NCBI RefSeq assembly: GCF_001423245.1
Contig: NZ_LMOH01000028.1
Coordinates: 124,001 to 188,000, forward strand
Origin: Aureimonas sp. Leaf324
Lineage (GTDB): Bacteria; Pseudomonadota; Alphaproteobacteria; Rhizobiales; Rhizobiaceae
Length of the DNA stretch: 64,000 nucleotides
Direction: 5' to 3'
The translations under genes and the position numbers were made by a program. Under the pieces are notes generated by a model. The model had not been told where the DNA came from. It did no database searches and was given only the letters and a program-made list of their open reading frames with translations. Within the stretch, counting starts at the first letter, position 1. The number at the start of each line of letters is the position of its first letter. Below are positions 1-64,000 of the stretch, piece after piece.

Positions 1-150
1 CTCGTCCTGTCGCTGCGCTCGCTGGCCGATTCCGTGCCCGGCTCGCCCGGCTACGCGGCCTTCCTGCTCGACCAGCAGAAGCGGCCCACCAACACCGAGA
101 TCCGCCTCGTCCGCTACGGCAAGACGACCAACCTGACCACGGGGAACTGA
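1..150 (+). CDS. cpaB: CpaB pilus assembly protein, C-terminal fragment
   Basis: An open frame enters from the left edge and stops with TGA at 148-150, giving the last 49 residues of a protein. The segment LVLSLRSLADS resembles the C-terminal end of CpaB/RcpC-family pilus assembly proteins, and the tail ends ...YGKTTNLTTGN. It lies 2 bases upstream of cpaC, where cpaB sits in alphaproteobacterial tad/cpa operons. CpaB is a periplasmic SAF-domain protein associated with the outer-membrane secretin. The identification rests on the short similarity plus position, since the diagnostic domain is outside the window. Confidence 0.72.
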   Translation, partial: LVLSLRSLADSVPGSPGYAAFLLDQQKRPTNTEIRLVRYGKTTNLTTGN

Positions 151-152
151 CC

Positions 153-1736
153 ATGGCCGACCGCATCCTGCGTCCCCTGGCCCACCTCGCGCTGGCCGTC
201 ATCGCCGTGGGCCTTCCCGAAGCGGCGCTGGCCGCCTCGAACGACGCGATCATCTCCGTCAGCCGCCTGAACCAGACGATCCCCCTCGGGCTCAACAAGT
301 CCAAGGTCGTGGACCTGCCGCGCGACGCGCATGACATCGTGGTGGCCGATCCGTCCGTCGCCGATGCGGTCACGCGTACCGCGCGCCGCATCTACCTCTT
401 CGGCAAGGCGGTCGGTCAGACCAACATCTTCGTCTTCGACGCCGCAGGCCGCGAGATCGCGGTCCTCGATCTCAAGATCGAGCGCGACATCGATGGGCTT
501 GCCGCCACCATCCGCCGCTTCATCCCGACCGCCGACGTCAAGGCGGAGATGCTGAACGACAACGTCATCCTGACCGGGACGGTGGAGAACGCGCAGGACG
601 CCGCCCGTGCGGTGGACCTTGCGACCATCTTCACGCGGGGCGGCGAGGCGACCACGGGTCAGTTCGTCCAGACGACGACGGCCGGCGGGAGCACGGGTGC
701 CGGTGGCGCCGCCTTCGGCGCGGTCTCGCAGATCAATCCGACCATCCAGCGCAGCCAGATCGTCAACCTTCTCCAGATCCAGGGCGAGGACCAGGTCACG
801 CTGAAGGTGACCGTCGCCGAGGTCCAGCGCTCGGTCGTCAAGCAGCTCGGCATTGATGGGATCGGCGTCGCATCGTCCGATGGCATCGCGTTCGCGGCGG
901 CCAGTTCCAACCCGTTCGGCCTCGGCAAGGCGATCTCTTCGGCCGGAGCCGACCTCTTCAACGGTGGCAACAGCGACAACGGTATCTCCGCGCAGCTGCG
1001 CGCCATGGAGCAGGCCGGCGTGATGCGCACGCTCGCCGAACCGAGCCTGACCGCGATCTCCGGCGAGAGCGCCTCGTTCAAGGTCGGCGGTGAATTCTCC
1101 GTCGCCAGCGGCAAGTCGGAAAAGGCTCCAAGACGCACGCCCATCCTCGGGCAGAACGGCGCGATCATCGGTTTCGACAACGAACCCGGATCGGTGGACT
1201 ACGAACACAAGGAAATCGACTACGGCATCGGCCTCGACTTCACGCCGGTGGTTCTGTCGCCGGGACGCATCAGCCTGAAGATTCGCACGGCCGTGTCGGA
1301 GCCGACGTTCGAGTCGCCCTACGCCATTCCGGGTGGCCTTGCGCCGGGCGTCAATCTCGTCGGAATCCGCAAGCGCCTCGCCGACACCACGGTCGAGCTT
1401 CCGTCCGGCGGCTCGATGGTGATCGCTGGTCTCGTGCGCGACGAGATGCGCCAAGTCATTTCCGGCTATCCCGGCCTGTCCAAGATCCCGATCCTCGGCA
1501 CCCTGTTCCGCTCGCGCGACTTCCAGCGCTACGAGACCGAGCTCGTCGTGATCGTCACGCCCTACCTCGTGCGGCCCGTCGCGCGGCAGGATCTCGCCCG
1601 GCCCGACGACAATCTCGCCTTCACCTCGGATGGCTCCGGCAATCTCCTCGGCCGGATCAACCGCGTCTACGGCCAGTCCGAAACCGCCCTTCCGTCCGGC
1701 CGCTACCACGGCACTGTTGGATACATCTACAAATGA
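153..1736 (+). CDS. cpaC: CpaC, secretin of the Tad/Cpa pilus
   Basis: 527 aa. Residues 1 to about 27 form a Sec signal peptide (LALAVIAVGLPEAALAA). An N-terminal pilus/BON-like region (about 30-165) precedes the secretin domain (about 215-475), which contains the segments ISGESASFKVGGEF and ELVVIVTPYLVRP. Proteins of this family form the outer-membrane ring through which Flp pili exit. The ATG at 153 follows GGGGAA and comes two bases after the cpaB stop. The stop overlaps the cpaD start as ATGA, so translation is probably coupled. Length fits the family. Confidence 0.95.
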   Translation: MADRILRPLAHLALAVIAVGLPEAALAASNDAIISVSRLNQTIPLGLNKSKVVDLPRDAHDIVVADPSVADAVTRTARRIYLFGKAVGQTNIFVFDAAGREIAVLDLKIERDIDGLAATIRRFIPTADVKAEMLNDNVILTGTVENAQDAARAVDLATIFTRGGEATTGQFVQTTTAGGSTGAGGAAFGAVSQINPTIQRSQIVNLLQIQGEDQVTLKVTVAEVQRSVVKQLGIDGIGVASSDGIAFAAASSNPFGLGKAISSAGADLFNGGNSDNGISAQLRAMEQAGVMRTLAEPSLTAISGESASFKVGGEFSVASGKSEKAPRRTPILGQNGAIIGFDNEPGSVDYEHKEIDYGIGLDFTPVVLSPGRISLKIRTAVSEPTFESPYAIPGGLAPGVNLVGIRKRLADTTVELPSGGSMVIAGLVRDEMRQVISGYPGLSKIPILGTLFRSRDFQRYETELVVIVTPYLVRPVARQDLARPDDNLAFTSDGSGNLLGRINRVYGQSETALPSGRYHGTVGYIYK

Positions 1737-2440
1737 GCGCGCTCGCGAATGCCCCCGCCGCCCGCCGCTTCGCCACGGCCGGCCTGATCCTGGCGACCCT
1801 TGCCTTCGCCGGCTGCGCCGAAAGGCCGGACGCCTCGCTGAACTTCGTCCCCGACGACTACCGGGCGCGGCATCCGATCATCGTCGGCGATGCGACGCAG
1901 AACCTCGACATCCTGCCCTCCGCGGCCGACACGCGCCTGACCCACGCCGACCTGACCCGCGTGCAGAGCTTTGCCAACCGCTTCCGGGCGTCGCGCGCCG
2001 CCGCGATCAGCGTCCAGGTCCCGGTGCGCACGCGCAACGCCGCGGCCGCCTCGCTGGTCGCAAGGGACATGCTGCGCGCCCTCCATCGCGAGGGCGTGCC
2101 GCGTTCGCGCATCGTGTTCTCGTCCTACGAGGTCGCGGGCGGCGACGAGGCCTATCCGATCCGGCTGTCCTACACCGGCCTTTCCGCGGGCCTCGACCAC
2201 CCGTGCGGCCAGTGGCCGTCCGACCTCGGCGACACCTATCAGAACCGCAACTACGAGAACTTCGGCTGCGCCTCGCAGGCCAACCTCGCCGCGCAGATCT
2301 CGGACCCGCGCGATCTTCTCGGGCCCCGCGGCATGAGCGAGATCGATGCCGAACGCCGCACCACGGTGATCGGCGACTATCGACAGGGTCGGTCGACGGC
2401 CTCCGAGCGCAGCAATACCGAATCGAACTACAGCTGGTAG
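1733..2440 (+). CDS. cpaD: CpaD, pilus biogenesis lipoprotein
   Basis: 235 aa. A hydrophobic leader ends in the lipobox LAFAGC, so the mature protein is predicted to be a lipoprotein beginning at that cysteine. The body (LNFVPDDYRARHPIIVGD, then a central region with CASQANLAAQISDPRDLLGPR) matches the CpaD family, which supports secretin assembly or localisation at the outer membrane. The start overlaps cpaC by 4 bases, and cpaE follows 14 bases later in the same operon. The Cys in CASQANLA and the acidic-glycine stretch are characteristic of the family. Confidence 0.93.
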   Translation: MSALANAPAARRFATAGLILATLAFAGCAERPDASLNFVPDDYRARHPIIVGDATQNLDILPSAADTRLTHADLTRVQSFANRFRASRAAAISVQVPVRTRNAAAASLVARDMLRALHREGVPRSRIVFSSYEVAGGDEAYPIRLSYTGLSAGLDHPCGQWPSDLGDTYQNRNYENFGCASQANLAAQISDPRDLLGPRGMSEIDAERRTTVIGDYRQGRSTASERSNTESNYSW

Positions 2441-2454
2441 GAAGGCGAAACGCC

Positions 2455-3729
2455 ATGTCGCTCCTGTCCCCATCCGAGACGGCCTACCATCTCGACGACG
2501 AGACGCTGCGCGAACGGCTCGAGGCGCTCCGCCCGATTCCGCGCATCTCGATCCAGGCCTTCTGCGAGACGCCGGAGGTCGCCGGCGCGATCGAGGCGGC
2601 CGGCTCCGATCGGCGCATGGCCAAGGCGCATCTGCGCGTCCATACAGGCGGCATCCGCGCGGCGGCCGAGCACTATGCCTCGGCCCCGACGCCCAATCTC
2701 GTGATCCTGGAATCGCAGTTCGGCCCCGCCGAACTCCTGGCCGAACTCGACACGCTGGCCGACGTCTGCGATCCCGGCTCCAAGGTCGTGGTGGTCGGTC
2801 ACTGCAACGACGTCTCGCTCTATCGCGAGCTGACGCGTCGCGGGATTTCGGAATATGTCCTCGCCCCGCTGACGCTTGCCGAGTTCATCGGTCTCGTCTC
2901 GCAGCTCTTCGCCGCTCCGGACGCGGCGCCGCTGGGTCGCTCGGTCGGCTTCGTCGGGGCCAAGGGCGGCGTCGGCGCCTCCACCGTGTCGCACAACGTT
3001 GCCTGGTCGATCGCCAAGCTGTTCTCCTCCGACGTGATCCTCGCCGATTTCGACCTCGCCTTCGGCACCGCCAACATCAACTTCGACAAGGACCCGCCGC
3101 AGGGCATCGCCGAGGCCGTGTTCTCCGCCGACCGCCTGGACGACGTGTTCCTCGACCGTCTCCTCGCCAAGTGCGCCGACCACCTGTCGCTGCTCGCCGC
3201 CCCCTCCACGCTGGATCGGACCTACGATTTCTCGACCGAGGCCTTCACGCCGCTGATCGAGGCGGCCCAGCGCGTCACGCCGTCGGTGGTGCTCGACCTG
3301 CCCCACTCCTGGAACGACTGGACGCGCGACGTCCTCCAGCGGATCGACGAGATCGTGATCGTGGCGACGCCCGATCTCGCCAACCTTCGCAATGCCAAGA
3401 ACCTCGTCGAGACCCTGAAGCGGTTGCGCCCCAATGATGCGCCGCCGCGCCTCGTGCTCAACCAGACGGCCATGCCCAGGCGGCCCGAGATCGACATCGC
3501 CGAGTTTTCCGAGCCGCTCGGCCTCACGCCGCTCGCCACGATCGCCTTCGACCCGGCCGTGTTCGGCGCGGCGGCCAATACCGGGCGCATGGTCTGCGAG
3601 GCCGAGCCCAAGCACCCCTCGGTGGAAGCCTTCGCCGAGATCGCGCATGCGGTGACGGGACGCAGTTCCGCCAAGCGCGCGCAGAAGTCCACGCGCTCGG
3701 GCCTCTTCGGCCTGATGCGCCGTCGTTAG
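2455..3729 (+). CDS. cpaE: CpaE, MinD/ParA-like ATPase of pilus assembly
   Basis: 424 aa from the ATG at 2455. The open frame extends further upstream, but only through cpaD antiframe sequence, and GGAAGGCG lies just before this ATG. Residues about 35-155 form a receiver-like domain. A P-loop domain begins at GAKGGVGAST, a deviant Walker A in which the lysine normally just before Ser/Thr is Ala while the signature lysine is kept, as in CpaE proteins. ILADFDLAFGT and VVLDLPHSW are the following acidic motifs. The family localises the pilus machinery at the inner membrane, often at a pole. The gene sits between cpaD and cpaF. Confidence 0.93.
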   Translation: MSLLSPSETAYHLDDETLRERLEALRPIPRISIQAFCETPEVAGAIEAAGSDRRMAKAHLRVHTGGIRAAAEHYASAPTPNLVILESQFGPAELLAELDTLADVCDPGSKVVVVGHCNDVSLYRELTRRGISEYVLAPLTLAEFIGLVSQLFAAPDAAPLGRSVGFVGAKGGVGASTVSHNVAWSIAKLFSSDVILADFDLAFGTANINFDKDPPQGIAEAVFSADRLDDVFLDRLLAKCADHLSLLAAPSTLDRTYDFSTEAFTPLIEAAQRVTPSVVLDLPHSWNDWTRDVLQRIDEIVIVATPDLANLRNAKNLVETLKRLRPNDAPPRLVLNQTAMPRRPEIDIAEFSEPLGLTPLATIAFDPAVFGAAANTGRMVCEAEPKHPSVEAFAEIAHAVTGRSSAKRAQKSTRSGLFGLMRRR

Positions 3730-3742
3730 TCGCGGAGGGAAC

Positions 3743-5209
3743 ATGTTCGGAAAGCGCGGCCCCGATACGCCCGCCAAGGTTCCCGCGCCAGCCGTCGCAC
3801 TCGCGGCGTCCCGCGCGCCCGTCTCCGCGCCCGTGGTCCCGGCATCCGCGCCGGCGCCGATGCGCCGCGCCCCGGAGCCGGCCGCCGCCGCCGCCCCGCC
3901 CTCGGCAAAGATCCGCCCCGACAGCTACTACGAGACGAAGAGCAAGGTCTTCGCGGCGCTGATCGACACGATCGACCTCAGCCAGCTCGCGCGCCTCGAG
4001 ACCGAGGCGGCGCGCGAGGAAATCCGCGACATCGTCAACGACATCATCGCGATCAAGAACTTCGCGATGACGATCGCGGAGCAGGAGGATCTTCTCTCCG
4101 ACATCTGCAACGACGTCCTCGGCTACGGCCCGTTGGAGCCGCTGCTCGCGCGCGACGACATCGCCGACATCATGGTCAACGGCGCGCGCCAGACCTTCAT
4201 CGAGGTGAACGGCAAGGTGCAGGAAGCGGGCGTGCGATTCCGCGACAACCAGCAGCTTCTCAACATCTGCCAGCGCATCGTCTCCCAGGTCGGCCGGCGC
4301 GTCGACGAATCCTCGCCGATCTGCGACGCGCGCCTGCCGGACGGCAGCCGCGTCAACGTCATCGCGCCCCCGCTCGCGATCGACGGCACGGTGCTCACGA
4401 TCCGCAAGTTCAAGAAGGACAAGCTCACCCTCGACCAGCTCGTCACGTTCGGCGCGATCTCGCCGGAGGGCGCCGAAATCCTCCAGATCATCGGCCGGGT
4501 GCGGTGCAACGTCGTCATCTCGGGTGGCACTGGCTCGGGCAAGACGACGCTTCTCAACTGCCTGACGCGCTACATCGACGAGGACGAGCGCATCATCACC
4601 TGCGAGGACTCGGCCGAACTCCAGCTCCAGCAGCCCCACGTCGTGCGCCTCGAAACCCGCCCCCCCAACATCGAGGGCGAGGGCGAGATCACCATGCGCG
4701 ACCTCGTAAAGAACTGCCTGCGCATGCGACCTGAGCGCATCATCGTCGGCGAGGTGCGCGGCCCCGAGGTCTTCGATCTCCTGCAGGCGATGAACACGGG
4801 CCACGACGGGTCGATGGGCACGATCCACTCCAACAGCCCGCGCGAGTGCCTCAACCGTATCGAATCCATGATCGCCATGGGCGGCTTCTCGCTTCCCTCG
4901 CGCACGGTGAAGGAGATCGTCACCGGCTCGATCGACATCATCGTGCAGGCCGCGCGCCTGCGCGACGGCTCGCGCCGCATCACCCACATCACCGAGGTGC
5001 TGGGCATGGAAGGCGACGTCATCACGACGCAGGATCTCTTCGTCTACGACATCCTCGGCGAGGACTCGCGCGGCAAGCTCCTCGGCCACCACCGTTCCAC
5101 CGGCGTCGGCCGTCCCGCCTTCTGGGATCGCGCGCGCTACTACGGCGAGGAGCAGCGGCTGGCCCGCGCGCTCGACGCCGCCGAGGTCAAGGGTGTGGGG
5201 CCGCAATGA
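3743..5209 (+). CDS. cpaF: CpaF, Tad pilus secretion ATPase
   Basis: 488 aa. An Ala/Pro-rich N-terminus (1-55) precedes a typical type II/IV secretion ATPase. Walker A is [12 protein letters not shown], followed by an acidic box around [12 protein letters not shown], Walker B ([11 protein letters not shown]) and a His box ([12 protein letters not shown]). This family powers polymerisation of Flp pilin from the cytoplasm. A clear SD (GCGGAGGG) precedes ATG 3743. The stop overlaps the tadB start (ATGA). Length is normal for alphaproteobacterial CpaF. Confidence 0.96.
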
Positions 5210-6207
5210 TCGTCGGCCTTCTTTTCGCGCTTCTCGTCTCCGTCTCGCTCGGCGCGCTCACCTACGCGATCCTGGAGCCGAGGCTCCAGACCGAGAAGAA
5301 CGCCCGCAGCCGGCTCGGCCTCTACAAGCAGAGCGAAAGCGAGGTGAACGCCAAGCGCGTCGCGCGCGACCGTCTGCAGGAGGTCGCCAAGCGGCGCAAG
5401 TCGATCCAGAGTTCGCTGGACGAGCTCGACGGCAAGCAGAAGGCCCGCAATCGCCACACCCGCAACGTGCCGATCGAGCGGCGCATCACCCAGGCGGGCC
5501 TGAAGTTCTCGATGCGCGCGTTCGTGCTGGGCAGCATCGGGCTCGGCTTCGTGATGGCGCTGATCACGCTCGTGATGGGCGCGCCGCTTCTTCTGGCCGC
5601 CGGGCTCGGCGTCGTCGGTGGTCTGGGCGTGCCGCGCTGGTTCCTGTCCTTCATGCGCAAGCGTCGGCAGAAGAAGTTCACCGAGGAGTTCGCCAACGCC
5701 GTGGACGTCGTGGTGCGCGGCATCCGCTCCGGCCTGCCGCTGAACGACACGCTGCGCATGGTGGCGGCCGAGACGCCCGAACCCGTCCGATCGGAATTCG
5801 CGCGCATCGTGGAAGGGTTGCAGATCGGCCTGTCGATGACCGAGGCGGTGGAGCGGCTCTACCAGAACATGCCGCTGCCCGAGACGAACTTCTTCGCCAT
5901 CGTGGTGTCCATCCAGAGCCAGGCAGGCGGCAATCTCGGCGAGGCGCTGTCCAACCTCTCGCGGGTTCTGCGCGATCGCAAGCGGATGAAGGGCAAGATC
6001 CAGGCGATGTCGATGGAGGCGAAGGCGTCCGGCGCGATCATCGGCGCCCTGCCGTTCATCGTCGGGTTTCTCGTCTACCTCACGTCGCCCGACTACATCG
6101 GAATCCTGTTCACGACGTCGATGGGCAACATCGTCCTCGCCTGCGCCGGCTTCTGGATGTCGATCGGCATCATGGTCATGCGCAACATGATCAACTTCGA
6201 CTTCTGA
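5206..6207 (+). CDS. tadB: TadB/CpaG, inner-membrane pilus platform protein
   Basis: 333 aa from ATG 5206, which overlaps the cpaF stop. An N-terminal membrane segment ([18 protein letters not shown]) is followed by a charged Lys/Arg-rich cytoplasmic stretch, further membrane helices, and a type II secretion F domain containing FTEEFANAVDVVVRGIRSG and the C-terminal helices. TadB pairs with TadC to form the inner-membrane platform on which CpaF acts. Upstream in-frame codons belong to cpaF antiframe sequence, so the overlapping ATG is the sensible start. Confidence 0.94.
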   Translation: MIVGLLFALLVSVSLGALTYAILEPRLQTEKNARSRLGLYKQSESEVNAKRVARDRLQEVAKRRKSIQSSLDELDGKQKARNRHTRNVPIERRITQAGLKFSMRAFVLGSIGLGFVMALITLVMGAPLLLAAGLGVVGGLGVPRWFLSFMRKRRQKKFTEEFANAVDVVVRGIRSGLPLNDTLRMVAAETPEPVRSEFARIVEGLQIGLSMTEAVERLYQNMPLPETNFFAIVVSIQSQAGGNLGEALSNLSRVLRDRKRMKGKIQAMSMEAKASGAIIGALPFIVGFLVYLTSPDYIGILFTTSMGNIVLACAGFWMSIGIMVMRNMINFDF

Positions 6208-6268
6208 CAAGGCACGCGGCCTGCCGGCCGGCGCTTTCGTCCGTCCCTCTTTCGAAGGTGCAGCGCCC

Positions 6269-7258
6269 ATGGACGCCGTCCTCAGCCTCATCGGCCTTTC
6301 CAGCGAGGCCGCGCTCGGCCTTCTGGTCGCCATCGCCGTGTTCGCCACGTTCCTGTCGATCGCGCTGCCGCTGATGAGCGGGCGCGAGATGAAGACGCGC
6401 ATGCGCTCCGTGGCGCTGGAGCGCGACGAACTGCGCGCGCGCGAGCGGGCGCGCATGGCGAGCGAGCGCGACAACAAGCGCGGCAAGGGGCTCCGCAAGG
6501 AGCAGGATCGCTCGTTCGCCGCGCGCGTCGTCGAGAAGCTGGACCTGCGCAACGCCCTGATGGACGAGGCGACGCTCACCAAGCTCAAGGTCGCGGGCCT
6601 CCGCACGCAGCGGGCGACGACGCTCTTCCTGTTCTGCCGGGTCGCGCTGCCGCTGGTCTTCGGTCTTCTTGCCGCCTTCTACATCTTCGGCATCGGCCTC
6701 CTTGGCGATTACACGGTGCCGGTCCGGATCTTCGTCTGCATCCTGGCCGCCTATGCCGGCTTCTACGCGCCCAACTTCTACGTGAAGAACCGGGCGTCCA
6801 AGCGCGGCCAGTCGATCGGCCGCGCCTGGCCGGACGCGCTCGACCTTCTGCTGATCTGCGTGGAATCGGGCAATTCGATCGAAGCCGCCTTCCGGCGCGT
6901 CGCCGACGAGATCGGCATCCAGTCGATCGAACTGGCGGAGGAACTCGTGCTGGTCTGCGCCGAGCTGTCCTATCTGCCCGAGCGCCGCCAGGCGTACGAG
7001 AACCTCGTCTCGCGCACCGGCATGGAATCGGTGCGCTCGGTCTCCACCGCGCTGATCCAGGCCGAGCGCTACGGAACGCCGCTCGGCGTCGCGCTGCGCA
7101 CCATGTCGCAGGAAAGCCGCGACACGCGCATGATGGCCGCCGAGAAGAAGGCCGCCGCCCTTCCGCCCAAGCTCACCGTACCGATGATCCTGTTCTTCCT
7201 GCCGGTGCTGTTCGCGGTGATCATCGGCCCCGCCGTCATCCAGATCATGCAGCGCTGA
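6269..7258 (+). CDS. tadC: TadC/CpaH, inner-membrane pilus platform protein
   Basis: 329 aa. The protein has an N-terminal membrane helix, a basic cytoplasmic stretch (residues about 40-90), two central helices around LFLFCRVALPLVFGLLAAF, a T2SF domain (PDALDLLLICVESGNSIEAA) and a C-terminal helix (LFFLPVLFAVIIGPAVI). It is the partner of TadB. There are 61 bases between tadB and tadC, with GAAGG about 14 bases before the ATG. It ends the co-directional part of the pilus operon, and a terminator hairpin follows. Confidence 0.94.
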   Translation: MDAVLSLIGLSSEAALGLLVAIAVFATFLSIALPLMSGREMKTRMRSVALERDELRARERARMASERDNKRGKGLRKEQDRSFAARVVEKLDLRNALMDEATLTKLKVAGLRTQRATTLFLFCRVALPLVFGLLAAFYIFGIGLLGDYTVPVRIFVCILAAYAGFYAPNFYVKNRASKRGQSIGRAWPDALDLLLICVESGNSIEAAFRRVADEIGIQSIELAEELVLVCAELSYLPERRQAYENLVSRTGMESVRSVSTALIQAERYGTPLGVALRTMSQESRDTRMMAAEKKAAALPPKLTVPMILFFLPVLFAVIIGPAVIQIMQR

Positions 7259-7270
7259 ACGCGAAAGCGG

Positions 7271-7303
7271 AAAGGCCCACCTCCTTGCGAAGAGCGGGCC
7301 TTT
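7271..7303. terminator. Bidirectional terminator between tadC and tadD
   Basis: AAAGGCCC (7271-7278) pairs with GGGCCTTT (7296-7303) across a 17-base loop. The stem has A residues on its left and T residues on its right, so it can serve both the plus-strand tadC transcript and the convergent minus-strand tadD transcript. Confidence 0.7.
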
Positions 7304-7334
7304 TACGTCCTTTGCGACCGAAGGGCAAAGCGGC

Positions 7335-8216
7335 TCAGCCGCGATCCTCCGCGGCGAGTTCCGACCACGTGTTCTTCTGCGCCAGCATCTGGCGGAGGTA
7401 GGCGACGTTGGCCTTGGCCTCGTCGGGGCTGAGGACGGCGGAGGCGGTGCGCTCGGCCTCGTCGAACCGGCCCTGCAGGCCCATCACCAGCGCGAGGTTC
7501 TGGCGCACGCGCGCATCCGCGCCCGGCAGTTTTACGGCGCGCGACAGATAGGTTTCGGACTTCGGCAGGTCCTTCGACAGGAGATAGGACATGCCGAGAT
7601 TGGACAGGATCGACGGCTCGTTCGGTTCGAGGACGAGCGCCTTCTCGTAGAGGACGCGCGCCTTCTCCGGCTGGCCGAGCTGGTCGAGGATCGCACCCTC
7701 GGCCGACAGGAGGCGCCAGTCCGGGCGGTCCGGCGTCTGTGCCCGGCGCACGGTCTCCAGCGCCTTCGGCAGGTCGCCGGCCGCCGCCAAGGCCTTGCCG
7801 TAGGCCGCCAGCACGTCGCGATCGTCGGGATGGGCGATCGCCACCTGCCGCATCACGGCGAGCGACTGCTCGTTGCGCCCGTTCATCTGCAGCGCCGAAG
7901 CGAAGGCGAGGCCGTTCGCCTTGTCCTTCGGGTTGCCCTCGTAGCGCGCGCCATAGGCGCGCACCGCGCTGGCGAGTTGCTCGGCCGACATCTCGGAGAG
8001 CGCGGGCTCGCCGCGCGGCGCCGTCGAGGTGCTGGAGGCGGTGGACGGGCCGATCGAGCCGGTATGCATGCGCGAGGTCTGGTTGCACCCGGCCAGAAGC
8101 GCCAGCGTCAGGAAACCACCGGCCAGCGCAAGGCGCCTTGCATGGGTCGCGGAGCGGGCGTAGGCCCCTGCCTCGAGCGAGGCTTCGGGCCGGCTGGTGG
8201 GTTCGAAGGCGCGCAT
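7335..8216 (-). CDS. tadD: TadD, tetratricopeptide-repeat pilus lipoprotein
   Basis: 293 aa from ATG 8216. A hydrophobic leader ends in the lipobox LALLAGC, so it should be a lipoprotein. The rest is consecutive TPR-type helical hairpins, for example GKALAAAGDLPKALETVR and NLGMSYLLSKDLPKSETYL. In Tad systems this protein acts as a pilotin-like factor for the secretin. It faces the other tad genes. A frame-extended start at 8255 (306 aa) is possible. I prefer 8216 because the extra 13 codons have low third-position GC (ACA, GGA), unlike the gene body, but neither start has a strong SD. Confidence 0.87.
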   Translation of the reverse strand: MRAFEPTSRPEASLEAGAYARSATHARRLALAGGFLTLALLAGCNQTSRMHTGSIGPSTASSTSTAPRGEPALSEMSAEQLASAVRAYGARYEGNPKDKANGLAFASALQMNGRNEQSLAVMRQVAIAHPDDRDVLAAYGKALAAAGDLPKALETVRRAQTPDRPDWRLLSAEGAILDQLGQPEKARVLYEKALVLEPNEPSILSNLGMSYLLSKDLPKSETYLSRAVKLPGADARVRQNLALVMGLQGRFDEAERTASAVLSPDEAKANVAYLRQMLAQKNTWSELAAEDRG

Positions 8217-8314
8217 GGGTCCCGATCCGGCTGTGCAGTCTGTCGCCTCAGCCATAAATCGTTAACCTTACCGCTCCCTTAATCCTCTGGAGCGCACGCG
8301 AGGACCTTAGTGAG

Positions 8315-9697
8315 ATGACCGACCGCCTCCTGTCCGCCGCTCACGACGCCCGACCCGTTCATCCCGTGGGGGAGGGCGACCTCGGCGGCCTTCCCGCGCC
8401 GCTCGGGTCCTGGGCGCAGGCGATGGGCTGGAAGGGGGGCGCAGGTGGCGTTCTCGTAGCGCCCGGCCCTGAGGGCGCACCCGGCTCCGCCGCGCTCGGC
8501 CTCGGTGCCGCAGGCGCGAGCCCGGCCGAGCGTGCGCTTCTGACGGGTGCCCTCGCGACCGCCCTGCCGGCGGGGGACTGGGCGCTCGCCGACGGTCACG
8601 GGCTCGACCCGGACTTGGCCGCGCTGGGCTTCCTGATGGGTGCCTATCGTTTCGACCGCTACCGCTCCAAGCCCGCCGAGGACGGTGCCCGCCTGGCGCT
8701 GCCCGAGGGCGCCGACGAGGCGCGGGTCCGCCTTCATGCCGGCGCCGTCGCGATGGTGCGCGACCTCATCAACACGCCGACCAACGATCTCGGACCCGAC
8801 GGCATCGAGGCGGCCGCCCGCGCGCTGGCAGACGAGTTCGGCGCCGCCCTTTCGGTGATCAGCGGCGATGCGCTGCTGGCCGAAAACTTCCCGATGATCC
8901 ATGCGGTCGGCCGCGCGAGCGCCGTTGCGCCGCGCCTCATCGACATGACATGGGGCCCGGCCGACGCCCCGCGCGTGACGCTGGTCGGCAAGGGCGTCGC
9001 CTTCGATACGGGCGGCCTCGACATCAAGCCGGCCTCCGGCATGCTCCTGATGAAGAAGGACATGGGCGGCGCCGCGAACGTCCTCGGCCTTGCGCGCATC
9101 GTCATGGGCGAGGGGCTGCGGGTGCGCCTGCGGGTCCTGATCCCCGCCGTCGAGAACGCGATCGCCGGCAACGCCTTCCGCCCCGGCGACATCCTCAGGA
9201 GCCGCAACGGCAAGACGGTCGAGATCGGCAACACGGATGCGGAAGGCCGGCTGATCCTCGCCGACGCGCTGTCACTCGCCGACGAGGAGGCGCCCGAGAT
9301 TCTAGTCGACATGGCGACGCTGACGGGCGCCGCGCGCGTCGCGCTGGGACCCGACCTGCCGCCCTTCTACACCGACGACGAGGCGCTGGCCGAAGCGATC
9401 ACGGAAGCCAGCGTCGCCGTGCACGATCCGCTCTGGCGCCTGCCGCTCTGGAAGCCCTACACGAAGAATCTCGCCTCGAAGATCGCCGACATCAACAACG
9501 TCACCACCGACGGCTTCGCCGGCTCGGTGACTGCCGCTCTCTTCCTTCAGGGCTTCGTCTCGCAGGCGAAGTCTTGGGTGCATTTCGACGTGTTCGGCTG
9601 GCGCCCGCAGGCCGGACCGACGGGACCCGCCGGCGGCGAGGCGCAGGCGATCCGCGCGCTCGCGAAAGTTCTGCGCGAGCGCTATCCGTCCTCTTGA
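8315..9697 (+). CDS. M17-family leucyl aminopeptidase
   Basis: 460 aa. The C-terminal half carries the M17 dinuclear metal site: KGVAFDTGGLDIKP, LLMKKDMGGAANVLG and NTDAEGRLILADAL. The conserved Lys and Arg of the active site lie in the first and last of these. The N-terminal macro-like domain is divergent. The enzyme removes N-terminal residues from peptides in the cytoplasm. The gene is divergent from tadD (about 100 bases between start codons) and precedes the marR/NlpC pair. Start ATG 8315 has GAGG/AGTGAG just upstream. Confidence 0.93.
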   Translation: MTDRLLSAAHDARPVHPVGEGDLGGLPAPLGSWAQAMGWKGGAGGVLVAPGPEGAPGSAALGLGAAGASPAERALLTGALATALPAGDWALADGHGLDPDLAALGFLMGAYRFDRYRSKPAEDGARLALPEGADEARVRLHAGAVAMVRDLINTPTNDLGPDGIEAAARALADEFGAALSVISGDALLAENFPMIHAVGRASAVAPRLIDMTWGPADAPRVTLVGKGVAFDTGGLDIKPASGMLLMKKDMGGAANVLGLARIVMGEGLRVRLRVLIPAVENAIAGNAFRPGDILRSRNGKTVEIGNTDAEGRLILADALSLADEEAPEILVDMATLTGAARVALGPDLPPFYTDDEALAEAITEASVAVHDPLWRLPLWKPYTKNLASKIADINNVTTDGFAGSVTAALFLQGFVSQAKSWVHFDVFGWRPQAGPTGPAGGEAQAIRALAKVLRERYPSS

Positions 9698-9724
9698 AAC
9701 AGCCTCAATTCCTCTGTCCTGTGA

Positions 9725-9756
9725 CCGAACCGGCTCCGAAACGAGGGCCGGTTCGG
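9725..9756. repeat. Perfect 10-bp inverted repeat before a marR gene
   Basis: Arms CCGAACCGGC (9725-9734) and GCCGGTTCGG (9747-9756) flank a 12-base loop, 14 bases before the SD/start of the MarR-type gene. There is no T-run, so it is either a weak terminator of the aminopeptidase gene or an operator for the downstream regulator. The sequence does not decide which. Confidence 0.4.
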
Positions 9757-9770
9757 GGTGGGGACCGAGG

Positions 9771-10121
9771 ATGGGTATCGAAATCCGGCCGGCGCAGGCG
9801 CTTCGTCTGCTTCACGGCAACGCATTGAAGCAGGCACATGATTCGGGGCCCGACCTGACGACGCGCCAGACCGCGATCCTCCTCACCGTCTATCTCGAGC
9901 CGCCCCCACATACGGTGCGCGGCCTTGCCGAGCGGCTGAAGGTGACGAAGCCGGTCGTCACCCGGGCGCTGGACACGATGGGACGGCTGGAGCTTCTGGA
10001 GCGTCGCCGCGACCCGGCGGACCTGCGCAACGTCCTCGTGCGCCGCACCGTGAAGGGCAGCCTCTTCGTGTCGCAGATGGCCGACCGGCTGGTCGACGAA
10101 GCCGGAGGGCTGGCGCGATGA
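9771..10121 (+). CDS. MarR-family winged-helix transcriptional regulator (small)
   Basis: 116 aa. The winged-helix core is clear: TTRQTAILLTVYLE, VRGLAERLKVTKPVVTRALD (recognition helix region), LELLERRRDPADLRN and VLVRRTVKG (wing). The dimerisation helices are short compared with full MarR proteins of about 140-160 aa. GACCGAGG immediately precedes the ATG. The stop overlaps the start of the NlpC/P60 gene (ATGA), so the two are co-translated. The ligand is unknown. Confidence 0.85.
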   Translation: MGIEIRPAQALRLLHGNALKQAHDSGPDLTTRQTAILLTVYLEPPPHTVRGLAERLKVTKPVVTRALDTMGRLELLERRRDPADLRNVLVRRTVKGSLFVSQMADRLVDEAGGLAR

Positions 10122-10981
10122 CCGTGGCTCTCGATCGGCGCCTTCATGCCGTGCGCCCGGACCTGGCCGACGAACGCCTGCGCGGGCGCGTCGAAGCCGA
10201 CCGCTTCGTCGCGGGCGAGGCGGCCCATGTCGATGCCCCGCTCGCCGACCTTCGCCGCCACCCTTCGCCCGACGCGCCGCTGGAAACGCAGGCGCTGCAC
10301 GGCGAGGCGGTGACGATCTTCGAGGAGACCCCGGAAGGCTGGTGCTGGGTCCAACTGGAGCGCGACCGCTATGTCGGCTGGATGCCGACCGCCGCGATCC
10401 TCGCCGGACCGGGTCCCGAGGCGACCCATCGCGTCTGCGTGCTGCGCACCTTCGTGTTTCCGGGACCCGACATCAAGCGTCCGCCGATGCGCGACCTGAT
10501 GCTCGGCGCGGGTGTCGCCGCGAAGGGTCAGGCCACCAACCCCAACGCGACCTACACGCTGATCGCACCCTTCGGTGCGATCGTCTCGCAGCACCTGGAG
10601 CCGATCTCCGCCGTCGCGCCGGACTTCGTTTCGGTGGCGGAAGGGTTCCGGCAGGTGCCCTATCTCTGGGGCGGCAAGTCGCCGTCCGGCATCGACTGCT
10701 CCGGTCTCGTACAGTTGTCGCTCCTGCTGTCGGGGATCGAGGCGCCGCGCGACACCGATCTGCAGGCGGCGTCGCTCGGGCAGGCGCTCGGCCCCGACGA
10801 GCCTCTGCGCCGCGGCGACCTCGTGTTCTGGCGCGGCCATGTCGGCATCATGCTGGACGGCGAGACGCTGCTCCACGCCAACGCCCATCACATGATGACG
10901 GCCGCCGAGCCGCTCGCGACCGCCGAGGCGCGGGCGCTCGCCAAGGGCTCGCCCGTCACCGTCCGCCGCCGTCTCGGCTGA
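10118..10981 (+). CDS. SH3b-NlpC/P60 (C40) cell-wall hydrolase
   Basis: 287 aa. An N-terminal bacterial SH3-like region (about 45-100; HGEAVTIFEETPEGWCWVQL) is followed by a C40 peptidase domain with the catalytic Cys in GIDCSGLV, a His in RGHVGIML and a second His in HANAHH. Family members cleave peptide stems of murein (D-gamma-Glu to diamino acid bonds). No signal peptide is visible, so how the enzyme reaches the wall, or whether it acts on recycled muropeptides in the cytoplasm, is open. The gene is translationally coupled to marR, and its stop abuts the stop of the convergent dehydrogenase gene with no intervening base. Confidence 0.92.
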   Translation: MTVALDRRLHAVRPDLADERLRGRVEADRFVAGEAAHVDAPLADLRRHPSPDAPLETQALHGEAVTIFEETPEGWCWVQLERDRYVGWMPTAAILAGPGPEATHRVCVLRTFVFPGPDIKRPPMRDLMLGAGVAAKGQATNPNATYTLIAPFGAIVSQHLEPISAVAPDFVSVAEGFRQVPYLWGGKSPSGIDCSGLVQLSLLLSGIEAPRDTDLQAASLGQALGPDEPLRRGDLVFWRGHVGIMLDGETLLHANAHHMMTAAEPLATAEARALAKGSPVTVRRRLG

Positions 10982-11923
10982 TCAGTAGCCCGCGCCGCGG
11001 TCCACGACGTTGGTGAGGCTCTCGCCGCGCCGGTGCGCGGCGATCTGCGCCATGATGATGGGCGCGAGCGCGGCGGGGTCGGAGGAGGCTGCCGCATGCG
11101 GCGTCACGAAGACGCGCGGATGGCGCCAGAGCGGGCTGTCGGCCGCCAGCGGCTCGCGCTCGAAGACGTCGAGCGAGGCTTCCATCAGCCGCCCGTCGTT
11201 CAGGGCCCGCAGGATCGCGGAGTCCTTCTGGAGGCCGCCGCGGCCGGCATTGATCAGCGAGGGCGTGCCGAGCGGCGTCTCGCGCTTCAGCTTGGACAGG
11301 AACCCGTCGTCGATCATGCCCCGCGTCTCCGACGTCAGCGGCAGGAGGACGACGAGGATGTCGGCGCGCGCGAGGATCGCGTCGAGACCCGCATCGCCGT
11401 CGAAGCACTCGACGCCCTCGATCGTCTTCGGCCGTCGGCTCCAGCCCGAGACGCGAAAGCCCAGCGCCTTCAGCTTCTCGGCCGCGTCGCGTCCGAGTTC
11501 GCCGAGGCCGAGGATGCCGACCTCGATCTCGGACGCCGCCGGCTGGCGCCGCTCGTTCCAGATCCGCACCGCCTGCTGCGCCCGGTAGGTCATGCCGCGG
11601 CGATGATGGTCGAGGACGCGCCAGACGACATACTCGCTCATGCGGGCAGTGAGGTCGTCCGCCACGATGCGCAGGATCGGAACGTCCGGCAGGGTCTTGT
11701 CCTGCAGGATGTGATCGACGCCCGCGCCGAGCGAGAAGACCGCGCGAAGGTTGGGCAGGTTGGACAGGACGCCCGGCGGCTGCTTCCAGACCACGGCATA
11801 GTCGATGCTCTCGTCGGCCGCACTCGCCGGGCGCAGCACGATGGTTTCGCCGGGCGCGGCGGCGAGCAGCGCCTCCGTCCAGCGCGAGGGATCGAAACCG
11901 GTGACGGAAAGAAGGATGCTCAC
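10982..11923 (-). CDS. D-2-hydroxyacid dehydrogenase, glyoxylate/hydroxypyruvate reductase A type
   Basis: 313 aa from GTG 11923 (SILLSVTGFDPSRW...), overlapping the upstream Nudix stop as GTGA. The NAD(P) site is GILGLGELGRDAAEKL. The catalytic trio is Arg in NAGRGG, Glu in FEREPL and His in VTPHAAA. The N-terminal layout (FSLGAGVDHIL) is that of GhrA-like reductases, which reduce glyoxylate and hydroxypyruvate. Substrate is inferred from the family only. The open frame extends upstream, but that part is antiframe to the Nudix gene. Confidence 0.9.
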   Translation of the reverse strand: MSILLSVTGFDPSRWTEALLAAAPGETIVLRPASAADESIDYAVVWKQPPGVLSNLPNLRAVFSLGAGVDHILQDKTLPDVPILRIVADDLTARMSEYVVWRVLDHHRRGMTYRAQQAVRIWNERRQPAASEIEVGILGLGELGRDAAEKLKALGFRVSGWSRRPKTIEGVECFDGDAGLDAILARADILVVLLPLTSETRGMIDDGFLSKLKRETPLGTPSLINAGRGGLQKDSAILRALNDGRLMEASLDVFEREPLAADSPLWRHPRVFVTPHAAASSDPAALAPIIMAQIAAHRRGESLTNVVDRGAGY

Positions 11924-12579
11924 GTGTCGGTATCCGTTTGCGTCGAATCGACGAGGAGTTTCGCACGGGCGCGGCCGTGTCGCGCGAACCAATGTGTCGC
12001 TGCGACCAGGAACCCGTTCTGCACGGCGCCGCGGTCGACCGCGGCGAGCAACTCCTCGAAGGGGGCCGATATGGCGAGGATGTCCTCGTCCTCGTCGGCC
12101 TTGCCGCCTCGTCCGGTGAGATGCGCGGTGTCGACGATCGCGAGGAAGATCATCGCGAGTTCGTCGGTGAGGCCCGGCGTCGAGAGGATCGAGAAGCAAT
12201 GGGCGATGGCGCTCGGCACGAGCCCCGTCTCCTCCGTCAGTTCGCGCGCCGCGCCGCCGGAAGGGTCCTCGCCCTCGTCGATGCCGCCGGCGGGCAGTTC
12301 CAGCGGCGCGGCGTGCGGGGTCGCGAGCGCCGCGCCGATCCGAAACTGGCGGATGACCACGATCGCATCGCGCGCGGGATCATACGGGATGACCACCGCG
12401 CAACGTCCGCCGCGCACGATCTCGCGCCGGACGCGGGCCGGCCGCGCGTCGCCCAGCGGCTCGTGGCTGAGGGTCAGGACGTCGAGCGGGCGGAAGCCGT
12501 CGAAAACACGCCGCTCCTCGCTGACGGTGAAGTCGAGCGCCTGATCCTCCAGGCGGGTGCGGTAGATCGAACCGCTCAC
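11920..12579 (-). CDS. Nudix hydrolase, ADP-ribose pyrophosphatase-like
   Basis: 219 aa. A perfect Nudix box (G-x5-E-x7-REUxEExGU) runs from GGIDEGE to RELTEETGL. The preceding LELPAGG and the N-terminal beta region resemble ADP-ribose/nucleoside-diphosphate-sugar pyrophosphatases. It overlaps yejF upstream by 4 bases and the GhrA-like gene downstream by 4, so all three are likely co-translated. The substrate cannot be fixed from sequence. Confidence 0.9.
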   Translation of the reverse strand: MSGSIYRTRLEDQALDFTVSEERRVFDGFRPLDVLTLSHEPLGDARPARVRREIVRGGRCAVVIPYDPARDAIVVIRQFRIGAALATPHAAPLELPAGGIDEGEDPSGGAARELTEETGLVPSAIAHCFSILSTPGLTDELAMIFLAIVDTAHLTGRGGKADEDEDILAISAPFEELLAAVDRGAVQNGFLVAATHWFARHGRARAKLLVDSTQTDTDT

Positions 12580-14231
12580 TGGGCGACGTCCTCGCCCGAT
12601 GCCGTTTCGATGCGGAAGGCGGCCGCCATCAAGGCCTTGGTGTAGTCGGTCTTCGGGCGCTCGAAGATCTCCTCCGAGGGCCCTCGTTCCACCACCTCGC
12701 CGCCGCGCATCACGATGACCTCGTTGGCGAGCGCGCGCACCACCTTGAGGTCGTGGCTGATGAAGAGATAGGCGAGGTCGTGCTTTCGCTGGAGGTCGCG
12801 CAGGAGGTCGACCACCTGTGCCTGCACGCTCATGTCGAGCGCCGAGGTCGGCTCGTCCAGCATCACAAACCGCGGATTGAGCACCATGGCGCGGGCGATG
12901 GCGACGCGCTGGCGCTGGCCGCCGGAGAACTCGTGCGGATAGCGGAAGCGCGTCGCGGGATCTAGGCCCACTTCCTCCAGCGCCGAGACGACGCGCGCGT
13001 CGCGCTCCGCCTTCGAGAGCTTCGGCTGATGCACCTGCAGGCCCTCCGCCACGATGTCGGCGATCGGCATGCGGGGGCTGAGCGAGCCGTAAGGGTCCTG
13101 GAACACGATCTGGATACGGTCGCGCCAGTCGCGCATCTCGCGCGACGACTTGGTGTCGATACGCTCCCCGTCGAAGCGGATCTCGCCCTGGCTGGCGATC
13201 ATCCGACAGAGCGCGAGGCCGAGCGTCGTCTTGCCCGAGCCCGATTCGCCGACGACGCCGACCGTCTGCCCGGCGCGCACGGCGATGTCGATGCCGTTCA
13301 CCGCCTTCACGTGGTCGCTCACGCGCCGCATGAGGCCGGTGCGCACCGGGAACCAGACCTTCACGCCCTTGCCTTCCATGACGAGCGGTGCATTGGCGTT
13401 GGCGGCAGGGGGGCGGCCCTTCGGCTCGGCCGCCAGGAGGTGCTTGGTGTAGGCGTGCTGTGGGTTGGCGAAGATGTCGGCCGTTGGCCCCGTCTCGACG
13501 ATCTCGCCGCGATACATCACGCAGACCCGGTCGGCGATGCGCCGGACGATGCCGAGATCGTGGGTGATGAAGAGAAGGCCCATGTCCCGCTCGGCCTGCA
13601 GCCGCTTCAGGAGTTCCAGGATCTGGGCCTGCACCGTCACGTCGAGCGCCGTCGTCGGCTCGTCGGCGATCAAGAGGTCCGGCTCGTTGGCGAGCGCCAT
13701 CGCGATCATCACGCGCTGGCGCTGGCCGCCCGACAGTTGGTGGGGGTAGGAGCCGAGCCGCTTCTCCGGTTCGCGGATGCCGACCTGATGCAGAAGCTCC
13801 AGCGTGCGCTCGCGCGCGGCGCGATCGGACAGGCCGCGGTGGATCTTCATCACCTCGCCGATCTGCCGCTCGATCGTGTGGAGCGGATTGAGCGAACTCA
13901 TCGGCTCCTGGAAGATCATCGATATCTTGTTGCCGCGAACGCCGCGCAGCGCCTTGTCGTCGGCGGCGATGAGGTCGCGCCCCTCGAAGACCACCGCGCC
14001 GCCGGGATGGCTGGCGGACGGATAGGGCAGGAGCTTCAGGATCGACAGCGCCGAGACGGACTTGCCCGACCCGGACTCGCCGACGAGCGCCACCGTCTCG
14101 CCCTTGTGGATCGAAAAGGAGACGCCTTTGACGGCAAGGCTCGTCTCGCCGTTCTGATGGAAGGCGACCTTCAGGTCGCGCACGTCGAGAAGCGGTGCGC
14201 TGGCGTCGGGGCGGGGGGCGATCTGGCTCAA
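12576..14231 (-). CDS. yejF: YejF, duplicated ABC transporter ATPase for peptides
   Basis: 551 aa with two complete ATPase units in one chain. Unit 1 has [22 protein letters not shown] and [12 protein letters not shown]. Unit 2 has [29 protein letters not shown] and [12 protein letters not shown]. This double-ATPase form is typical of YejF, which drives import of oligopeptides (in enterobacteria also microcin C). The yejE and yejB permeases and the binding proteins lie upstream on the same strand, separated here by a CDF gene. The 3' end overlaps the Nudix gene. Confidence 0.94.
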
Positions 14232-14246
14232 GCGGCTCTCATCCTC

Positions 14247-15302
14247 TCAGGCCGGACGGGGCAGGGCGCCGTGGGCGTGGTCGTGCCCGTGATGCCCGTG
14301 GTCGTGATGGTGACCGTGGGCGTGGGCGTGGCCAGAGCCGTGATCGTGTCCGGCATGGTCGTGGACATGATCGCCGCCGCAGGTCGTTCCGGCGTCGGCG
14401 CAGCGGCCGTGCTCGAGTTCCACCGTCGCGTGGTCGATCTGGAAGTCGGCGCTCAGCATCGCCTTCACGCGGCGCACCACGGCCGTTCCGTCGGCCCCCT
14501 CGGGAACGCAGACATGAAGCGTCGCGGCACGCCGACGCGGCGTGATCATCCAGACATGGACATGGTGCACGTCCTCGATCCCGGGGACCCTTGCGCTAAG
14601 CTGCCGACCGACCTCCGCTCCGTCGACGCCGGCTGGCGCGCCCTCCAGAAGAACGTGCGCGGATTCGCGCACCAGCCGCCAGGCGTTGGTGAGAATGAGC
14701 AGGCAGACGAGGACGGAGAGGATCGGGTCGATCTGCGTCCAGCCGGTGGCGAGGATCACCAGCGAGGCGACGATGGCGGCGACCGAGCCGAGAAGGTCGC
14801 CCATCACATGCAGCAACGCGCCGCGCATGTTGAGGTCTTCCTTGTCGCCCCCGTGGAGCACGAAGAAGGCGGCGATATTGACAAGGAGGCCCGCGACGGC
14901 GACGGCCAGCATCGGGCCGGCGAGGATCTCGACCGGCTCCGAGAACCGCCGCCACGCCTCGTAGACGATCACGGCGGTGATGCCGAAGAGCACGAGGCCG
15001 TTGGAATAGGCGACGAGGATCTGGAAGCGGTCGTAGCCGTAGGAGCGCCGGGCGTCGGCCGGCCGAAGCGCGAGGCGCGCGGCGGCAAAGGCGAGGACGA
15101 GGCCCGCGAAGTCCACGAACATGTGCCCGGCGTCGGCCAGCAGCGCCAGCGAGCCGGAGATCAGGCCGCCTGCGATCTCCGCCAGCATGAAGAGGCCGGT
15201 GAGGGCCGCCGCGATGCCGAGCCGCTTGTGGCTGGCATGCGCGGCATGGTCGTGGTGATCGTGGTCGCCGTGATCGTGCGAATGGCCGTGATGGTCGCTC
15301 AT
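14247..15302 (-). CDS. Cation diffusion facilitator, probable zinc exporter with His-rich ends
   Basis: 351 aa from ATG 15302; the frame runs further, but the His-rich MSDHHGHSHDHGDH start is the natural one. Six membrane helices are visible, with metal-site motifs HMFVD in helix 2 and HVMGD in helix 5. This His-Asp/His-Asp pair is usually associated with zinc. A cytoplasmic C-terminal domain follows, then a tail of about 45 residues that is nearly half His. Members export Zn2+ (or Co/Ni/Cd) to the periplasm by proton antiport. The gene lies between yejF (15 bases) and yejE (7 bases), an unexpected place. Confidence 0.93.
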   Translation of the reverse strand: MSDHHGHSHDHGDHDHHDHAAHASHKRLGIAAALTGLFMLAEIAGGLISGSLALLADAGHMFVDFAGLVLAFAAARLALRPADARRSYGYDRFQILVAYSNGLVLFGITAVIVYEAWRRFSEPVEILAGPMLAVAVAGLLVNIAAFFVLHGGDKEDLNMRGALLHVMGDLLGSVAAIVASLVILATGWTQIDPILSVLVCLLILTNAWRLVRESAHVLLEGAPAGVDGAEVGRQLSARVPGIEDVHHVHVWMITPRRRAATLHVCVPEGADGTAVVRRVKAMLSADFQIDHATVELEHGRCADAGTTCGGDHVHDHAGHDHGSGHAHAHGHHHDHGHHGHDHAHGALPRPA

Positions 15303-15309
15303 GACGCGT

Positions 15310-16533
15310 TCACCGGAAGCTCTTGCGGGGGTCGAAGGCGTCACGCACCGCTTCGCCGACGAAGACGAGAAGCGACAGCATCAGGGACAGGACCGCGAAG
15401 CCGGAGATGCCGAGCCAGGGCGCCTGCAGGTTGTTGCGCCCCTGCGCCAGGAGTTCGCCGAGCGATGGCGAGCCCGGCGGCAGGCCGAAGCCGAGGAAGT
15501 CGAGCGAGGTCAGCGTCGTGATCGAGCCGTTCAGGATGAAGGGCAGGAAGGTGAGCGTCGCGACCATCGCGTTGGGCAGGAGGTGGCGGCCCATGATCGT
15601 CCAGTCGCCGACGCCGAGCGCCCGCGCAGCGTTGACGTATTCGAAGTTGCGCGCGCGCAGGAACTCGGCGCGCACGACGCCGACGAAGGCAACCCACGAG
15701 AACAGGAGCATGATGCCGAGGAGGATCCAGAAGCCCGGCGGCAGGATCGCGGCGACGATGAGGAGGAGGTAGAGGACTGGGATCGAGGACCAGATCTCGA
15801 TGAACCGCTGGAAGAGAAGGTCGACCCAGCCGCCGAAATAGCCCTGCACGGCGCCCGCAAAGACCCCGATCACGGCGGACGCCGCGGTGAGGATCAGGCC
15901 GAACAGGACCGAGATGCGGAAGCCGTAGATCAGGCGGGCGAGGACGTCGCGCGCCTGGTCGTCGGTGCCGAGCCAGTTCCAGTTGCCGATCGTGCAGTTC
16001 GGATCGTTCACGCCTTGGCTGTAGCGCGCGCAGCGCTCCTCCTTGGAGAAGGTCCACGAGGGCGGCGACGGCGCGGGCGTCGGGATCTCGTTGTTGACGC
16101 TCTGGTACGAGTAGCGGATCGGCGGCCAGATCATCCAGCCGTTGGCGGCGATCTCGTCCTGGATGAACGGGTCGCGGTAGTTCGTGACCGGCAGGAACCC
16201 GCCGAAGACCTCCTCCGGATAGTCGGTGAAGATCGGCGCGTAGTACTCGTTCTTGTAGGAGATCAGGATCGGTTTGTCGTTGGCGACGAACTCGGCGAAC
16301 AGCGTCACGACGAAGAGGACCATGAAGATCCAGAGCGACCACCAGCCGCGTCGGTTGGCCTTGAAGTTCTGCCAGCGGCGCTGGTTGAGCGGCGACAGCC
16401 GAGACGGCGTGCCGAGGGCAACGATCGGCGGTGCGTTCTGGGCGACGCCGCTCGCGCCCCCTTGCGCTTCGCGCAGCACGGCGGGCTCGGGCGGGCGATC
16501 CTTCGCGTTGCGATCCTCGATGGTGTCGGTCAT
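15310..16533 (-). CDS. yejE: YejE, inner-membrane permease of peptide ABC transporter
   Basis: 407 aa. A cytoplasmic N-terminus ends in LSPLNQRRWQNFKANRRGWW, then one membrane helix. A large periplasmic segment contains the YejE-specific region with NWNWLGTDDQARDVLARLIYG. The C-terminal binding-protein-dependent permease domain has the EAA loop at about YVNAARALGVGDWTIMGRHL. It partners with YejB. YejB ends 4 bases upstream. Confidence 0.94.
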   Translation of the reverse strand: MTDTIEDRNAKDRPPEPAVLREAQGGASGVAQNAPPIVALGTPSRLSPLNQRRWQNFKANRRGWWSLWIFMVLFVVTLFAEFVANDKPILISYKNEYYAPIFTDYPEEVFGGFLPVTNYRDPFIQDEIAANGWMIWPPIRYSYQSVNNEIPTPAPSPPSWTFSKEERCARYSQGVNDPNCTIGNWNWLGTDDQARDVLARLIYGFRISVLFGLILTAASAVIGVFAGAVQGYFGGWVDLLFQRFIEIWSSIPVLYLLLIVAAILPPGFWILLGIMLLFSWVAFVGVVRAEFLRARNFEYVNAARALGVGDWTIMGRHLLPNAMVATLTFLPFILNGSITTLTSLDFLGFGLPPGSPSLGELLAQGRNNLQAPWLGISGFAVLSLMLSLLVFVGEAVRDAFDPRKSFR

Positions 16534-16537
16534 CGGA

Positions 16538-17623
16538 TCAGACCTCCCGCCGCTCGAAGTCGATGCGCGGATCGATCCAGGTGTAGGTGAGGTCGGAGAT
16601 CAGCGTCGTCAGGAGCCCGATCAGCGAGAAGATGTAGAGCGTGGCGAAGACGACCGGATAGTCCCGCTTGTAGATGCTCTCGAAGGAGAGGAGGCCGAGC
16701 CCGTCGAGCGAGAAGATGGTCTCGATCAGGAGTGAACCGGCGAAGAAGGCCGAGATGAAGGCGCCGGGAAAGCCCGCGACGATGATCAGCATCGCGTTGC
16801 GGAAGACATGGCCGTAGAGGACGCGCCGCTCGGTGAGGCCCTTGGCGCGCGCGGTCGTCACGTACTGCTTGCGGATCTCGTCGAGGAACGAGTTCTTCGT
16901 CAGCAGCGTCGTCGTGGCGAAGGCCGAGAGCGACAGCGCGATCAGCGGCAGCGTCAGGTGCCAGAAGTAGTCGACGATGCGCTCCGGCCAGGAGAGCTGG
17001 GCCCAGTTGTCGGAGGTGAGGCCGCGCAACGGGAACCAGTCGAGGAACGAGCCGCCCGCGAAGAGGACGATCAAGAGCACCGCGAAGAGGAAGCCCGGAA
17101 TCGCGTAGGCGACGATGATGACGGCGCTCGTCCAGGTGTCGAAGCGCGAGCCCTCGTGCAGCGCCTTGCGGATGCCGAGCGGGATCGAGATCGCGTAGGA
17201 CAGGAGCGTGATCCAGAGGCCGAGCGAGATCGACACCGGGAGCTTCTGGATGATGAGGTCGACGACCGTGGCGTTGGAGAAGAAGCTCGTGCCGAAGTCG
17301 AAGCGGGCGTAGTTCCAGATCATCTCGCCGAAGCGCTGCCAGGCCGGCTTGTCGAAGCCGAACTGCTCGTTGAGCCGCTGGATGAACTCGGGGTCCAGCC
17401 CTTGCGCCCCGCGATAGCCCGACGTGTCGCCGCTCTGCGCCGCCGCGTCGCCGCCGCCGCCGCCCAGGCGATCGGCCGCGCCGCCGCCCTGACCCTGCAG
17501 CCCGGCCACGATCTGCTCCACCGGCCCGCCCGGCGCGAACTGGATGACCACGAAGGACACGGCCATGATGCCGAGCAGGGTCGGGATCATCAGGAGCAGA
17601 CGTCGGAGGATGTAGGCTGCCAT
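16538..17623 (-). CDS. yejB: YejB, inner-membrane permease of peptide ABC transporter
   Basis: 361 aa. It has the DppB-type N-terminus (MAAYILRRLLLMIPTLLGIM), an inserted Gly-rich periplasmic stretch around residues 45-75, and several membrane helices with an EAA-like loop (YVTTARAKGLTERRVLYGHV). It forms the channel with YejE. It lies 38 bases downstream of the nearest solute-binding protein gene. Confidence 0.94.
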   Translation of the reverse strand: MAAYILRRLLLMIPTLLGIMAVSFVVIQFAPGGPVEQIVAGLQGQGGGAADRLGGGGGDAAAQSGDTSGYRGAQGLDPEFIQRLNEQFGFDKPAWQRFGEMIWNYARFDFGTSFFSNATVVDLIIQKLPVSISLGLWITLLSYAISIPLGIRKALHEGSRFDTWTSAVIIVAYAIPGFLFAVLLIVLFAGGSFLDWFPLRGLTSDNWAQLSWPERIVDYFWHLTLPLIALSLSAFATTTLLTKNSFLDEIRKQYVTTARAKGLTERRVLYGHVFRNAMLIIVAGFPGAFISAFFAGSLLIETIFSLDGLGLLSFESIYKRDYPVVFATLYIFSLIGLLTTLISDLTYTWIDPRIDFERREV

Positions 17624-17661
17624 TCAGCGGTCCCGTTGTGCGAAAGCGTCGGTGGGCGCGG

Positions 17662-19542
17662 TCAGGCCCGCCCGGCCGCCTTGGCCTTGGATTCGTCGTA
17701 CCACCAGAGCTGTTCCACCGGGAAGCTGTAATCGGGCTTGGTGGCCGGCATGCCGAACATGTCCCACCAGGCGACGTTGTGGCCTTGGGCGTGAAGGTTG
17801 GGGATCCAGTCCAGCCGCCAGCGCAGCACGCGGTCGAGCGCGCGCATCAGGACGGTGAGATCCTCGCGCGTCTTCGCCTCGCCGATCCGGTCGAGAAGAG
17901 CGTCCACCGCCGGGCTCGCCATGCCGGGATAGTTGTAGGATCCCGTGCGGTCGCGGGACGTGGAGCCGAAGAAGCTCGTCAGGCTCTCGCGCGTCGGGGT
18001 ACCGTTGAGGCCGAAGCGGCAGAGGATCATGTCGAAGTCGAAGCGGCTGAGGCGGTCCTGATACTGCGCGGCATCGACGACGCGCATCGTGGCGTCGACG
18101 CCGAGCAGCTTCATGTTCTCGACCATCTTGCCGTAAACGCGGCCCTGCTCGGGGTCGTTCAGGAGGTATTCGAGCCGGAACGGCTGGCCGGCGGCATCGA
18201 CGAGCGCCGAGCCGCGGCGTGTCCAGCCGGCGGCGGCGAAGAGCTCCGAGGCTTCCCGCAGGATGCGCCGGTCGCGTCCCGATCCGTCGGTGACGGGCTG
18301 CGTCCAGACCTTGCCGAAGACCTCGGGCGGCAGGTCGGCGCGCAGCGGCTCCAGCACGGCCCGCTCCTCGGGCGAGGGCGCGCCGGTCGCGACATAGTCC
18401 GACAGTTCGAACGGCGATTGCGAGTGCAGCCGCAAGCCGAACAGGAGATTGGCGTTGGTCCACTCGAAATCGAAGCACAGGTTGATCGCGCGGCGCACCC
18501 GCGCGTCGGAAAACTGCGTGCGGCGCTGGTTCAGCGCCCAGCACTGGAAGTTCGGCCACTTCTCTTCCGCGAAGGTGTCGCGCTTCACCCGGCCGTCTTG
18601 AATGGCAGGGAAGTTGTATTCGCTCGCCCAGGCCCGCGTCGTGAACTCCTCGCGATAGGTCACGTCGCCCTTCTTGAAGGCTTCCAGCGAAGCCTGCCGG
18701 TCGCGGAAGCACTCGACGCGGATCGTCTGGAAATGGCCGAGCCCCTGGGCAAACGGCATGTCGCGGCCCCAGTAGTCCGCGCGCTTCTCGTATTCGATGT
18801 AGCGGCCGGCGGCATAGCGCCCGACGCCCCAGGCGCCCGATCCCGGGATCACGTCGAAGCCGCCCTGGCCGAACGGGCGGTTCTGGAAGAAGGCGGCGGG
18901 GACGATCGGCATCGACAGGGTGGCGAGCGCGGTCGGTACGGTCTGGCGCCCGGAAAAGACGATCCGCACGGTGCGCTCGTCCTCGGCCGCGACCTCGCGC
19001 ACCTCCAGCAACTGGATCGCGAGGCTCGGATGGCCCTCCCGCTTCAGGGTCTCGTAGGAGAACACGACGTCGGCCGCGGTGACCGGCGCGTCGGTCGAGA
19101 AGCGGGCTTGCGGCCGTAGCCGGAAGGTGAAGCGGTTGCCGTCGGCCGAGACCGCGACGCTCTCGGCGAGAAGGCCGTAGAGGCTGTCGGGCTCATCGAG
19201 CGTCGAGAGCATCAGGCCCTCGTAGAGCATCTCCATCCGCGGCGGGGCGTTGCCCTGCAGGACGAGCGTGTTGAACGTATCGAACGTATCGGGCGACTGG
19301 TTGAAGTACCAGGACGGCACAGTGAAGGTGAATCGCCCGCCGTCGGGCGCGTCCGGGTTCGCGTAATCGAAGCGCTGGTAGCCCGCCGGATATTTCAGGT
19401 CGCCGAAGGCCGAGAGACCGTGCAGCGGCGTGTCGGCCGGGTTGTCGGCGAAGGACAGGCGGGGGAGGGCGGCGCTGGCCGCCGCGCCGAGCGCCAGCTT
19501 GCCGAAATGTCGGCGGCTGATGCGGATGAAGCTTTCGGTCAC
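17662..19542 (-). CDS. YejA-type extracellular solute-binding protein (family 5), Tat-exported
   Basis: 626 aa. The N-terminus carries a Tat motif (SRRHFGK) followed by a hydrophobic stretch and an Ala-rich cleavage region. The mature part is a family-5 peptide-binding protein with YEGLMLSTLDEPDSLYGLLAE and FRLRPQARFSTDAPVTAADV. It should deliver peptides to YejBEF. It is the second of two tandem binding-protein genes, which are recognisably related (both contain DFDMILCRFG/EYDIVTDVMA and MASPAVDALLD/IRNPAVDAIIE segments) but clearly diverged. Confidence 0.92.
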   Translation of the reverse strand: MTESFIRISRRHFGKLALGAAASAALPRLSFADNPADTPLHGLSAFGDLKYPAGYQRFDYANPDAPDGGRFTFTVPSWYFNQSPDTFDTFNTLVLQGNAPPRMEMLYEGLMLSTLDEPDSLYGLLAESVAVSADGNRFTFRLRPQARFSTDAPVTAADVVFSYETLKREGHPSLAIQLLEVREVAAEDERTVRIVFSGRQTVPTALATLSMPIVPAAFFQNRPFGQGGFDVIPGSGAWGVGRYAAGRYIEYEKRADYWGRDMPFAQGLGHFQTIRVECFRDRQASLEAFKKGDVTYREEFTTRAWASEYNFPAIQDGRVKRDTFAEEKWPNFQCWALNQRRTQFSDARVRRAINLCFDFEWTNANLLFGLRLHSQSPFELSDYVATGAPSPEERAVLEPLRADLPPEVFGKVWTQPVTDGSGRDRRILREASELFAAAGWTRRGSALVDAAGQPFRLEYLLNDPEQGRVYGKMVENMKLLGVDATMRVVDAAQYQDRLSRFDFDMILCRFGLNGTPTRESLTSFFGSTSRDRTGSYNYPGMASPAVDALLDRIGEAKTREDLTVLMRALDRVLRWRLDWIPNLHAQGHNVAWWDMFGMPATKPDYSFPVEQLWWYDESKAKAAGRA

Positions 19543-19552
19543 GCGCGGCGCC

Positions 19553-21544
19553 TCACGGCCGCTGCGGTGGGATGGCGGGTGCCGTGGCCGGGTCGGGCGC
19601 GCCCGCGGCCGCCTGGTCCTCCGGCGTGTTCACGGCGACCTCGCCCTTCACCCACCACGAGAAGGGATCGATGCCGGCATAGGCCGGGCGCGTCGCGGGC
19701 ATGCCGAACTTGTCCCACCACGCCAGCCAGATCGACGGGTTGTGGTACTGTGGCACGACGTAGAAGTTCCAGAGCAGCACCCGGTCGAGCGCATGGGTCG
19801 CGGCGACGAGGCTGTCGCGATCGGGCGCGTAGATGATCTTCTCGATGATCGCGTCGACCGCCGGATTGCGGATGCCGGCCGCGTTGCGGCTGCCCGGCTG
19901 GTTCGCGGCCGCGCTCGACCAGAAGTCGCGCTGCTCGTTGCCGGGCGACAGCGACTGCGCCATCACGTCGGTGACGATGTCGTACTCGAAATTGTTGGTC
20001 AGCGCCTGATACTGCGAGGCGTCGACGATGCGCGTCGAGGTCTCGATGCCGAGCCGCTTCAGCTGGTTGGCGAAGGGATCGATGACGCGGCTCGACGACG
20101 GATCAAAGGCGAGGAACTCGATTCGGAACGGCTCGCCTTTGGCGTTCACCAGCTGCGAGCCCTGCCGCTTCCAGCCGGCCTGCGTCAGGAGCTCGAACGC
20201 CTGGCGAAGATACGTTCGCTCGGCGGCCGGGTCCGAATAGTCCGGCAGGGTGAAGGGCGTCGTGAAGACCTCCGGCGGGACCTCGCCGCGCAATGGCTCG
20301 AGGATCTTCAGCTCCGCCTCGCTCGGCAGCCCCGACGAGGCGAGTTCGGTCCCCTGGAAGTAGCTCGTGGTGCGCTTGTACTGGCCGTAGAACAGCGACC
20401 GGTTCATCTCCTCGAAATTGTAGGCGAGGGTCAGAGCTTGGCGCGTGCGCGGGTCAGCGAACTTGTCGCGCCGCGTGTTCATCACGAAACCCTGCATCGG
20501 CTCGCCGGTCTCGGACGGAAAGGCCTCCTTCTTCACCCGGCCGTCGCGAAAGGCGGGAAAGTCGTAGCCCTGCGCCCAGCGACCGGCGCTGTTCTCGGAG
20601 CGGTAGTCGGCAAAGCCCCCGCGTTTGAAGGCTTCCCAGCCCGCGCTCTGGTCGCGGAAATAGGTGTAGCGGATCTCATCGTAGTTATAGCGCCCGACGC
20701 GCGGGCCCTTCGAAGCGGCCCAGTAGTCCGGCACCCGCTCCCAGGTGATGGTCGAGCCCGGCTGGTAGGCCTTCACGCGATAGGGGCCGGAGCCGACGGG
20801 GATCTCCAGCGTCGGATTGTCGATGTCGCGCTTGGCGCCCTGCGCGTCCGTGCCCTCCCAGAAGTGCTTCGGCAGCACCACGAGATCGCCCATGATGTTG
20901 GGGAGTTCGCGGTTTCCCGTCTGGTTGAAGCGGAACGTCACCTCGCGCTCGCCGGTGACTTCGGCGCCGGTCACGTTGTGATAGTAGTTAGCATAGAGCG
21001 GCGACAGGCGCGTCACGGTCTGGAAGGTCCAGACGACGTCCTCGGCGGTGATCGGCTGGCCGTCGTGGAACCGGGCCGCCGGGTCGAGGCGGAAGGTCAC
21101 GGACGAGAAGTCGGCGGGATAGCGCATCGCCTCGGCGATCAGCCCGTGGCTGACGCCCGGCTCGTCCAAAGCCTGATCCATCAGCGTGTCGTAGGCGATG
21201 CCGCCGCCGAACGCGGCAAAGCCCGCGGCCGGCGTCCCGCGCACGGGCAACGGATTGAAGCTGTCGAACGTGCCCGCCGCCTGGAGGTTGAGGCGGCCGC
21301 CCTTCGGCGCATCGGGGTTCACAAAATCATAATGCCGGAAGTCGTTGCCGTATTTCGACGGCCGGATCAGCGACGACCATGTGCGCCATTCCCCCGCTTC
21401 CATCCCGGCCGGCGCCGCCGCGCCGGCCGGAGCGGCTGGGGCGGCTTGGTCCTGCGCCGCTGCGAACGGGATGCCGACGGCGAGGAGAGCGGTCAGGGTC
21501 AGGGCGGACAGGGCGCGCGAGACTGGCGGCAAATCGATCTCCAT
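19553..21544 (-). CDS. YejA-type extracellular solute-binding protein (family 5), Sec-exported
   Basis: 663 aa from ATG 21544. A GTG 27 bases upstream is possible, but the signal peptide (VSRALSALTLTALLAVGIPFAAAQ) fits ATG 21544 better. A short Ala/Pro stretch follows, then the family-5 fold (DAPKGGRLNLQAAGTFDSF, LDPAARFHDGQPITAEDVVW, WERVPDYWA). It is the first gene of the yej operon, 10 bases before the second binding protein. The two differ in export route (Sec here, Tat in the next gene), and probably in ligand. Confidence 0.91.
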   Translation of the reverse strand: MEIDLPPVSRALSALTLTALLAVGIPFAAAQDQAAPAAPAGAAAPAGMEAGEWRTWSSLIRPSKYGNDFRHYDFVNPDAPKGGRLNLQAAGTFDSFNPLPVRGTPAAGFAAFGGGIAYDTLMDQALDEPGVSHGLIAEAMRYPADFSSVTFRLDPAARFHDGQPITAEDVVWTFQTVTRLSPLYANYYHNVTGAEVTGEREVTFRFNQTGNRELPNIMGDLVVLPKHFWEGTDAQGAKRDIDNPTLEIPVGSGPYRVKAYQPGSTITWERVPDYWAASKGPRVGRYNYDEIRYTYFRDQSAGWEAFKRGGFADYRSENSAGRWAQGYDFPAFRDGRVKKEAFPSETGEPMQGFVMNTRRDKFADPRTRQALTLAYNFEEMNRSLFYGQYKRTTSYFQGTELASSGLPSEAELKILEPLRGEVPPEVFTTPFTLPDYSDPAAERTYLRQAFELLTQAGWKRQGSQLVNAKGEPFRIEFLAFDPSSSRVIDPFANQLKRLGIETSTRIVDASQYQALTNNFEYDIVTDVMAQSLSPGNEQRDFWSSAAANQPGSRNAAGIRNPAVDAIIEKIIYAPDRDSLVAATHALDRVLLWNFYVVPQYHNPSIWLAWWDKFGMPATRPAYAGIDPFSWWVKGEVAVNTPEDQAAAGAPDPATAPAIPPQRP

Positions 21545-21695
21545 CTGGCAGGGCCGGCGCGGCGCGCGCACCGGATGCCCGGACCCCGCCCGAGCTTTGT
21601 GGCCTTCCTCGGGCGAAAGGCGGTGGTGACGAAAGTGTAAGCTTCGCCTTGTCTCTGTCCAGAGATGCGGCCGCGTTCGCGGGGGCCGGAACGAC

Positions 21696-21723
21696 GAAAG
21701 CCGGACCTTGCGGCCCGGCTTTC
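21696..21723. terminator. Hairpin between cytochrome c and the yej operon
   Basis: GAAAGCCGG (21696-21704) pairs with CCGGCTTTC (21715-21723), loop 10 bases. It lies just downstream of the cytochrome c stop (minus strand) and upstream of the first yej gene. The T-run is limited to the stem, so it is a probable but not strong terminator. Confidence 0.5.
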
Positions 21724-21749
21724 ACGAAGGGTTGCGGTCCCGGACGGCC

Positions 21750-22760
21750 TTACTGGGCCGGCGCCGGCGCAGGAGCGGCGTTGTCGGCCGGGGCGGGCGC
21801 GGCCGGGGCAGGGGCCGCAGGAGTCGGGGATGCCGGCGCTGCGGGGGCCGGTTCAGCCGGTGCAGCCGCGGGCGCGGCCGGTGCCGTGGCGGGAGGCGTC
21901 GAAGGCGCCGGGTTCTCCTGCGGGGCCTGCGTGCCGGGCTGCGAAGGCGCGGCCTGGCCGGACTCGGTCGGCGGCACAGGCGCGCCGGCGGGGCGGTTCT
22001 CGGCGTTGGTGCCGGTGGCCGGGACCGTGCCGGACGCCGGCGCGGTCGGCGCGCCGCCGGTGGTCTGGTCGGTGGTGCCGGCGCCCTGGGGCTGCGTCAC
22101 CGCGTCGTTCGGCAGGGCGTTGGCGTTGGTCGTGGCGTTCGGCGCGGTCTCGGCCGGAGCCGCAGCTCCTTCCGCGGGCGCTTCGCCGCCGGCCGGCGCG
22201 CCGGCGTCCGGCGCGGGCGGGGCCGGCGGGTTGTCCGACAGCGTGCCGAGATAGGCGAGGAGGTCGGCGCGCTCCTGGTCCTTCGGGATGCCGGCGAAGC
22301 CCATCGCCGTGCCCTTGATGTACTGCTTCGGGCCATGCAGGAAATGGTTCAGGTGATCCCAGTCCCAGACCACGCTCTTGCCCTGCGAGAACTCGGTCAT
22401 CGCGGCCGAGTAGCTGAACCCCTCGTGCGAGGCGATCGGGCGGTTCACGACATCCCACAGGTCGGGGCCGACCTTGTTGGGTCCGCCCTTCTCGCCGGAA
22501 TGGCAGGCCTGGCAGCGCTTGAAGATCGCCGCGCCCGCCTCGGCATTGGCGGTCTGCATCAGCTGGCCGACCGGCGTCACCTCGTTGGCGGCGGGCGCGG
22601 CGCCCCCGCCGGCGGGGGCATCGGGCACGGCGATCGCGAAGCCGGGCTGCTCGGGCGCCTCGGCATGGAAGATGCCTTCGGCCAGAAGGCTGCCGCCGAA
22701 CAGAACGAACACGGTGCCAAGGAGGGCACCGAAGATCTTGTTGGCCTCAAACGAATTCAT
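21750..22760 (-). CDS. Membrane-anchored cytochrome c with long Ala/Pro-rich C-terminal tail
   Basis: 336 aa from ATG 22760, preceded by GAGGGAG. An uncleaved N-terminal membrane anchor ([20 protein letters not shown]) is followed by a class I cytochrome c domain with the heme site CQACH and the axial Met region [26 protein letters not shown]. This is the CycM-type protein of Hyphomicrobiales, which carries electrons to terminal oxidases. From about residue 170 the protein becomes a tail of about 165 residues made almost only of Ala, Pro, Gly, Thr and Glu. That tail is much longer than the roughly 175-200 aa usual for the family. Divergent from kdsB-pheA. Confidence 0.9.
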
Positions 22761-22972
22761 GATAAAGGGCGGCTCCCTCTGCAGCCGGCGCAAGGGGCCG
22801 ACGACACGCGCTTTCGATCGTCCACGGGCACAAAGCGCGATCCGCCGGTTCCCGGCGGCCTGGCTCGGGCCCGTCAATTGGAAGCGTTCTGACATTCCGA
22901 TCGGAATCGATCAAGCGCCCTCCTGTCACAGCTTCGCCTAAATTTCCTGCGGCCGCACCAGAGTCCCGACCC

Positions 22973-24571
22973 ATGTCCACCCTGATCCTGATCCCGTCCC
23001 GGCTGGCCTCGACCCGGCTTCCCATGAAGCCGCTGGCCGACATCGGCGGACGTCCGATGATCGTGCGCGTGGCCGAGCGGGCCCGCGATGCCGGTATCGG
23101 CCGCGTCGTGGTGGCGTGCGACGACGCGGCGATTCGCGATGCGGTCACGGCTGCGGGTTTCGAGGCGGTGATGACGGGCTCGCACCACCAGTCCGGCTCC
23201 GACCGCATCTTCGAGGCGCTGGAGATCATCGATCCCGCAGGCGAGATCGACACGATCATCAACCTCCAGGGCGACCTGCCGACGATCGAGCCGGAAACGA
23301 TCCGGGCCGTGCTGCGGCCCTTCGCCGATCCCGCCTGCGAGATCGCGACCGTTGCCGTCGAGATCGAGAACCCCGCCGACCGGGCCGACCCGAGCGTCGT
23401 CAAGCTGATCGGCACGCCGGTCGCCGAGAATCGGCTGAACGCGCTCTACTTCACGCGCGCGACCGCGCCGACGGGCGACGGGCCGCTCTATCACCATGTC
23501 GGCATCTACGCCTATCGCCGCACGGCGCTCGCCCGCTTCGTGGCGCTGCCGCCGTCGCCGCTGGAGACGCGCGAGAAGCTGGAGCAACTGCGCGCGCTGG
23601 AGGCCGGCATGCGCATCGACGCCGAGATCGTCGACGCCGCACCGCTCGGCGTCGACATGCCCCACCAACTGGAGGAGGCGCGCCGCTTCTACGAGCCGGC
23701 GACGCGATCGAACCGCATCTCGTTCCAGGGCGAGCCCGGCGCCAACTCCGACACTGCCTGCCGGACGATGTATCCCGATCTCGAGCCGCTGCCGTGCCCG
23801 ACCTTCGAGGATGCGCTCGCGGCCGTCACGCGCGGCGAGGCGGATCTCGCGATGATCCCGATCGAGAACACGATCGCCGGCCGCGTCGCCGACATCCACC
23901 ATCTCCTGCCGGTGTCGGGCCTTCAGATCGTCGGCGAGTTCTTCCTTCCGATCCGCTTCCAGCTGATGGCCAAGCCCGGCACGGGCCTTGCCGACATCCG
24001 CGAGGTGCACAGCCACATCCACGCGCTCGGCCAGTGCCGCGGGATCCTCCGGCGCAACGGCTGGAAGCCGGTCATCTCGGGCGATACGGCGGGCGCGGCG
24101 CGCATCATCTCGCAGATGGCGGAGCGCTCCGTCGCGGCGCTGGCGCCCCGGCTGGCCGCCGAGCTCTACGGCCTCGACATCCTCGCCGAGAACGTCGAGG
24201 ACGCCGAGCACAACACGACGCGTTTCGTGGTCCTGTCGCGGCCGGGCCGCGGCGAGGACCTCTGGGCGCCGCGGTCCGGCGAGATGGTCGTCACCACCTT
24301 CGTCTTCGAGGTGCGCAACCTGCCGGCTGCGCTCTACAAGGCGCTCGGCGGCTTCGCCACCAACGGCATCAACATGACGAAGCTCGAAAGCTACCAGCTG
24401 GAAGGCAAGTTCGTGGCGACGCAGTTCTTCGCCGATATCGAGGGGCACCCGAACGACCCCGGCGTCGCGCGGGCGCTCGACGAATTGCGCTTCTTCTCCA
24501 AGCGCGTCTCGATCATGGGCGTCTATCCCGCCTCGCCCGACCGACCGACGCACCCCGGCGCCGCGGAATAG
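22973..24571 (+). CDS. KdsB-PheA fusion: CMP-KDO synthetase plus prephenate dehydratase
   Basis: 532 aa in one uninterrupted frame. Residues 1 to about 243 are KdsB (CMP-3-deoxy-manno-octulosonate synthetase; [49 protein letters not shown]), which activates KDO for lipid A. Residues about 246-532 are PheA ([17 protein letters not shown], catalytic TRF at 416-418, ACT domain about 437-516 with LESYQLEG), which makes phenylpyruvate. In relatives these are neighbouring separate genes of about 250 and 285 aa. Here no stop, and no convincing start for the second half, lies between them. GGAGGAGG at 23671-23678 could be a relic SD, but the only nearby in-frame ATG (23657) precedes it. Domain identities are very certain; the fusion could also reflect a sequencing frameshift. 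Confidence 0.92.
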
Positions 24572-24583
24572 AGCGCCAACGAG

Positions 24584-24612
24584 AAAGGCCCCGCCGGAGC
24601 GGGGCCTTTTTC
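24584..24612 (+). terminator. Rho-independent terminator after kdsB-pheA
   Basis: AAAGGCCCCGC (24584-24594) pairs with GCGGGGCCTTT, with a CGGA-type loop, followed by a T-run reaching 24611. A strong terminator 12 bases after the stop. Being nearly symmetric, it may also stop the convergent DUF1127 transcript. Confidence 0.9.
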
Positions 24613-24634
24613 GTATTCGGTGCGGTGTCTCGGT

Positions 24635-24781
24635 TCAGCGACCGATGCGAACCATGCGCTCGATGTCGCCGCGCATCACGCCGATGTCGCTCAGCATGCG
24701 GTCGTCCATGCTGTTGAGTTCGATGACGGTGCGGCGGTGCGAGCGGAAGGACTGAAAGCGCTTGGCGATGGAGTTGAGCAT
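24635..24781 (-). CDS. DUF1127 small protein
   Basis: 48 aa, starting MLNSIAKRFQSFRSHRR and ending ...IERMVRIGR. It carries the DUF1127 core (ELNSMDDRMLSDIGVMRGD). GAGG lies 5 bases before the ATG. Such Arg-rich mini-proteins are common in alphaproteobacteria; some relatives bind RNA or affect phosphate and carbon metabolism, but this one's role is unknown. It is a single gene downstream of nudC on the same strand. Confidence 0.88.
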   Translation of the reverse strand: MLNSIAKRFQSFRSHRRTVIELNSMDDRMLSDIGVMRGDIERMVRIGR

Positions 24782-24924
24782 GGGAGCCTCGGAGATCAAT
24801 AGAATTCGTTGAACCCGATATACGCCTTGGGCCTGCTTAAAAGGAGAGCAGGTTTAGCACGCCTGTTGTGCAGCGCGTGCATAACTCAGCCAATTTGTGG
24901 TTCATCAAATCTTAATGCCTTTGA
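24782..24924 (-). promoter_or_regulatory. AT-richer leader upstream of DUF1127
   Basis: 143 bases between nudC and the DUF1127 gene, notably richer in A/T than its surroundings. It holds two small inverted repeats: CCTGCT/AGCAGG (24832-24852) and GCACGC/GCGTGC (24857-24880). It probably contains the DUF1127 promoter, and possibly the nudC terminator. No exact -35/-10 pair can be assigned. Confidence 0.4.
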
Positions 24925-25845
24925 TCAGGGCAGCTCTCTGCCGCTTGCGAAGGCAGCCAGGAGATGATGGGCGATCGTAAAGCGAGCCGGCGCGACGAGG
25001 CCGTCGGGATGCCGGTGCTCCAGCATCGCCTGGACCTCGGTGCGATCGAACCAGCGGCAGGCCTCGAGTTCGGTGGCATCGAAGGTGATGGGAGACTGCG
25101 GAGCCTTCGCCATGCAGCCGATCATCAGCGATCCGGGGAACGGCCAGGGCTGCGAGGAGTGGTAGCGCACCGCCTCAACCACGAGCCCCGCCTCCTCCAG
25201 CGTCTCGCGGCGCACGGCATCTTCCAGCGTCTCGCCGGCCTCGACGAAACCGGCGAGGCACGACCACATGCCCGGCGCGAAATGCGGCTGGCGGCCGAGA
25301 ACGCAGCGCCCCTCGCCGTCGTGCACGAGCATGATCGAGACCGGGTCGGTCCGCGGGAAGACGACGTGGCCGCACGCCGTGCAGCGGCGCCGGAAGCCGG
25401 CGGCCTCGGAGACGGTCGGCGCACCGCAGCGACCGCAGAAGCGGGCCGAGTCATGCCAGTTCAGGAGATGCGCACCCTGCGCGAGGTCGCCCTCGACCTC
25501 GGGCGACAGAAGCTCGCGCATTCCGAGCGTTCGCAGATCCCACAGGGCGGTCCCCTCCGGCAGGTCGGATCCGTCGATGCCGGCCACCAGTCTCGGCGCG
25601 CCGGCTTCTTCATGGCCGAGCAGGATCTCGATCGGCGACGATCCGAGAAGCGCCTGCGCCTCGGCCACGCTGAAGCCGGGATCGGGCGCCTCGCCGCCGC
25701 CGCAGAGCCACTGGCCCCGCGCTGCCAGATAGACGCGCGCCTGCGGGTGGCCGAGCGCCTGCCCGAGCGACGTGTCGGTGCGCAGTTCGCCGTCACGGCG
25801 CAGCGCGTTGGCGGCATAGCCGAGACGAATGGGAGCGTCGGACAT
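24925..25845 (-). CDS. nudC: NudC, NAD(+)/NADH pyrophosphatase
   Basis: 306 aa from ATG 25845. The N-terminal domain (about 1-130) precedes a CxxC...CxxC zinc site (CGRCGAPTV, CTACG), the Nudix box (GFVEAGETLEDAVRRETLEE), and directly after it the NudC signature SQPWPFPGSLM. It hydrolyses NADH and can remove NAD caps from RNA in characterised homologues. The start overlaps the HIT gene stop (TAATG), so the pair is co-translated. Confidence 0.95.
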   Translation of the reverse strand: MSDAPIRLGYAANALRRDGELRTDTSLGQALGHPQARVYLAARGQWLCGGGEAPDPGFSVAEAQALLGSSPIEILLGHEEAGAPRLVAGIDGSDLPEGTALWDLRTLGMRELLSPEVEGDLAQGAHLLNWHDSARFCGRCGAPTVSEAAGFRRRCTACGHVVFPRTDPVSIMLVHDGEGRCVLGRQPHFAPGMWSCLAGFVEAGETLEDAVRRETLEEAGLVVEAVRYHSSQPWPFPGSLMIGCMAKAPQSPITFDATELEACRWFDRTEVQAMLEHRHPDGLVAPARFTIAHHLLAAFASGRELP

Positions 25846-26264
25846 TAGCGGAGGCCTTCCTGGACGGAGCGGATCAGCGCCTCGTCGGCGCCGGAGCCAT
25901 AGGGGAGGGCGCTCTCGAAGCCCCAGACCGGCTTCGGCCAGTTGGGATCGCCAGACGAGCGCGCGACGACATGCAGATGGAACTGGCGCACCACGTTGCC
26001 GAGGGCGCCGATGTTGATTTTCTCCGGGCGCGTCGCGGTATCGAGCGCCCTTGCCACCGCGTTCGCCTCGTCGAGAAGCTGACGGCGGTCGGCGTCCTCG
26101 AGATCGAAGAGCTCGACGAGCCCTGCGCGCCGCGGCACGAGGATCAGCCAGGGCCAGCGGGCGTCGCGCATCAGGAGGAGCCGGCAGAGCGCGAGATCGC
26201 AGACCGGTGTCGTGTCGGCCTCCAGGCGGGAATCGAGCACGAAGGCGGATGGGTCGGCTTGCAT
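25845..26264 (-). CDS. HIT-family (histidine triad) hydrolase
   Basis: 139 aa. The triad region reads QFHLHVVARSSGDPNW, so the last His of the classical HxHxH is replaced by Val-Ala, as seen in many alphaproteobacterial HIT proteins. PWLILVPRR and RQLLDEANAVARAL match the family core. HIT enzymes hydrolyse nucleotide phosphoramidates or dinucleotides. Coupling to nudC suggests a shared role in clearing nucleotide by-products (inference). Confidence 0.9.
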   Translation of the reverse strand: MQADPSAFVLDSRLEADTTPVCDLALCRLLLMRDARWPWLILVPRRAGLVELFDLEDADRRQLLDEANAVARALDTATRPEKINIGALGNVVRQFHLHVVARSSGDPNWPKPVWGFESALPYGSGADEALIRSVQEGLR

Positions 26265-26290
26265 TTCGATGCGTTCTCCACGATATGGAC

Positions 26291-26392
26291 GGTGGGAGGT
26301 TGGTGGTGGACGAGCCGCTCGCCAATCGGGTCAGGTCCGGAAGGAAGCAGCCCCAACGAATCCGGCACGGGTCATCGTGCCAGCCTCCCACC
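26291..26392 (+). ncRNA. ffs: Signal recognition particle 4.5S RNA
   Basis: The apical domain contains GGGTCAGGTCCGGAAGGAAG followed by CAGCCC, the universal SRP helix-8 signature with the GGAA tetraloop. The ends GGTGGGAGG (26291-26299) and CCTCCCACC (26384-26392) pair to close a long hairpin of about 100 nt, the expected size for a bacterial small SRP RNA. It sits upstream of dnaX as in many Hyphomicrobiales. It binds Ffh for co-translational targeting of membrane proteins. The exact transcript ends are estimated from the helix. Confidence 0.95.
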
Positions 26393-26590
26393 CTTCCGTC
26401 CCGCACCCGATGGTCTCATGCGATTCGCCTGTCATAGGCGATGAACCGTTCGGCTGCGAGGTGCCGAGCGCCGCTTCGGCACGCTGCGACATCGCCCCTC
26501 CAGGCTACCGCGCCGATTGCATTCAGCGAAAAGCCGCGTAGGGTCGCGCCGGCGCGCCCGGTGGCCCGGATCGCCGCGCCCCGCATTCGA

Positions 26591-28531
26591 ATGGAGCCGA
26601 TGGCCGAGGACCCCCATCCCCAGACCGCCGCGACGCCCTACCGGGTCCTCGCGCGCAAGTACCGTCCCCGTTCCTTCGACGACCTGATCGGCCAGGAGCC
26701 GATGGTGCGCACGCTCACCAACGCCTTCGAGGCCGGCCGTATCGCGCAGGCCTGGATGCTGACGGGCGTTCGCGGCGTGGGCAAGACGACGACCGCGCGC
26801 ATCCTGGCGCGGGCCCTGAACTACGAGACCGACACGATCCACCAGCCGACGATCCACATGATCGAGCCCGGCATCCACGATCAGGCGATCATGGAAGGGC
26901 GGCATGTCGACGTTGTCGAGATGGACGCGGCCTCGCACACCGGCATCGACGACATCCGCGAGATCATCGCGCAGGTGCGCTACCGCCCGGTCTCGGCGCG
27001 CTACAAGGTCTACATCATCGACGAGGTCCACATGCTCTCGACGCAGGCCTTCAACGGCTTGCTGAAGACGCTGGAGGAACCGCCCGAGCACGTGAAATTC
27101 GTGTTCGCGACCACCGAAATCCGGAAGGTCCCGATTACGGTCCTGTCGCGCTGCCAGCGCTTCGACCTGCGTCGCGTCGATCCCTCATTGATGATCGCGC
27201 ATCTGCGCCGCGTGCTCGGCGCGGAGCGTGTCGAGGCCGACGACGACGCGCTGCGGCTCCTTGCGCGGGCTTCCGAGGGCTCGGTGCGCGACGCGCTGTC
27301 GCTAACCGACCAGGCGATCGCCCACGGCGCGGGTCATGTCGACGCCGGCACGGTGCGGGACATGCTGGGGCTCGCCGACCGGGCGCGCATCGTCACCCTG
27401 TTCGAGCTTCTGATGCGCGGCGACGGGGCGGCAGCGTTGCGCGAGTTCGCCGGGCAGTACGATTTTGGCGCCGATCCGCTGGTGGTGCTGACGGATCTGG
27501 CCGACTTCACCCACCTCGTGACCTCGCTGCGTTTCGTGCCGGAGACGGCGGGCGATGCGTCGCTCTCGCCCGTCGAGGTCGAGCGCGGGCGCGAGTTCGC
27601 CGAGCGCCTGTCGGTGAAGACGCTGTCGGAGGTCTGGCAGATGCTCCTCAAGGCGATCGAGGAAACACGCGCCGCCGCGTCCCCCCGGCAGGCCGCCGAG
27701 ATGGCGCTGATCCGCATCGCCTATGCCGCGACGATGCCCTCGCCGGAAGACCTCGCGCGTCTCCTGGCCGAGGCGGGCGGGCTTCCTCAGGCGCCGCCGC
27801 CGAACGGATCGGCGATGTCCTCGCGCGGCGATGCGCCGTCCAGCGCGGCCCCTTCGCCGCCGCCGGTCATGGCGTCCGCCGTTCCGGCCGCCGGCGTTCC
27901 GCAGATGCGCTCCTCCGGGCCGTCTCTCGCCGCCCGCATGGTGGCATCCGCCCCGCAGCCGATGGCCGCGACCGTCGCGCCCACGCCTGCGATCGAGGCG
28001 GACGCAATGCCCGCCTCCTTGCGCGATCTCGAAAAGCTCGCGGGCGAGCGCCGCGATTCGCGCATGAAGGCCTGGATCCGCCGCTACCTCCGCCTCGTGC
28101 GCATGGAGCCGGGCCGCATCGAGATCGAGCTGGCCGGCGGCGCGCCGGTCACGCTGTCGGGCGAACTCACCAAGAAGCTCTTCGAGTGGACCGGGCTTCG
28201 CTGGGTGGTGACGGTCGCCGGCAAGGGCGGCGGTCAGACGCTGGAGGAGGTCGATGCCGCGCGCCGGGCGCAGCTCATCGCCGAGGCCGAGGCCGATCCC
28301 GAGGTGGCCGCGATCCTCGCCGCGCTGCCGGGCGCCAAGGTCCGCGAGGTGCGCCTGCGCGGCGAACCCGAGCCCGAGGCGGCGGACGACGACGGCCCGC
28401 CGCTCGCCGAGGACGACGGACTGCCGGAGCGCATCGACATCGACCCGTCCGACCTTGGCTTTGGCGGCGAGGATGACGACATGGGGGAGGGCGTCGCCTT
28501 CGATGCCGACGCCGAACTCGACGACGATTGA
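26591..28531 (+). CDS. dnaX: DnaX, DNA polymerase III tau/gamma subunit
   Basis: 646 aa from ATG 26591 (alternative ATG 26600). The AAA+ clamp-loader domain has YRVLARKYRPRSFDDLIGQE, Walker A GVRGVGKTTTAR, Walker B KVYIIDEVHML and sensor ATTEIRKVP. The usual zinc-module cysteines are absent: the segment reads LNYETDTIHQP...GIHDQAIMEGRH with no Cys. A Pro/Ala-rich linker and a C-terminal tau-like domain follow. It loads the beta clamp and couples polymerases at the fork. Followed by ybaB and recR. Confidence 0.95.
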   Translation: MEPMAEDPHPQTAATPYRVLARKYRPRSFDDLIGQEPMVRTLTNAFEAGRIAQAWMLTGVRGVGKTTTARILARALNYETDTIHQPTIHMIEPGIHDQAIMEGRHVDVVEMDAASHTGIDDIREIIAQVRYRPVSARYKVYIIDEVHMLSTQAFNGLLKTLEEPPEHVKFVFATTEIRKVPITVLSRCQRFDLRRVDPSLMIAHLRRVLGAERVEADDDALRLLARASEGSVRDALSLTDQAIAHGAGHVDAGTVRDMLGLADRARIVTLFELLMRGDGAAALREFAGQYDFGADPLVVLTDLADFTHLVTSLRFVPETAGDASLSPVEVERGREFAERLSVKTLSEVWQMLLKAIEETRAAASPRQAAEMALIRIAYAATMPSPEDLARLLAEAGGLPQAPPPNGSAMSSRGDAPSSAAPSPPPVMASAVPAAGVPQMRSSGPSLAARMVASAPQPMAATVAPTPAIEADAMPASLRDLEKLAGERRDSRMKAWIRRYLRLVRMEPGRIEIELAGGAPVTLSGELTKKLFEWTGLRWVVTVAGKGGGQTLEEVDAARRAQLIAEAEADPEVAAILAALPGAKVREVRLRGEPEPEAADDDGPPLAEDDGLPERIDIDPSDLGFGGEDDDMGEGVAFDADAELDDD

Positions 28532-28556
28532 TCGCAACAGCTGAAGGACCGCGCGC

Positions 28557-28880
28557 ATGAAGGATCTCATGGGCATGATGAAGCAGGCCAAGGCCATGCA
28601 GGAAAAGATGCAGGGGCTGCAGGCCGAGATCGCCGAGACGACGGCGAGCGGCCAGGCCGGCGGCGGCGTCGTGTCCGTGACGCTGAAGGGCACGGGCGAG
28701 CTTGTCGCCGTCGAGCTCGATCCCTCGCTCCTGAAGGCCGACGAGAAGGACATTCTGGAAGACCTCCTCGTCGCCGCCCATGCCGATGCCAAGCGCAAGC
28801 TCGACGCCGTGATCCAGGACAAGACGCAGGCGCTCACCGCCGGCCTGCCGCTGCCTCCCGGCATGAAGCTGCCGTTCTAG
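28557..28880 (+). CDS. ybaB: YbaB/EbfC-family nucleoid-associated protein
   Basis: 107 aa. The N-terminal helix ([19 protein letters not shown]) and the core ([25 protein letters not shown]), plus the C-terminal [11 protein letters not shown], match YbaB/EbfC, a dimeric DNA-binding protein. It lies 25 bases after dnaX and 68 before recR, the conserved dnaX-ybaB-recR order. Confidence 0.96.
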
Positions 28881-28948
28881 ACCTTCCTGCCGTTCCGAAC
28901 GGCCGGGCGTCCCGCGCCCGGTTCCGCTTGACCCGAGGCCGCCCTCCC

Positions 28949-29554
28949 ATGTCCAAGACCATCGCCGGCCCCGAGATCGAGCGGCTGATCCAGCTCCTGT
29001 CGAAGCTGCCGGGGCTCGGGCCCCGCTCGGCCCGGCGCGCGGCGCTGCATCTCGTGAAGCGGCGCGAGCAGATCCTGCGACCTCTCGGCGACGCGATGGC
29101 GGAGGCCGCCGAGAAGGTGCGCATCTGCTCGAACTGCGGCAACATCGACACCCGCGACCCCTGCACGATCTGCTGCGATCCGGCCCGCGACCAGACCACG
29201 GTGATCGTGGTCGAGGACGTGTCCGACCTCTGGGCGCTGGAGCGGGCGAAGGCGCTGAACGCCGCCTATCACGTCCTCGGCGGCGTCCTGTCGCCGCTGG
29301 AGGGCGTCGGTCCCGACGATCTCACCATCCGCCGCCTCGTCGAGCGCGTGGCGGAGGGCACGATCCGCGAACTCGTGATCGCGGTGAACGCGACGGTCGA
29401 GGGACAGACGACGGCCCATTACATCATCGACCAGCTCGCCGACTTCGATGTGTCGGTGACCCGTCTCGCCCACGGCGTGCCGGTCGGGGGCGAACTCGAC
29501 TATCTCGACGAGGGCACCTTGTCGGCCGCCATGCGCTCGCGCACGAAGATCTGA
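28949..29554 (+). CDS. recR: RecR, recombination mediator
   Basis: 201 aa from ATG 28949; an in-frame TTG at 28928 would add 7 residues but breaks the usual length. It has the N-terminal HhH ([19 protein letters not shown]), the zinc site [17 protein letters not shown], a Toprim domain ([33 protein letters not shown]) and the C-terminal end. It helps RecF/RecO load RecA on gapped DNA. Confidence 0.96.
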
Positions 29555-29613
29555 CCGTCCCCGCCACGAGATCGGCACAAGGTCGCTCCTATAGCCTTCC
29601 GGCAGGACGAGAT

Positions 29614-30855
29614 ATGCCGGGGACACCAGCCATGAAGACGATCGCCTGGGCGCTGGCCGCGCTCCTTTCGGCCAGCGGAATGGCGCAGGCGCAGGACGTG
29701 CAGGCGGGCTTCCGCGCATTCCTGCAGAACGACATTTGGCCGGAAGCGCGCGCCGCCGGCGTCTCGCGCGCCACGTTCGACGCCGCCTTCGATGGCGTGA
29801 AGGCCAACACCAAGCTCCCCGACCTCCAGCTTCCCGGCGACAAGACCAAGGTCGAGGAGGTGAACCGGCAGGCCGAGTTCCAGAGCCCGACGAGCTATTT
29901 CGACGAAGCCAAGATGGCTGCGACCGCCGCCAAGGGCCGCGCGATGCTCCAGCAGTATGCCGGCCCCATCAAGCGGATCGAGGAGCGCTACGGCGTGCCG
30001 GGGTCGATCCTCGTCGCCGTTTGGGGACGCGAGTCGGGCTACGGGGCGGCCAAGATCCCCTACGACGCCTTTGAGGTGCTGGGCACCAAGGCCTATCTCG
30101 CGCGTCGCAAGGAGATGTTCCGCGCCGAACTGATCGCGGCGCTCCGGATCGTCGAGGACGGGGACCTCACGCCGCAGCAGATGAAGTCGTCCTGGGCCGG
30201 CGCGCTTGGGCAGCCTCAGTTCATGCCGACGAAGTTCCGGCAGCTTGCGGTCGACTTCGACGGAGACGGCCGCCGCGACATCTGGAACTCGGTGCCGGAC
30301 ACGCTGGCCTCGATCGCGAACTATCTCCGCCAGTCCGGCTGGCAGCCGGGCCGCGGCTGGGGCTTCGAGGCCAGCGTCCCCGCGTCCGTTTCCTGCACGC
30401 TGGAAGGGCCCGACCAGGGACGCCCGATCGCCGACTTCGCCAAGGCGGGCGTGACCCGCGCTTCCGGCCGCGCCTTTCCGGCTGGCGAGATGCGAGCCAC
30501 CGGCCATCTCCTGATGCCCGCCGGCCGTTTCGGCCCGTCCTTCATCGCGACGCCGAACTTCTACGTCATCAAGGAATACAACAACTCCGACCTCTACGCC
30601 CTGTTCATCGGCCATCTCGCCGACCGGATGGGCGGCGCGGGCCCGTTTTCGGGCGACTGGCGCAAGGTCTCCGGGCTGACGCGCGGCGACGTCGCCCGGC
30701 TGCAGGAACGGCTCGTCGCGCGCGGCTACGACGTCGGCCGGCCGGACGGGCTGGCCGGCTTCAAGACGCGTCGCTCGATTGGCGCGGTCCAGGAAAAGGC
30801 GGGCCAGCCCGCGACCTGCTGGCCGACGAAGGAACTCGCGGCCAGCATCCGCTGA
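29614..30855 (+). CDS. MltB-type lytic murein transglycosylase with peptidoglycan-binding domain
   Basis: 413 aa. A signal peptide (MKTIAWALAALLSASGMAQAQ, from an internal Met at 29632) is followed by an SLT_2/MltB domain containing VAVWGRESGYG (catalytic Glu) and GALGQPQFMPTKF, then a C-terminal PG_binding_1 domain (RLQERLVARGYDVGRPDGL). It cleaves murein glycan strands to 1,6-anhydro products in the periplasm. ATG 29614 has AGGACGAG at good spacing; 29632 is an equally possible start. A strong terminator follows. Confidence 0.92.
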   Translation: MPGTPAMKTIAWALAALLSASGMAQAQDVQAGFRAFLQNDIWPEARAAGVSRATFDAAFDGVKANTKLPDLQLPGDKTKVEEVNRQAEFQSPTSYFDEAKMAATAAKGRAMLQQYAGPIKRIEERYGVPGSILVAVWGRESGYGAAKIPYDAFEVLGTKAYLARRKEMFRAELIAALRIVEDGDLTPQQMKSSWAGALGQPQFMPTKFRQLAVDFDGDGRRDIWNSVPDTLASIANYLRQSGWQPGRGWGFEASVPASVSCTLEGPDQGRPIADFAKAGVTRASGRAFPAGEMRATGHLLMPAGRFGPSFIATPNFYVIKEYNNSDLYALFIGHLADRMGGAGPFSGDWRKVSGLTRGDVARLQERLVARGYDVGRPDGLAGFKTRRSIGAVQEKAGQPATCWPTKELAASIR

Positions 30856-30868
30856 AGGCGCAAACGAA

Positions 30869-30892
30869 AAAGGGGGCCGCAGGGCCCCCTTT
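30869..30892. terminator. Bidirectional terminator between the transglycosylase and ppa
   Basis: AAAGGGGGCC (30869-30878) pairs perfectly with GGCCCCCTTT (30883-30892) around a GCAG loop. It has A residues before and T residues after, serving both convergent transcripts. Confidence 0.88.
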
Positions 30893-30916
30893 CTCATCCC
30901 GTCGGAGCGCGATGGC

Positions 30917-31492
30917 TCAGGCGTTTTCCTGGCCGACCGGCGTCGGGTTCTTCTCCGACTCCTTGGCGTTGTCGTAGCGCTCGACCGCCTCGCGGATCAT
31001 CTGCTTGGCTTCGGCCGAGCCGGCCCAGCCGCCGATCTTCACCCACTTGCCGGGCTCCAGATCCTTGTAGTGCTCGAAGAAGTGCTCGATCTGCTTCAGA
31101 GTGATCTCGGGCAGGTCGGTGTGCTCGAAGACCTTGGTGTAGCGCTGCGTCAGCTCGGGCGAGGGGACCGCGATCACCTTCTCGTCGAGGCCCTTGTTGT
31201 CCTCCATCTTGAGGACGCCGATCGGGCGGCAGTTGATGACGCAGCCGGGGAAGAGCGGGCGGGTCGAGCAGACCAAGACGTCGATCGGGTCGCCATCGTC
31301 CGAGAGCGTGTGCGGCACGAAGCCGTAGTTCCCGGGATAGGTCATCGGCGTGTAGAGGAAGCGGTCGACGAAGAGCGCGCCCGAGTCCTTGTCCATCTCG
31401 TACTTGATCGGATGGCCCCCGACCGGCACCTCGATGATGACGTTGATGTCCTCGGGCGGGTTCTTGCCGCGAGCGATGGCGTCGATGCGCAT
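30917..31492 (-). CDS. ppa: Inorganic pyrophosphatase (family I)
   Basis: 191 aa from ATG 31492 with GGAG upstream. Family I signatures include [15 protein letters not shown], the metal-binding DGDPIDVLV, and [11 protein letters not shown]. It hydrolyses pyrophosphate in the cytoplasm, pulling biosynthetic reactions forward. The C-terminus runs about 14 residues past typical Hyphomicrobiales homologues (ending [14 protein letters not shown]). The frame continues upstream, but that section does not look like ppa. Confidence 0.95.
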
Positions 31493-31596
31493 GGGGATCT
31501 CCGAGTTGAACTCGGCGGTTCCTAGCCAATCGTCGCGCGAGAGGCAATCGAGCTCGGACGGAAGGGTGAACGCCACGTTCGGGCGTTCGCAGTACT

Positions 31597-32103
31597 TCAC
31601 ATGAAACAGTAGGCGACCTTGTGGAGGGCGACGCCCTCGAACGTCTCCGATCCCGTCGCCACGTCGACGCCGCCGGACGCCTCGTAGAAGCGCACCGCGT
31701 TCTCGTTGTCGGCGAGCGACCAGACCGCGACGCCCTTGAGTCCGCGGGCGCGCAAGAGCGTGCGGCAGGCGTCGAACAGGCGGCGACCGAAGCCGACGCC
31801 CTGGAATTCCGGCTTGAGGTAGATCTCGTAGACCTCGCCGTCGACGCTCAGCCCTCGGGTGCGGTTGCGCCCGACCGTGGCGTAGCCGACGATCTCGCCG
31901 CCGTACTCCATCACGAGGATCGTCGCACGGTTGGCGATCGCCCGCGACCACCAGTCCGGTCCCCGGCGCTCCACCATGGCGGACAGGGCCTTGTGCGGGA
32001 TCAGCCCCCGATAGGCCGCCGTCCAGGAGGCGGCGTGGACGATCGACAGCGCGCCGGCATCGGCGGCCTCGGCAAGTCGGACATCTGCGGCGATCGTCTT
32101 CAT
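31597..32103 (-). CDS. GNAT-family N-acetyltransferase
   Basis: 168 aa. The acetyl-CoA binding motif is [18 protein letters not shown], and the C-terminal [18 protein letters not shown] is typical of GNAT enzymes. Substrate unknown; small-molecule or protein amine acetylation are both possible. About 100 bases upstream of ppa on the same strand, probably separately transcribed. Confidence 0.9.
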
Positions 32104-32260
32104 ATCGCGTTAACTATGAACGCTGCGGGACGATCCATCGAACGCGACGAAAATGTGGACCGGATGTGTCGAAGCCATGCCATGCGGCGGGTCGTAACCC
32201 GGCGGGGCGCACGCCCTCAATGCCCGCCCGCGATTTCGAGGGCGCCATGCACAGGCGGGA

Positions 32261-32647
32261 TCATCCCCGCCCCAAGACGCCGAGCGCCAGCGCCTTCTGG
32301 ATGCCGGCCAGGTTGGTGCCGCGCGACAGGTTCTGCAGGAAGGGCTGCGGCTGGCCGGAGACCCAGATGCGCAGTTCGGCATCGGCGTCGAAGGAGCCGG
32401 CCGTCTCGATCGAGAACATCGTGATCGCGCGATACGGGATGGAGTGATAGGCGCGCTTGCGCCCGGTCATGCCCTGCTTGTCGACGAGGATGATGCGGCG
32501 GTCGGTGAAGACCATCTGGTCGCGCAGGATCTGGAAGGCGACCTCGATCGTCTCGTCCGGCAGGAGCACGGGGTCGAGTTCGCGCGCGAGCGCGCCGACG
32601 TCGAGGTCGCTCGCGAGGCCGAGCAGTCCGGACAACAGTCCCATCAT
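32261..32647 (-). CDS. Bacterial PH-domain protein
   Basis: 128 aa. A short N-terminal helix (MMGLLSGLLGLASDLDVG) precedes a PH-like beta domain (DETIEVAFQILRDQMVFTDRRIILVDKQG, SIPYRAITMFSIETAG, LRIWVSGQ) of the bPH family. Such domains are found in small cytosolic proteins of unknown role. AAGGAG sits 4 bases before the start, and the ATG overlaps the stop of the upstream oxidoreductase gene (ATGA). Confidence 0.85.
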   Translation of the reverse strand: MMGLLSGLLGLASDLDVGALARELDPVLLPDETIEVAFQILRDQMVFTDRRIILVDKQGMTGRKRAYHSIPYRAITMFSIETAGSFDADAELRIWVSGQPQPFLQNLSRGTNLAGIQKALALGVLGRG

Positions 32648-33675
32648 GAGGCTCCTTCAGGCGTGGCCGGCCAGCCGGCGATGACGGTCTTGCCGAGCGT
32701 GCGCCCGGTCTCGACGAGGCGATGCGCCTCGCGCACCGTCTCCGCCGTGATCGGGGAGAGGGTGCGCGTGCGCGTCGTGCGGATGCGTCCGGCATCGACG
32801 AGGCGCGAGACCTCGGCGAGCAAACGATGCTGTTCGATCATGTCGGCGGTCTGGAACACGGGGCGCGTGAACATGTACTCGAAATGCAGCGAGACGGATT
32901 TTGTGCGGATGGGTGCGAGGTCGAGGTCGGCGCTGTCGATGACGCAGAGATGGCCGAACGGCCGGATCATCGCGCCGATGTCGGCCATGTGGCGCGGCGT
33001 CTGGGTGACGCCGAAGACGTAGTCGACCGGCCCGAGGCCGAGCGCCTCGATCTGCGGCGCCATCGGCTGCGCATGATCGACGACGTGGTGGCAACCGTGG
33101 TCGAGCGCGAACGCGCGGGTTTCCTCGCGCGAGGCGGTGCCCACCACCGTCAGGCCGGTCAGCTCGCGGGCGATCTGCGTGGCGATCGACCCGACGCCGC
33201 CGGCCGCGCCGATGACAAGCAGCGTGCCCTTTTCGCTAAGATCAGGCTGGATGCGGAAGCGGTCGAACAGCGTCTCCCAGGCCGTGATCGCCGTCAGCGG
33301 CAGCGCTGCGGCATCCGCGAAGTCGAGGCTCGTCGGCTTGCGCGCCACCAGCCGCTCGTCGACCAACTGGTATTCCTGGTTCGAGCCCGGCCGGTCCACC
33401 GCGCCGGCATAGAACACCGCGTCGCCCGGCCGGAACAGGGTGGCGTCCTCGCCCACCGCCTCGACGGTGCCGGCCGCGTCGAAGCCGAGAATGCGCGGCA
33501 GGCGCGAGGCATCCGCCACCGGGCCGCGCTGCTTGGTATCCACCGGATTGATCGAGACCGCCTCGACCCGCACGAGAAGGTCGCGCCCGGCCGGCTGGGG
33601 GCGGGGCAAGTCGAGATCGACGAGATGCTCCGCCGACCTGTCGGGAGGCGACGCCGCGTATCCCACCGCTCTCAT
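32644..33675 (-). CDS. Zinc-independent alcohol dehydrogenase/quinone reductase-like enzyme (MDR)
   Basis: 343 aa from ATG 33675. It has the GroES-like N-terminal domain (VRVEAVSINPVDTKQR, ILGFDAAGTVEAVG) and a Rossmann domain (TLLVIGAAGGVGSIATQIA). It lacks the structural zinc cysteines of classical ADHs and resembles the medium-chain NADPH:quinone reductase-like subfamily that begins MRAVGY. Substrate unknown. It is translationally coupled to the PH-domain gene and divergent from the Nramp-like gene. Confidence 0.88.
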   Translation of the reverse strand: MRAVGYAASPPDRSAEHLVDLDLPRPQPAGRDLLVRVEAVSINPVDTKQRGPVADASRLPRILGFDAAGTVEAVGEDATLFRPGDAVFYAGAVDRPGSNQEYQLVDERLVARKPTSLDFADAAALPLTAITAWETLFDRFRIQPDLSEKGTLLVIGAAGGVGSIATQIARELTGLTVVGTASREETRAFALDHGCHHVVDHAQPMAPQIEALGLGPVDYVFGVTQTPRHMADIGAMIRPFGHLCVIDSADLDLAPIRTKSVSLHFEYMFTRPVFQTADMIEQHRLLAEVSRLVDAGRIRTTRTRTLSPITAETVREAHRLVETGRTLGKTVIAGWPATPEGAS

Positions 33676-33837
33676 GGATGACCTCCGCCCCGTTGTGCCC
33701 GGCTGACCTAAGGCATAGGCCGCCGGCATCAAGATCGCGAGAGACCGGCCTTCGGTCCGCTGCGCCCTATCTCCCTCGTGTTGACGGTGGGGACCGTCTG
33801 CCGCACACGCGGCGAGAATACGTAAGCAGGAGGGACA

Positions 33838-35277
33838 ATGACAGATTCCACAAGGGGAGGGCGCGGCTCCGCCGCCGACCTCTTCCCGACCCATGTGCTG
33901 GGCCGGCCGGAGGTGCGCGAACTGCCGCCCGCACCCACCAACACCGCCAAGCTCATCGGGCCGGGCATCGTGGCCGCCGGCGTCGGCCTGTCGTCGGGCG
34001 AGTTCATCCTCTACCCCTACATCGCCAGCCAGGTCGGCATGGCCTTCGTCTGGGCCGCGCTCGTCGGCGTCATGACGCAGTTCTTCCTGAACATGGAGAT
34101 CGAGCGCTACACGCTGGCGACCGGCGAGACGGTGCTCACCGGCTTCAGCCGCTTCTGGCGGCACTGGGGTCTCGTGTTCGCGCTGATGACCTGCTTCGCC
34201 AACCTCTGGCCCGGCTGGGCGACGAGCTCGGCCACCATGCTGTCCTACATCGTCGGCGGCGAGCCGCGCTGGATCGCGATCGGCATGCTCCTCGTCATCG
34301 GCCTGATCCTGACGCTCGCCCCGGTCGTCTACGTCATGCTGGAGCGGCTGCAGATGGTGAAGGTGGCCGCCGTCGGCATCCTGATCCTGATCGCGGCCTT
34401 CTTCGTCATCACCGCCGACGACTGGGCGGCGCTGCCGCAGATCGTCACCACCGCGACGATCCCGACCGAACTCGGCTTCGCGCTCCTTCTCGGCGCGCTG
34501 GCCTTCGCAGGCGCGGGCGGTGGTCAGAACCTCTGCCAGTCCAACTGGATCCGCGACAAGGGGTTCGGCATGGGCAAATACGTACCGCGCATCATGAGCC
34601 CGGTCACCGGCCAGCCGGAGGCCGCGCCCTCCACCGGCTTCGTCTTCGAGCCGACAGCTGAGAATATGGCGCGGTGGCGCCGCTGGTGGCGCTTTGCCAA
34701 TGTCGAGCAGCTCGTCACCTTCGTGCTGATCACCTTCATCACGATCACCTTCACCTCGCTTCTCGCCTACGCCACCGTCTACGGGCAGGAGGGGCTTCCG
34801 AATTCCGTGGCCTTCGTGCAGAGCGAGGGGCTGGTGCTGGCCGACAAGGTCGGCGGCTGGTTCGGCGCGCTGTTCTGGTTCATCGGCGCCTTCTCGCTCT
34901 TCGGGGCAGCGACCGGCATCGTCGACTACACGGCGCGCCTGTCCGCCGACGTGCTGCGCACCTCCTACATGAGAGACGCGAACGAGAGCCGTCTCTACTT
35001 CCGGATCGTGTGGGGCCTCGTCGCGATCGGCATCGCGGTCCTGCTCTTCGGCCTGACGCAGCCGCTGGTGCTGCTCGTCATCTCGGCCTGCACGGGTGGC
35101 CTGATGATGTTCATCTACTCGGGCCTCCTGATCCTCCTCAATCGGAGGCTTCTGGTGCCCGAGCTTCGGCCGGGCGTCGGTCGCATCGCGGCGCTCGCCT
35201 GGGGCTTCCTTCTGTTCGGCTTCCTGTCGATCCTGACGCTCGGCCAGCAGATCCCGAAGCTCTGGGGCGCCGGCTGA
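33838..35277 (+). CDS. Nramp-family metal-transporter-like membrane protein
   Basis: 479 aa with about 11 membrane helices and the overall Nramp layout. The helix-1 segment reads LIGPGIVAAGVGLSSGEFIL, so the canonical DPGN metal-binding motif is absent. The helix-6 region reads LAFAGAGGGQNLC in place of the usual MPHN-like motif. A hydrophilic insertion of about 35 residues (QSNWIRDKGFGMG...PTAENM) follows helix 6. These differences argue against simple Mn/Fe transport; the substrate is unknown. AGGAGGGAC precedes ATG 33838, and a terminator follows. Confidence 0.85.
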   Translation: MTDSTRGGRGSAADLFPTHVLGRPEVRELPPAPTNTAKLIGPGIVAAGVGLSSGEFILYPYIASQVGMAFVWAALVGVMTQFFLNMEIERYTLATGETVLTGFSRFWRHWGLVFALMTCFANLWPGWATSSATMLSYIVGGEPRWIAIGMLLVIGLILTLAPVVYVMLERLQMVKVAAVGILILIAAFFVITADDWAALPQIVTTATIPTELGFALLLGALAFAGAGGGQNLCQSNWIRDKGFGMGKYVPRIMSPVTGQPEAAPSTGFVFEPTAENMARWRRWWRFANVEQLVTFVLITFITITFTSLLAYATVYGQEGLPNSVAFVQSEGLVLADKVGGWFGALFWFIGAFSLFGAATGIVDYTARLSADVLRTSYMRDANESRLYFRIVWGLVAIGIAVLLFGLTQPLVLLVISACTGGLMMFIYSGLLILLNRRLLVPELRPGVGRIAALAWGFLLFGFLSILTLGQQIPKLWGAG

Positions 35278-35283
35278 TACGAC

Positions 35284-35315
35284 AAAGGGCGGCGCCGGTA
35301 GCGGCTCCGCCCTTT
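35284..35315 (+). terminator. Terminator after the Nramp-like gene
   Basis: AAAGGGCGG (35284-35292) pairs with CCGCCCTTT (35307-35315). It lies 7 bases after the stop and may also serve the convergent small gene 35389-35580. Confidence 0.75.
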
Positions 35316-35388
35316 CCAACAAGCCGGCGGCGTGTGGGCGCCGTCGGCGATCATCCGCTCTCCTTCGAACCGCCCGGAGGCTGTGAAG

Positions 35389-35580
35389 TCAGAGCCTGGC
35401 GTGCGGATGGCGCAGGCGCGGCGGCTGGCGAAACAGCCAGGGCATGCCCTGCGTCGGCTGCAGGGACGGATCGGACCCGTGCATGTTGAGCATGGAGGTC
35501 CAGGCGTCACGGTTCATGTCCGTGGGTTGGCGGTCGTTGCTGGCGGTGATCTCGCGGCCTTCGGGCGACAGGTACGACAT
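35389..35580 (-). CDS. Unrecognised small protein (63 aa)
   Basis: 63 aa from ATG 35580 (MSYLSPEGREITASNDR...), rich in Gln, Pro and Met, with no signal peptide or membrane helix and a basic C-terminus. The case for coding is a near-perfect SD, AAGGAGG, 7 bases upstream of the ATG, and a terminator-flanked location between two other genes. No family is recognised, so function is unknown. It could be a conserved lineage-specific peptide. Confidence 0.6.
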   Translation of the reverse strand: MSYLSPEGREITASNDRQPTDMNRDAWTSMLNMHGSDPSLQPTQGMPWLFRQPPRLRHPHARL

Positions 35581-35680
35581 GGCGCTTCCTCCTTGTCGCA
35601 AGAACGGGAGGCAGCAGTCGCCGTTCCTCGGAATGATGAAGGAATCATCAAGATGATGAAGTCGTGAACAGCTATCACGA

Positions 35681-35712
35681 CGAAGGGGACGCGGTTGCCC
35701 GCGTCCCCTTCG
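35681..35712 (-). terminator. Long perfect hairpin downstream of typA
   Basis: CGAAGGGGACGCGG (35681-35694) pairs with CCGCGTCCCCTTCG (35699-35712), a 14-bp stem with a 4-base loop, 28 bases beyond the typA stop. There is no T-run on either side, so it may instead be an mRNA 3'-end stabiliser or a rho-dependent stop. Confidence 0.55.
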
Positions 35713-35739
35713 AAATCGTCCGTCCGATACGTCCGCCGG

Positions 35740-37569
35740 TCAGGCGACCTTGCGGCTCTTCTCGAAGCGCTTGCGCTCGTTCGGGTCGAGATAGAGCTTG
35801 CGCAGGCGGATGTTCTTCGGCGTCACCTCGACCAGCTCGTCGTCCTGGATCCAGGACAGGGCGCGGTCGAGCGTCATGCGGATCGGAGTCGTCAGCTTCA
35901 CCGCCTCGTCCTTGCCGGCGGCGCGGATGTTGGTGAGCTGCTTGCCCTTGAGGACGTTCACCTCGAGGTCGTTGTCACGGCTGTGGATGCCGATGATCAT
36001 GCCCTCGTAGACCTTGACGCCCGGATCGATGATCATCGGACCGCGGTCCTCGAGGTTGAACATGGCGTAGGCCACGGCTTCACCCGATGCGTTGGCGATG
36101 AGAACGCCGTTGGTGCGGCCCGCCAGCGCGCCCTTGTAGGGGGCGTAGGCGTGGAACAGGCGGTTCATGATCGCCGTGCCGCGCGTGTCGGTCAGAAGCT
36201 CCGACTGATAGCCGATCAGGCCGCGCGTCGGGGCGTGGAACACGAGACGCTGGCGACCGCCACCCGACGGGCGCAGCTCCTTCATCTCGCCCTTGCGCTC
36301 GCTCATCTTCTGAACGACGACGCCCGAATGCTCCTCGTCGACGTCGATCACGACCTCTTCGATCGGCTCCAGCGTCTCGCCGGTCTCCTCGTTCTTCTGC
36401 ATCACGACGCGCGGACGCGAAACGCCGATCTCGAAGCCTTCGCGGCGCATGGTCTCGATCAGGACGGCGAGCTGCAGTTCGCCGCGGCCCGACACGAAGA
36501 AGGAGTCCTTGTCCTCCGATTCCTCGATCTTCAGCGCGACGTTGCCCTCGGCTTCCTTCAGGAGGCGGTCGCGGATCACGCGGCTCGTCACCTTGTCGCC
36601 CTCGGTGCCCGCGAGCGGGCTATCGTTGACGATGAAGCTCATGGTCACGGTCGGCGGATCGATCGGCTGCGCCTTCAGCGCTTCCGTCACCGACGGGTCG
36701 CAGAACGTGTCGGCGACGGTGCCCTTCTGCAGGCCCGCGATCGCGACGATGTCGCCCGCCTCGGCGTACTCGATCGGCGTGCGCTCGAGACCGCGGAAGG
36801 CGAGGATCTTCGAAATGCGGCCGGTTTCCAGCTGCTGGCTCTGGCCGTTCAGCACCTTGATGGTCTGGTTCGGCTTGATCGAGCCGGACTGGATGCGGCC
36901 CGTGATCAGGCGGCCGAGGAACGGGTTGGCCTCGAGGATCGTGCCGATCATCTTGAACGGCTCGTCCTTGCCTGCGGTATCGGGCTCGGGAACGTGCTTC
37001 ACGATGAGGTCGAAGAGGGGCTCGAGACCCTTGTCCTGCGGACCGTCCGGGGCTTCCGCCATCCAGCCGCCGCGGCCCGAGCCGTAGAGGACCGGGAAGT
37101 CGAGCTGCTCGTCGGTGGCGTCGAGGTTGACGAAGAGATCGAAGATCTCGTTCAACACTTCCTCGTGGCGCTCGTCCGGGCGGTCGATCTTGTTGATCGC
37201 GACGATCGGCTTCAGACCAACTTTGAGCGCCTTGCCGAGCACGAACTTGGTCTGCGGCATCGGGCCTTCCGACGCGTCGACGAGGATCACCGCGCCGTCC
37301 ACCATGTTCAGGATGCGCTCCACCTCGCCGCCGAAGTCGGCGTGGCCCGGGGTGTCGACGATGTTGATCCGCGTGTCCTTCCACTCCACCGAGGTGGCCT
37401 TGGCGAGGATCGTGATGCCACGCTCCTTTTCGAGGTCGTTGGAGTCCATCGCACGCTCTTCGGTCCGCTGGTTCTCGCGGAACGAACCCGACTGGGCGAG
37501 GAGCTTGTCGACGAGAGTCGTCTTGCCATGGTCAACGTGCGCGATGATCGCGATGTTGCGGAGCTTCAT
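35740..37569 (-). CDS. typA: TypA/BipA ribosome-associated GTPase
   Basis: 609 aa. The G domain is complete: AHVDHGKTTL (G1), DTPGHADFGGEV (G3) and NKIDRPD (G4). EF-G-like domains follow, and the conserved TypA C-terminus includes GRGELQLAVLIETMRREGFE and APYKG. This GTPase binds ribosomes and assists late assembly and stress growth, notably at low temperature. It is transcribed as a separate unit, 125 bases from the upstream M3 peptidase gene. Confidence 0.97.
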   Translation of the reverse strand: MKLRNIAIIAHVDHGKTTLVDKLLAQSGSFRENQRTEERAMDSNDLEKERGITILAKATSVEWKDTRINIVDTPGHADFGGEVERILNMVDGAVILVDASEGPMPQTKFVLGKALKVGLKPIVAINKIDRPDERHEEVLNEIFDLFVNLDATDEQLDFPVLYGSGRGGWMAEAPDGPQDKGLEPLFDLIVKHVPEPDTAGKDEPFKMIGTILEANPFLGRLITGRIQSGSIKPNQTIKVLNGQSQQLETGRISKILAFRGLERTPIEYAEAGDIVAIAGLQKGTVADTFCDPSVTEALKAQPIDPPTVTMSFIVNDSPLAGTEGDKVTSRVIRDRLLKEAEGNVALKIEESEDKDSFFVSGRGELQLAVLIETMRREGFEIGVSRPRVVMQKNEETGETLEPIEEVVIDVDEEHSGVVVQKMSERKGEMKELRPSGGGRQRLVFHAPTRGLIGYQSELLTDTRGTAIMNRLFHAYAPYKGALAGRTNGVLIANASGEAVAYAMFNLEDRGPMIIDPGVKVYEGMIIGIHSRDNDLEVNVLKGKQLTNIRAAGKDEAVKLTTPIRMTLDRALSWIQDDELVEVTPKNIRLRKLYLDPNERKRFEKSRKVA

Positions 37570-37617
37570 GTGTCAGGTCACCGAAAGGGGTTGAAACGCG
37601 TTTGGAGGCGCGTCTCG

Positions 37618-37657
37618 AAAGAAACGGCCCAAGGACGTCGCGGTCATTGGGCCGTCC
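37618..37657 (-). terminator. Terminator after the M3 peptidase gene
   Basis: On the minus strand, ACGGCCCAA and TTGGGCCGT (37624-37632 and 37647-37655 on plus) form a 9-bp stem, followed by TTTCTTTC. It stops the upstream peptidase transcript before typA. Confidence 0.6.
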
Positions 37658-37694
37658 ATAACGAATTTTTCGCGATTGCGAAAGGTGCCCCTTG

Positions 37695-39743
37695 TCAGAC
37701 GGCGAAACCGCGCTTGCGCATCAGGGCGTCCGGATCCGGCCCGCGGCCCCGGAAACGCTCGTAGAGCGCGACGGGATCGTCGGAATTGCCGGCGGCGTAT
37801 ACATTTTCCCGCAGGCGACGCGCGGTTTCCCCGTGGAACGGATCGCCAGCCTCGCCGAAGGCCTCGAACGCGTCGGCGTCGAGAACCTCCGACCACATGT
37901 AGGAGTAGTAGCCCGCCGAATAGCCGTCGCCCGAGAAGATGTGGGCGAAGTGCGGCGAGCGGTGCCGCATGACGATCTGCGGCGGCATGCCGAGCGCGTC
38001 GAGGATCTCCGCCTCGCGCGCCATCGGGTCGACGGGCGCCTCGGCTTGCCTGTGGAACAGGAGGTCGACGAGCGCGGAAGCCGTGAACTCCACCGTGTCG
38101 AAGCCGGCGTCGAAGGTGCGCGCGGCCTCGAGCTTCTTCACCTCGTCCGCCGGCAGCGGCTGGCCGGTCTCGGCATGCAGCGCGTGGCGCTCGAGCATCG
38201 CGGGCACGGTCAGCCAGTGCTCGAAGAGCTGCGAGGGCAGCTCCACGAAATCGCGCGCGACCGCCGTCCCGGCGAGCGAGGGGTAGGTGACGTCCGACAG
38301 GAGCCCGTGCAGCGCGTGGCCGAACTCGTGGAACAGCGTGCGCGCGTCGTCCACCGACAGGAGCGCCGGCTGGCCCCGGGCGGGCTTGGCGAAGTTGCAG
38401 ACGTTATAGATCACGGGCGTCTGGCCGCCGTCGATCCTGTGCTGCGAACGAAGCGCGCTCATCCAGGCGCCCGAGCGCTTGGAGGTGCGGGCGAAATAGT
38501 CGCCGATGAAGAGGCCGCGCTCCGCGCCGTCCCGGTCGCGCACCAGCCAGACGCGCGCGTCCGGGTGCCAGGCGCGAACGTCCGGCAGCGGCTCGAAGGT
38601 GAGGCCGAAGAGGCGTCCCGCGACGTCGAAGGCGGCATCGATCATCCGGTCGAGCTGGAAGAAGCTCTTCAGCGCGCCTTCGTCGATCGCGAACTCGGCC
38701 TGCCGCCGCTTCTCGGCATAGTAGCGCCAGTCGGAGGCGGCGAGCGGCGCGTTGTCGCCCTCGCTGGCGGCAAGCGCCGCCAGCGTCTGCGCATCGCCCG
38801 TCGCGCGTTCGCGCGCCTTGTCCCACACACGCCGCAGCAGCGCTTCCACGGCGTCGGGGGTCTTGGCCATCGTGTCGTCGAGCTTGTAGTCCGCAAACGA
38901 CGCGAACCCCAGGAGCTTCGCCTTCTCGGCCCGCAGCGCGAGGATCTCGGCCAAAACCGGCCGGTTGTCGGTCGCGCCCTCGCGCTCGCCACGCCGCGTC
39001 CAGGCCGAGAACACCTCGTCGCGCAGCGTGCGGTCCGGGCAGTAGCTCAGGAACGGCACGACGATCGAGCGCGACAGCGTGACGACGTGACCGTCCACCC
39101 CGCGCTCCTCGGCCGCGTCCGCCATGGCGGAGACCAGGAACGGCGGCAGGCCGGCGAGGTCGCTTGCGGCGACGGGCCGGGCATAGACGCTCTCGTCCGC
39201 CAGCACGTTCTGCGAGAAGCGCGTGCCGAGTTCGGCGAGTCGGGCGTTGATGTCGGCGAACCGCTGGCGATCCTCGCCTTCGAGCCTCGCGCCCGATCGC
39301 ACGAAGCCGGCATGGGTGCGCTCCAGAAGGCGCAGGGCTTCCGCGTCGAGACCACCCTTATGGCGGCGTGCGAAGAGGGCATCGATGCGCTCGAAGAGCT
39401 TGGCGTTCAGGGAAATGCGCGAGCCGTGGCGGGAGAGCTTCGGCGAGACCTCACGCTCGACGCGCTGGATGCCCTCGTTGGTGTTGGCGCCGGCCAGCGT
39501 GAAGAACAGTGCCGCCACGCGCGACAGCGGGCGTCCCGCGCGCTCGAGGGCGAGGATCGTGTTCTCGAAATCGGGGGCCGCCGGGTTCTCGGCGATTGCA
39601 TCGATTTCTCTCGCATGCGATTCCATCGCGCGATCGAAGGATGTGGAGAAATCGTCGGGGGACAGGGCGGCGAAGTCCGGGAGTTTGTGCTCGCCCGGGA
39701 ACGCAAAGCGGGAATCGAACGCTTCGATCTGTGATTCTGTCAT
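37695..39743 (-). CDS. M3-family oligopeptidase (OpdA/Dcp type)
   Basis: 682 aa from ATG 39743; an upstream in-frame start at 39800 is less likely. The zinc site HEFGH is at residues 472-476, followed by the downstream Glu-bearing helix around VELPSQLFEHWL. The rest of the chain matches the M3 thimet-oligopeptidase fold (GTRFSQNVLADE, YEKRRQAEFAIDE-like segments). It degrades short peptides in the cytoplasm, including signal peptide remnants in characterised homologues. Divergent from the marR gene. Confidence 0.93.
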   Translation of the reverse strand: MTESQIEAFDSRFAFPGEHKLPDFAALSPDDFSTSFDRAMESHAREIDAIAENPAAPDFENTILALERAGRPLSRVAALFFTLAGANTNEGIQRVEREVSPKLSRHGSRISLNAKLFERIDALFARRHKGGLDAEALRLLERTHAGFVRSGARLEGEDRQRFADINARLAELGTRFSQNVLADESVYARPVAASDLAGLPPFLVSAMADAAEERGVDGHVVTLSRSIVVPFLSYCPDRTLRDEVFSAWTRRGEREGATDNRPVLAEILALRAEKAKLLGFASFADYKLDDTMAKTPDAVEALLRRVWDKARERATGDAQTLAALAASEGDNAPLAASDWRYYAEKRRQAEFAIDEGALKSFFQLDRMIDAAFDVAGRLFGLTFEPLPDVRAWHPDARVWLVRDRDGAERGLFIGDYFARTSKRSGAWMSALRSQHRIDGGQTPVIYNVCNFAKPARGQPALLSVDDARTLFHEFGHALHGLLSDVTYPSLAGTAVARDFVELPSQLFEHWLTVPAMLERHALHAETGQPLPADEVKKLEAARTFDAGFDTVEFTASALVDLLFHRQAEAPVDPMAREAEILDALGMPPQIVMRHRSPHFAHIFSGDGYSAGYYSYMWSEVLDADAFEAFGEAGDPFHGETARRLRENVYAAGNSDDPVALYERFRGRGPDPDALMRKRGFAV

Positions 39744-39876
39744 TCTTGGAACCATTTTTAAAGAATCATCCCTTGCCCGTGGCCATCGAATGAAGGACAC
39801 GGTTTCGCGAGATCAAGGACTTCCCGTCCCGTCCGAAGCAAGGCCGGACGTTGGGTTATGAAGAAGGCGGCGGTCA
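39744..39876. promoter_or_regulatory. Divergent promoter region, M3 peptidase / marR
   Basis: 133 bases between the two start codons. The minus-side part is A/T-rich, and ATTCTT (39742-39747) is matched by AAGAAT (39761-39766), a 6-bp inverted repeat 13 bases apart that overlaps the peptidase start. This may be an operator for the divergent MarR regulator. The evidence is weak because the repeat is short. Confidence 0.35.
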
Positions 39877-40380
39877 GTGCCAGACTTGACGATGGGAAAT
39901 GCGTTCGGGTTTCTTCTCGGCGACACGTCGCGACTCTTTCGACAATATTTCGAAAAGACCATCGCGGAAAACGGCCTCGGTCTCACGCCCGGTGAAATCC
40001 GCGCCCTCGGCCACGTGATCCGCTTCCGCGGCTCGCGCCAGGCGATCCTCGCCGAGCGTATGGGCGTCGAGCCGATGACGCTCTCGGCCTATCTCGACCG
40101 CCTCGAGGCGCGCCAGCTGATCCGCCGCGCCATGGACCCGAACGATCGCCGGGCCAAGCTGATCGAGCCGACCGACGAGGCGTTCCGCATCATGCGCGAA
40201 CTCGACCCGCTGTTCGACCAGATCTATGCCTCTGCGACGCAGGGTCTGTCGGCGGACCAGATCCAGGTGGCCGGCGAGGTGCTGCGGGCGATCCGCGCCA
40301 ATCTCAGCAACGACCCCCAGCTGGAAGAGCCGGTCAACCTCCTCTGCACGACGGCGCCGAAGCCCGACGCCCTCGCCTGA
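39877..40380 (+). CDS. MarR-family transcriptional regulator
   Basis: 167 aa from GTG 39877, with AAGAAGG upstream (an in-frame ATG at 39892 has no SD). The winged-helix domain is clear: LTPGEIRALGHVIRF, RQAILAERMGVEPMTLSAYLDRLEARQLI and RRAMDPNDRRAKLI (wing). N- and C-terminal helices should form the dimer. The ligand is unknown. It is convergent with the LLM oxidoreductase gene (4 bases between stops) and divergent from the M3 peptidase. Confidence 0.93.
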   Translation: MPDLTMGNAFGFLLGDTSRLFRQYFEKTIAENGLGLTPGEIRALGHVIRFRGSRQAILAERMGVEPMTLSAYLDRLEARQLIRRAMDPNDRRAKLIEPTDEAFRIMRELDPLFDQIYASATQGLSADQIQVAGEVLRAIRANLSNDPQLEEPVNLLCTTAPKPDALA

Positions 40381-40384
40381 CCGC

Positions 40385-41401
40385 CTATTCGGCGGCCGCG
40401 GCCAGCGGCCGGCTGCCGATCGCCTGCATCGCCTCGGCCGCCAGCGTGAAGGAGCGCACCCGCGACGCGTGGTCGTGGATCTGGCCGGTGAGGATCACCT
40501 CGTCCGGCCGGTAGCGGTCGACCAGCCGCTCCAGCCCGACGCGTACGCGATCCGGCCCGCCGACGACCGACACCCGCAGCGCCTCGTCGACCATCGCCCG
40601 GGCGCCGGGCTCCAAGACCTCGTCGATATCGTCCACCGGCCGCGGCAGCGGCCCCGGCTGGCCCGAGCGCAGCCGCGCGAAGGCCTGCTGCATCGAGGAC
40701 TGGAGACGTCGCCCTTCCGCGTCGGTGTCGGCCGCGAAGACATTGATCGCCAGCATGAAGTGCGGCTTGTCGAGTTCCTCGGACGGGCGGAAGGTCTGGC
40801 GATAGACCTCCGCCGCATCGTCGAGCGCCTGCGGCGCGAAATGCGAGGCGAAGGCATAAGGCAGGCCGAGATGGGCGGCGAGCTGCGCGCCGTAGAGGCT
40901 GGAGCCGAGGATCCAGACCGGCACATGGGTTCCCGCGCCCGGCACCGCGCGCAGCCGCTGGTTCGGCTCGGCATCGGCGAAATAGGCCATCAGTTCCAGG
41001 ACGTCCTGCGGGAAGTTGTCGGCGCTCTCAAGGTTCCGGCGCAGCGCGCGCGCCGTCATCATGTCGGTGCCGGGCGCGCGGCCGAGCCCGAGGTCGATCC
41101 GGCCGGGATAGAGCGTCGCCAGCGTGCCGAACTGCTCGGCGATCACCAGCGGCGCATGGTTCGGCAGCATGATGCCGCCCGACCCGACGCGGATGGTCTT
41201 CGTGCCGGCCGCGACATGCCCGATCACCACCGCCGTCGCGGCGCTCGCGATGCCCGTCATGTTGTGGTGCTCGGCCAGCCAGTAGCGGTTGTACCCGAGC
41301 CGTTCGGCGTGGCGCGCGAGATCCAGCGAGTTCGCCAGGGCATCGGCTGCCGTGCCGCCTTCGGGAATGGGCGACAGGTCGAGAACGGAATAGGGGATCA
41401 T
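40385..41401 (-). CDS. LLM-class flavin-dependent oxidoreductase
   Basis: 338 aa from ATG 41401. It has the luciferase-like alpha/beta-barrel signatures [54 protein letters not shown] and [12 protein letters not shown]. These are reduced-flavin monooxygenases or F420-type relatives; in bacteria most use FMNH2. Substrate unknown. The start seems well placed because upstream codons are GC-rich non-family sequence. Confidence 0.9.
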
Positions 41402-41484
41402 CGTTCGCCTTCCATATGATTTTCCCCAAGGTGGGGGTGCGGCGGGCCGATGGAAAGGGGCGGCAGCCGGAACCGGCCGCAACG

Positions 41485-41515
41485 AAAAAGGGCCGGCGGA
41501 TCGCTCCGCCGGCCC
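41485..41515 (-). terminator. Rho-independent terminator of argG
   Basis: GGGCCGGCGGA (41490-41500) pairs perfectly with TCCGCCGGCCC (41505-41515) around TCGC. On the minus strand it is followed by CTTTTTC (complement of 41484-41490). It lies 23 bases beyond the argG stop. Confidence 0.9.
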
Positions 41516-41538
41516 TCGTCATCTCTGCCCGGCGCGGC

Positions 41539-42759
<1,221 letters not shown>

Positions 42760-43901
42760 GCTTCGGAATGTTCCCGGATAGTGGACGATCGCGCCCCCAG
42801 ATGCGGACGCCGACGACGTCGCGCGGGATGCCAGGCCCCGAGACGTCCGTCGGGCGCTCTTAACAAAGCACCGGGAATGAAGGAAGAGCGCGCCGCGGCG
42901 CCGAGCGCTCCGAGGCGTCCGGCCAGCGCCCTCAGCTGGATATCGGCGCGGGCGTCGAGCTCGGCCGCCCGGCGAGCCACGAGACGCTGCATCCCCGCCG
43001 CGGCGATCGCGACGAAGAGCCGCGAGACGAGCACGTCGGAGAGGAAATGGCTGCCGAAGGCCATCCGGTTCACCGAGGCGGCGATCGCGAAGGGCACGAG
43101 GACGACCAGCGCCGCCGGCCGCCACCGGCGGGGCAGAAGCAGCACCAGGACCGGCAGAACGGCGGCCGACGCGGCCTCGCCCGAGGCGAAGGAACAGTTG
43201 CGCGCGCAGGCTTCAGAGACCTGCCAGACGGCCGTGAACACATGGTCGCCGCCGAAGGCGACGACGTCGTGCGGGCGGGCGCGACCGAACGTGTTCTTCA
43301 AGAGATGAACGACGCCGAGCGGCGCCAGGGCATAGGTCCCCAGAACGACGAGAACGGCGGACGGCCGGGGCAGGCCTGCGGTTCGCCCGGGGCTGGCGAA
43401 GCCGCGCGCGAGGAGGACCAGCCCGACCGTGAGAGCGATCCAGGCCGGCAGCGCCCGGTTCAGGTCGCGCAAGGCGAGAAGAACCGGCGAGTCCGACAGC
43501 GGGAACCCGCCCCCCGTCGAGGCGAAGACGCGCGAGGCCGTAAGGTCGAGGCTGGGGGCGGCGAAGAAGAGGCCGCTCACCGTGAGAAGCGCGGCCAGGA
43601 GCAGCACCTCCGGTGACGGGTCGGCGCGGCCGGCGGCGTGCGGCCGGCGATGAAGGCCTTCGAGACAGAAGGTCATCGCACAGGGTATCGCCCTTTCGCG
43701 CCGCGTGCCTGCGATCACGACAGTCCTCCCGATGCCCGGCCGGTCGCCGGCGATGGATCCGATCGATCTTTCCTAGGGGCAGGGGATGACGTAGGAGTGA
43801 TCCCAGGATGACGGCCCTGCGACAGCCGCGGCGATCGCACGCGTCCGACCCTGGAAAAGCCCACCCGCGCCAAGCGTGCGGACCATGCTCACGGAGGCCG
43901 C

Positions 43902-44540
43902 ATGACCTTCCTGCCGGATCTGCCCGCGCTTCTCGCCTTCACGGTCGCCGCGATCGTGCTGACGATCACGCCGGGGCCGGACATGACGCTGTTTCTCGGG
44001 CGAACGCTGGCGCAGGGGCGCACCGCCGGCTTTGCGGCCTATTGCGGCGCCTGCACCGGCTCGCTGATCCACACGACGCTCGCCGCCGTCGGCCTGTCGG
44101 CGCTGATCGCCGCCTCGCCGGAGGCGTTCCTGGCGCTCAAGGTGGTGGGCGCGGCCTATCTCGTCTGGCTCGCGGTCCAGGCGATCCGCCACGGCTCGTC
44201 GCTTTCGGTCGAGCGCGCCAAGGCGCCGCCGCAGTCCTTTGCGGCCAACTGGGCGACGGGGATCGGGATCAATCTCCTGAACCCCAAGATCATCCTGTTC
44301 TTCGTGACGTTCCTGCCGCAGTTCGTCGCCGTCGGCGATCCGCATGCGGGCTCGAAACTCTTCTTCCTCGGCGTCTACTTCATCCTCGTCGCGACGCCGA
44401 TCACGGTCGCGATGATCTTCGCGGCCGACCGGATCGCGGCGACCCTGAAGGGCAAGCCCGCGGTGATGCGCTTCATCGACTGGCTGTTCGCCTCGGTCTT
44501 CTCGGCCTTCGCGATCCACATCCTCCTCGCCCGCGCCTGA
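43902..44540 (+). CDS. LysE/RhtB-family amino-acid exporter
   Basis: 212 aa with about six helices. The N-terminal FTVAAIVLTITPGPDMTLFLGRTLAQGRTAGF is the LysE/RhtB signature, and LNPKIILFFVTFLPQFV matches the family's middle. Such proteins export amino acids or related metabolites. The stop overlaps the next start (TGATG), so both are co-translated. Substrate unknown. Confidence 0.92.
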   Translation: MTFLPDLPALLAFTVAAIVLTITPGPDMTLFLGRTLAQGRTAGFAAYCGACTGSLIHTTLAAVGLSALIAASPEAFLALKVVGAAYLVWLAVQAIRHGSSLSVERAKAPPQSFAANWATGIGINLLNPKIILFFVTFLPQFVAVGDPHAGSKLFFLGVYFILVATPITVAMIFAADRIAATLKGKPAVMRFIDWLFASVFSAFAIHILLARA

Positions 44541-44959
44541 TGGGCTGGCTCGGCTGGGCGCTGGCCTCGGCGGCCTTCGCAGCCCTGACGGCGGTGTTCG
44601 GCAAGATCGGCGTCACCGGCGTCCAGTCCGACTACGCGACCTTCCTGCGAACGCTCGTCATCGTCGCGCTGATCGCGGCGGTGGTGACGGGGGGCGGCCA
44701 CTGGCGCTCGCCCACCGAGCTTCCCGGCCGCTCGCTCGTGTTCCTCGGGCTGTCGGGGCTGGCGACCGGGGCATCGTGGCTCTGCTACTACCGCGCGCTG
44801 CAACTCGGACAGGCGGCGCAGGTCGCGCCGATCGACAAGTTGTCGGTGGTGCTGGTCGCGGTCTTCGGCGTCGCCTTCCTTCAGGAACGGCTGAACGCCG
44901 CCAACTGGGCCGGCATCGCCCTGATCGCGGGCGGAACGATCCTCGTCGCCTGGCGCTGA
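44540..44959 (+). CDS. Small EamA/DMT-superfamily transporter
   Basis: 139 aa from ATG 44540, which shares a base with the LysE stop. It has a single EamA unit of about four to five helices (MGWLGWALASAAFAALTAVFGK, CYYRALQLGQAAQVAPIDK, LNAANWAGIALIAGGTILVA). The length of about 140 aa is that of the half-size EamA subfamily, which may act as dimers. Substrate unknown. Its stop is 6 bases from the convergent GST gene's stop. Confidence 0.9.
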   Translation: MGWLGWALASAAFAALTAVFGKIGVTGVQSDYATFLRTLVIVALIAAVVTGGGHWRSPTELPGRSLVFLGLSGLATGASWLCYYRALQLGQAAQVAPIDKLSVVLVAVFGVAFLQERLNAANWAGIALIAGGTILVAWR

Positions 44960-44965
44960 AGCCAC

Positions 44966-45625
44966 TCAGGCGTAGGCGTAGGGCCCACCGCGCTCCAGTG
45001 CCGCCCTGAAGGCCGGCCGCGCATGGATGCGCTCGACGAAGGCCGGCAGATGGCGGCGCTGCCCGAAGCCGACGCGTGTGCCTGCCGCCTCCAGCGGAAA
45101 GCTCATCATGACGTCGGCGAGCGTCGGCTGCGGGCCGGCGAACCAGCCGGTCCCGGCCAGGGACGCGTCCCAGTAGTCGAGGAGGTCGGCGAGGCGCGGG
45201 GCGAGAAAGTGGGTGTCGACGCCCTTCATCAGGGCTTTGGCCAAGGGACGCACGACGAACGGCGCCTGCGACGGAATGCGCGCGAAGACGAGCTTCATCA
45301 GAAGCGGCGGCATGGCCGAGCCTTCGGCGTGGTGCAGGAAGTGCTGCATCCGCCACCAGTCGGCCGAGTCCGGCTCGGGCTGGAACCGGCCGCCGCCGTG
45401 GGTCTCGGCGATGTAGGAGACGATCGCCCCGGTCTCGGCCAGCGTGAGGTCGCCCTCGGTGATCACCGGCGACTTGCCGAGCGGATGGACCCGTTTCAGC
45501 TCGGGCGGCGCGGCCAGGCTCTTCGACCGCTCGTAGCGCCGGACCTCGTAGGGCACACCGAGCTCCTCGAGAAGCCACAGGACGCGCTGCGAGCGCGAGT
45601 TGTTCAGGTGGTGGACGGTGATCAT
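44966..45625 (-). CDS. Glutathione S-transferase
   Basis: 219 aa. An N-terminal thioredoxin-like domain starts HHLNNSRSQRVLWLLEELGV (probable Ser near the thiol site) and includes GKSPVITEGDLTLAETGAIVSYI. The helical C-terminal domain has WFAGPQPTLADVMMSFPLEA. Cytosolic GSTs conjugate glutathione or act in redox repair. A single gene with unknown substrate. Confidence 0.93.
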   Translation of the reverse strand: MITVHHLNNSRSQRVLWLLEELGVPYEVRRYERSKSLAAPPELKRVHPLGKSPVITEGDLTLAETGAIVSYIAETHGGGRFQPEPDSADWWRMQHFLHHAEGSAMPPLLMKLVFARIPSQAPFVVRPLAKALMKGVDTHFLAPRLADLLDYWDASLAGTGWFAGPQPTLADVMMSFPLEAAGTRVGFGQRRHLPAFVERIHARPAFRAALERGGPYAYA

Positions 45626-45671
45626 GCCCGGCGAACTGGCACGATCGCGCTCCTTGCCAAGGGCGGCGCGT

Positions 45672-45893
45672 CTATTTCCCGGCCGCCTTGCGCAGCGCGT
45701 CGGCCATTCGGTCCTGCCAGCCGGGGCCCTCCTCCTGGAACCACTCCAGCACCTCGGAATCGACGCGCAGCGTCACCTGCTCGCGCCGCCCGGGAATGGC
45801 GACGGGCTCGCGCACGCGCTCGGGCGCCTTGGTGGTCGCGGCCTTGAAGGCGGCCTCGGCGGCATCGCGGGGATTGGTGGGGCGTCGGGCCAT
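45672..45893 (-). CDS. Orphan BrnA-like antitoxin/DNA-binding protein
   Basis: 73 aa from ATG 45893, with AAGGA upstream. The C-terminal half reads VTLRVDSEVLEWFQEEG and WQDRMADALRKAAGK, the ribbon-helix-helix BrnA_antitoxin pattern. The N-terminal half is basic. No BrnT-type toxin gene lies next to it, since the upstream gene is a membrane protein and the downstream one a GST. It may be a solitary regulator rather than a toxin-antitoxin partner. Confidence 0.8.
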   Translation of the reverse strand: MARRPTNPRDAAEAAFKAATTKAPERVREPVAIPGRREQVTLRVDSEVLEWFQEEGPGWQDRMADALRKAAGK

Positions 45894-45904
45894 GAGGCGA
45901 TCCT

Positions 45905-46342
45905 TCAGGCTTGCGGAGGGGGGAGGGCAGTCGGACGCCGACGCCAGCGGCCTGCGCCATGCCCGGCGACGATCCAGTAGACGAGGCCGAAGGCAAGGCC
46001 CGCGACGATCATCGCCGTCTCCAGCGCCGCGCTCCCGGCGCCCGGCGGAATGCGCGCGGCGGCAAAGCCGCCGACGAGCCCCGCCGCCGCATGCAGGATC
46101 AGCGAGCGCTGCCCGAGCGCCTCGGTCAGCACCATGAAGAGGCCCCAGGGGACGAGGGCCAGCGTGCCCACCTGCGCGGCCTGCGCGAAGAAGCCGAAGA
46201 CGAGTTCCGTCCAGACGAAGGGATCGACGCCCGCGGACGCCGGAATGTCGATGAAGGGCCAGAGCAGCGCGAAACTCGCGGCAAAGCACGCGAGCACGAA
46301 GCCGGTCGGGATCAGGAAGAGGAAGCGCAGGACCTGGATCAC
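45905..46342 (-). CDS. Unrecognised four-helix membrane protein
   Basis: 145 aa with about four hydrophobic segments (MIQVLRFLFLIPTGFVLACF, TELVFGFFAQAAQVGTLALV, SLILHAAAGLVGGF, ALETAMIVAGLAFGLVYWIV) and a basic C-terminus. No family motif is visible. It lies 11 bases upstream of the brnA-like gene on the same strand, so the two may be co-transcribed, and 31 bases after rlmN. Function unknown. Confidence 0.72.
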   Translation of the reverse strand: MIQVLRFLFLIPTGFVLACFAASFALLWPFIDIPASAGVDPFVWTELVFGFFAQAAQVGTLALVPWGLFMVLTEALGQRSLILHAAAGLVGGFAAARIPPGAGSAALETAMIVAGLAFGLVYWIVAGHGAGRWRRRPTALPPPQA

Positions 46343-46373
46343 GGGAGGTGCACCGAGCCGGCCGGGCGGGGTG

Positions 46374-47594
46374 TCACCCGGCGACCGCCGCCTCCAGCGC
46401 CAGCCGGTCGCCGCGCTTCATGCGCTCCGACTCCGACTTCAGCTGGCCGCAGGCGGCGAAGATGTCGCGCCCGCGCGGCGTGCGGATCGGCGAGGCATAG
46501 CCGGCTTGGTTGACGAAATCGGCGAAGCGCTCGATCTGGTCCCAGTCCGAGCATTCGTAGGGGCTGCCTGGCCAGGGGTTGAACGGGATCAGGTTGATCT
46601 TGGCCGGAATGCCCTTCAGCAGCCGCACGAGCTCGCGCGCGTCGGCGAGGCTGTCGTTGACGCCCTTCAGCATCACGTATTCGAAGGTGATGCGGCGGGC
46701 GTTGGAGAGGCCGGGATAGGCGCGGCAGGCGTCCATCAGGTCCTGGATCGGGTACTTCTTGTTGATCGGCACGAGCACGTCGCGCAGCTCGTCCGTCACC
46801 GCATGGAGCGAGATGGCGAGCATCACGCCCATCTCCTCGCCGGTCTTCTCGATCATCGGCACGACGCCGGACGTCGACAGGGTGATGCGTCGCTTCGAGA
46901 GGGCCAGACCGTCGCCGTCCGACACCACGGCCAGCGCCGACTTCACGTGGTCGTAGTTGTAGAGCGGCTCGCCCATGCCCATCATCACGACGTTGGACAC
47001 GAGGCGCCCCTCGGAGGGCACGATCGCGCCCTGCGGCGTCGAGGCTTCCGGAAAGTCGCCGAGCCGCTCGCGCGCCGTCAGCACCTGGCCGACGATCTCG
47101 GACGGCTCGAGGTTGCGCACGAGGCGCTGCGTGCCGGTGTGGCAGAAGGTGCAGGTGAGGGTGCAGCCGACCTGGGACGAGACGCACAGCGTGCCGCGCC
47201 CTTCCTCGGGGATGTAGACGGTCTCGATCTCGACCGGGCGACCGGCGCCGCGCGAGGGAAAGCGGAACAGCCACTTGCGCGTGCCGTCGACGGAAATCTG
47301 CTCCTCGACGATCTCCGGCCGCGCGATCTCGAAATGCTGGTCGAGCGTCGCGCGAAGGTCCTTCGAGACGTTGCGCATCTCGTCGAAGTCCTTGACCCCG
47401 CGCACGTAGAGCCAGTGCCAGAGCTGCTGGACGCGCATCCGGGCCTGCTTGGCGGGAATGCCGGCTTCGACCAGCGCCGCGCCCATCTCCTCACGCGACA
47501 GGCCGAGGAGAGACCGCTTGGCGGGGGCGGCGGCCGGCATCGCGCTCGGGCGGACGGCCTGCGCCGCAGTCGTGAGATCGATCGACACGCTCAT
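46374..47594 (-). CDS. rlmN: RlmN, dual-specificity 23S rRNA/tRNA adenine-C2 methyltransferase
   Basis: 406 aa. The radical-SAM cluster is CTLTCTFC (CxxxCxxC), followed by the SAM-binding region [13 protein letters not shown] and the later cysteine segment [15 protein letters not shown]. It methylates A2503 of 23S rRNA and some tRNAs. An Ala-rich N-terminal extension of about 15 residues precedes the core. Likely co-directional with, and upstream of, the two small genes that follow. Confidence 0.96.
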
Positions 47595-47737
47595 GGATGC
47601 ACCTTGCCCGCGCGAGACTGCGATCGGCCCCGCTTTTCGTTCTGCGTTTCGTCTGGATCGATCTCAAATGATCCGAAACGGGCATTTTCGCAAGGGCTGC
47701 GGGCGATTGGCTGCCATGTGGCAGCACCGCGCGCATG

Positions 47738-47763
47738 AAAAAGGCGCCGGTCGGCCCGGCGCC
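47738..47763 (-). terminator. Terminator of the IalB-type gene
   Basis: GGCGCCGG (47743-47750) pairs with CCGGCGCC (47756-47763). AAAAA at 47738-47742 gives a T-run on the minus strand. It lies 31 bases after the stop. Confidence 0.75.
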
Positions 47764-47793
47764 TCGGTTCCTGCCAACCGGTCTGTCGGCGGC

Positions 47794-48294
47794 CTATTTG
47801 CAGTTCGCCAGCGAGTTGATCGCCGCCGTCACGCCCGAGAGTGAATAGGTGTAGTTGGTCTGCGTGCCGCGCTGCGACACCGCATCGACCTTCATCGCCT
47901 TGCCGGACTTCAGCGCGGCGACCAGCTGCGGCTCCTCGGCGGCGTTCTCGACCCAGGCGCTCTCGCCGCGCGTGAACAGCGTGAACTTCTTGCCGTCGAT
48001 GTCGACCGTCACCTTGGAGCCGTCCTTCATCGGATAGCCCATGACGACCTGCGGCTCGTAAGCCTTCTTGTTGCTCGGCTTCTGGGAGACGAGGAAGAAG
48101 ATGTCGCCGTGATCGACGCTCGCCGGCTGCTTCGTCTTCGGCGTCGAGAGGATGTAGCAGACCTTGGAGCCGCTGGAATCGTAGGAGTAGCTGCCCCAGT
48201 CGTTGAACTGGTTCACGCGGGTCGGGGTCTGGGCGGCAGACGCCACGCTGGAGAGCGCCACCATCGCCACCGCTGCCGTCAGAGCATGTTTCAT
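47794..48294 (-). CDS. IalB-family secreted protein
   Basis: 166 aa from ATG 48294 with a Sec signal peptide (MKHALTAAVAMVALSSVASA). The mature part (WGSYSYDSSGSKVCYILS, FFLVSQKP, VVMGYPMKDGSKVTVDIDGK, FTLFTRGESAWVENA) matches the invasion-associated locus B family, common in Hyphomicrobiales. Members are periplasmic, and in Bartonella one affects host-cell entry, but in free-living relatives the role is unknown. It is the only gene in its transcript. Confidence 0.9.
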   Translation of the reverse strand: MKHALTAAVAMVALSSVASAAQTPTRVNQFNDWGSYSYDSSGSKVCYILSTPKTKQPASVDHGDIFFLVSQKPSNKKAYEPQVVMGYPMKDGSKVTVDIDGKKFTLFTRGESAWVENAAEEPQLVAALKSGKAMKVDAVSQRGTQTNYTYSLSGVTAAINSLANCK

Positions 48295-48564
48295 GGAGTT
48301 CGTGTCCCCGCTTGGTCCGGAATGCCATTGGACGCACGACCTTCGAGAGGTCGAGCGCGCTCGTGGCCGCAGGTTGGGCGATAAGCCTTTCCACAGGGTA
48401 AACGAACCGGAAAGTTCCGAATGGGCATTCGAAACTTCATCGCGTCCCGGCAAACGACCGTGCGCGGCTGCGGCCCGCCCACGAGCGACCGTCGCGACGA
48501 GGACGGAACGAATGGGGCGATAGTGGGACGCTGGAGCCGGCCGCCCAAAGCGGGCGGCGCCGTC
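48295..48564. other. Intergenic, no gene seen
   Basis: 270 bases between the ialB start and the ykvA-type stop. It probably contains the ialB promoter. I find no RNA signature, no convincing small ORF and no strong hairpin. Confidence 0.5.
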
Positions 48565-49026
48565 TCAGGCCGAGCGTGCCGCCTCGTCGGCTCCGTCGCG
48601 CAGCGTCTCGCGGGCGCGCTCGTAATGCTCGGGCCGGATGTTCTTCTGCACCGCCGTGAAGGCAGCCAGGAGCACCGCCGCGTCGTCGGTGAAACCGAGG
48701 CCGACGATGAAATCCGGCACGACGTCGAAGGGCAGGACGAAATAGGCGAGGGCCGCCAGGAGGATGCCGCGCGACGCCGTCGGGGTCTGCGGGTCGAGCG
48801 CGCAGTGATAGGAGGCGACGACGTCCTCCATGAAGGGAATGTGCCGGGCGGCGCGCTTCAGCGTCGACAGGAAACCCTTGCGCACGCGCCGCTCCTGCCG
48901 GGCCTGTTCGGCCTCGTCGCCGGGCAGGAGGATCTCGCCGACCAGCACCTTGTCCGGGGCACCGAGGGTCGTGGTCCCGGTCTCGCCTGTGGTGTTGCCG
49001 GCGATCGGCCCGCCTTCGCTCGTCAT
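48565..49026 (-). CDS. YkvA-family membrane protein (DUF1232)
   Basis: 153 aa from ATG 49026 with GAGGAG upstream. The DUF1232 core is AALAYFVLPFDVVPDFIVGL followed by GFTDDAAVLLAAFTAV. Small one- to two-helix membrane proteins of unknown role. A charged N-terminal region precedes the helix. It is 84 bases downstream of the thpR start side on the same strand. Confidence 0.88.
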   Translation of the reverse strand: MTSEGGPIAGNTTGETGTTTLGAPDKVLVGEILLPGDEAEQARQERRVRKGFLSTLKRAARHIPFMEDVVASYHCALDPQTPTASRGILLAALAYFVLPFDVVPDFIVGLGFTDDAAVLLAAFTAVQKNIRPEHYERARETLRDGADEAARSA

Positions 49027-49110
49027 GCCCGTCTCCTCGAAATCGATGGCCCCCGCGCTCGCCGATATGGCGCGGCCCCGGCCGGGTTTCAAACCGGCCG
49101 GGGTCGGCCT

Positions 49111-49692
49111 TCAGCGGGCGGCCATCGCCAGCATGCCGGCGTCGCGCTGGCTGGGCAGGGCGTCGAGCGGGAAGGCCTCTTCCATCACGTAGGGCCCGCC
49201 GCCGACCGAATCCTTCGACGAGAACAGGACGAAGCGCGAGGCCTGGAAGGTCGGTGCGCGGAAGCCGCCGCGCAGCGCGAGATAGTGCGCGACCTCCTCG
49301 CTCTTGCCGTTGCGAAGCCGCGCCAGCGTGACGTGGGGCGTGAAGCGGCGGGGATCGGCGGGAACGCCGAGACGCTGCAGGATGCGGTCGATCTCGCCCT
49401 GCAGGAGGTCGAGCGGGCGCGAGGGTTCGACGTCGGCATAGACCGAATGCGGCTTCTTGCCGCCGAAGGCGCCGAGCCCGCGCAGCGTCACCGGGAAGGG
49501 CGCGCGCGACACCCGGTCGAGCGCGGCGACGATCTCGTCGGCGAGGCGCGCCTCGATGTCGCCGATGAAGCGCAGCGTGAGGTGGTAGTTCTCGGGCTCG
49601 ATCCAGCGGGCGGAAGGCAGGCCGCCGCGCAGGAAGGAGAGGGACATCGCGGCGTCACGCGGGATCTCGAGGGCGGTGAACAGTCTCGGCAT
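49111..49692 (-). CDS. thpR: ThpR, RNA 2',3'-cyclic phosphodiesterase
   Basis: 193 aa from ATG 49692. It carries both catalytic HxTx motifs of the 2H superfamily: HLTLRFIG and HVTLARL. The LigT/ThpR layout (MPRLFTALEIP, LGAFGGKKPHSVYADVEPS) is clear. It opens 2',3'-cyclic phosphates and can join tRNA halves in vitro. Cytoplasmic. Upstream of ykvA. Confidence 0.92.
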   Translation of the reverse strand: MPRLFTALEIPRDAAMSLSFLRGGLPSARWIEPENYHLTLRFIGDIEARLADEIVAALDRVSRAPFPVTLRGLGAFGGKKPHSVYADVEPSRPLDLLQGEIDRILQRLGVPADPRRFTPHVTLARLRNGKSEEVAHYLALRGGFRAPTFQASRFVLFSSKDSVGGGPYVMEEAFPLDALPSQRDAGMLAMAAR

Positions 49693-49879
49693 TGGACGAT
49701 CCTTCCCGTTCGGGGCCACGCTCGAGACCAGGCGCCTGCCTGTCACGCAAACGCGACCGAGTGCCTTACCCCATCGAAACTTTCATCACCGATCGTGGAC
49801 TTCAAGGCTTGGCCGAGGCTTCTGCACAGAAGCGGTCCCGGCGTTGCTGCGATGCACCGTATGGTCGGGGACGATGGCG

Positions 49880-50533
49880 TCAGCCCTGCGCGCGCCCGCT
49901 CGTCTGCAGCGCCTCGATCACCTGCGGCAGAATGCCCTTGACGATCACCGCCACGCCTTCAGCGTTCGGGTGCATGTAGTCGGCCTGGTTCAGGCGGCCA
50001 TTGCCGGCGACGCCCTCGAGGAAGAACGGATAGAGCGGCACGCCGTGCTTGGCGGCGAGCTCGCCGTAGATCGGGTTGAACTTCGCGGCATAGTCCGGGC
50101 CCATGTTGGGCGGGCTGATCATGCCGGCGAGCAGCACCTGCGTGTTCGGCCGCGCCTTCAGCTTGGTCAGGATCGCGTCGAGATTGGCGCGCGTCACGTC
50201 GGGGCTGACGCCGCGCAGCGCGTCGTTGGCGCCGAGTTCGACGATCACGACTTTAGCGTCTGTCGGTACCGACCAGTCGAGCCGGGCGAGGCCCCCGGTC
50301 GTGGTGTCGCCGGAAACGCCCGCGTTGACGACGCGCGCCGCGTGCCCCGCGCCGTTCAGGGCCGCCTGGAGCTGGTCGGGGAAGGACTCGCCGGGGCCGA
50401 CCCCGTAGCCGGCCGACAGGCTGTCGCCGAGGGCCACCACCTGCGGAGCGGTCTCCTGCGCCCGCGTCGGCGCGCCAAGCGCCAGGCCGAGACCGATCGT
50501 CACGAAGGCGAGAAGCGATTGGAAGCGCTGCAT
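49880..50533 (-). CDS. tesA: TesA-like arylesterase/acyl-CoA thioesterase I (SGNH)
   Basis: 217 aa with a signal peptide (MQRFQSLLAFVTIGLGLALG). The SGNH blocks are GDSLSAGYGV (nucleophile Ser), the Gly in VSGDTTTGG, Asn in VELGANDALRG, and Asp-x-x-His near the end (NQADYMHPN). Periplasmic hydrolase of acyl-CoA/esters. Divergent from ybbA-ybbP, a gene order also found in E. coli. Confidence 0.92.
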   Translation of the reverse strand: MQRFQSLLAFVTIGLGLALGAPTRAQETAPQVVALGDSLSAGYGVGPGESFPDQLQAALNGAGHAARVVNAGVSGDTTTGGLARLDWSVPTDAKVVIVELGANDALRGVSPDVTRANLDAILTKLKARPNTQVLLAGMISPPNMGPDYAAKFNPIYGELAAKHGVPLYPFFLEGVAGNGRLNQADYMHPNAEGVAVIVKGILPQVIEALQTSGRAQG

Positions 50534-50628
50534 GGGCCACCCATATTCCGCGTTGCGGCACGACGCCCCGCTCGCCGGAATGCGGGTGCGGGACGCTTGT
50601 CCGAAGAGGATATAGGAAGGGCGTCGCC

Positions 50629-51339
50629 TTGGCTGAAGCAGCGGTCCGGTTACGAAATGTTCAACTGACGCTGGGAACCGGCCGCAGCGCGGTGCACGTC
50701 CTGAAAGGCATCGATCTCGACGTCGCGCGGGGCGAGTCGGTCGGCATCGTCGGCCCCTCGGGCTCCGGCAAGTCGACGCTTTTGATGGTGCTGGCCGGTC
50801 TCGAGCGGGCGGACGACGGGCTCGTCGAGATCGCGGGCCAGGCGCTCGGGCCGATGAGCGAGGACCAGCTCGCCGCCTTCCGCGGGCGCCATGTCGGCAT
50901 CGTCTTCCAGTCCTTCCACCTCATCCCCAACATGACGGCGCTCGAGAACGTCGCCGTGCCGCTGGAGCTGGCCGGTGTTCCCGACGCCTTCGTGCGGGCC
51001 GAGCGGGAGCTTGCCGCCGTCGGCCTCGGCCAGCGCGTCACCCACTATCCGGGCGAACTCTCGGGCGGGGAGCAGCAGCGCGTGGCGCTGGCCCGTGCTC
51101 TCGCGCCTGAGCCCGACATCCTGATCGCCGACGAGCCGACCGGAAATCTCGACGGCGAGACGGGCGCTCAGGTCGCCGATCTCCTGTTTTCCGAGCAGGC
51201 CCGGCGCGGCATGACGCTGATCCTCGTCACCCACGACAGGACGCTCGCCGCACGCTGCGGGCGCGAGGTCGCCGTGCGGTCCGGCGTGATCGAGCGCGGG
51301 TCGGCCCCCGCCGCAAAGTTCGCGGAAGCCGCCCAGTGA
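50629..51339 (+). CDS. ybbA: YbbA-like ABC transporter ATPase
   Basis: 236 aa from TTG 50629, with AGGAAGG upstream. Walker [13 protein letters not shown], signature [15 protein letters not shown], Walker [13 protein letters not shown], followed by the LolD/MacB-type end. The stop overlaps the permease start (GTGA). With YbbP it forms an exporter that probably moves a hydrophobic compound or lipid out of the inner membrane; the substrate is unproven. Confidence 0.93.
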
Positions 51340-53900
51340 GTCATGTCGCGCCCGCCAAGCGCCCGCCCGCCGGTTTCGCGCTCGCGCTCCGCTTTGCCCT
51401 GCGCGAGATGCGCGGGGGCCTCCGCGGCTTCGTCATCTTCCTCGCCTGCCTGACGCTCGGCGTCGCCTCGATCGCCGCGGTGAACTCGGTGTCCGAGATG
51501 ATGACGAGCGGCATCCAGCGCGAGGGCCGCACGATCCTGGGCGGCGACATGCGCTTCGGCCTCAACCAGCGGCAGGCGAGCCCGGAGGAGCGATCCTGGC
51601 TCGCCGGCTACGGCACCGTCGCCGAGATCGGTTCGCTGCGCTCCATGGCGCGCCTGCCCGACGGCTCCAACCAGACGCTGAGCGAGGTCAAGGCGGTGGA
51701 CGGGCTCTACCCACTCTTCGGCGCCGTCGGGACGGACCCGGCCACCCCGCTGCCGGATCTCCTGGCCGAGCGAAACGGCCGCTTCGGCGCGCTGGCCGCG
51801 CCCGAGTTCTTCGATCGCCTCGGCATCGCGCCGGGCTCGACGATCCGGCTCGGCACCATCGAGATCGAATTGCGCGGCGTCCTGACGCGCGAGCCGGACG
51901 TCCTATCCGACGGTTTCATTTTCGCGCCGCGCCTGCTCGTCTCGCTCGACGCGCTCGCGGCCACAGGCCTCGTCCAGCCGGGTTCGCTCGTCGAATACGA
52001 CTACAAGCTCCGCTTCGCCGACCCGGCGACCGATCCGGAAGCCGTGAAGGCCGAGGCCAACCAGCGTTTCCCGCAGGCCGGCTGGAGCATCCGCGACGCC
52101 AGCGAGGCGGCGCCCTCGCTCCAGCGCAACATCGAGCGCTTCTCGCAGTTCCTGACGCTTGTCGGCCTCACCGCGCTGGTGGTCGGCGGCGTCGGCATCG
52201 CCAACGCGGTCGCCGCCTATCTCGATTCCAAGCGCACCGTGATCGCGACCTTCAAGAGTCTCGGCGCAAGCGGCCGCTTCGTGGTCACGATCTACCTCGT
52301 CCAGATCCTGATCCTCTCGACGGTCGGCATCGTGCTCGGGCTTCTCCTCGGGGCGACGGCGCCGTTCTTCGCCGCGCGCTTCCTCGAAGCTCATATCCCG
52401 ATCGCCGCCGAGGCCTCGATCTATCCCGGCGCGCTCCTTCTCGGCGCGCTGTTCGGCTATCTCACCGCGCTCGCCTTCGCGATCCTGCCGCTCGGGCGCA
52501 CGCGCGACATCGCGGCGACGGCATTGTTCCGCGCCAACGACGGGCCGGGAAGCCTTCGCATGCGCTGGGCCTATGCCGGCGCGGCGCTGGGCCTTGCCGC
52601 CGCGATCGCCGCGCTGGCGCTCGTCATGTCGAGCGACAAGCGCGTGGCCGGCGTGTTTCTGGTGGCGACGGGCGTCGCCTTCGTGATCCTGCGCCTTGTG
52701 GCCATGGCGATCCGCTGGGGTGCGGCGCGCCTGCCGCGCGTGCGCTCGACACCGCTGCGGCTGGCGATCGGCAACATCCATCGCCCGGGCGCGCTGACGG
52801 CCTCGGTCGTCCTGTCGCTCGGCCTCGGGCTGACGCTCCTCGTCACGCTCGCCTCGATCGACCGGAACCTTCGAGCCGAGATCGGCGGCACCCTGGCGGC
52901 GCGCGCGCCGAACTTCTTCTTCGTCGACATCCAGTCCGCCGAGGTCGAGCCATTCCGCGCCAAGATCGCCGAACTCGCGCCGGGCTCGACCCTGACCGAC
53001 GTGCCGATGCTGCGCGGGCGCATCACGCAGCTGCGGGGCGAGGACGTATCCAAGATCGAGGTGCCGCCGGAAGGCGCCTGGGTCCTGCGCGGCGATCGCG
53101 GCATCACCTACGACGCGACGCTGCCGGGCGGCGCGCGGCTGACGGCGGGAGAGTGGTGGCCGGCGGACTATACCGGCGAGCCGCTCGTGTCGTTCGCCGC
53201 CGAGGAGGCGGGCGAACTCGGGCTGAAGCTCGGCGACACGATCACCGTCAACGTCCTCGGTCGCGACATCACCGCCCGCATCGCGAACCTGCGCGAGGTG
53301 CAGTGGGAGTCGCTTGCGATCAACTTCGTGATGGTCTTCTCACCCAACACCTTCGCGGGCGCCCCCCATGCCTGGCTTGCGACGCTCGACATGACGAACG
53401 ACACGGCGGACGCCGAACGCGCCGTCCTGTCGGGTATCTCCAACACCTTCCCGGCGGTGACGACGGTGCGGGTCAAGGATGCGCTGGACGCCGTGAACGC
53501 GCTCGTCGCGCAGCTGGCGCTCGCGATCCGCGCGGCGGCCGCCGTGGCGCTCGTCGCCTCGGTGCTGGTCCTGTCGGGCGCGCTGGCCGCCGGCAATCGG
53601 GCACGTGTCCACGATGCGGTGGTTCTGAAGACGCTCGGCGCGACGCGCGCGACGCTGATCCGCGCCTATGTGACGGAGTACATGTCGCTGGGAGCGGCGA
53701 CGGCGCTGTTCGCCGTCGGGGCCGGGGCGCTCGCCGCCTGGTATGTCGTCGCGCGCATCATGCGCCTGCCCTTCGCCTTCGACGGCGGGCTGGCCGTAAC
53801 GACGCTGGTGGCGGCACTGGTCCTCACCGTCGGCTTCGGGCTGGCGGGCACCTGGCGGATCCTCGGCCAGAAGGCGGCGCCGGTTTTGCGGGAGCTGTGA
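51336..53900 (+). CDS. ybbP: YbbP-like FtsX/MacB-type ABC permease
   Basis: 854 aa from GTG 51336 overlapping ybbA. An N-terminal helix precedes a large periplasmic domain, three or more helices with an FtsX domain (about 260-390), a second soluble segment, and a second FtsX domain near the C-terminus (VYRAYVTEYMSLGAAT-type end). The double-FtsX layout is that of YbbP. The transporter pairs with YbbA. The ORF is uninterrupted; length about 800-860 aa is normal. Confidence 0.93.
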   Translation: MSHVAPAKRPPAGFALALRFALREMRGGLRGFVIFLACLTLGVASIAAVNSVSEMMTSGIQREGRTILGGDMRFGLNQRQASPEERSWLAGYGTVAEIGSLRSMARLPDGSNQTLSEVKAVDGLYPLFGAVGTDPATPLPDLLAERNGRFGALAAPEFFDRLGIAPGSTIRLGTIEIELRGVLTREPDVLSDGFIFAPRLLVSLDALAATGLVQPGSLVEYDYKLRFADPATDPEAVKAEANQRFPQAGWSIRDASEAAPSLQRNIERFSQFLTLVGLTALVVGGVGIANAVAAYLDSKRTVIATFKSLGASGRFVVTIYLVQILILSTVGIVLGLLLGATAPFFAARFLEAHIPIAAEASIYPGALLLGALFGYLTALAFAILPLGRTRDIAATALFRANDGPGSLRMRWAYAGAALGLAAAIAALALVMSSDKRVAGVFLVATGVAFVILRLVAMAIRWGAARLPRVRSTPLRLAIGNIHRPGALTASVVLSLGLGLTLLVTLASIDRNLRAEIGGTLAARAPNFFFVDIQSAEVEPFRAKIAELAPGSTLTDVPMLRGRITQLRGEDVSKIEVPPEGAWVLRGDRGITYDATLPGGARLTAGEWWPADYTGEPLVSFAAEEAGELGLKLGDTITVNVLGRDITARIANLREVQWESLAINFVMVFSPNTFAGAPHAWLATLDMTNDTADAERAVLSGISNTFPAVTTVRVKDALDAVNALVAQLALAIRAAAAVALVASVLVLSGALAAGNRARVHDAVVLKTLGATRATLIRAYVTEYMSLGAATALFAVGAGALAAWYVVARIMRLPFAFDGGLAVTTLVAALVLTVGFGLAGTWRILGQKAAPVLREL

Positions 53901-54113
53901 TCCACGAAAGGCGGTTAACGCCCGCCAAATAACGGAAATTTAATCGCCAAAGCCGCGTTACGGCGGTCGTCGGGCTCACCGACGGCCTTGTGAACGGGTG
54001 GGCACCTTCGCATATTTCACTGCAAAGGCAGCTGCGAGTCCCGCCAGCGGCGCCTCGGCCCGGTCGCGGGCCGAACGACACCCGACGGGACGCTACGCGA
54101 AAGGACGACGTTG

Positions 54114-54893
54114 ATGGCTGAAAAATGGAACCAGGGCGTGAGGAGCGTTCCGGCTGCTGGCAGCCGGGTCGACGCCTCGATCGACCAGGGCCTGCGGGCC
54201 TACATGCTCAAGGTCTACAACCTGATGGCGATCGGTCTCGTCATCACCGGCGCGGCGGCCTACGGCCTGTTCTCGCTGGCGACCACGACCGACCCCTCGC
54301 TGGCGGCCGCCCAGATCAACGGCACCATGCTGACCCAGCTCGGCGTGACGGTGTTCGTCTCGCCGCTGAAGTGGGTGCTGATGCTGGCGCCGCTGGCGAT
54401 GGTGTTCTTCCTGTCGTTCCGCGTCCACAAGATGAGCGTCTCGGCCGCGCAGACGACCTTCTGGGCCTATGCCGCGATGGTCGGCCTGTCGCTTTCGACG
54501 ATCTTCCTCGTCTACACGCAGGAATCGATCGTTCAGGTGTTCTTCATCACCGCCGCCTCGTTCGGCGCGCTGTCGCTCTTCGGCTACACGACGAAGCGTG
54601 ACATGTCGGCGATGGGCTCGTTCCTGATCATGGGCGTCTTCGGCATCGTCATCGCGATGCTGGTCAACATCTTCCTGCAGTCCTCGGCGCTGGGCTTCGC
54701 GATCTCGGTGATCGGCGTCCTCGTGTTCGCCGGCCTCACGGCCTACGACACGCAGCGCATCAAGGAGATGTATTGGGAGGGTGACGACACGCTGGTGGCC
54801 GGCCGCAAGGCGATCATGGGCGCGCTGTCGCTGTACCTGAACTTCATCAACATGTTCATGTTCATGCTGCAGCTTTTCGGCAATCGCGACTGA
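54114..54893 (+). CDS. Bax inhibitor-1/YccA-family membrane protein
   Basis: 259 aa from ATG 54114 with AAGGACGACG upstream (a TTG just before is unlikely). About seven membrane helices, starting IDQGLRAYMLKVYNLMAIGLV, and the terminal pattern YDTQRIKEMYWEGDD and ALSLYLNFINMFMFMLQLFG are those of the BI-1 family. Some homologues modulate the FtsH protease or ion leak. Cytoplasmic membrane. A strong terminator follows. Confidence 0.94.
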   Translation: MAEKWNQGVRSVPAAGSRVDASIDQGLRAYMLKVYNLMAIGLVITGAAAYGLFSLATTTDPSLAAAQINGTMLTQLGVTVFVSPLKWVLMLAPLAMVFFLSFRVHKMSVSAAQTTFWAYAAMVGLSLSTIFLVYTQESIVQVFFITAASFGALSLFGYTTKRDMSAMGSFLIMGVFGIVIAMLVNIFLQSSALGFAISVIGVLVFAGLTAYDTQRIKEMYWEGDDTLVAGRKAIMGALSLYLNFINMFMFMLQLFGNRD

Positions 54894-54921
54894 GCGATCC
54901 CGGCCGAGGTCGGACAGATGG

Positions 54922-54950
54922 AAGGGCGGCTCTCGAGGCCGCCCTTTTTC
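54922..54950 (+). terminator. Terminator after the BI-1 gene
   Basis: AAGGGCGGC (54922-54930) pairs with GCCGCCCTT (54938-54946), loop TCTCGAG, then TTTT. It lies 29 bases after the stop. Confidence 0.88.
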
Positions 54951-55032
54951 GTGGGCCCTTCCCGGCTTTGCGTTGAGGGGCGGGGGCGGCCCCTCTAGAG
55001 TGGCGGCCACCGAATCCTCGAATGCAGACCCG

Positions 55033-55590
55033 ATGAGCGCCTTCACGATCCGCAATGCCATCCCGGCCGATATTCCGGCGATCACCCGCATCTACGAGGA
55101 GGCCGTGCTCCACGGCACCGCGACCTACGAACTCGTGCCGCCGGACGAGACCGAGATGGCCACGCGGATGTCCAACACGCTGCGGCAGGACTATCCGTAC
55201 TTCGTCGCCTGCGACCAAGACGGCGCGGTGATCGGCTACGCCTATGCCGGGCCGTTCCGCGCCCGGCCCGCCTATCGCTGGACGGTCGAGGACTCGATCT
55301 ACCTCGCGCCGGAAGCCAAGGGGCGGGGCGTCGGCACGGCGCTGCTGCGTCGCCTCCTCGATGCCTGCCAGGATCAGGGCTTCCGCCAGATGATCGCGGT
55401 GATCGGCGGCGCCGACAACCAGCCCTCGATCAAGGTGCACGCCAAGCTCGGCTTTACCCATATCGGCATCTTCGAGGGATCGGGCTTCAAGTTCGGGCGC
55501 TGGATCGACACCGTCCTCATGCAATTCGCGCTGAACGGCGGCAAGGACACGCTGCCGGACGAGACGGTCTATCCCGGCACGCTGACGTGA
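55033..55590 (+). CDS. GNAT N-acetyltransferase, phosphinothricin-acetyltransferase-like
   Basis: 185 aa from ATG 55033. Acetyl-CoA site: IYLAPEAKGRGVGTALLRRL. Flanking segments (ITRIYEEAVLHGTATYELVPPDETEM, GYAYAGPFRARPAYRWTVED, NQPSIKVHAKLGFTHIG) match the Pat/YncA branch, which acetylates small amines such as methionine sulfoximine. The stop overlaps the isochorismatase start (GTGA). Confidence 0.92.
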   Translation: MSAFTIRNAIPADIPAITRIYEEAVLHGTATYELVPPDETEMATRMSNTLRQDYPYFVACDQDGAVIGYAYAGPFRARPAYRWTVEDSIYLAPEAKGRGVGTALLRRLLDACQDQGFRQMIAVIGGADNQPSIKVHAKLGFTHIGIFEGSGFKFGRWIDTVLMQFALNGGKDTLPDETVYPGTLT

Positions 55591-56159
55591 CGACGGCGCT
55601 CGTCGTCATCGACGTTCAGCGCGCTTTTGCCGAATGGGAGACCGGGGGCCGCCGGCGAAACAACCCGGACGCCCTGCGACGCATCGCCGATCTCTTGGCG
55701 ACGTTCCGGACCGCCGGACTGCCCATCTTCCATATCCGCCACGAGAATCCGGCGCCCGGTTCGTCCTTCCACCCGGACGCGAGCGGCCGCATCGTGGAAG
55801 ATGCCGCGCGCGAGCACGGGGGTGAGCCGGTGATCGTGAAGCGCGTGAACAGCTCCTTCATCGGCACGGACCTCGAAGCGCGATGGCGCGACGCAGGCGT
55901 GCGGACGGTGGTGATCTGCGGCGCGACCACCAACCACTGCGTGGAGACCACGACGCGCATGGCCGGCAATCTCGGCTTCGACGCGCGGCTGGCGGAAGAT
56001 GCTTGCTGGACCTTCGACCTGCGGGGGCCGGACGACCGCCTGCACCGGGCCGAGGACGTTTACGCGATGACGCTCGCCAACCTGTCGGACGAGTTCGCGA
56101 CGATCGTCACCGCCGACGCGGTGGTGCGCGAACTCGGGCTCAGTCCTCGATCAGCTTGA
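55587..56159 (+). CDS. Isochorismatase-family cysteine hydrolase
   Basis: 190 aa from GTG 55587, co-translated with the GNAT gene. The catalytic triad is Asp in VIDVQRAF, Lys in VKRVNSSF and Cys in TTNHCVETT. Cytoplasmic hydrolases of this family act on isochorismate, nicotinamide or other amides; substrate unknown. The 3' end overlaps the convergent DUF2794 gene by 20 bases. Confidence 0.92.
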   Translation: MTTALVVIDVQRAFAEWETGGRRRNNPDALRRIADLLATFRTAGLPIFHIRHENPAPGSSFHPDASGRIVEDAAREHGGEPVIVKRVNSSFIGTDLEARWRDAGVRTVVICGATTNHCVETTTRMAGNLGFDARLAEDACWTFDLRGPDDRLHRAEDVYAMTLANLSDEFATIVTADAVVRELGLSPRSA

Positions 56160-56520
56160 GGCTCTTGTCGAAGACGCGCAGCACCAGGTCCAGTTCGTGG
56201 CCGCGCTTCATCACGAGGCCACTGGCGGCGGTGACGCTATAGGCGCCCTGGCGCCGGGCGAGTTTGGGGTTCTTCTCGACGCGAAACAGGGGCATCTCGG
56301 ACGCGCGGCGGAAGATCGAGAAGACGGCGCGGTCCTTCAGCGTGTCGATCGCGTAGTCCCGCCACTCGCCCGCCGCCACCATGCGCCCGTAGACCCGCAG
56401 GATCTGGCCGAGCTCGTGCCGGTCGAAGGACACGATCTCCGGCGCGGGCGAGGTCCGGGCCGTGGCGAGATCGATCAGGGTGGCGGAAGGCTGCGGCTGC
56501 GAATCGGTCAAATCGTCCAT
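56140..56520 (-). CDS. DUF2794-family protein
   Basis: 126 aa. The segment FDRHELGQILRVYGRMVAAG EWRDYAIDTLKD and RGHELDLVLRVFDKSLKLIED is the DUF2794 pattern, found widely in alphaproteobacteria with no known function. No membrane helix or signal. It shares 20 bases with the tail of the convergent isochorismatase gene. Confidence 0.9.
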   Translation of the reverse strand: MDDLTDSQPQPSATLIDLATARTSPAPEIVSFDRHELGQILRVYGRMVAAGEWRDYAIDTLKDRAVFSIFRRASEMPLFRVEKNPKLARRQGAYSVTAASGLVMKRGHELDLVLRVFDKSLKLIED

Positions 56521-56650
56521 TCCCCATTGCCGTGCCGCCGAAACGGGCCGGCGTCGTCGGTCAGGCCCGTCGAGGCGCCGTGAGCCTGCGACATCATCCT
56601 GTCATGGAAATAGAGTCCGGCCCAGCCGGTTGCAACGACAGCGGCGCCCG
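56521..56650 (-). other. Spacer between DUF1223 and DUF2794 genes
   Basis: 130 bases. On the minus strand it encodes a membrane-helix-like stretch (AAVVATGWAGLYF) open for about 45 codons, but with no normal start codon in frame before it; the only ATG pair lies after the helix. I do not call it a gene. Confidence 0.35.
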
Positions 56651-57433
56651 TCAGAACTCGAGCGCGGCGGCGGCGATGATCGGACCCGGCTTGTTGTCGG
56701 GGCCGACGGCCTGGAGGAGGGCGGCAAGGCTCGTCCGCTCGCCGTCGTTCTCGGTCAGCATGCCAAGCGGCATCTCCACCTCGATCGCATCGCGGTCCAC
56801 CGAGCCGAGAACGCGCCAGTCGCGCACCGGATAGTGGTCGACGCGCCTGACATGGCCCGCCGCGTCTCCCGGCACCGTCGTCTCGACCCGCTCGGCGTAG
56901 GTCACGAGCACGAGGATCGGGGCGGGCCGGGCGGGATCGGCGCCGGGCGCCCGCGCCTCGATGCGCAGCGTGTCGCCCCGCGTGTGCATCACGACCTCGC
57001 CGCCGAGCTTGGCACAACCGAAGGGCGCGTCCTTCAACGCGGTCGCCAGGGCCGCCTCGTCGCCGCCCTCCACCGCCTTCTGCCCGTTGACGACGACCTG
57101 CGGCGTGACGAGGGCGCCGAGCTTCAGCCGCTTGGCGTAGGACTTCTGGCGGTCGGTGTTGCGCCGGTCGGCGAGCTGGTCCTTCGGCCCGGCATAGTCC
57201 CAGTAGTCGACGTAATAGGCAAGGACGACGACATCGGGCTCGGCGCCGAGGCGCGCGGCGGCGACGCCCGCGGGCTGGCAATCGCCGCAGTTCTGACTGG
57301 TGAAAAGCTCCAGCACGCCCCGCACGTCCCGGCTGGAGACGCTGCGCTCCTGCGCCGCCGCGGGGCTTGCCGCCGACAGGCCGAGCGTTGCGAGACAGGC
57401 CACCCCGAGGGCGGGCAATTGGCGGGATGCCAT
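56651..57433 (-). CDS. DUF1223 thioredoxin-like secreted protein
   Basis: 260 aa with a signal peptide (QLPALGVACLATLGLSAASPAAA). The mature start VLELFTSQNCGDCQPAG holds a CxxC, and YYVDYWDYAGPKDQLADR, TPQVVVNGQ follow, the DUF1223 pattern (a thioredoxin-fold periplasmic family of unproven function). It is the first gene of a minus-strand pair with DUF2794. Confidence 0.9.
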   Translation of the reverse strand: MASRQLPALGVACLATLGLSAASPAAAQERSVSSRDVRGVLELFTSQNCGDCQPAGVAAARLGAEPDVVVLAYYVDYWDYAGPKDQLADRRNTDRQKSYAKRLKLGALVTPQVVVNGQKAVEGGDEAALATALKDAPFGCAKLGGEVVMHTRGDTLRIEARAPGADPARPAPILVLVTYAERVETTVPGDAAGHVRRVDHYPVRDWRVLGSVDRDAIEVEMPLGMLTENDGERTSLAALLQAVGPDNKPGPIIAAAALEF

Positions 57434-57547
57434 GGTCCGAGCTCCGTCACGCTTCCATCCGAACTAGATGGACCGGAGAGGGCCCGGACAGAAGCGCCGA
57501 TCGATCGCGGCGCGTTCAATTGGGGGTGAACCTCTGGTTGATGCGAA

Positions 57548-57577
57548 GACGCCGCCGCCCTTTCGGGCAGCGGCGTC
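57548..57577 (-). terminator. Hairpin downstream of acnA
   Basis: GACGCCGC (57548-57555) pairs with GCGGCGTC (57570-57577), with an inner GCCC/GGGC helix in the loop. It lies 34 bases beyond the acnA stop, and no T-run follows on the minus strand. A possible terminator. Confidence 0.5.
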
Positions 57578-57610
57578 GGAGATCGCTCGGGGGCTGGATG
57601 CCCGTGCGGA

Positions 57611-60364
<2,754 letters not shown>

Positions 60365-60749
60365 AGAACTCTCGTTCCTTCTCGAACCAAAGAATGTCCG
60401 AAAGGCGAACGACCGCCGCACCCCGGGCCGGGCACGATGGAGAATGCGGGTACGACCATTTCCGCCCGTCCGCCTCAGTACCCACTTTCAAAAAAGCGGG
60501 GCACGGAGATCGGCGCTGATGACTCCACGCCGGTCGCTGGAGTGGTTGGCCGCCCTTATAGGCAAGATTGTAATGGCTATAAAGGGGGCAAATCGCGCTG
60601 GTGGCGGCTTTGGGTTAGCGAATTCCATCCTCGCGCCATGCCCGGCCTATCCGGCTTGCCTTCGCGGGGGCGCGCCGTCAGAAACGAGGCTCTGAAATCG
60701 CCCGCCCGCCGACGGTGCGGGCCTTGCCGAAGAGGCCGTGCCGCCCGTG
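60365..60749. promoter_or_regulatory. Divergent acnA/ccmA intergenic region
   Basis: 385 bases. No RNA signature and no convincing small gene. It holds an unusual A/T-rich near-palindrome, CCCTTATAG (60553-60561) and CTATAAAGGG (60577-60586), separated by 15 bases. This is the best candidate for a regulatory site controlling acnA, ccm genes or both. Confidence 0.5.
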
Positions 60750-61418
60750 ATGCAACTGACCCTTTCCGGCCTCGTCGTCGGGCGCGGGCGGCGCGCCCTG
60801 ACACCGCCGCTCGACCTGCGCCTGAGCGCGGGCGAGGCGCTGGTCGTGACCGGGCCGAACGGGGCGGGCAAGTCGACGCTCCTGCGCACGCTCGCCGGGC
60901 TTCTCGCGCCCCTCGACGGCACGATCGCGATCAAGGGCGCCGTCGCCGGCGACGGGGAGGCGGCACGCCGACCGATCGAGGCGAGCCACTATCTCGGCCA
61001 CCTCAACGCCATGAAGCCGGGGCGCACGGTCGGGGCGGAGCTCGCGTTCTGGCGCGCTTTCCTCGGCCGGCCGGCGCTGAGCCCGGACGAGGCTCTCGCC
61101 GCGGTCGGGCTGGAGGGCGCCGAAGCGCTCGCCGTCGGCGCGCTGTCGGCCGGCCAGCAGCGACGCGCGGCTCTCGCCCGGCTCCTCGTCAGCGACCGGC
61201 CGCTCTGGCTCCTCGACGAGCCGACCACTGCGCTCGACAGCGCCTCGCAGGCCCGCGTCGCGACGCTCTGCCGGGGTCGGCTGGCGAGCGGGGGTATCGT
61301 CATCGCGGCGACGCATCAGCCGCTCGACGTCGGGCCCTCGCGCACGCTGGCGCTGGAGCCGCTGACAGCGGCCGAGCACTTCGTGCCCGAGGTGGGCGGC
61401 TGGGACGAGATCGGCTGA
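60750..61418 (+). CDS. ccmA: CcmA, heme exporter ATPase
   Basis: 222 aa from ATG 60750 (GTG 60738 would add four residues). Walker A GPNGAGKSTLLRTLAG, signature LSAGQQRRAALARLL, Walker [13 protein letters not shown]. With CcmB it forms the ABC unit that releases holo-CcmE in System I cytochrome c maturation. The stop shares a base with the ccmB start (TGATG). Confidence 0.95.
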   Translation: MQLTLSGLVVGRGRRALTPPLDLRLSAGEALVVTGPNGAGKSTLLRTLAGLLAPLDGTIAIKGAVAGDGEAARRPIEASHYLGHLNAMKPGRTVGAELAFWRAFLGRPALSPDEALAAVGLEGAEALAVGALSAGQQRRAALARLLVSDRPLWLLDEPTTALDSASQARVATLCRGRLASGGIVIAATHQPLDVGPSRTLALEPLTAAEHFVPEVGGWDEIG

Positions 61419-62077
61419 TGCGCGCGCTGTTCCTGCGCGATTTCGCGCTGCAATTGTCCGGCTCGGGCGGGGGGCTGGTCGGCGTCGTGTTCTTTCTAGC
61501 GGTGGTCGCGACGATTCCCTTCGGCGTCGGGCCGGATCTGGCGCTCCTGTCGCGGATCGGGCCGGCGATTCTGTGGATCGGGGCGCTCCTGTCGACGCTC
61601 CTCACCCTCGACCGGCTGTTCCAGGCCGACCGTGACGACGGCGGCCTCGACCTTATCCTGAGCGGACCCGTCGCGCCGCCGCTCGCCGTCCTGTCGAAAT
61701 GCGCCGCGCTCTGGGTTGCCGCCTGCCTGCCGCTGGTGCTGGCGAGCCCACTGCTCGGCCTGTTCCTGGCGCTGGAGCCGCGCGCGCTCCTCGCCACCGC
61801 CGCGACGCTTCTGGCCGGCACGCCGGCGCTCGTCCTGATCGGGGCGGTCGGGGCCGGGGTCGCGGCCTCCCTGCCGCGCGGGGGCGTCCTCGTCTCGGTG
61901 CTGGTGCTGCCGCTCGCCGTGCCCGTCCTGATCTTCGGGGTGGCCGCGACCTACGGCGCGGTCAACGACCCCGCGCCCTTCCGCTCGCCCTTCCTGATCC
62001 TCTGCGCGCTGACGCTGCTTTACGGGGTCCTCGGACCGCTGGCGGCCGCCGCGGCGCTCAAGCTGTCCTCCGACTGA
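61418..62077 (+). CDS. ccmB: CcmB, heme exporter permease
   Basis: 219 aa from ATG 61418. Six helices, beginning MRALFLRDFALQLSGSGGG, with the conserved LDRLFQADRDDGGLDLIL loop. Pairs with CcmA. The long upstream open frame is antiframe to acnA and is not part of the gene. A GNAT gene, not ccmC, follows after 11 bases. Confidence 0.95.
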   Translation: MRALFLRDFALQLSGSGGGLVGVVFFLAVVATIPFGVGPDLALLSRIGPAILWIGALLSTLLTLDRLFQADRDDGGLDLILSGPVAPPLAVLSKCAALWVAACLPLVLASPLLGLFLALEPRALLATAATLLAGTPALVLIGAVGAGVAASLPRGGVLVSVLVLPLAVPVLIFGVAATYGAVNDPAPFRSPFLILCALTLLYGVLGPLAAAAALKLSSD

Positions 62078-62088
62078 GCCGCCATCCG

Positions 62089-62517
62089 ATGACCTACGAA
62101 CTGCATGCGCAATCCCCGTCCGTCGCCGACTTCCGGCGCCTGCGCGAGGTGACGGGACTGAGCACCAAGACGCAAGAAGCGGCCGAACGGGGGCTCAAGG
62201 GAACGCTGTTCGCCGCCGTCATCCTCTGCGAGGGGCGCACGGTCGCCATGGGCCGCGTGATCGGCGACGGCGGTTGCCACTACCAGATCGTCGACATGGC
62301 GGTGGAACCCGAGCATCAGGGCCGGGGTCTCGGCAAGCGCATCTTCGCCGCGCTGATGGACTGGCTCCACGAAAACGCCCCGAAAAGCGCCTATGTCAGC
62401 CTTATCGCCGACGGCGACGCGCGCCACCTCTATGCGAAATACGGCTTCGAGCCGGTGATGCCGGCCTCGATCGGCATGGCCCAGTGGATCGGGGGTCGTC
62501 CGGCGAAGGGAACCTGA
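62089..62517 (+). CDS. GNAT-family acetyltransferase inside the ccm cluster
   Basis: 142 aa from ATG 62089. The acetyl-CoA site is DMAVEPEHQGRGLGKRIFA, and the C-terminal ADGDARHLYAKYGFEPV matches the family. It lies 11 bases after ccmB and 41 before ccmC, so it is probably transcribed with the ccm genes. A link to cytochrome maturation is not known. The start follows a normal ccmB stop; no frameshift is apparent. Confidence 0.9.
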   Translation: MTYELHAQSPSVADFRRLREVTGLSTKTQEAAERGLKGTLFAAVILCEGRTVAMGRVIGDGGCHYQIVDMAVEPEHQGRGLGKRIFAALMDWLHENAPKSAYVSLIADGDARHLYAKYGFEPVMPASIGMAQWIGGRPAKGT

Positions 62518-62558
62518 CGTTTGCGGACGCGCCGGACACGCACTAAAGCTTGGAACCC

Positions 62559-63311
62559 ATGAGCGACCTCGCCGCCCGTCCTTCCCGCTTCGCTATCCTG
62601 GCGAACCCGACCCGGTTCCTGGAACTGTCGGGGCGCCTGCAGCCGTGGCTCTACGCGATCGCGCTCGCATGCCTCGCGTTCGGCCTCGGCTTGGGCCTCG
62701 CCGCGCCGGAAGACTACCAGCAGGGGACCACGGTGCGGATCCTCTTCGTCCACGTGCCCTTCGCCTGGCTGTCGATGATGGTGTGGACAGTGATGAGCGT
62801 CTCGGCGCTCGGGCTCCTCGTTTGGCGCCATCCGATCGCAGAAGTGTCGATCCGCGCCGCCGCCCCGATCGGTGCGGTGTTCACCTTCCTCTGCCTCTTC
62901 ACCGGCTCGGTCTGGGGCCGCCCGATGTGGGGGACGTGGTGGGTGTGGGATGCCCGCCTGACCTCGGTCTTCGTCCTGTTCCTGATGTATCTCGGCCTGA
63001 TCGCGCTGACACGGGCCTTCGAGGAGCCGCAGCGCGCGGGGCGCATGGCCTCGGTCTTCGTGCTGGTCGGCTTCGTGATCATCCCCATCATCAAGTTCTC
63101 GGTGGACTGGTGGAATACGCTGCACCAGCCCGCCAGCGTCCTGCGCATGGACGGGCCGACGATGGACGCCGCCTATCTCTGGCCGCTGTTTCTGTCGGCA
63201 ATCGGCTTCTCGTTCCTGTTCTTCGCCCTCCACCTTACCGCCATGCGCACCGAGATCCGTCGCCGCCGCCTGCTCAGCCTCCAGCGCCGCCGGGCGCTCG
63301 GGAGCGCGTGA
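62559..63311 (+). CDS. ccmC: CcmC, heme delivery protein
   Basis: 250 aa from ATG 62559 (TTG nine bases earlier is unlikely). About six helices; the Trp-rich heme-handling motif is WGTWWVWDARLTSVFVLFLM. CcmC transfers heme to CcmE in the periplasm. The stop overlaps the ccmD start (GTGA). Confidence 0.95.
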   Translation: MSDLAARPSRFAILANPTRFLELSGRLQPWLYAIALACLAFGLGLGLAAPEDYQQGTTVRILFVHVPFAWLSMMVWTVMSVSALGLLVWRHPIAEVSIRAAAPIGAVFTFLCLFTGSVWGRPMWGTWWVWDARLTSVFVLFLMYLGLIALTRAFEEPQRAGRMASVFVLVGFVIIPIIKFSVDWWNTLHQPASVLRMDGPTMDAAYLWPLFLSAIGFSFLFFALHLTAMRTEIRRRRLLSLQRRRALGSA

Positions 63312-63472
63312 CCACGATGGCAGGCAGCTACTTCGCCTTCGTCGCGGCCGCCTACGGCATGGCCGCCGTCGCGGTCGGGGGCCTCGGCCTCTGGGTCTAT
63401 CTCGACGCGCGCTCCGTGCGCCGTCGGCTCGCCGAGCTCGAAGCGGCGTCAGGCCGGGGGCGAGCGCGATGA
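63308..63472 (+). CDS. ccmD: CcmD, small heme exporter protein
   Basis: 54 aa from GTG 63308 (ATG 63317 gives 51 aa). One membrane helix (YFAFVAAAYGMAAVAVGGLGL) followed by a basic cytoplasmic end (YLDARSVRRRLAELE), the CcmD pattern. It stabilises CcmABC-E complexes. Overlaps both neighbours. Confidence 0.9.
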   Translation: MTTMAGSYFAFVAAAYGMAAVAVGGLGLWVYLDARSVRRRLAELEAASGRGRAR

Positions 63473-64000
63473 GCGAGGCGGCCAAGCGCGCACGCCGGCG
63501 CCCCGTCCTCGTGATGCTGCCGGTCGTCCTCTTCGCGGGGCTCGCAGGCGTCTTCCTCTACCAGCTCATGTCGGGGCACGACCCGCAGGTGCTGCCCTCG
63601 GCCCTGATCGGCAAGCCGGCGCCCGAAACCCGCTTGCCCCCGTTGGCGGGACTCACCACCGCGTCCGGCGCCCCGATGCCGGGGCTCGATCTCGTGCCGG
63701 GTGACGGCCGCGTTCGGCTGGTCAACGTCTTCGCTTCGTGGTGCGTGCCCTGCCGGCAGGAGCACCCGGCGCTGATGGCGCTGTCGCAGGACCCGCGCTT
63801 CGAGGTCGTCGCGATCAACTACAAGGACAAGCCGGAGAATGCGCTCGCCTTCTTGCGCGATCTCGGTAACCCGTTCGACGCGCTCGGCACCGACGAGGCC
63901 GGACGCTCGACGATCGACTGGGGCGTCTATGGCGTGCCGGAGACGTTTCTGGTCGGGCCGGACGGCACGATCCTCTGGAAGCAGACGGGACCGCTGACCC
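63469..64000 (+). CDS. ccmG: CcmG/DsbE thioredoxin-like protein, 3' end outside the window
   Basis: 177 codons visible from ATG 63469, overlapping ccmD (ATGA). A basic N-terminus and membrane anchor (VLVMLPVVLFAGLAGVFLY) precede a thioredoxin fold with the redox motif FASWCVPCRQEHP and the downstream GVYGVPETFLVGPDG cis-Pro region. It keeps apocytochrome c cysteines reduced for heme attachment. The gene is cut by the window edge. Confidence 0.94.
   Translation, partial: MSEAAKRARRRPVLVMLPVVLFAGLAGVFLYQLMSGHDPQVLPSALIGKPAPETRLPPLAGLTTASGAPMPGLDLVPGDGRVRLVNVFASWCVPCRQEHPALMALSQDPRFEVVAINYKDKPENALAFLRDLGNPFDALGTDEAGRSTIDWGVYGVPETFLVGPDGTILWKQTGPLT

Follow-up and report, generated by a model that had tools for sequence, protein, structure and literature searches.

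A single open reading frame in the window (the 64,000-nucleotide stretch of Aureimonas sp. Leaf324 DNA analysed here) reads through two enzymes of unrelated pathways, the CMP-KDO synthetase KdsB and the prephenate dehydratase PheA, which raises the question of whether the two are truly fused and, if so, what protein or proteins the gene gives. The frame is open from its ATG to its TAG, with no internal stops, and encodes 532 amino acids with a computed mass of 57,627 Da for the KdsB-PheA fusion. An earlier note on this DNA had described it as one frame holding a full KdsB and then a full PheA, with no stop and no linker between them. The single frame and the missing stop stand, with both halves scoring above the cut-offs of their NCBIfam models; the halves also nearly abut, but a short tether of variable sequence spans residues 239-247, so that 'no linker' is in need of slight amendment. 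The source genome is 4.4 Mb in size and 99.93% complete, the whole fused protein has one match only within it, and the closest named record among the matches listed is Aureimonas phyllosphaerae (98%). The locus is a genuine fusion, common to Aureimonas, that joins two complete enzymes in one frame; its features are collected in Table 1.

Table 1. Features of the fused locus, in window coordinates
Feature	Coordinates	Strand	Description
Fused kdsB-pheA gene	22973..24571	+	532 codons plus stop
KdsB (CMP-KDO synthetase) half	22973..23686	+	Residues 1-238; NF003948, near-invariant positions, fold
In-frame ATG (Met213)	23609..23611	+	GGAGG 5 nt upstream
GGAGGAGG, proposed leftover SD	23671..23678	+	Read as Glu-Glu codons only
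Junction tether	23687..23713	+	Residues 239-247; pN/pS 0.97, lengths, variable sequence
PheA half (prephenate dehydratase plus ACT region)	23714..24544	+	Residues 248-524; NF008866, near-invariant positions, 6vh5
Variable C-terminal tail	24545..24568	+	Residues 525-532; pN/pS 0.85
Hairpin right behind stop	24579..24614	+	3' arm ends in T run

Each half was analyzed for completeness with family models, with fold searches and at near-invariant positions, which we defined from 95 separate KdsBs and PheAs. The KdsB model NF003948 matched residues 1-242 over model positions 4-245 of 248 with 381.5 bits (cut-off 281), Pfam CTP_transf_3 matched residues 5-215, and a fold search with this half returned KdsB structures (E. 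coli 3k8d/3k8e). The PheA model NF008866 matched residues 245-525 over positions 4-280 of 283 with 463.8 bits (cut-off 359), and Pfam PDT matched residues 249-424. Pfam ACT gave no match at E 0.001, and the ACT region aligns along 6vh5, a Brucella prephenate dehydratase in complex with phenylalanine, which is the best PDB match of the PheA half; fold-alignment identity is 70% to this structure and 54% to Komagataeibacter GqqA (7am0). The query keeps 62 of 62 near-invariant positions in KdsB and 66 of 66 in PheA (59 and 65, respectively, are kept across all 21 fused proteins), among the latter K-L-E-S-Y (470-474) and T-R-F (416-418), which we take to be a prephenate dehydratase motif. Both halves are apparently intact, the first as a CMP-KDO synthetase and the second as a prephenate dehydratase. 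The KdsB half is like the LPS-type enzyme of E. coli in its full-length domain, fold and near-invariant residues, but where the separate KdsB of relatives ends at its own stop codon, that of Aureimonas continues into PheA. Likewise, the PheA half shares PDT plus a putative ACT region with the monofunctional alphaproteobacterial enzymes of Brucella and Komagataeibacter, but these use their own start, whereas Aureimonas PheA sits fused behind KdsB. According to a 2021 paper, an E. coli pheA mutant is complemented by GqqA (PMC8192741), while the abstract of a 2016 paper states the opposite (PMC4879726).

The KdsB model scored above its cut-off a single time in the source genome, and likewise a single time in each of 20 of the 21 genus genomes; the source genome also holds a weak CTP-transferase match (27.6 bits) that this model did not pick up. 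The PDT family gave one match in the source genome and one in each of five genus genomes tested. By these searches, the source genome has no second clear copy of either enzyme; it also encodes KdsA, a WaaA-type transferase and chorismate mutase. In two genomes (G015, L100; G007, L101) the PheA half has diverged strongly (branch 1.33, 543 aa protein) and the KdsB half less so (0.36). The idea of a degraded PheA in these two is not supported, as no second PDT was found and the PheA positions kept across all the fused proteins include theirs.

The same fusion was found, without internal stops, in all 21 Aureimonas genomes examined. A contig scan restricted to the best 80 of at least 577 relatives was in accordance with this, with 10 of 10 records named Aureimonas fused, although several of the 21 genomes coincide with these named records. 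At all 70 non-Aureimonas loci of that scan, kdsB ends in a stop and is followed by a later pheA start; because loci were ranked by their match to the fused protein, these favour neighbours in one frame. The family outside Aureimonas (292 genomes) gave three genomes without a match and 56 with one alignment that ran across both halves, none of them free of stops. Since a reported stop can be terminal, all 56 spanning loci were read directly and every one was unfused (25 + 31); for the other 233 genomes the best E-value, judged by score, was sized like one half. Among 289 other genomes of the class, 11 had no match and 23 had spanning alignments, all of which were read and none of which was fused. 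For the rest of the family and class genomes the score alone was used, except for four that were fetched and read, and the loci outside the genus read base by base number 70, 25, 54 and 4 in sets that overlap in part. No fusion outside Aureimonas occurred among the loci read from the family, the class and the contig-scan relatives, which bears out the earlier note's claim that KdsB and PheA are separate neighbouring genes in related genomes. Several candidate exceptions dissolved on reading: a stop-free match at 227-525 outside the genus (G184) proved on fetching to be two genes in different frames, three other candidates (G065, G132, G374) held no fusion, and the internal stops in three genus matches (G005, G008, G010) were terminal, with genes open across both halves.

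To place the origin of the fusion, trees were built for each half with all 21 fused rows and a part of the 95 separate ones (49 for PheA, 50 for KdsB). In each tree a single branch sets the fused rows apart, with support 100/97 for KdsB and 90/78 for PheA; the PheA value falls short of the starred level, and a long branch is among these rows. Because the fused rows share one branch in both trees, a single fusion event is likely. The separate genes are closely spaced, with the pheA start 0-54 nt past the kdsB stop at most separate loci, and the two are also adjacent in Azospirillum and Thalassospira. They also adjoin in Komagataeibacter, judging by the ORFs of a clone described in one paper, which held a KDO cytidylyltransferase ORF, gqqA and a dihydrodipicolinate synthase ORF (PMC4879726). 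The pair is, as judged from gene order, old. Fused and separate loci also have their surroundings in common: in the flanks fetched, all 11 fused loci and 69 of 70 separate ones carry, on the opposite strand, a relative of the window's cytochrome c gene. The protein in the window (21750-22895, minus strand, opposite to the fused gene) has a long Pro/Ala-rich C-terminal stretch.

Selection along the gene was measured as pN/pS pooled over all pairs of the 21 fused genes, and was 0.36 for KdsB, 0.29 for PheA, 0.97 for the tether and 0.85 for the tail, values that indicate purifying selection on both halves and drift of the tether sequence. About 121 substitutions were counted in the tether on a rough tree of the fused genes, from which ∼3.3 stops would be expected, and the absence of stops alone is weak evidence. 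The tether is 9 residues long in 20 of 21 species and 10 in one, though we claim no special selection on its length because, across the 21 fused genes, KdsB lengths are also nearly fixed, as are those of PheA with few exceptions. An AF2 prediction of the monomer shows two well-folded domains (pLDDT 88.2, pTM 0.62) in the order last KdsB helix (230-240), short tether and first PDT strand (248-252), with pLDDT under 50 at residues 529-532. Since the pTM is low, this monomer prediction gives no confident domain-domain pose.

The explanation that we favour, and hold to be very probable on the sequence comparisons, is that the old pair lost the kdsB stop and spacer in frame, giving a bifunctional enzyme made as one polypeptide with its two parts at 1:1. 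In the ancestor of Aureimonas, neighbouring kdsB and pheA would have lost the kdsB stop together with the short spacer and the pheA start. The fused gene would then be translated as one polypeptide of two separately folded enzymes on a short, drifting tether, where the N-terminal half would convert KDO and CTP to CMP-KDO and the C-terminal half would convert prephenate to phenylpyruvate under the control of its own ACT domain. The main consequence would be fixed 1:1 synthesis, probably along with the physical linkage of two enzymes with homodimeric relatives. The relatives of KdsB are homodimers, and GqqA is a dimer according to the accessible text of its 2021 description (PMC8192741). We infer the single product, both activities, the assembly state and the manner in which the stop was lost. 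The benefit of the fusion would most simply be co-synthesis following the in-frame loss of the stop.

It is possible, if unlikely, that the gene instead gives dual products, the full fusion and a free PheA that arises either when translation starts within the kdsB half (at Met213 or codon 223) or when proteolysis cuts the tether, which is unconstrained. The earlier note had proposed that GGAGGAGG is a leftover Shine-Dalgarno (SD) sequence of a once-separate pheA. The run is indeed present, but as a GAG GAG codon pair in the last KdsB helix, and its 8-mer occurs 9 times in the window (6 on the plus strand, 3 on the minus strand). Of the 21 fused genes, 4 have the exact 8-mer and 9 the core AGGAGG, synonymous changes abolish it in the close relatives L082 and L084, and no ATG, GTG or TTG follows at residues 238-255 in 20 of the 21, the exception (L087) having an ATG at 241, inside the tether. 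We therefore rejected it as a leftover SD. Met213 is the best-placed internal start near the junction in the source genome, with GGAGG 5 nt before its ATG, while ATG229 is without an SD match. Across the fused genes an ATG stands at aligned column 213 in 17 of 21 and a start-type codon at 223 in 18 of 21, but no start-type codon at positions 200-262 is common to all 21 (maximum 18), and 94 of 95 separate kdsB genes likewise have ATG213, for which reason we read Met213 as KdsB coding. An SD-like match of at least 5 together with a start at one of these two places (Met213, codon 223) was not significantly commoner in fused genes (8/21) than in separate kdsB genes (24/95; Fisher p 0.28), though this test has little power because few true starts reach such a match: only 12 of 95 starts of separate pheA genes do so, and 0 of 21 fused-gene starts. 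Since SD matches are scarce in this group, the absence of an SD does not exclude a start. As a separate observation, the stretch before the fused-gene start (22951-22972 in the window) is without an SD-like match of at least 5 in 21 of 21 species, and the fused gene possibly starts independently of an SD.

Allosteric coupling, in which phenylalanine at the ACT region, or KDO or CTP at KdsB, would alter the activity of the other half, we consider quite improbable. Both halves are intact and linked, the closest solved PheA (6vh5) is a phenylalanine complex, and the tether hardly varies in length. The last KdsB helix carries Gln232 in 21 of 21 fused proteins and 2 of 95 separate ones, while 19 of 21 fused proteins are changed in PheA at 334 (L to K) and 344 (T to E), all of which would be compatible with such a tie. 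However, the tether sequence drifts freely, the predicted monomer lacks a confident domain-domain pose, and positions that differ consistently between fused and separate proteins are few, with 6 listed in KdsB and 4 in PheA (a one-residue difference at position 430 was left out because the stretch was judged poorly aligned). If true, coupling would tie the building of the outer membrane directly, at the protein level, to the supply of aromatic amino acids, and would be peculiar to Aureimonas. To the notion that an assembly or sequencing artefact removed a stop at the junction we give practically no credence: the identical junction in 21 of 21 genus genomes and 10 of 10 named Aureimonas records refutes an assembly error, the fusion is no sequencing error because all 21 genomes carry it, and the earlier note's concern that relatives might have two genes and this assembly differ by one or two bases falls away with them.

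With a bifunctional enzyme from one fused gene as the preferred reading, the locus can be set beside known cases. Fusions that join enzymes of one pathway are familiar, and E. coli PheA is a bifunctional chorismate mutase-prephenate dehydratase (NF007910), which is like the present protein in joining the dehydratase to another enzyme. Exported chorismate mutase-cyclohexadienyl dehydratase fusions, as described in the accessible part of PMC10520331, also combine a dehydratase with a second enzyme. Unlike these phenylalanine-pathway fusions, which join steps of one pathway, KdsB-PheA joins unrelated pathways. No description of it was found in the open-licence literature searched, including the accessible parts of PMC4879726, PMC2912261 and PMC8192741, which is weak evidence, and the genus-wide fusion is apparently undescribed. 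A fusion of unrelated pathways across a genus, from what are the only clear copies in the source genome, is less expected than one-pathway fusions, and provides a natural test case for whether adjacent genes of an operon fuse through neutral stop loss or because coupling pays. It could also serve as a marker of the genus Aureimonas, and is a caution for annotators, as naming either half may mask the other.

Behind the fused gene, an RNA fold of 24576-24615 gives a 16-pair stem of -31.1 kcal/mol. A consensus terminator scan found no plus-strand site here, only a minus-strand site at 24588-24600; the hairpin is likely a terminator. A small DUF1127 protein is encoded at 24635-24781 on the minus strand, convergent with the fused gene. 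Outside the genus, a record titled Bacillus subtilis SK6B4 (L060) carries a kdsB-pheA nearly identical to that of Pseudochrobactrum, and this assembly is probably mislabelled or contaminated. Within the genus, one genome (G006, apparently A. frigidaquae, L011) has a second, unfused KdsB, the only second one above the cut-off among the 21; it lies at 1501-2241 (minus strand) of L102 494-3209. Its neighbours on the two sides are, by our reading of the ORFs, KpsF/sugar isomerase-like and KdsA-like, which would make this a capsule-type KDO cluster.
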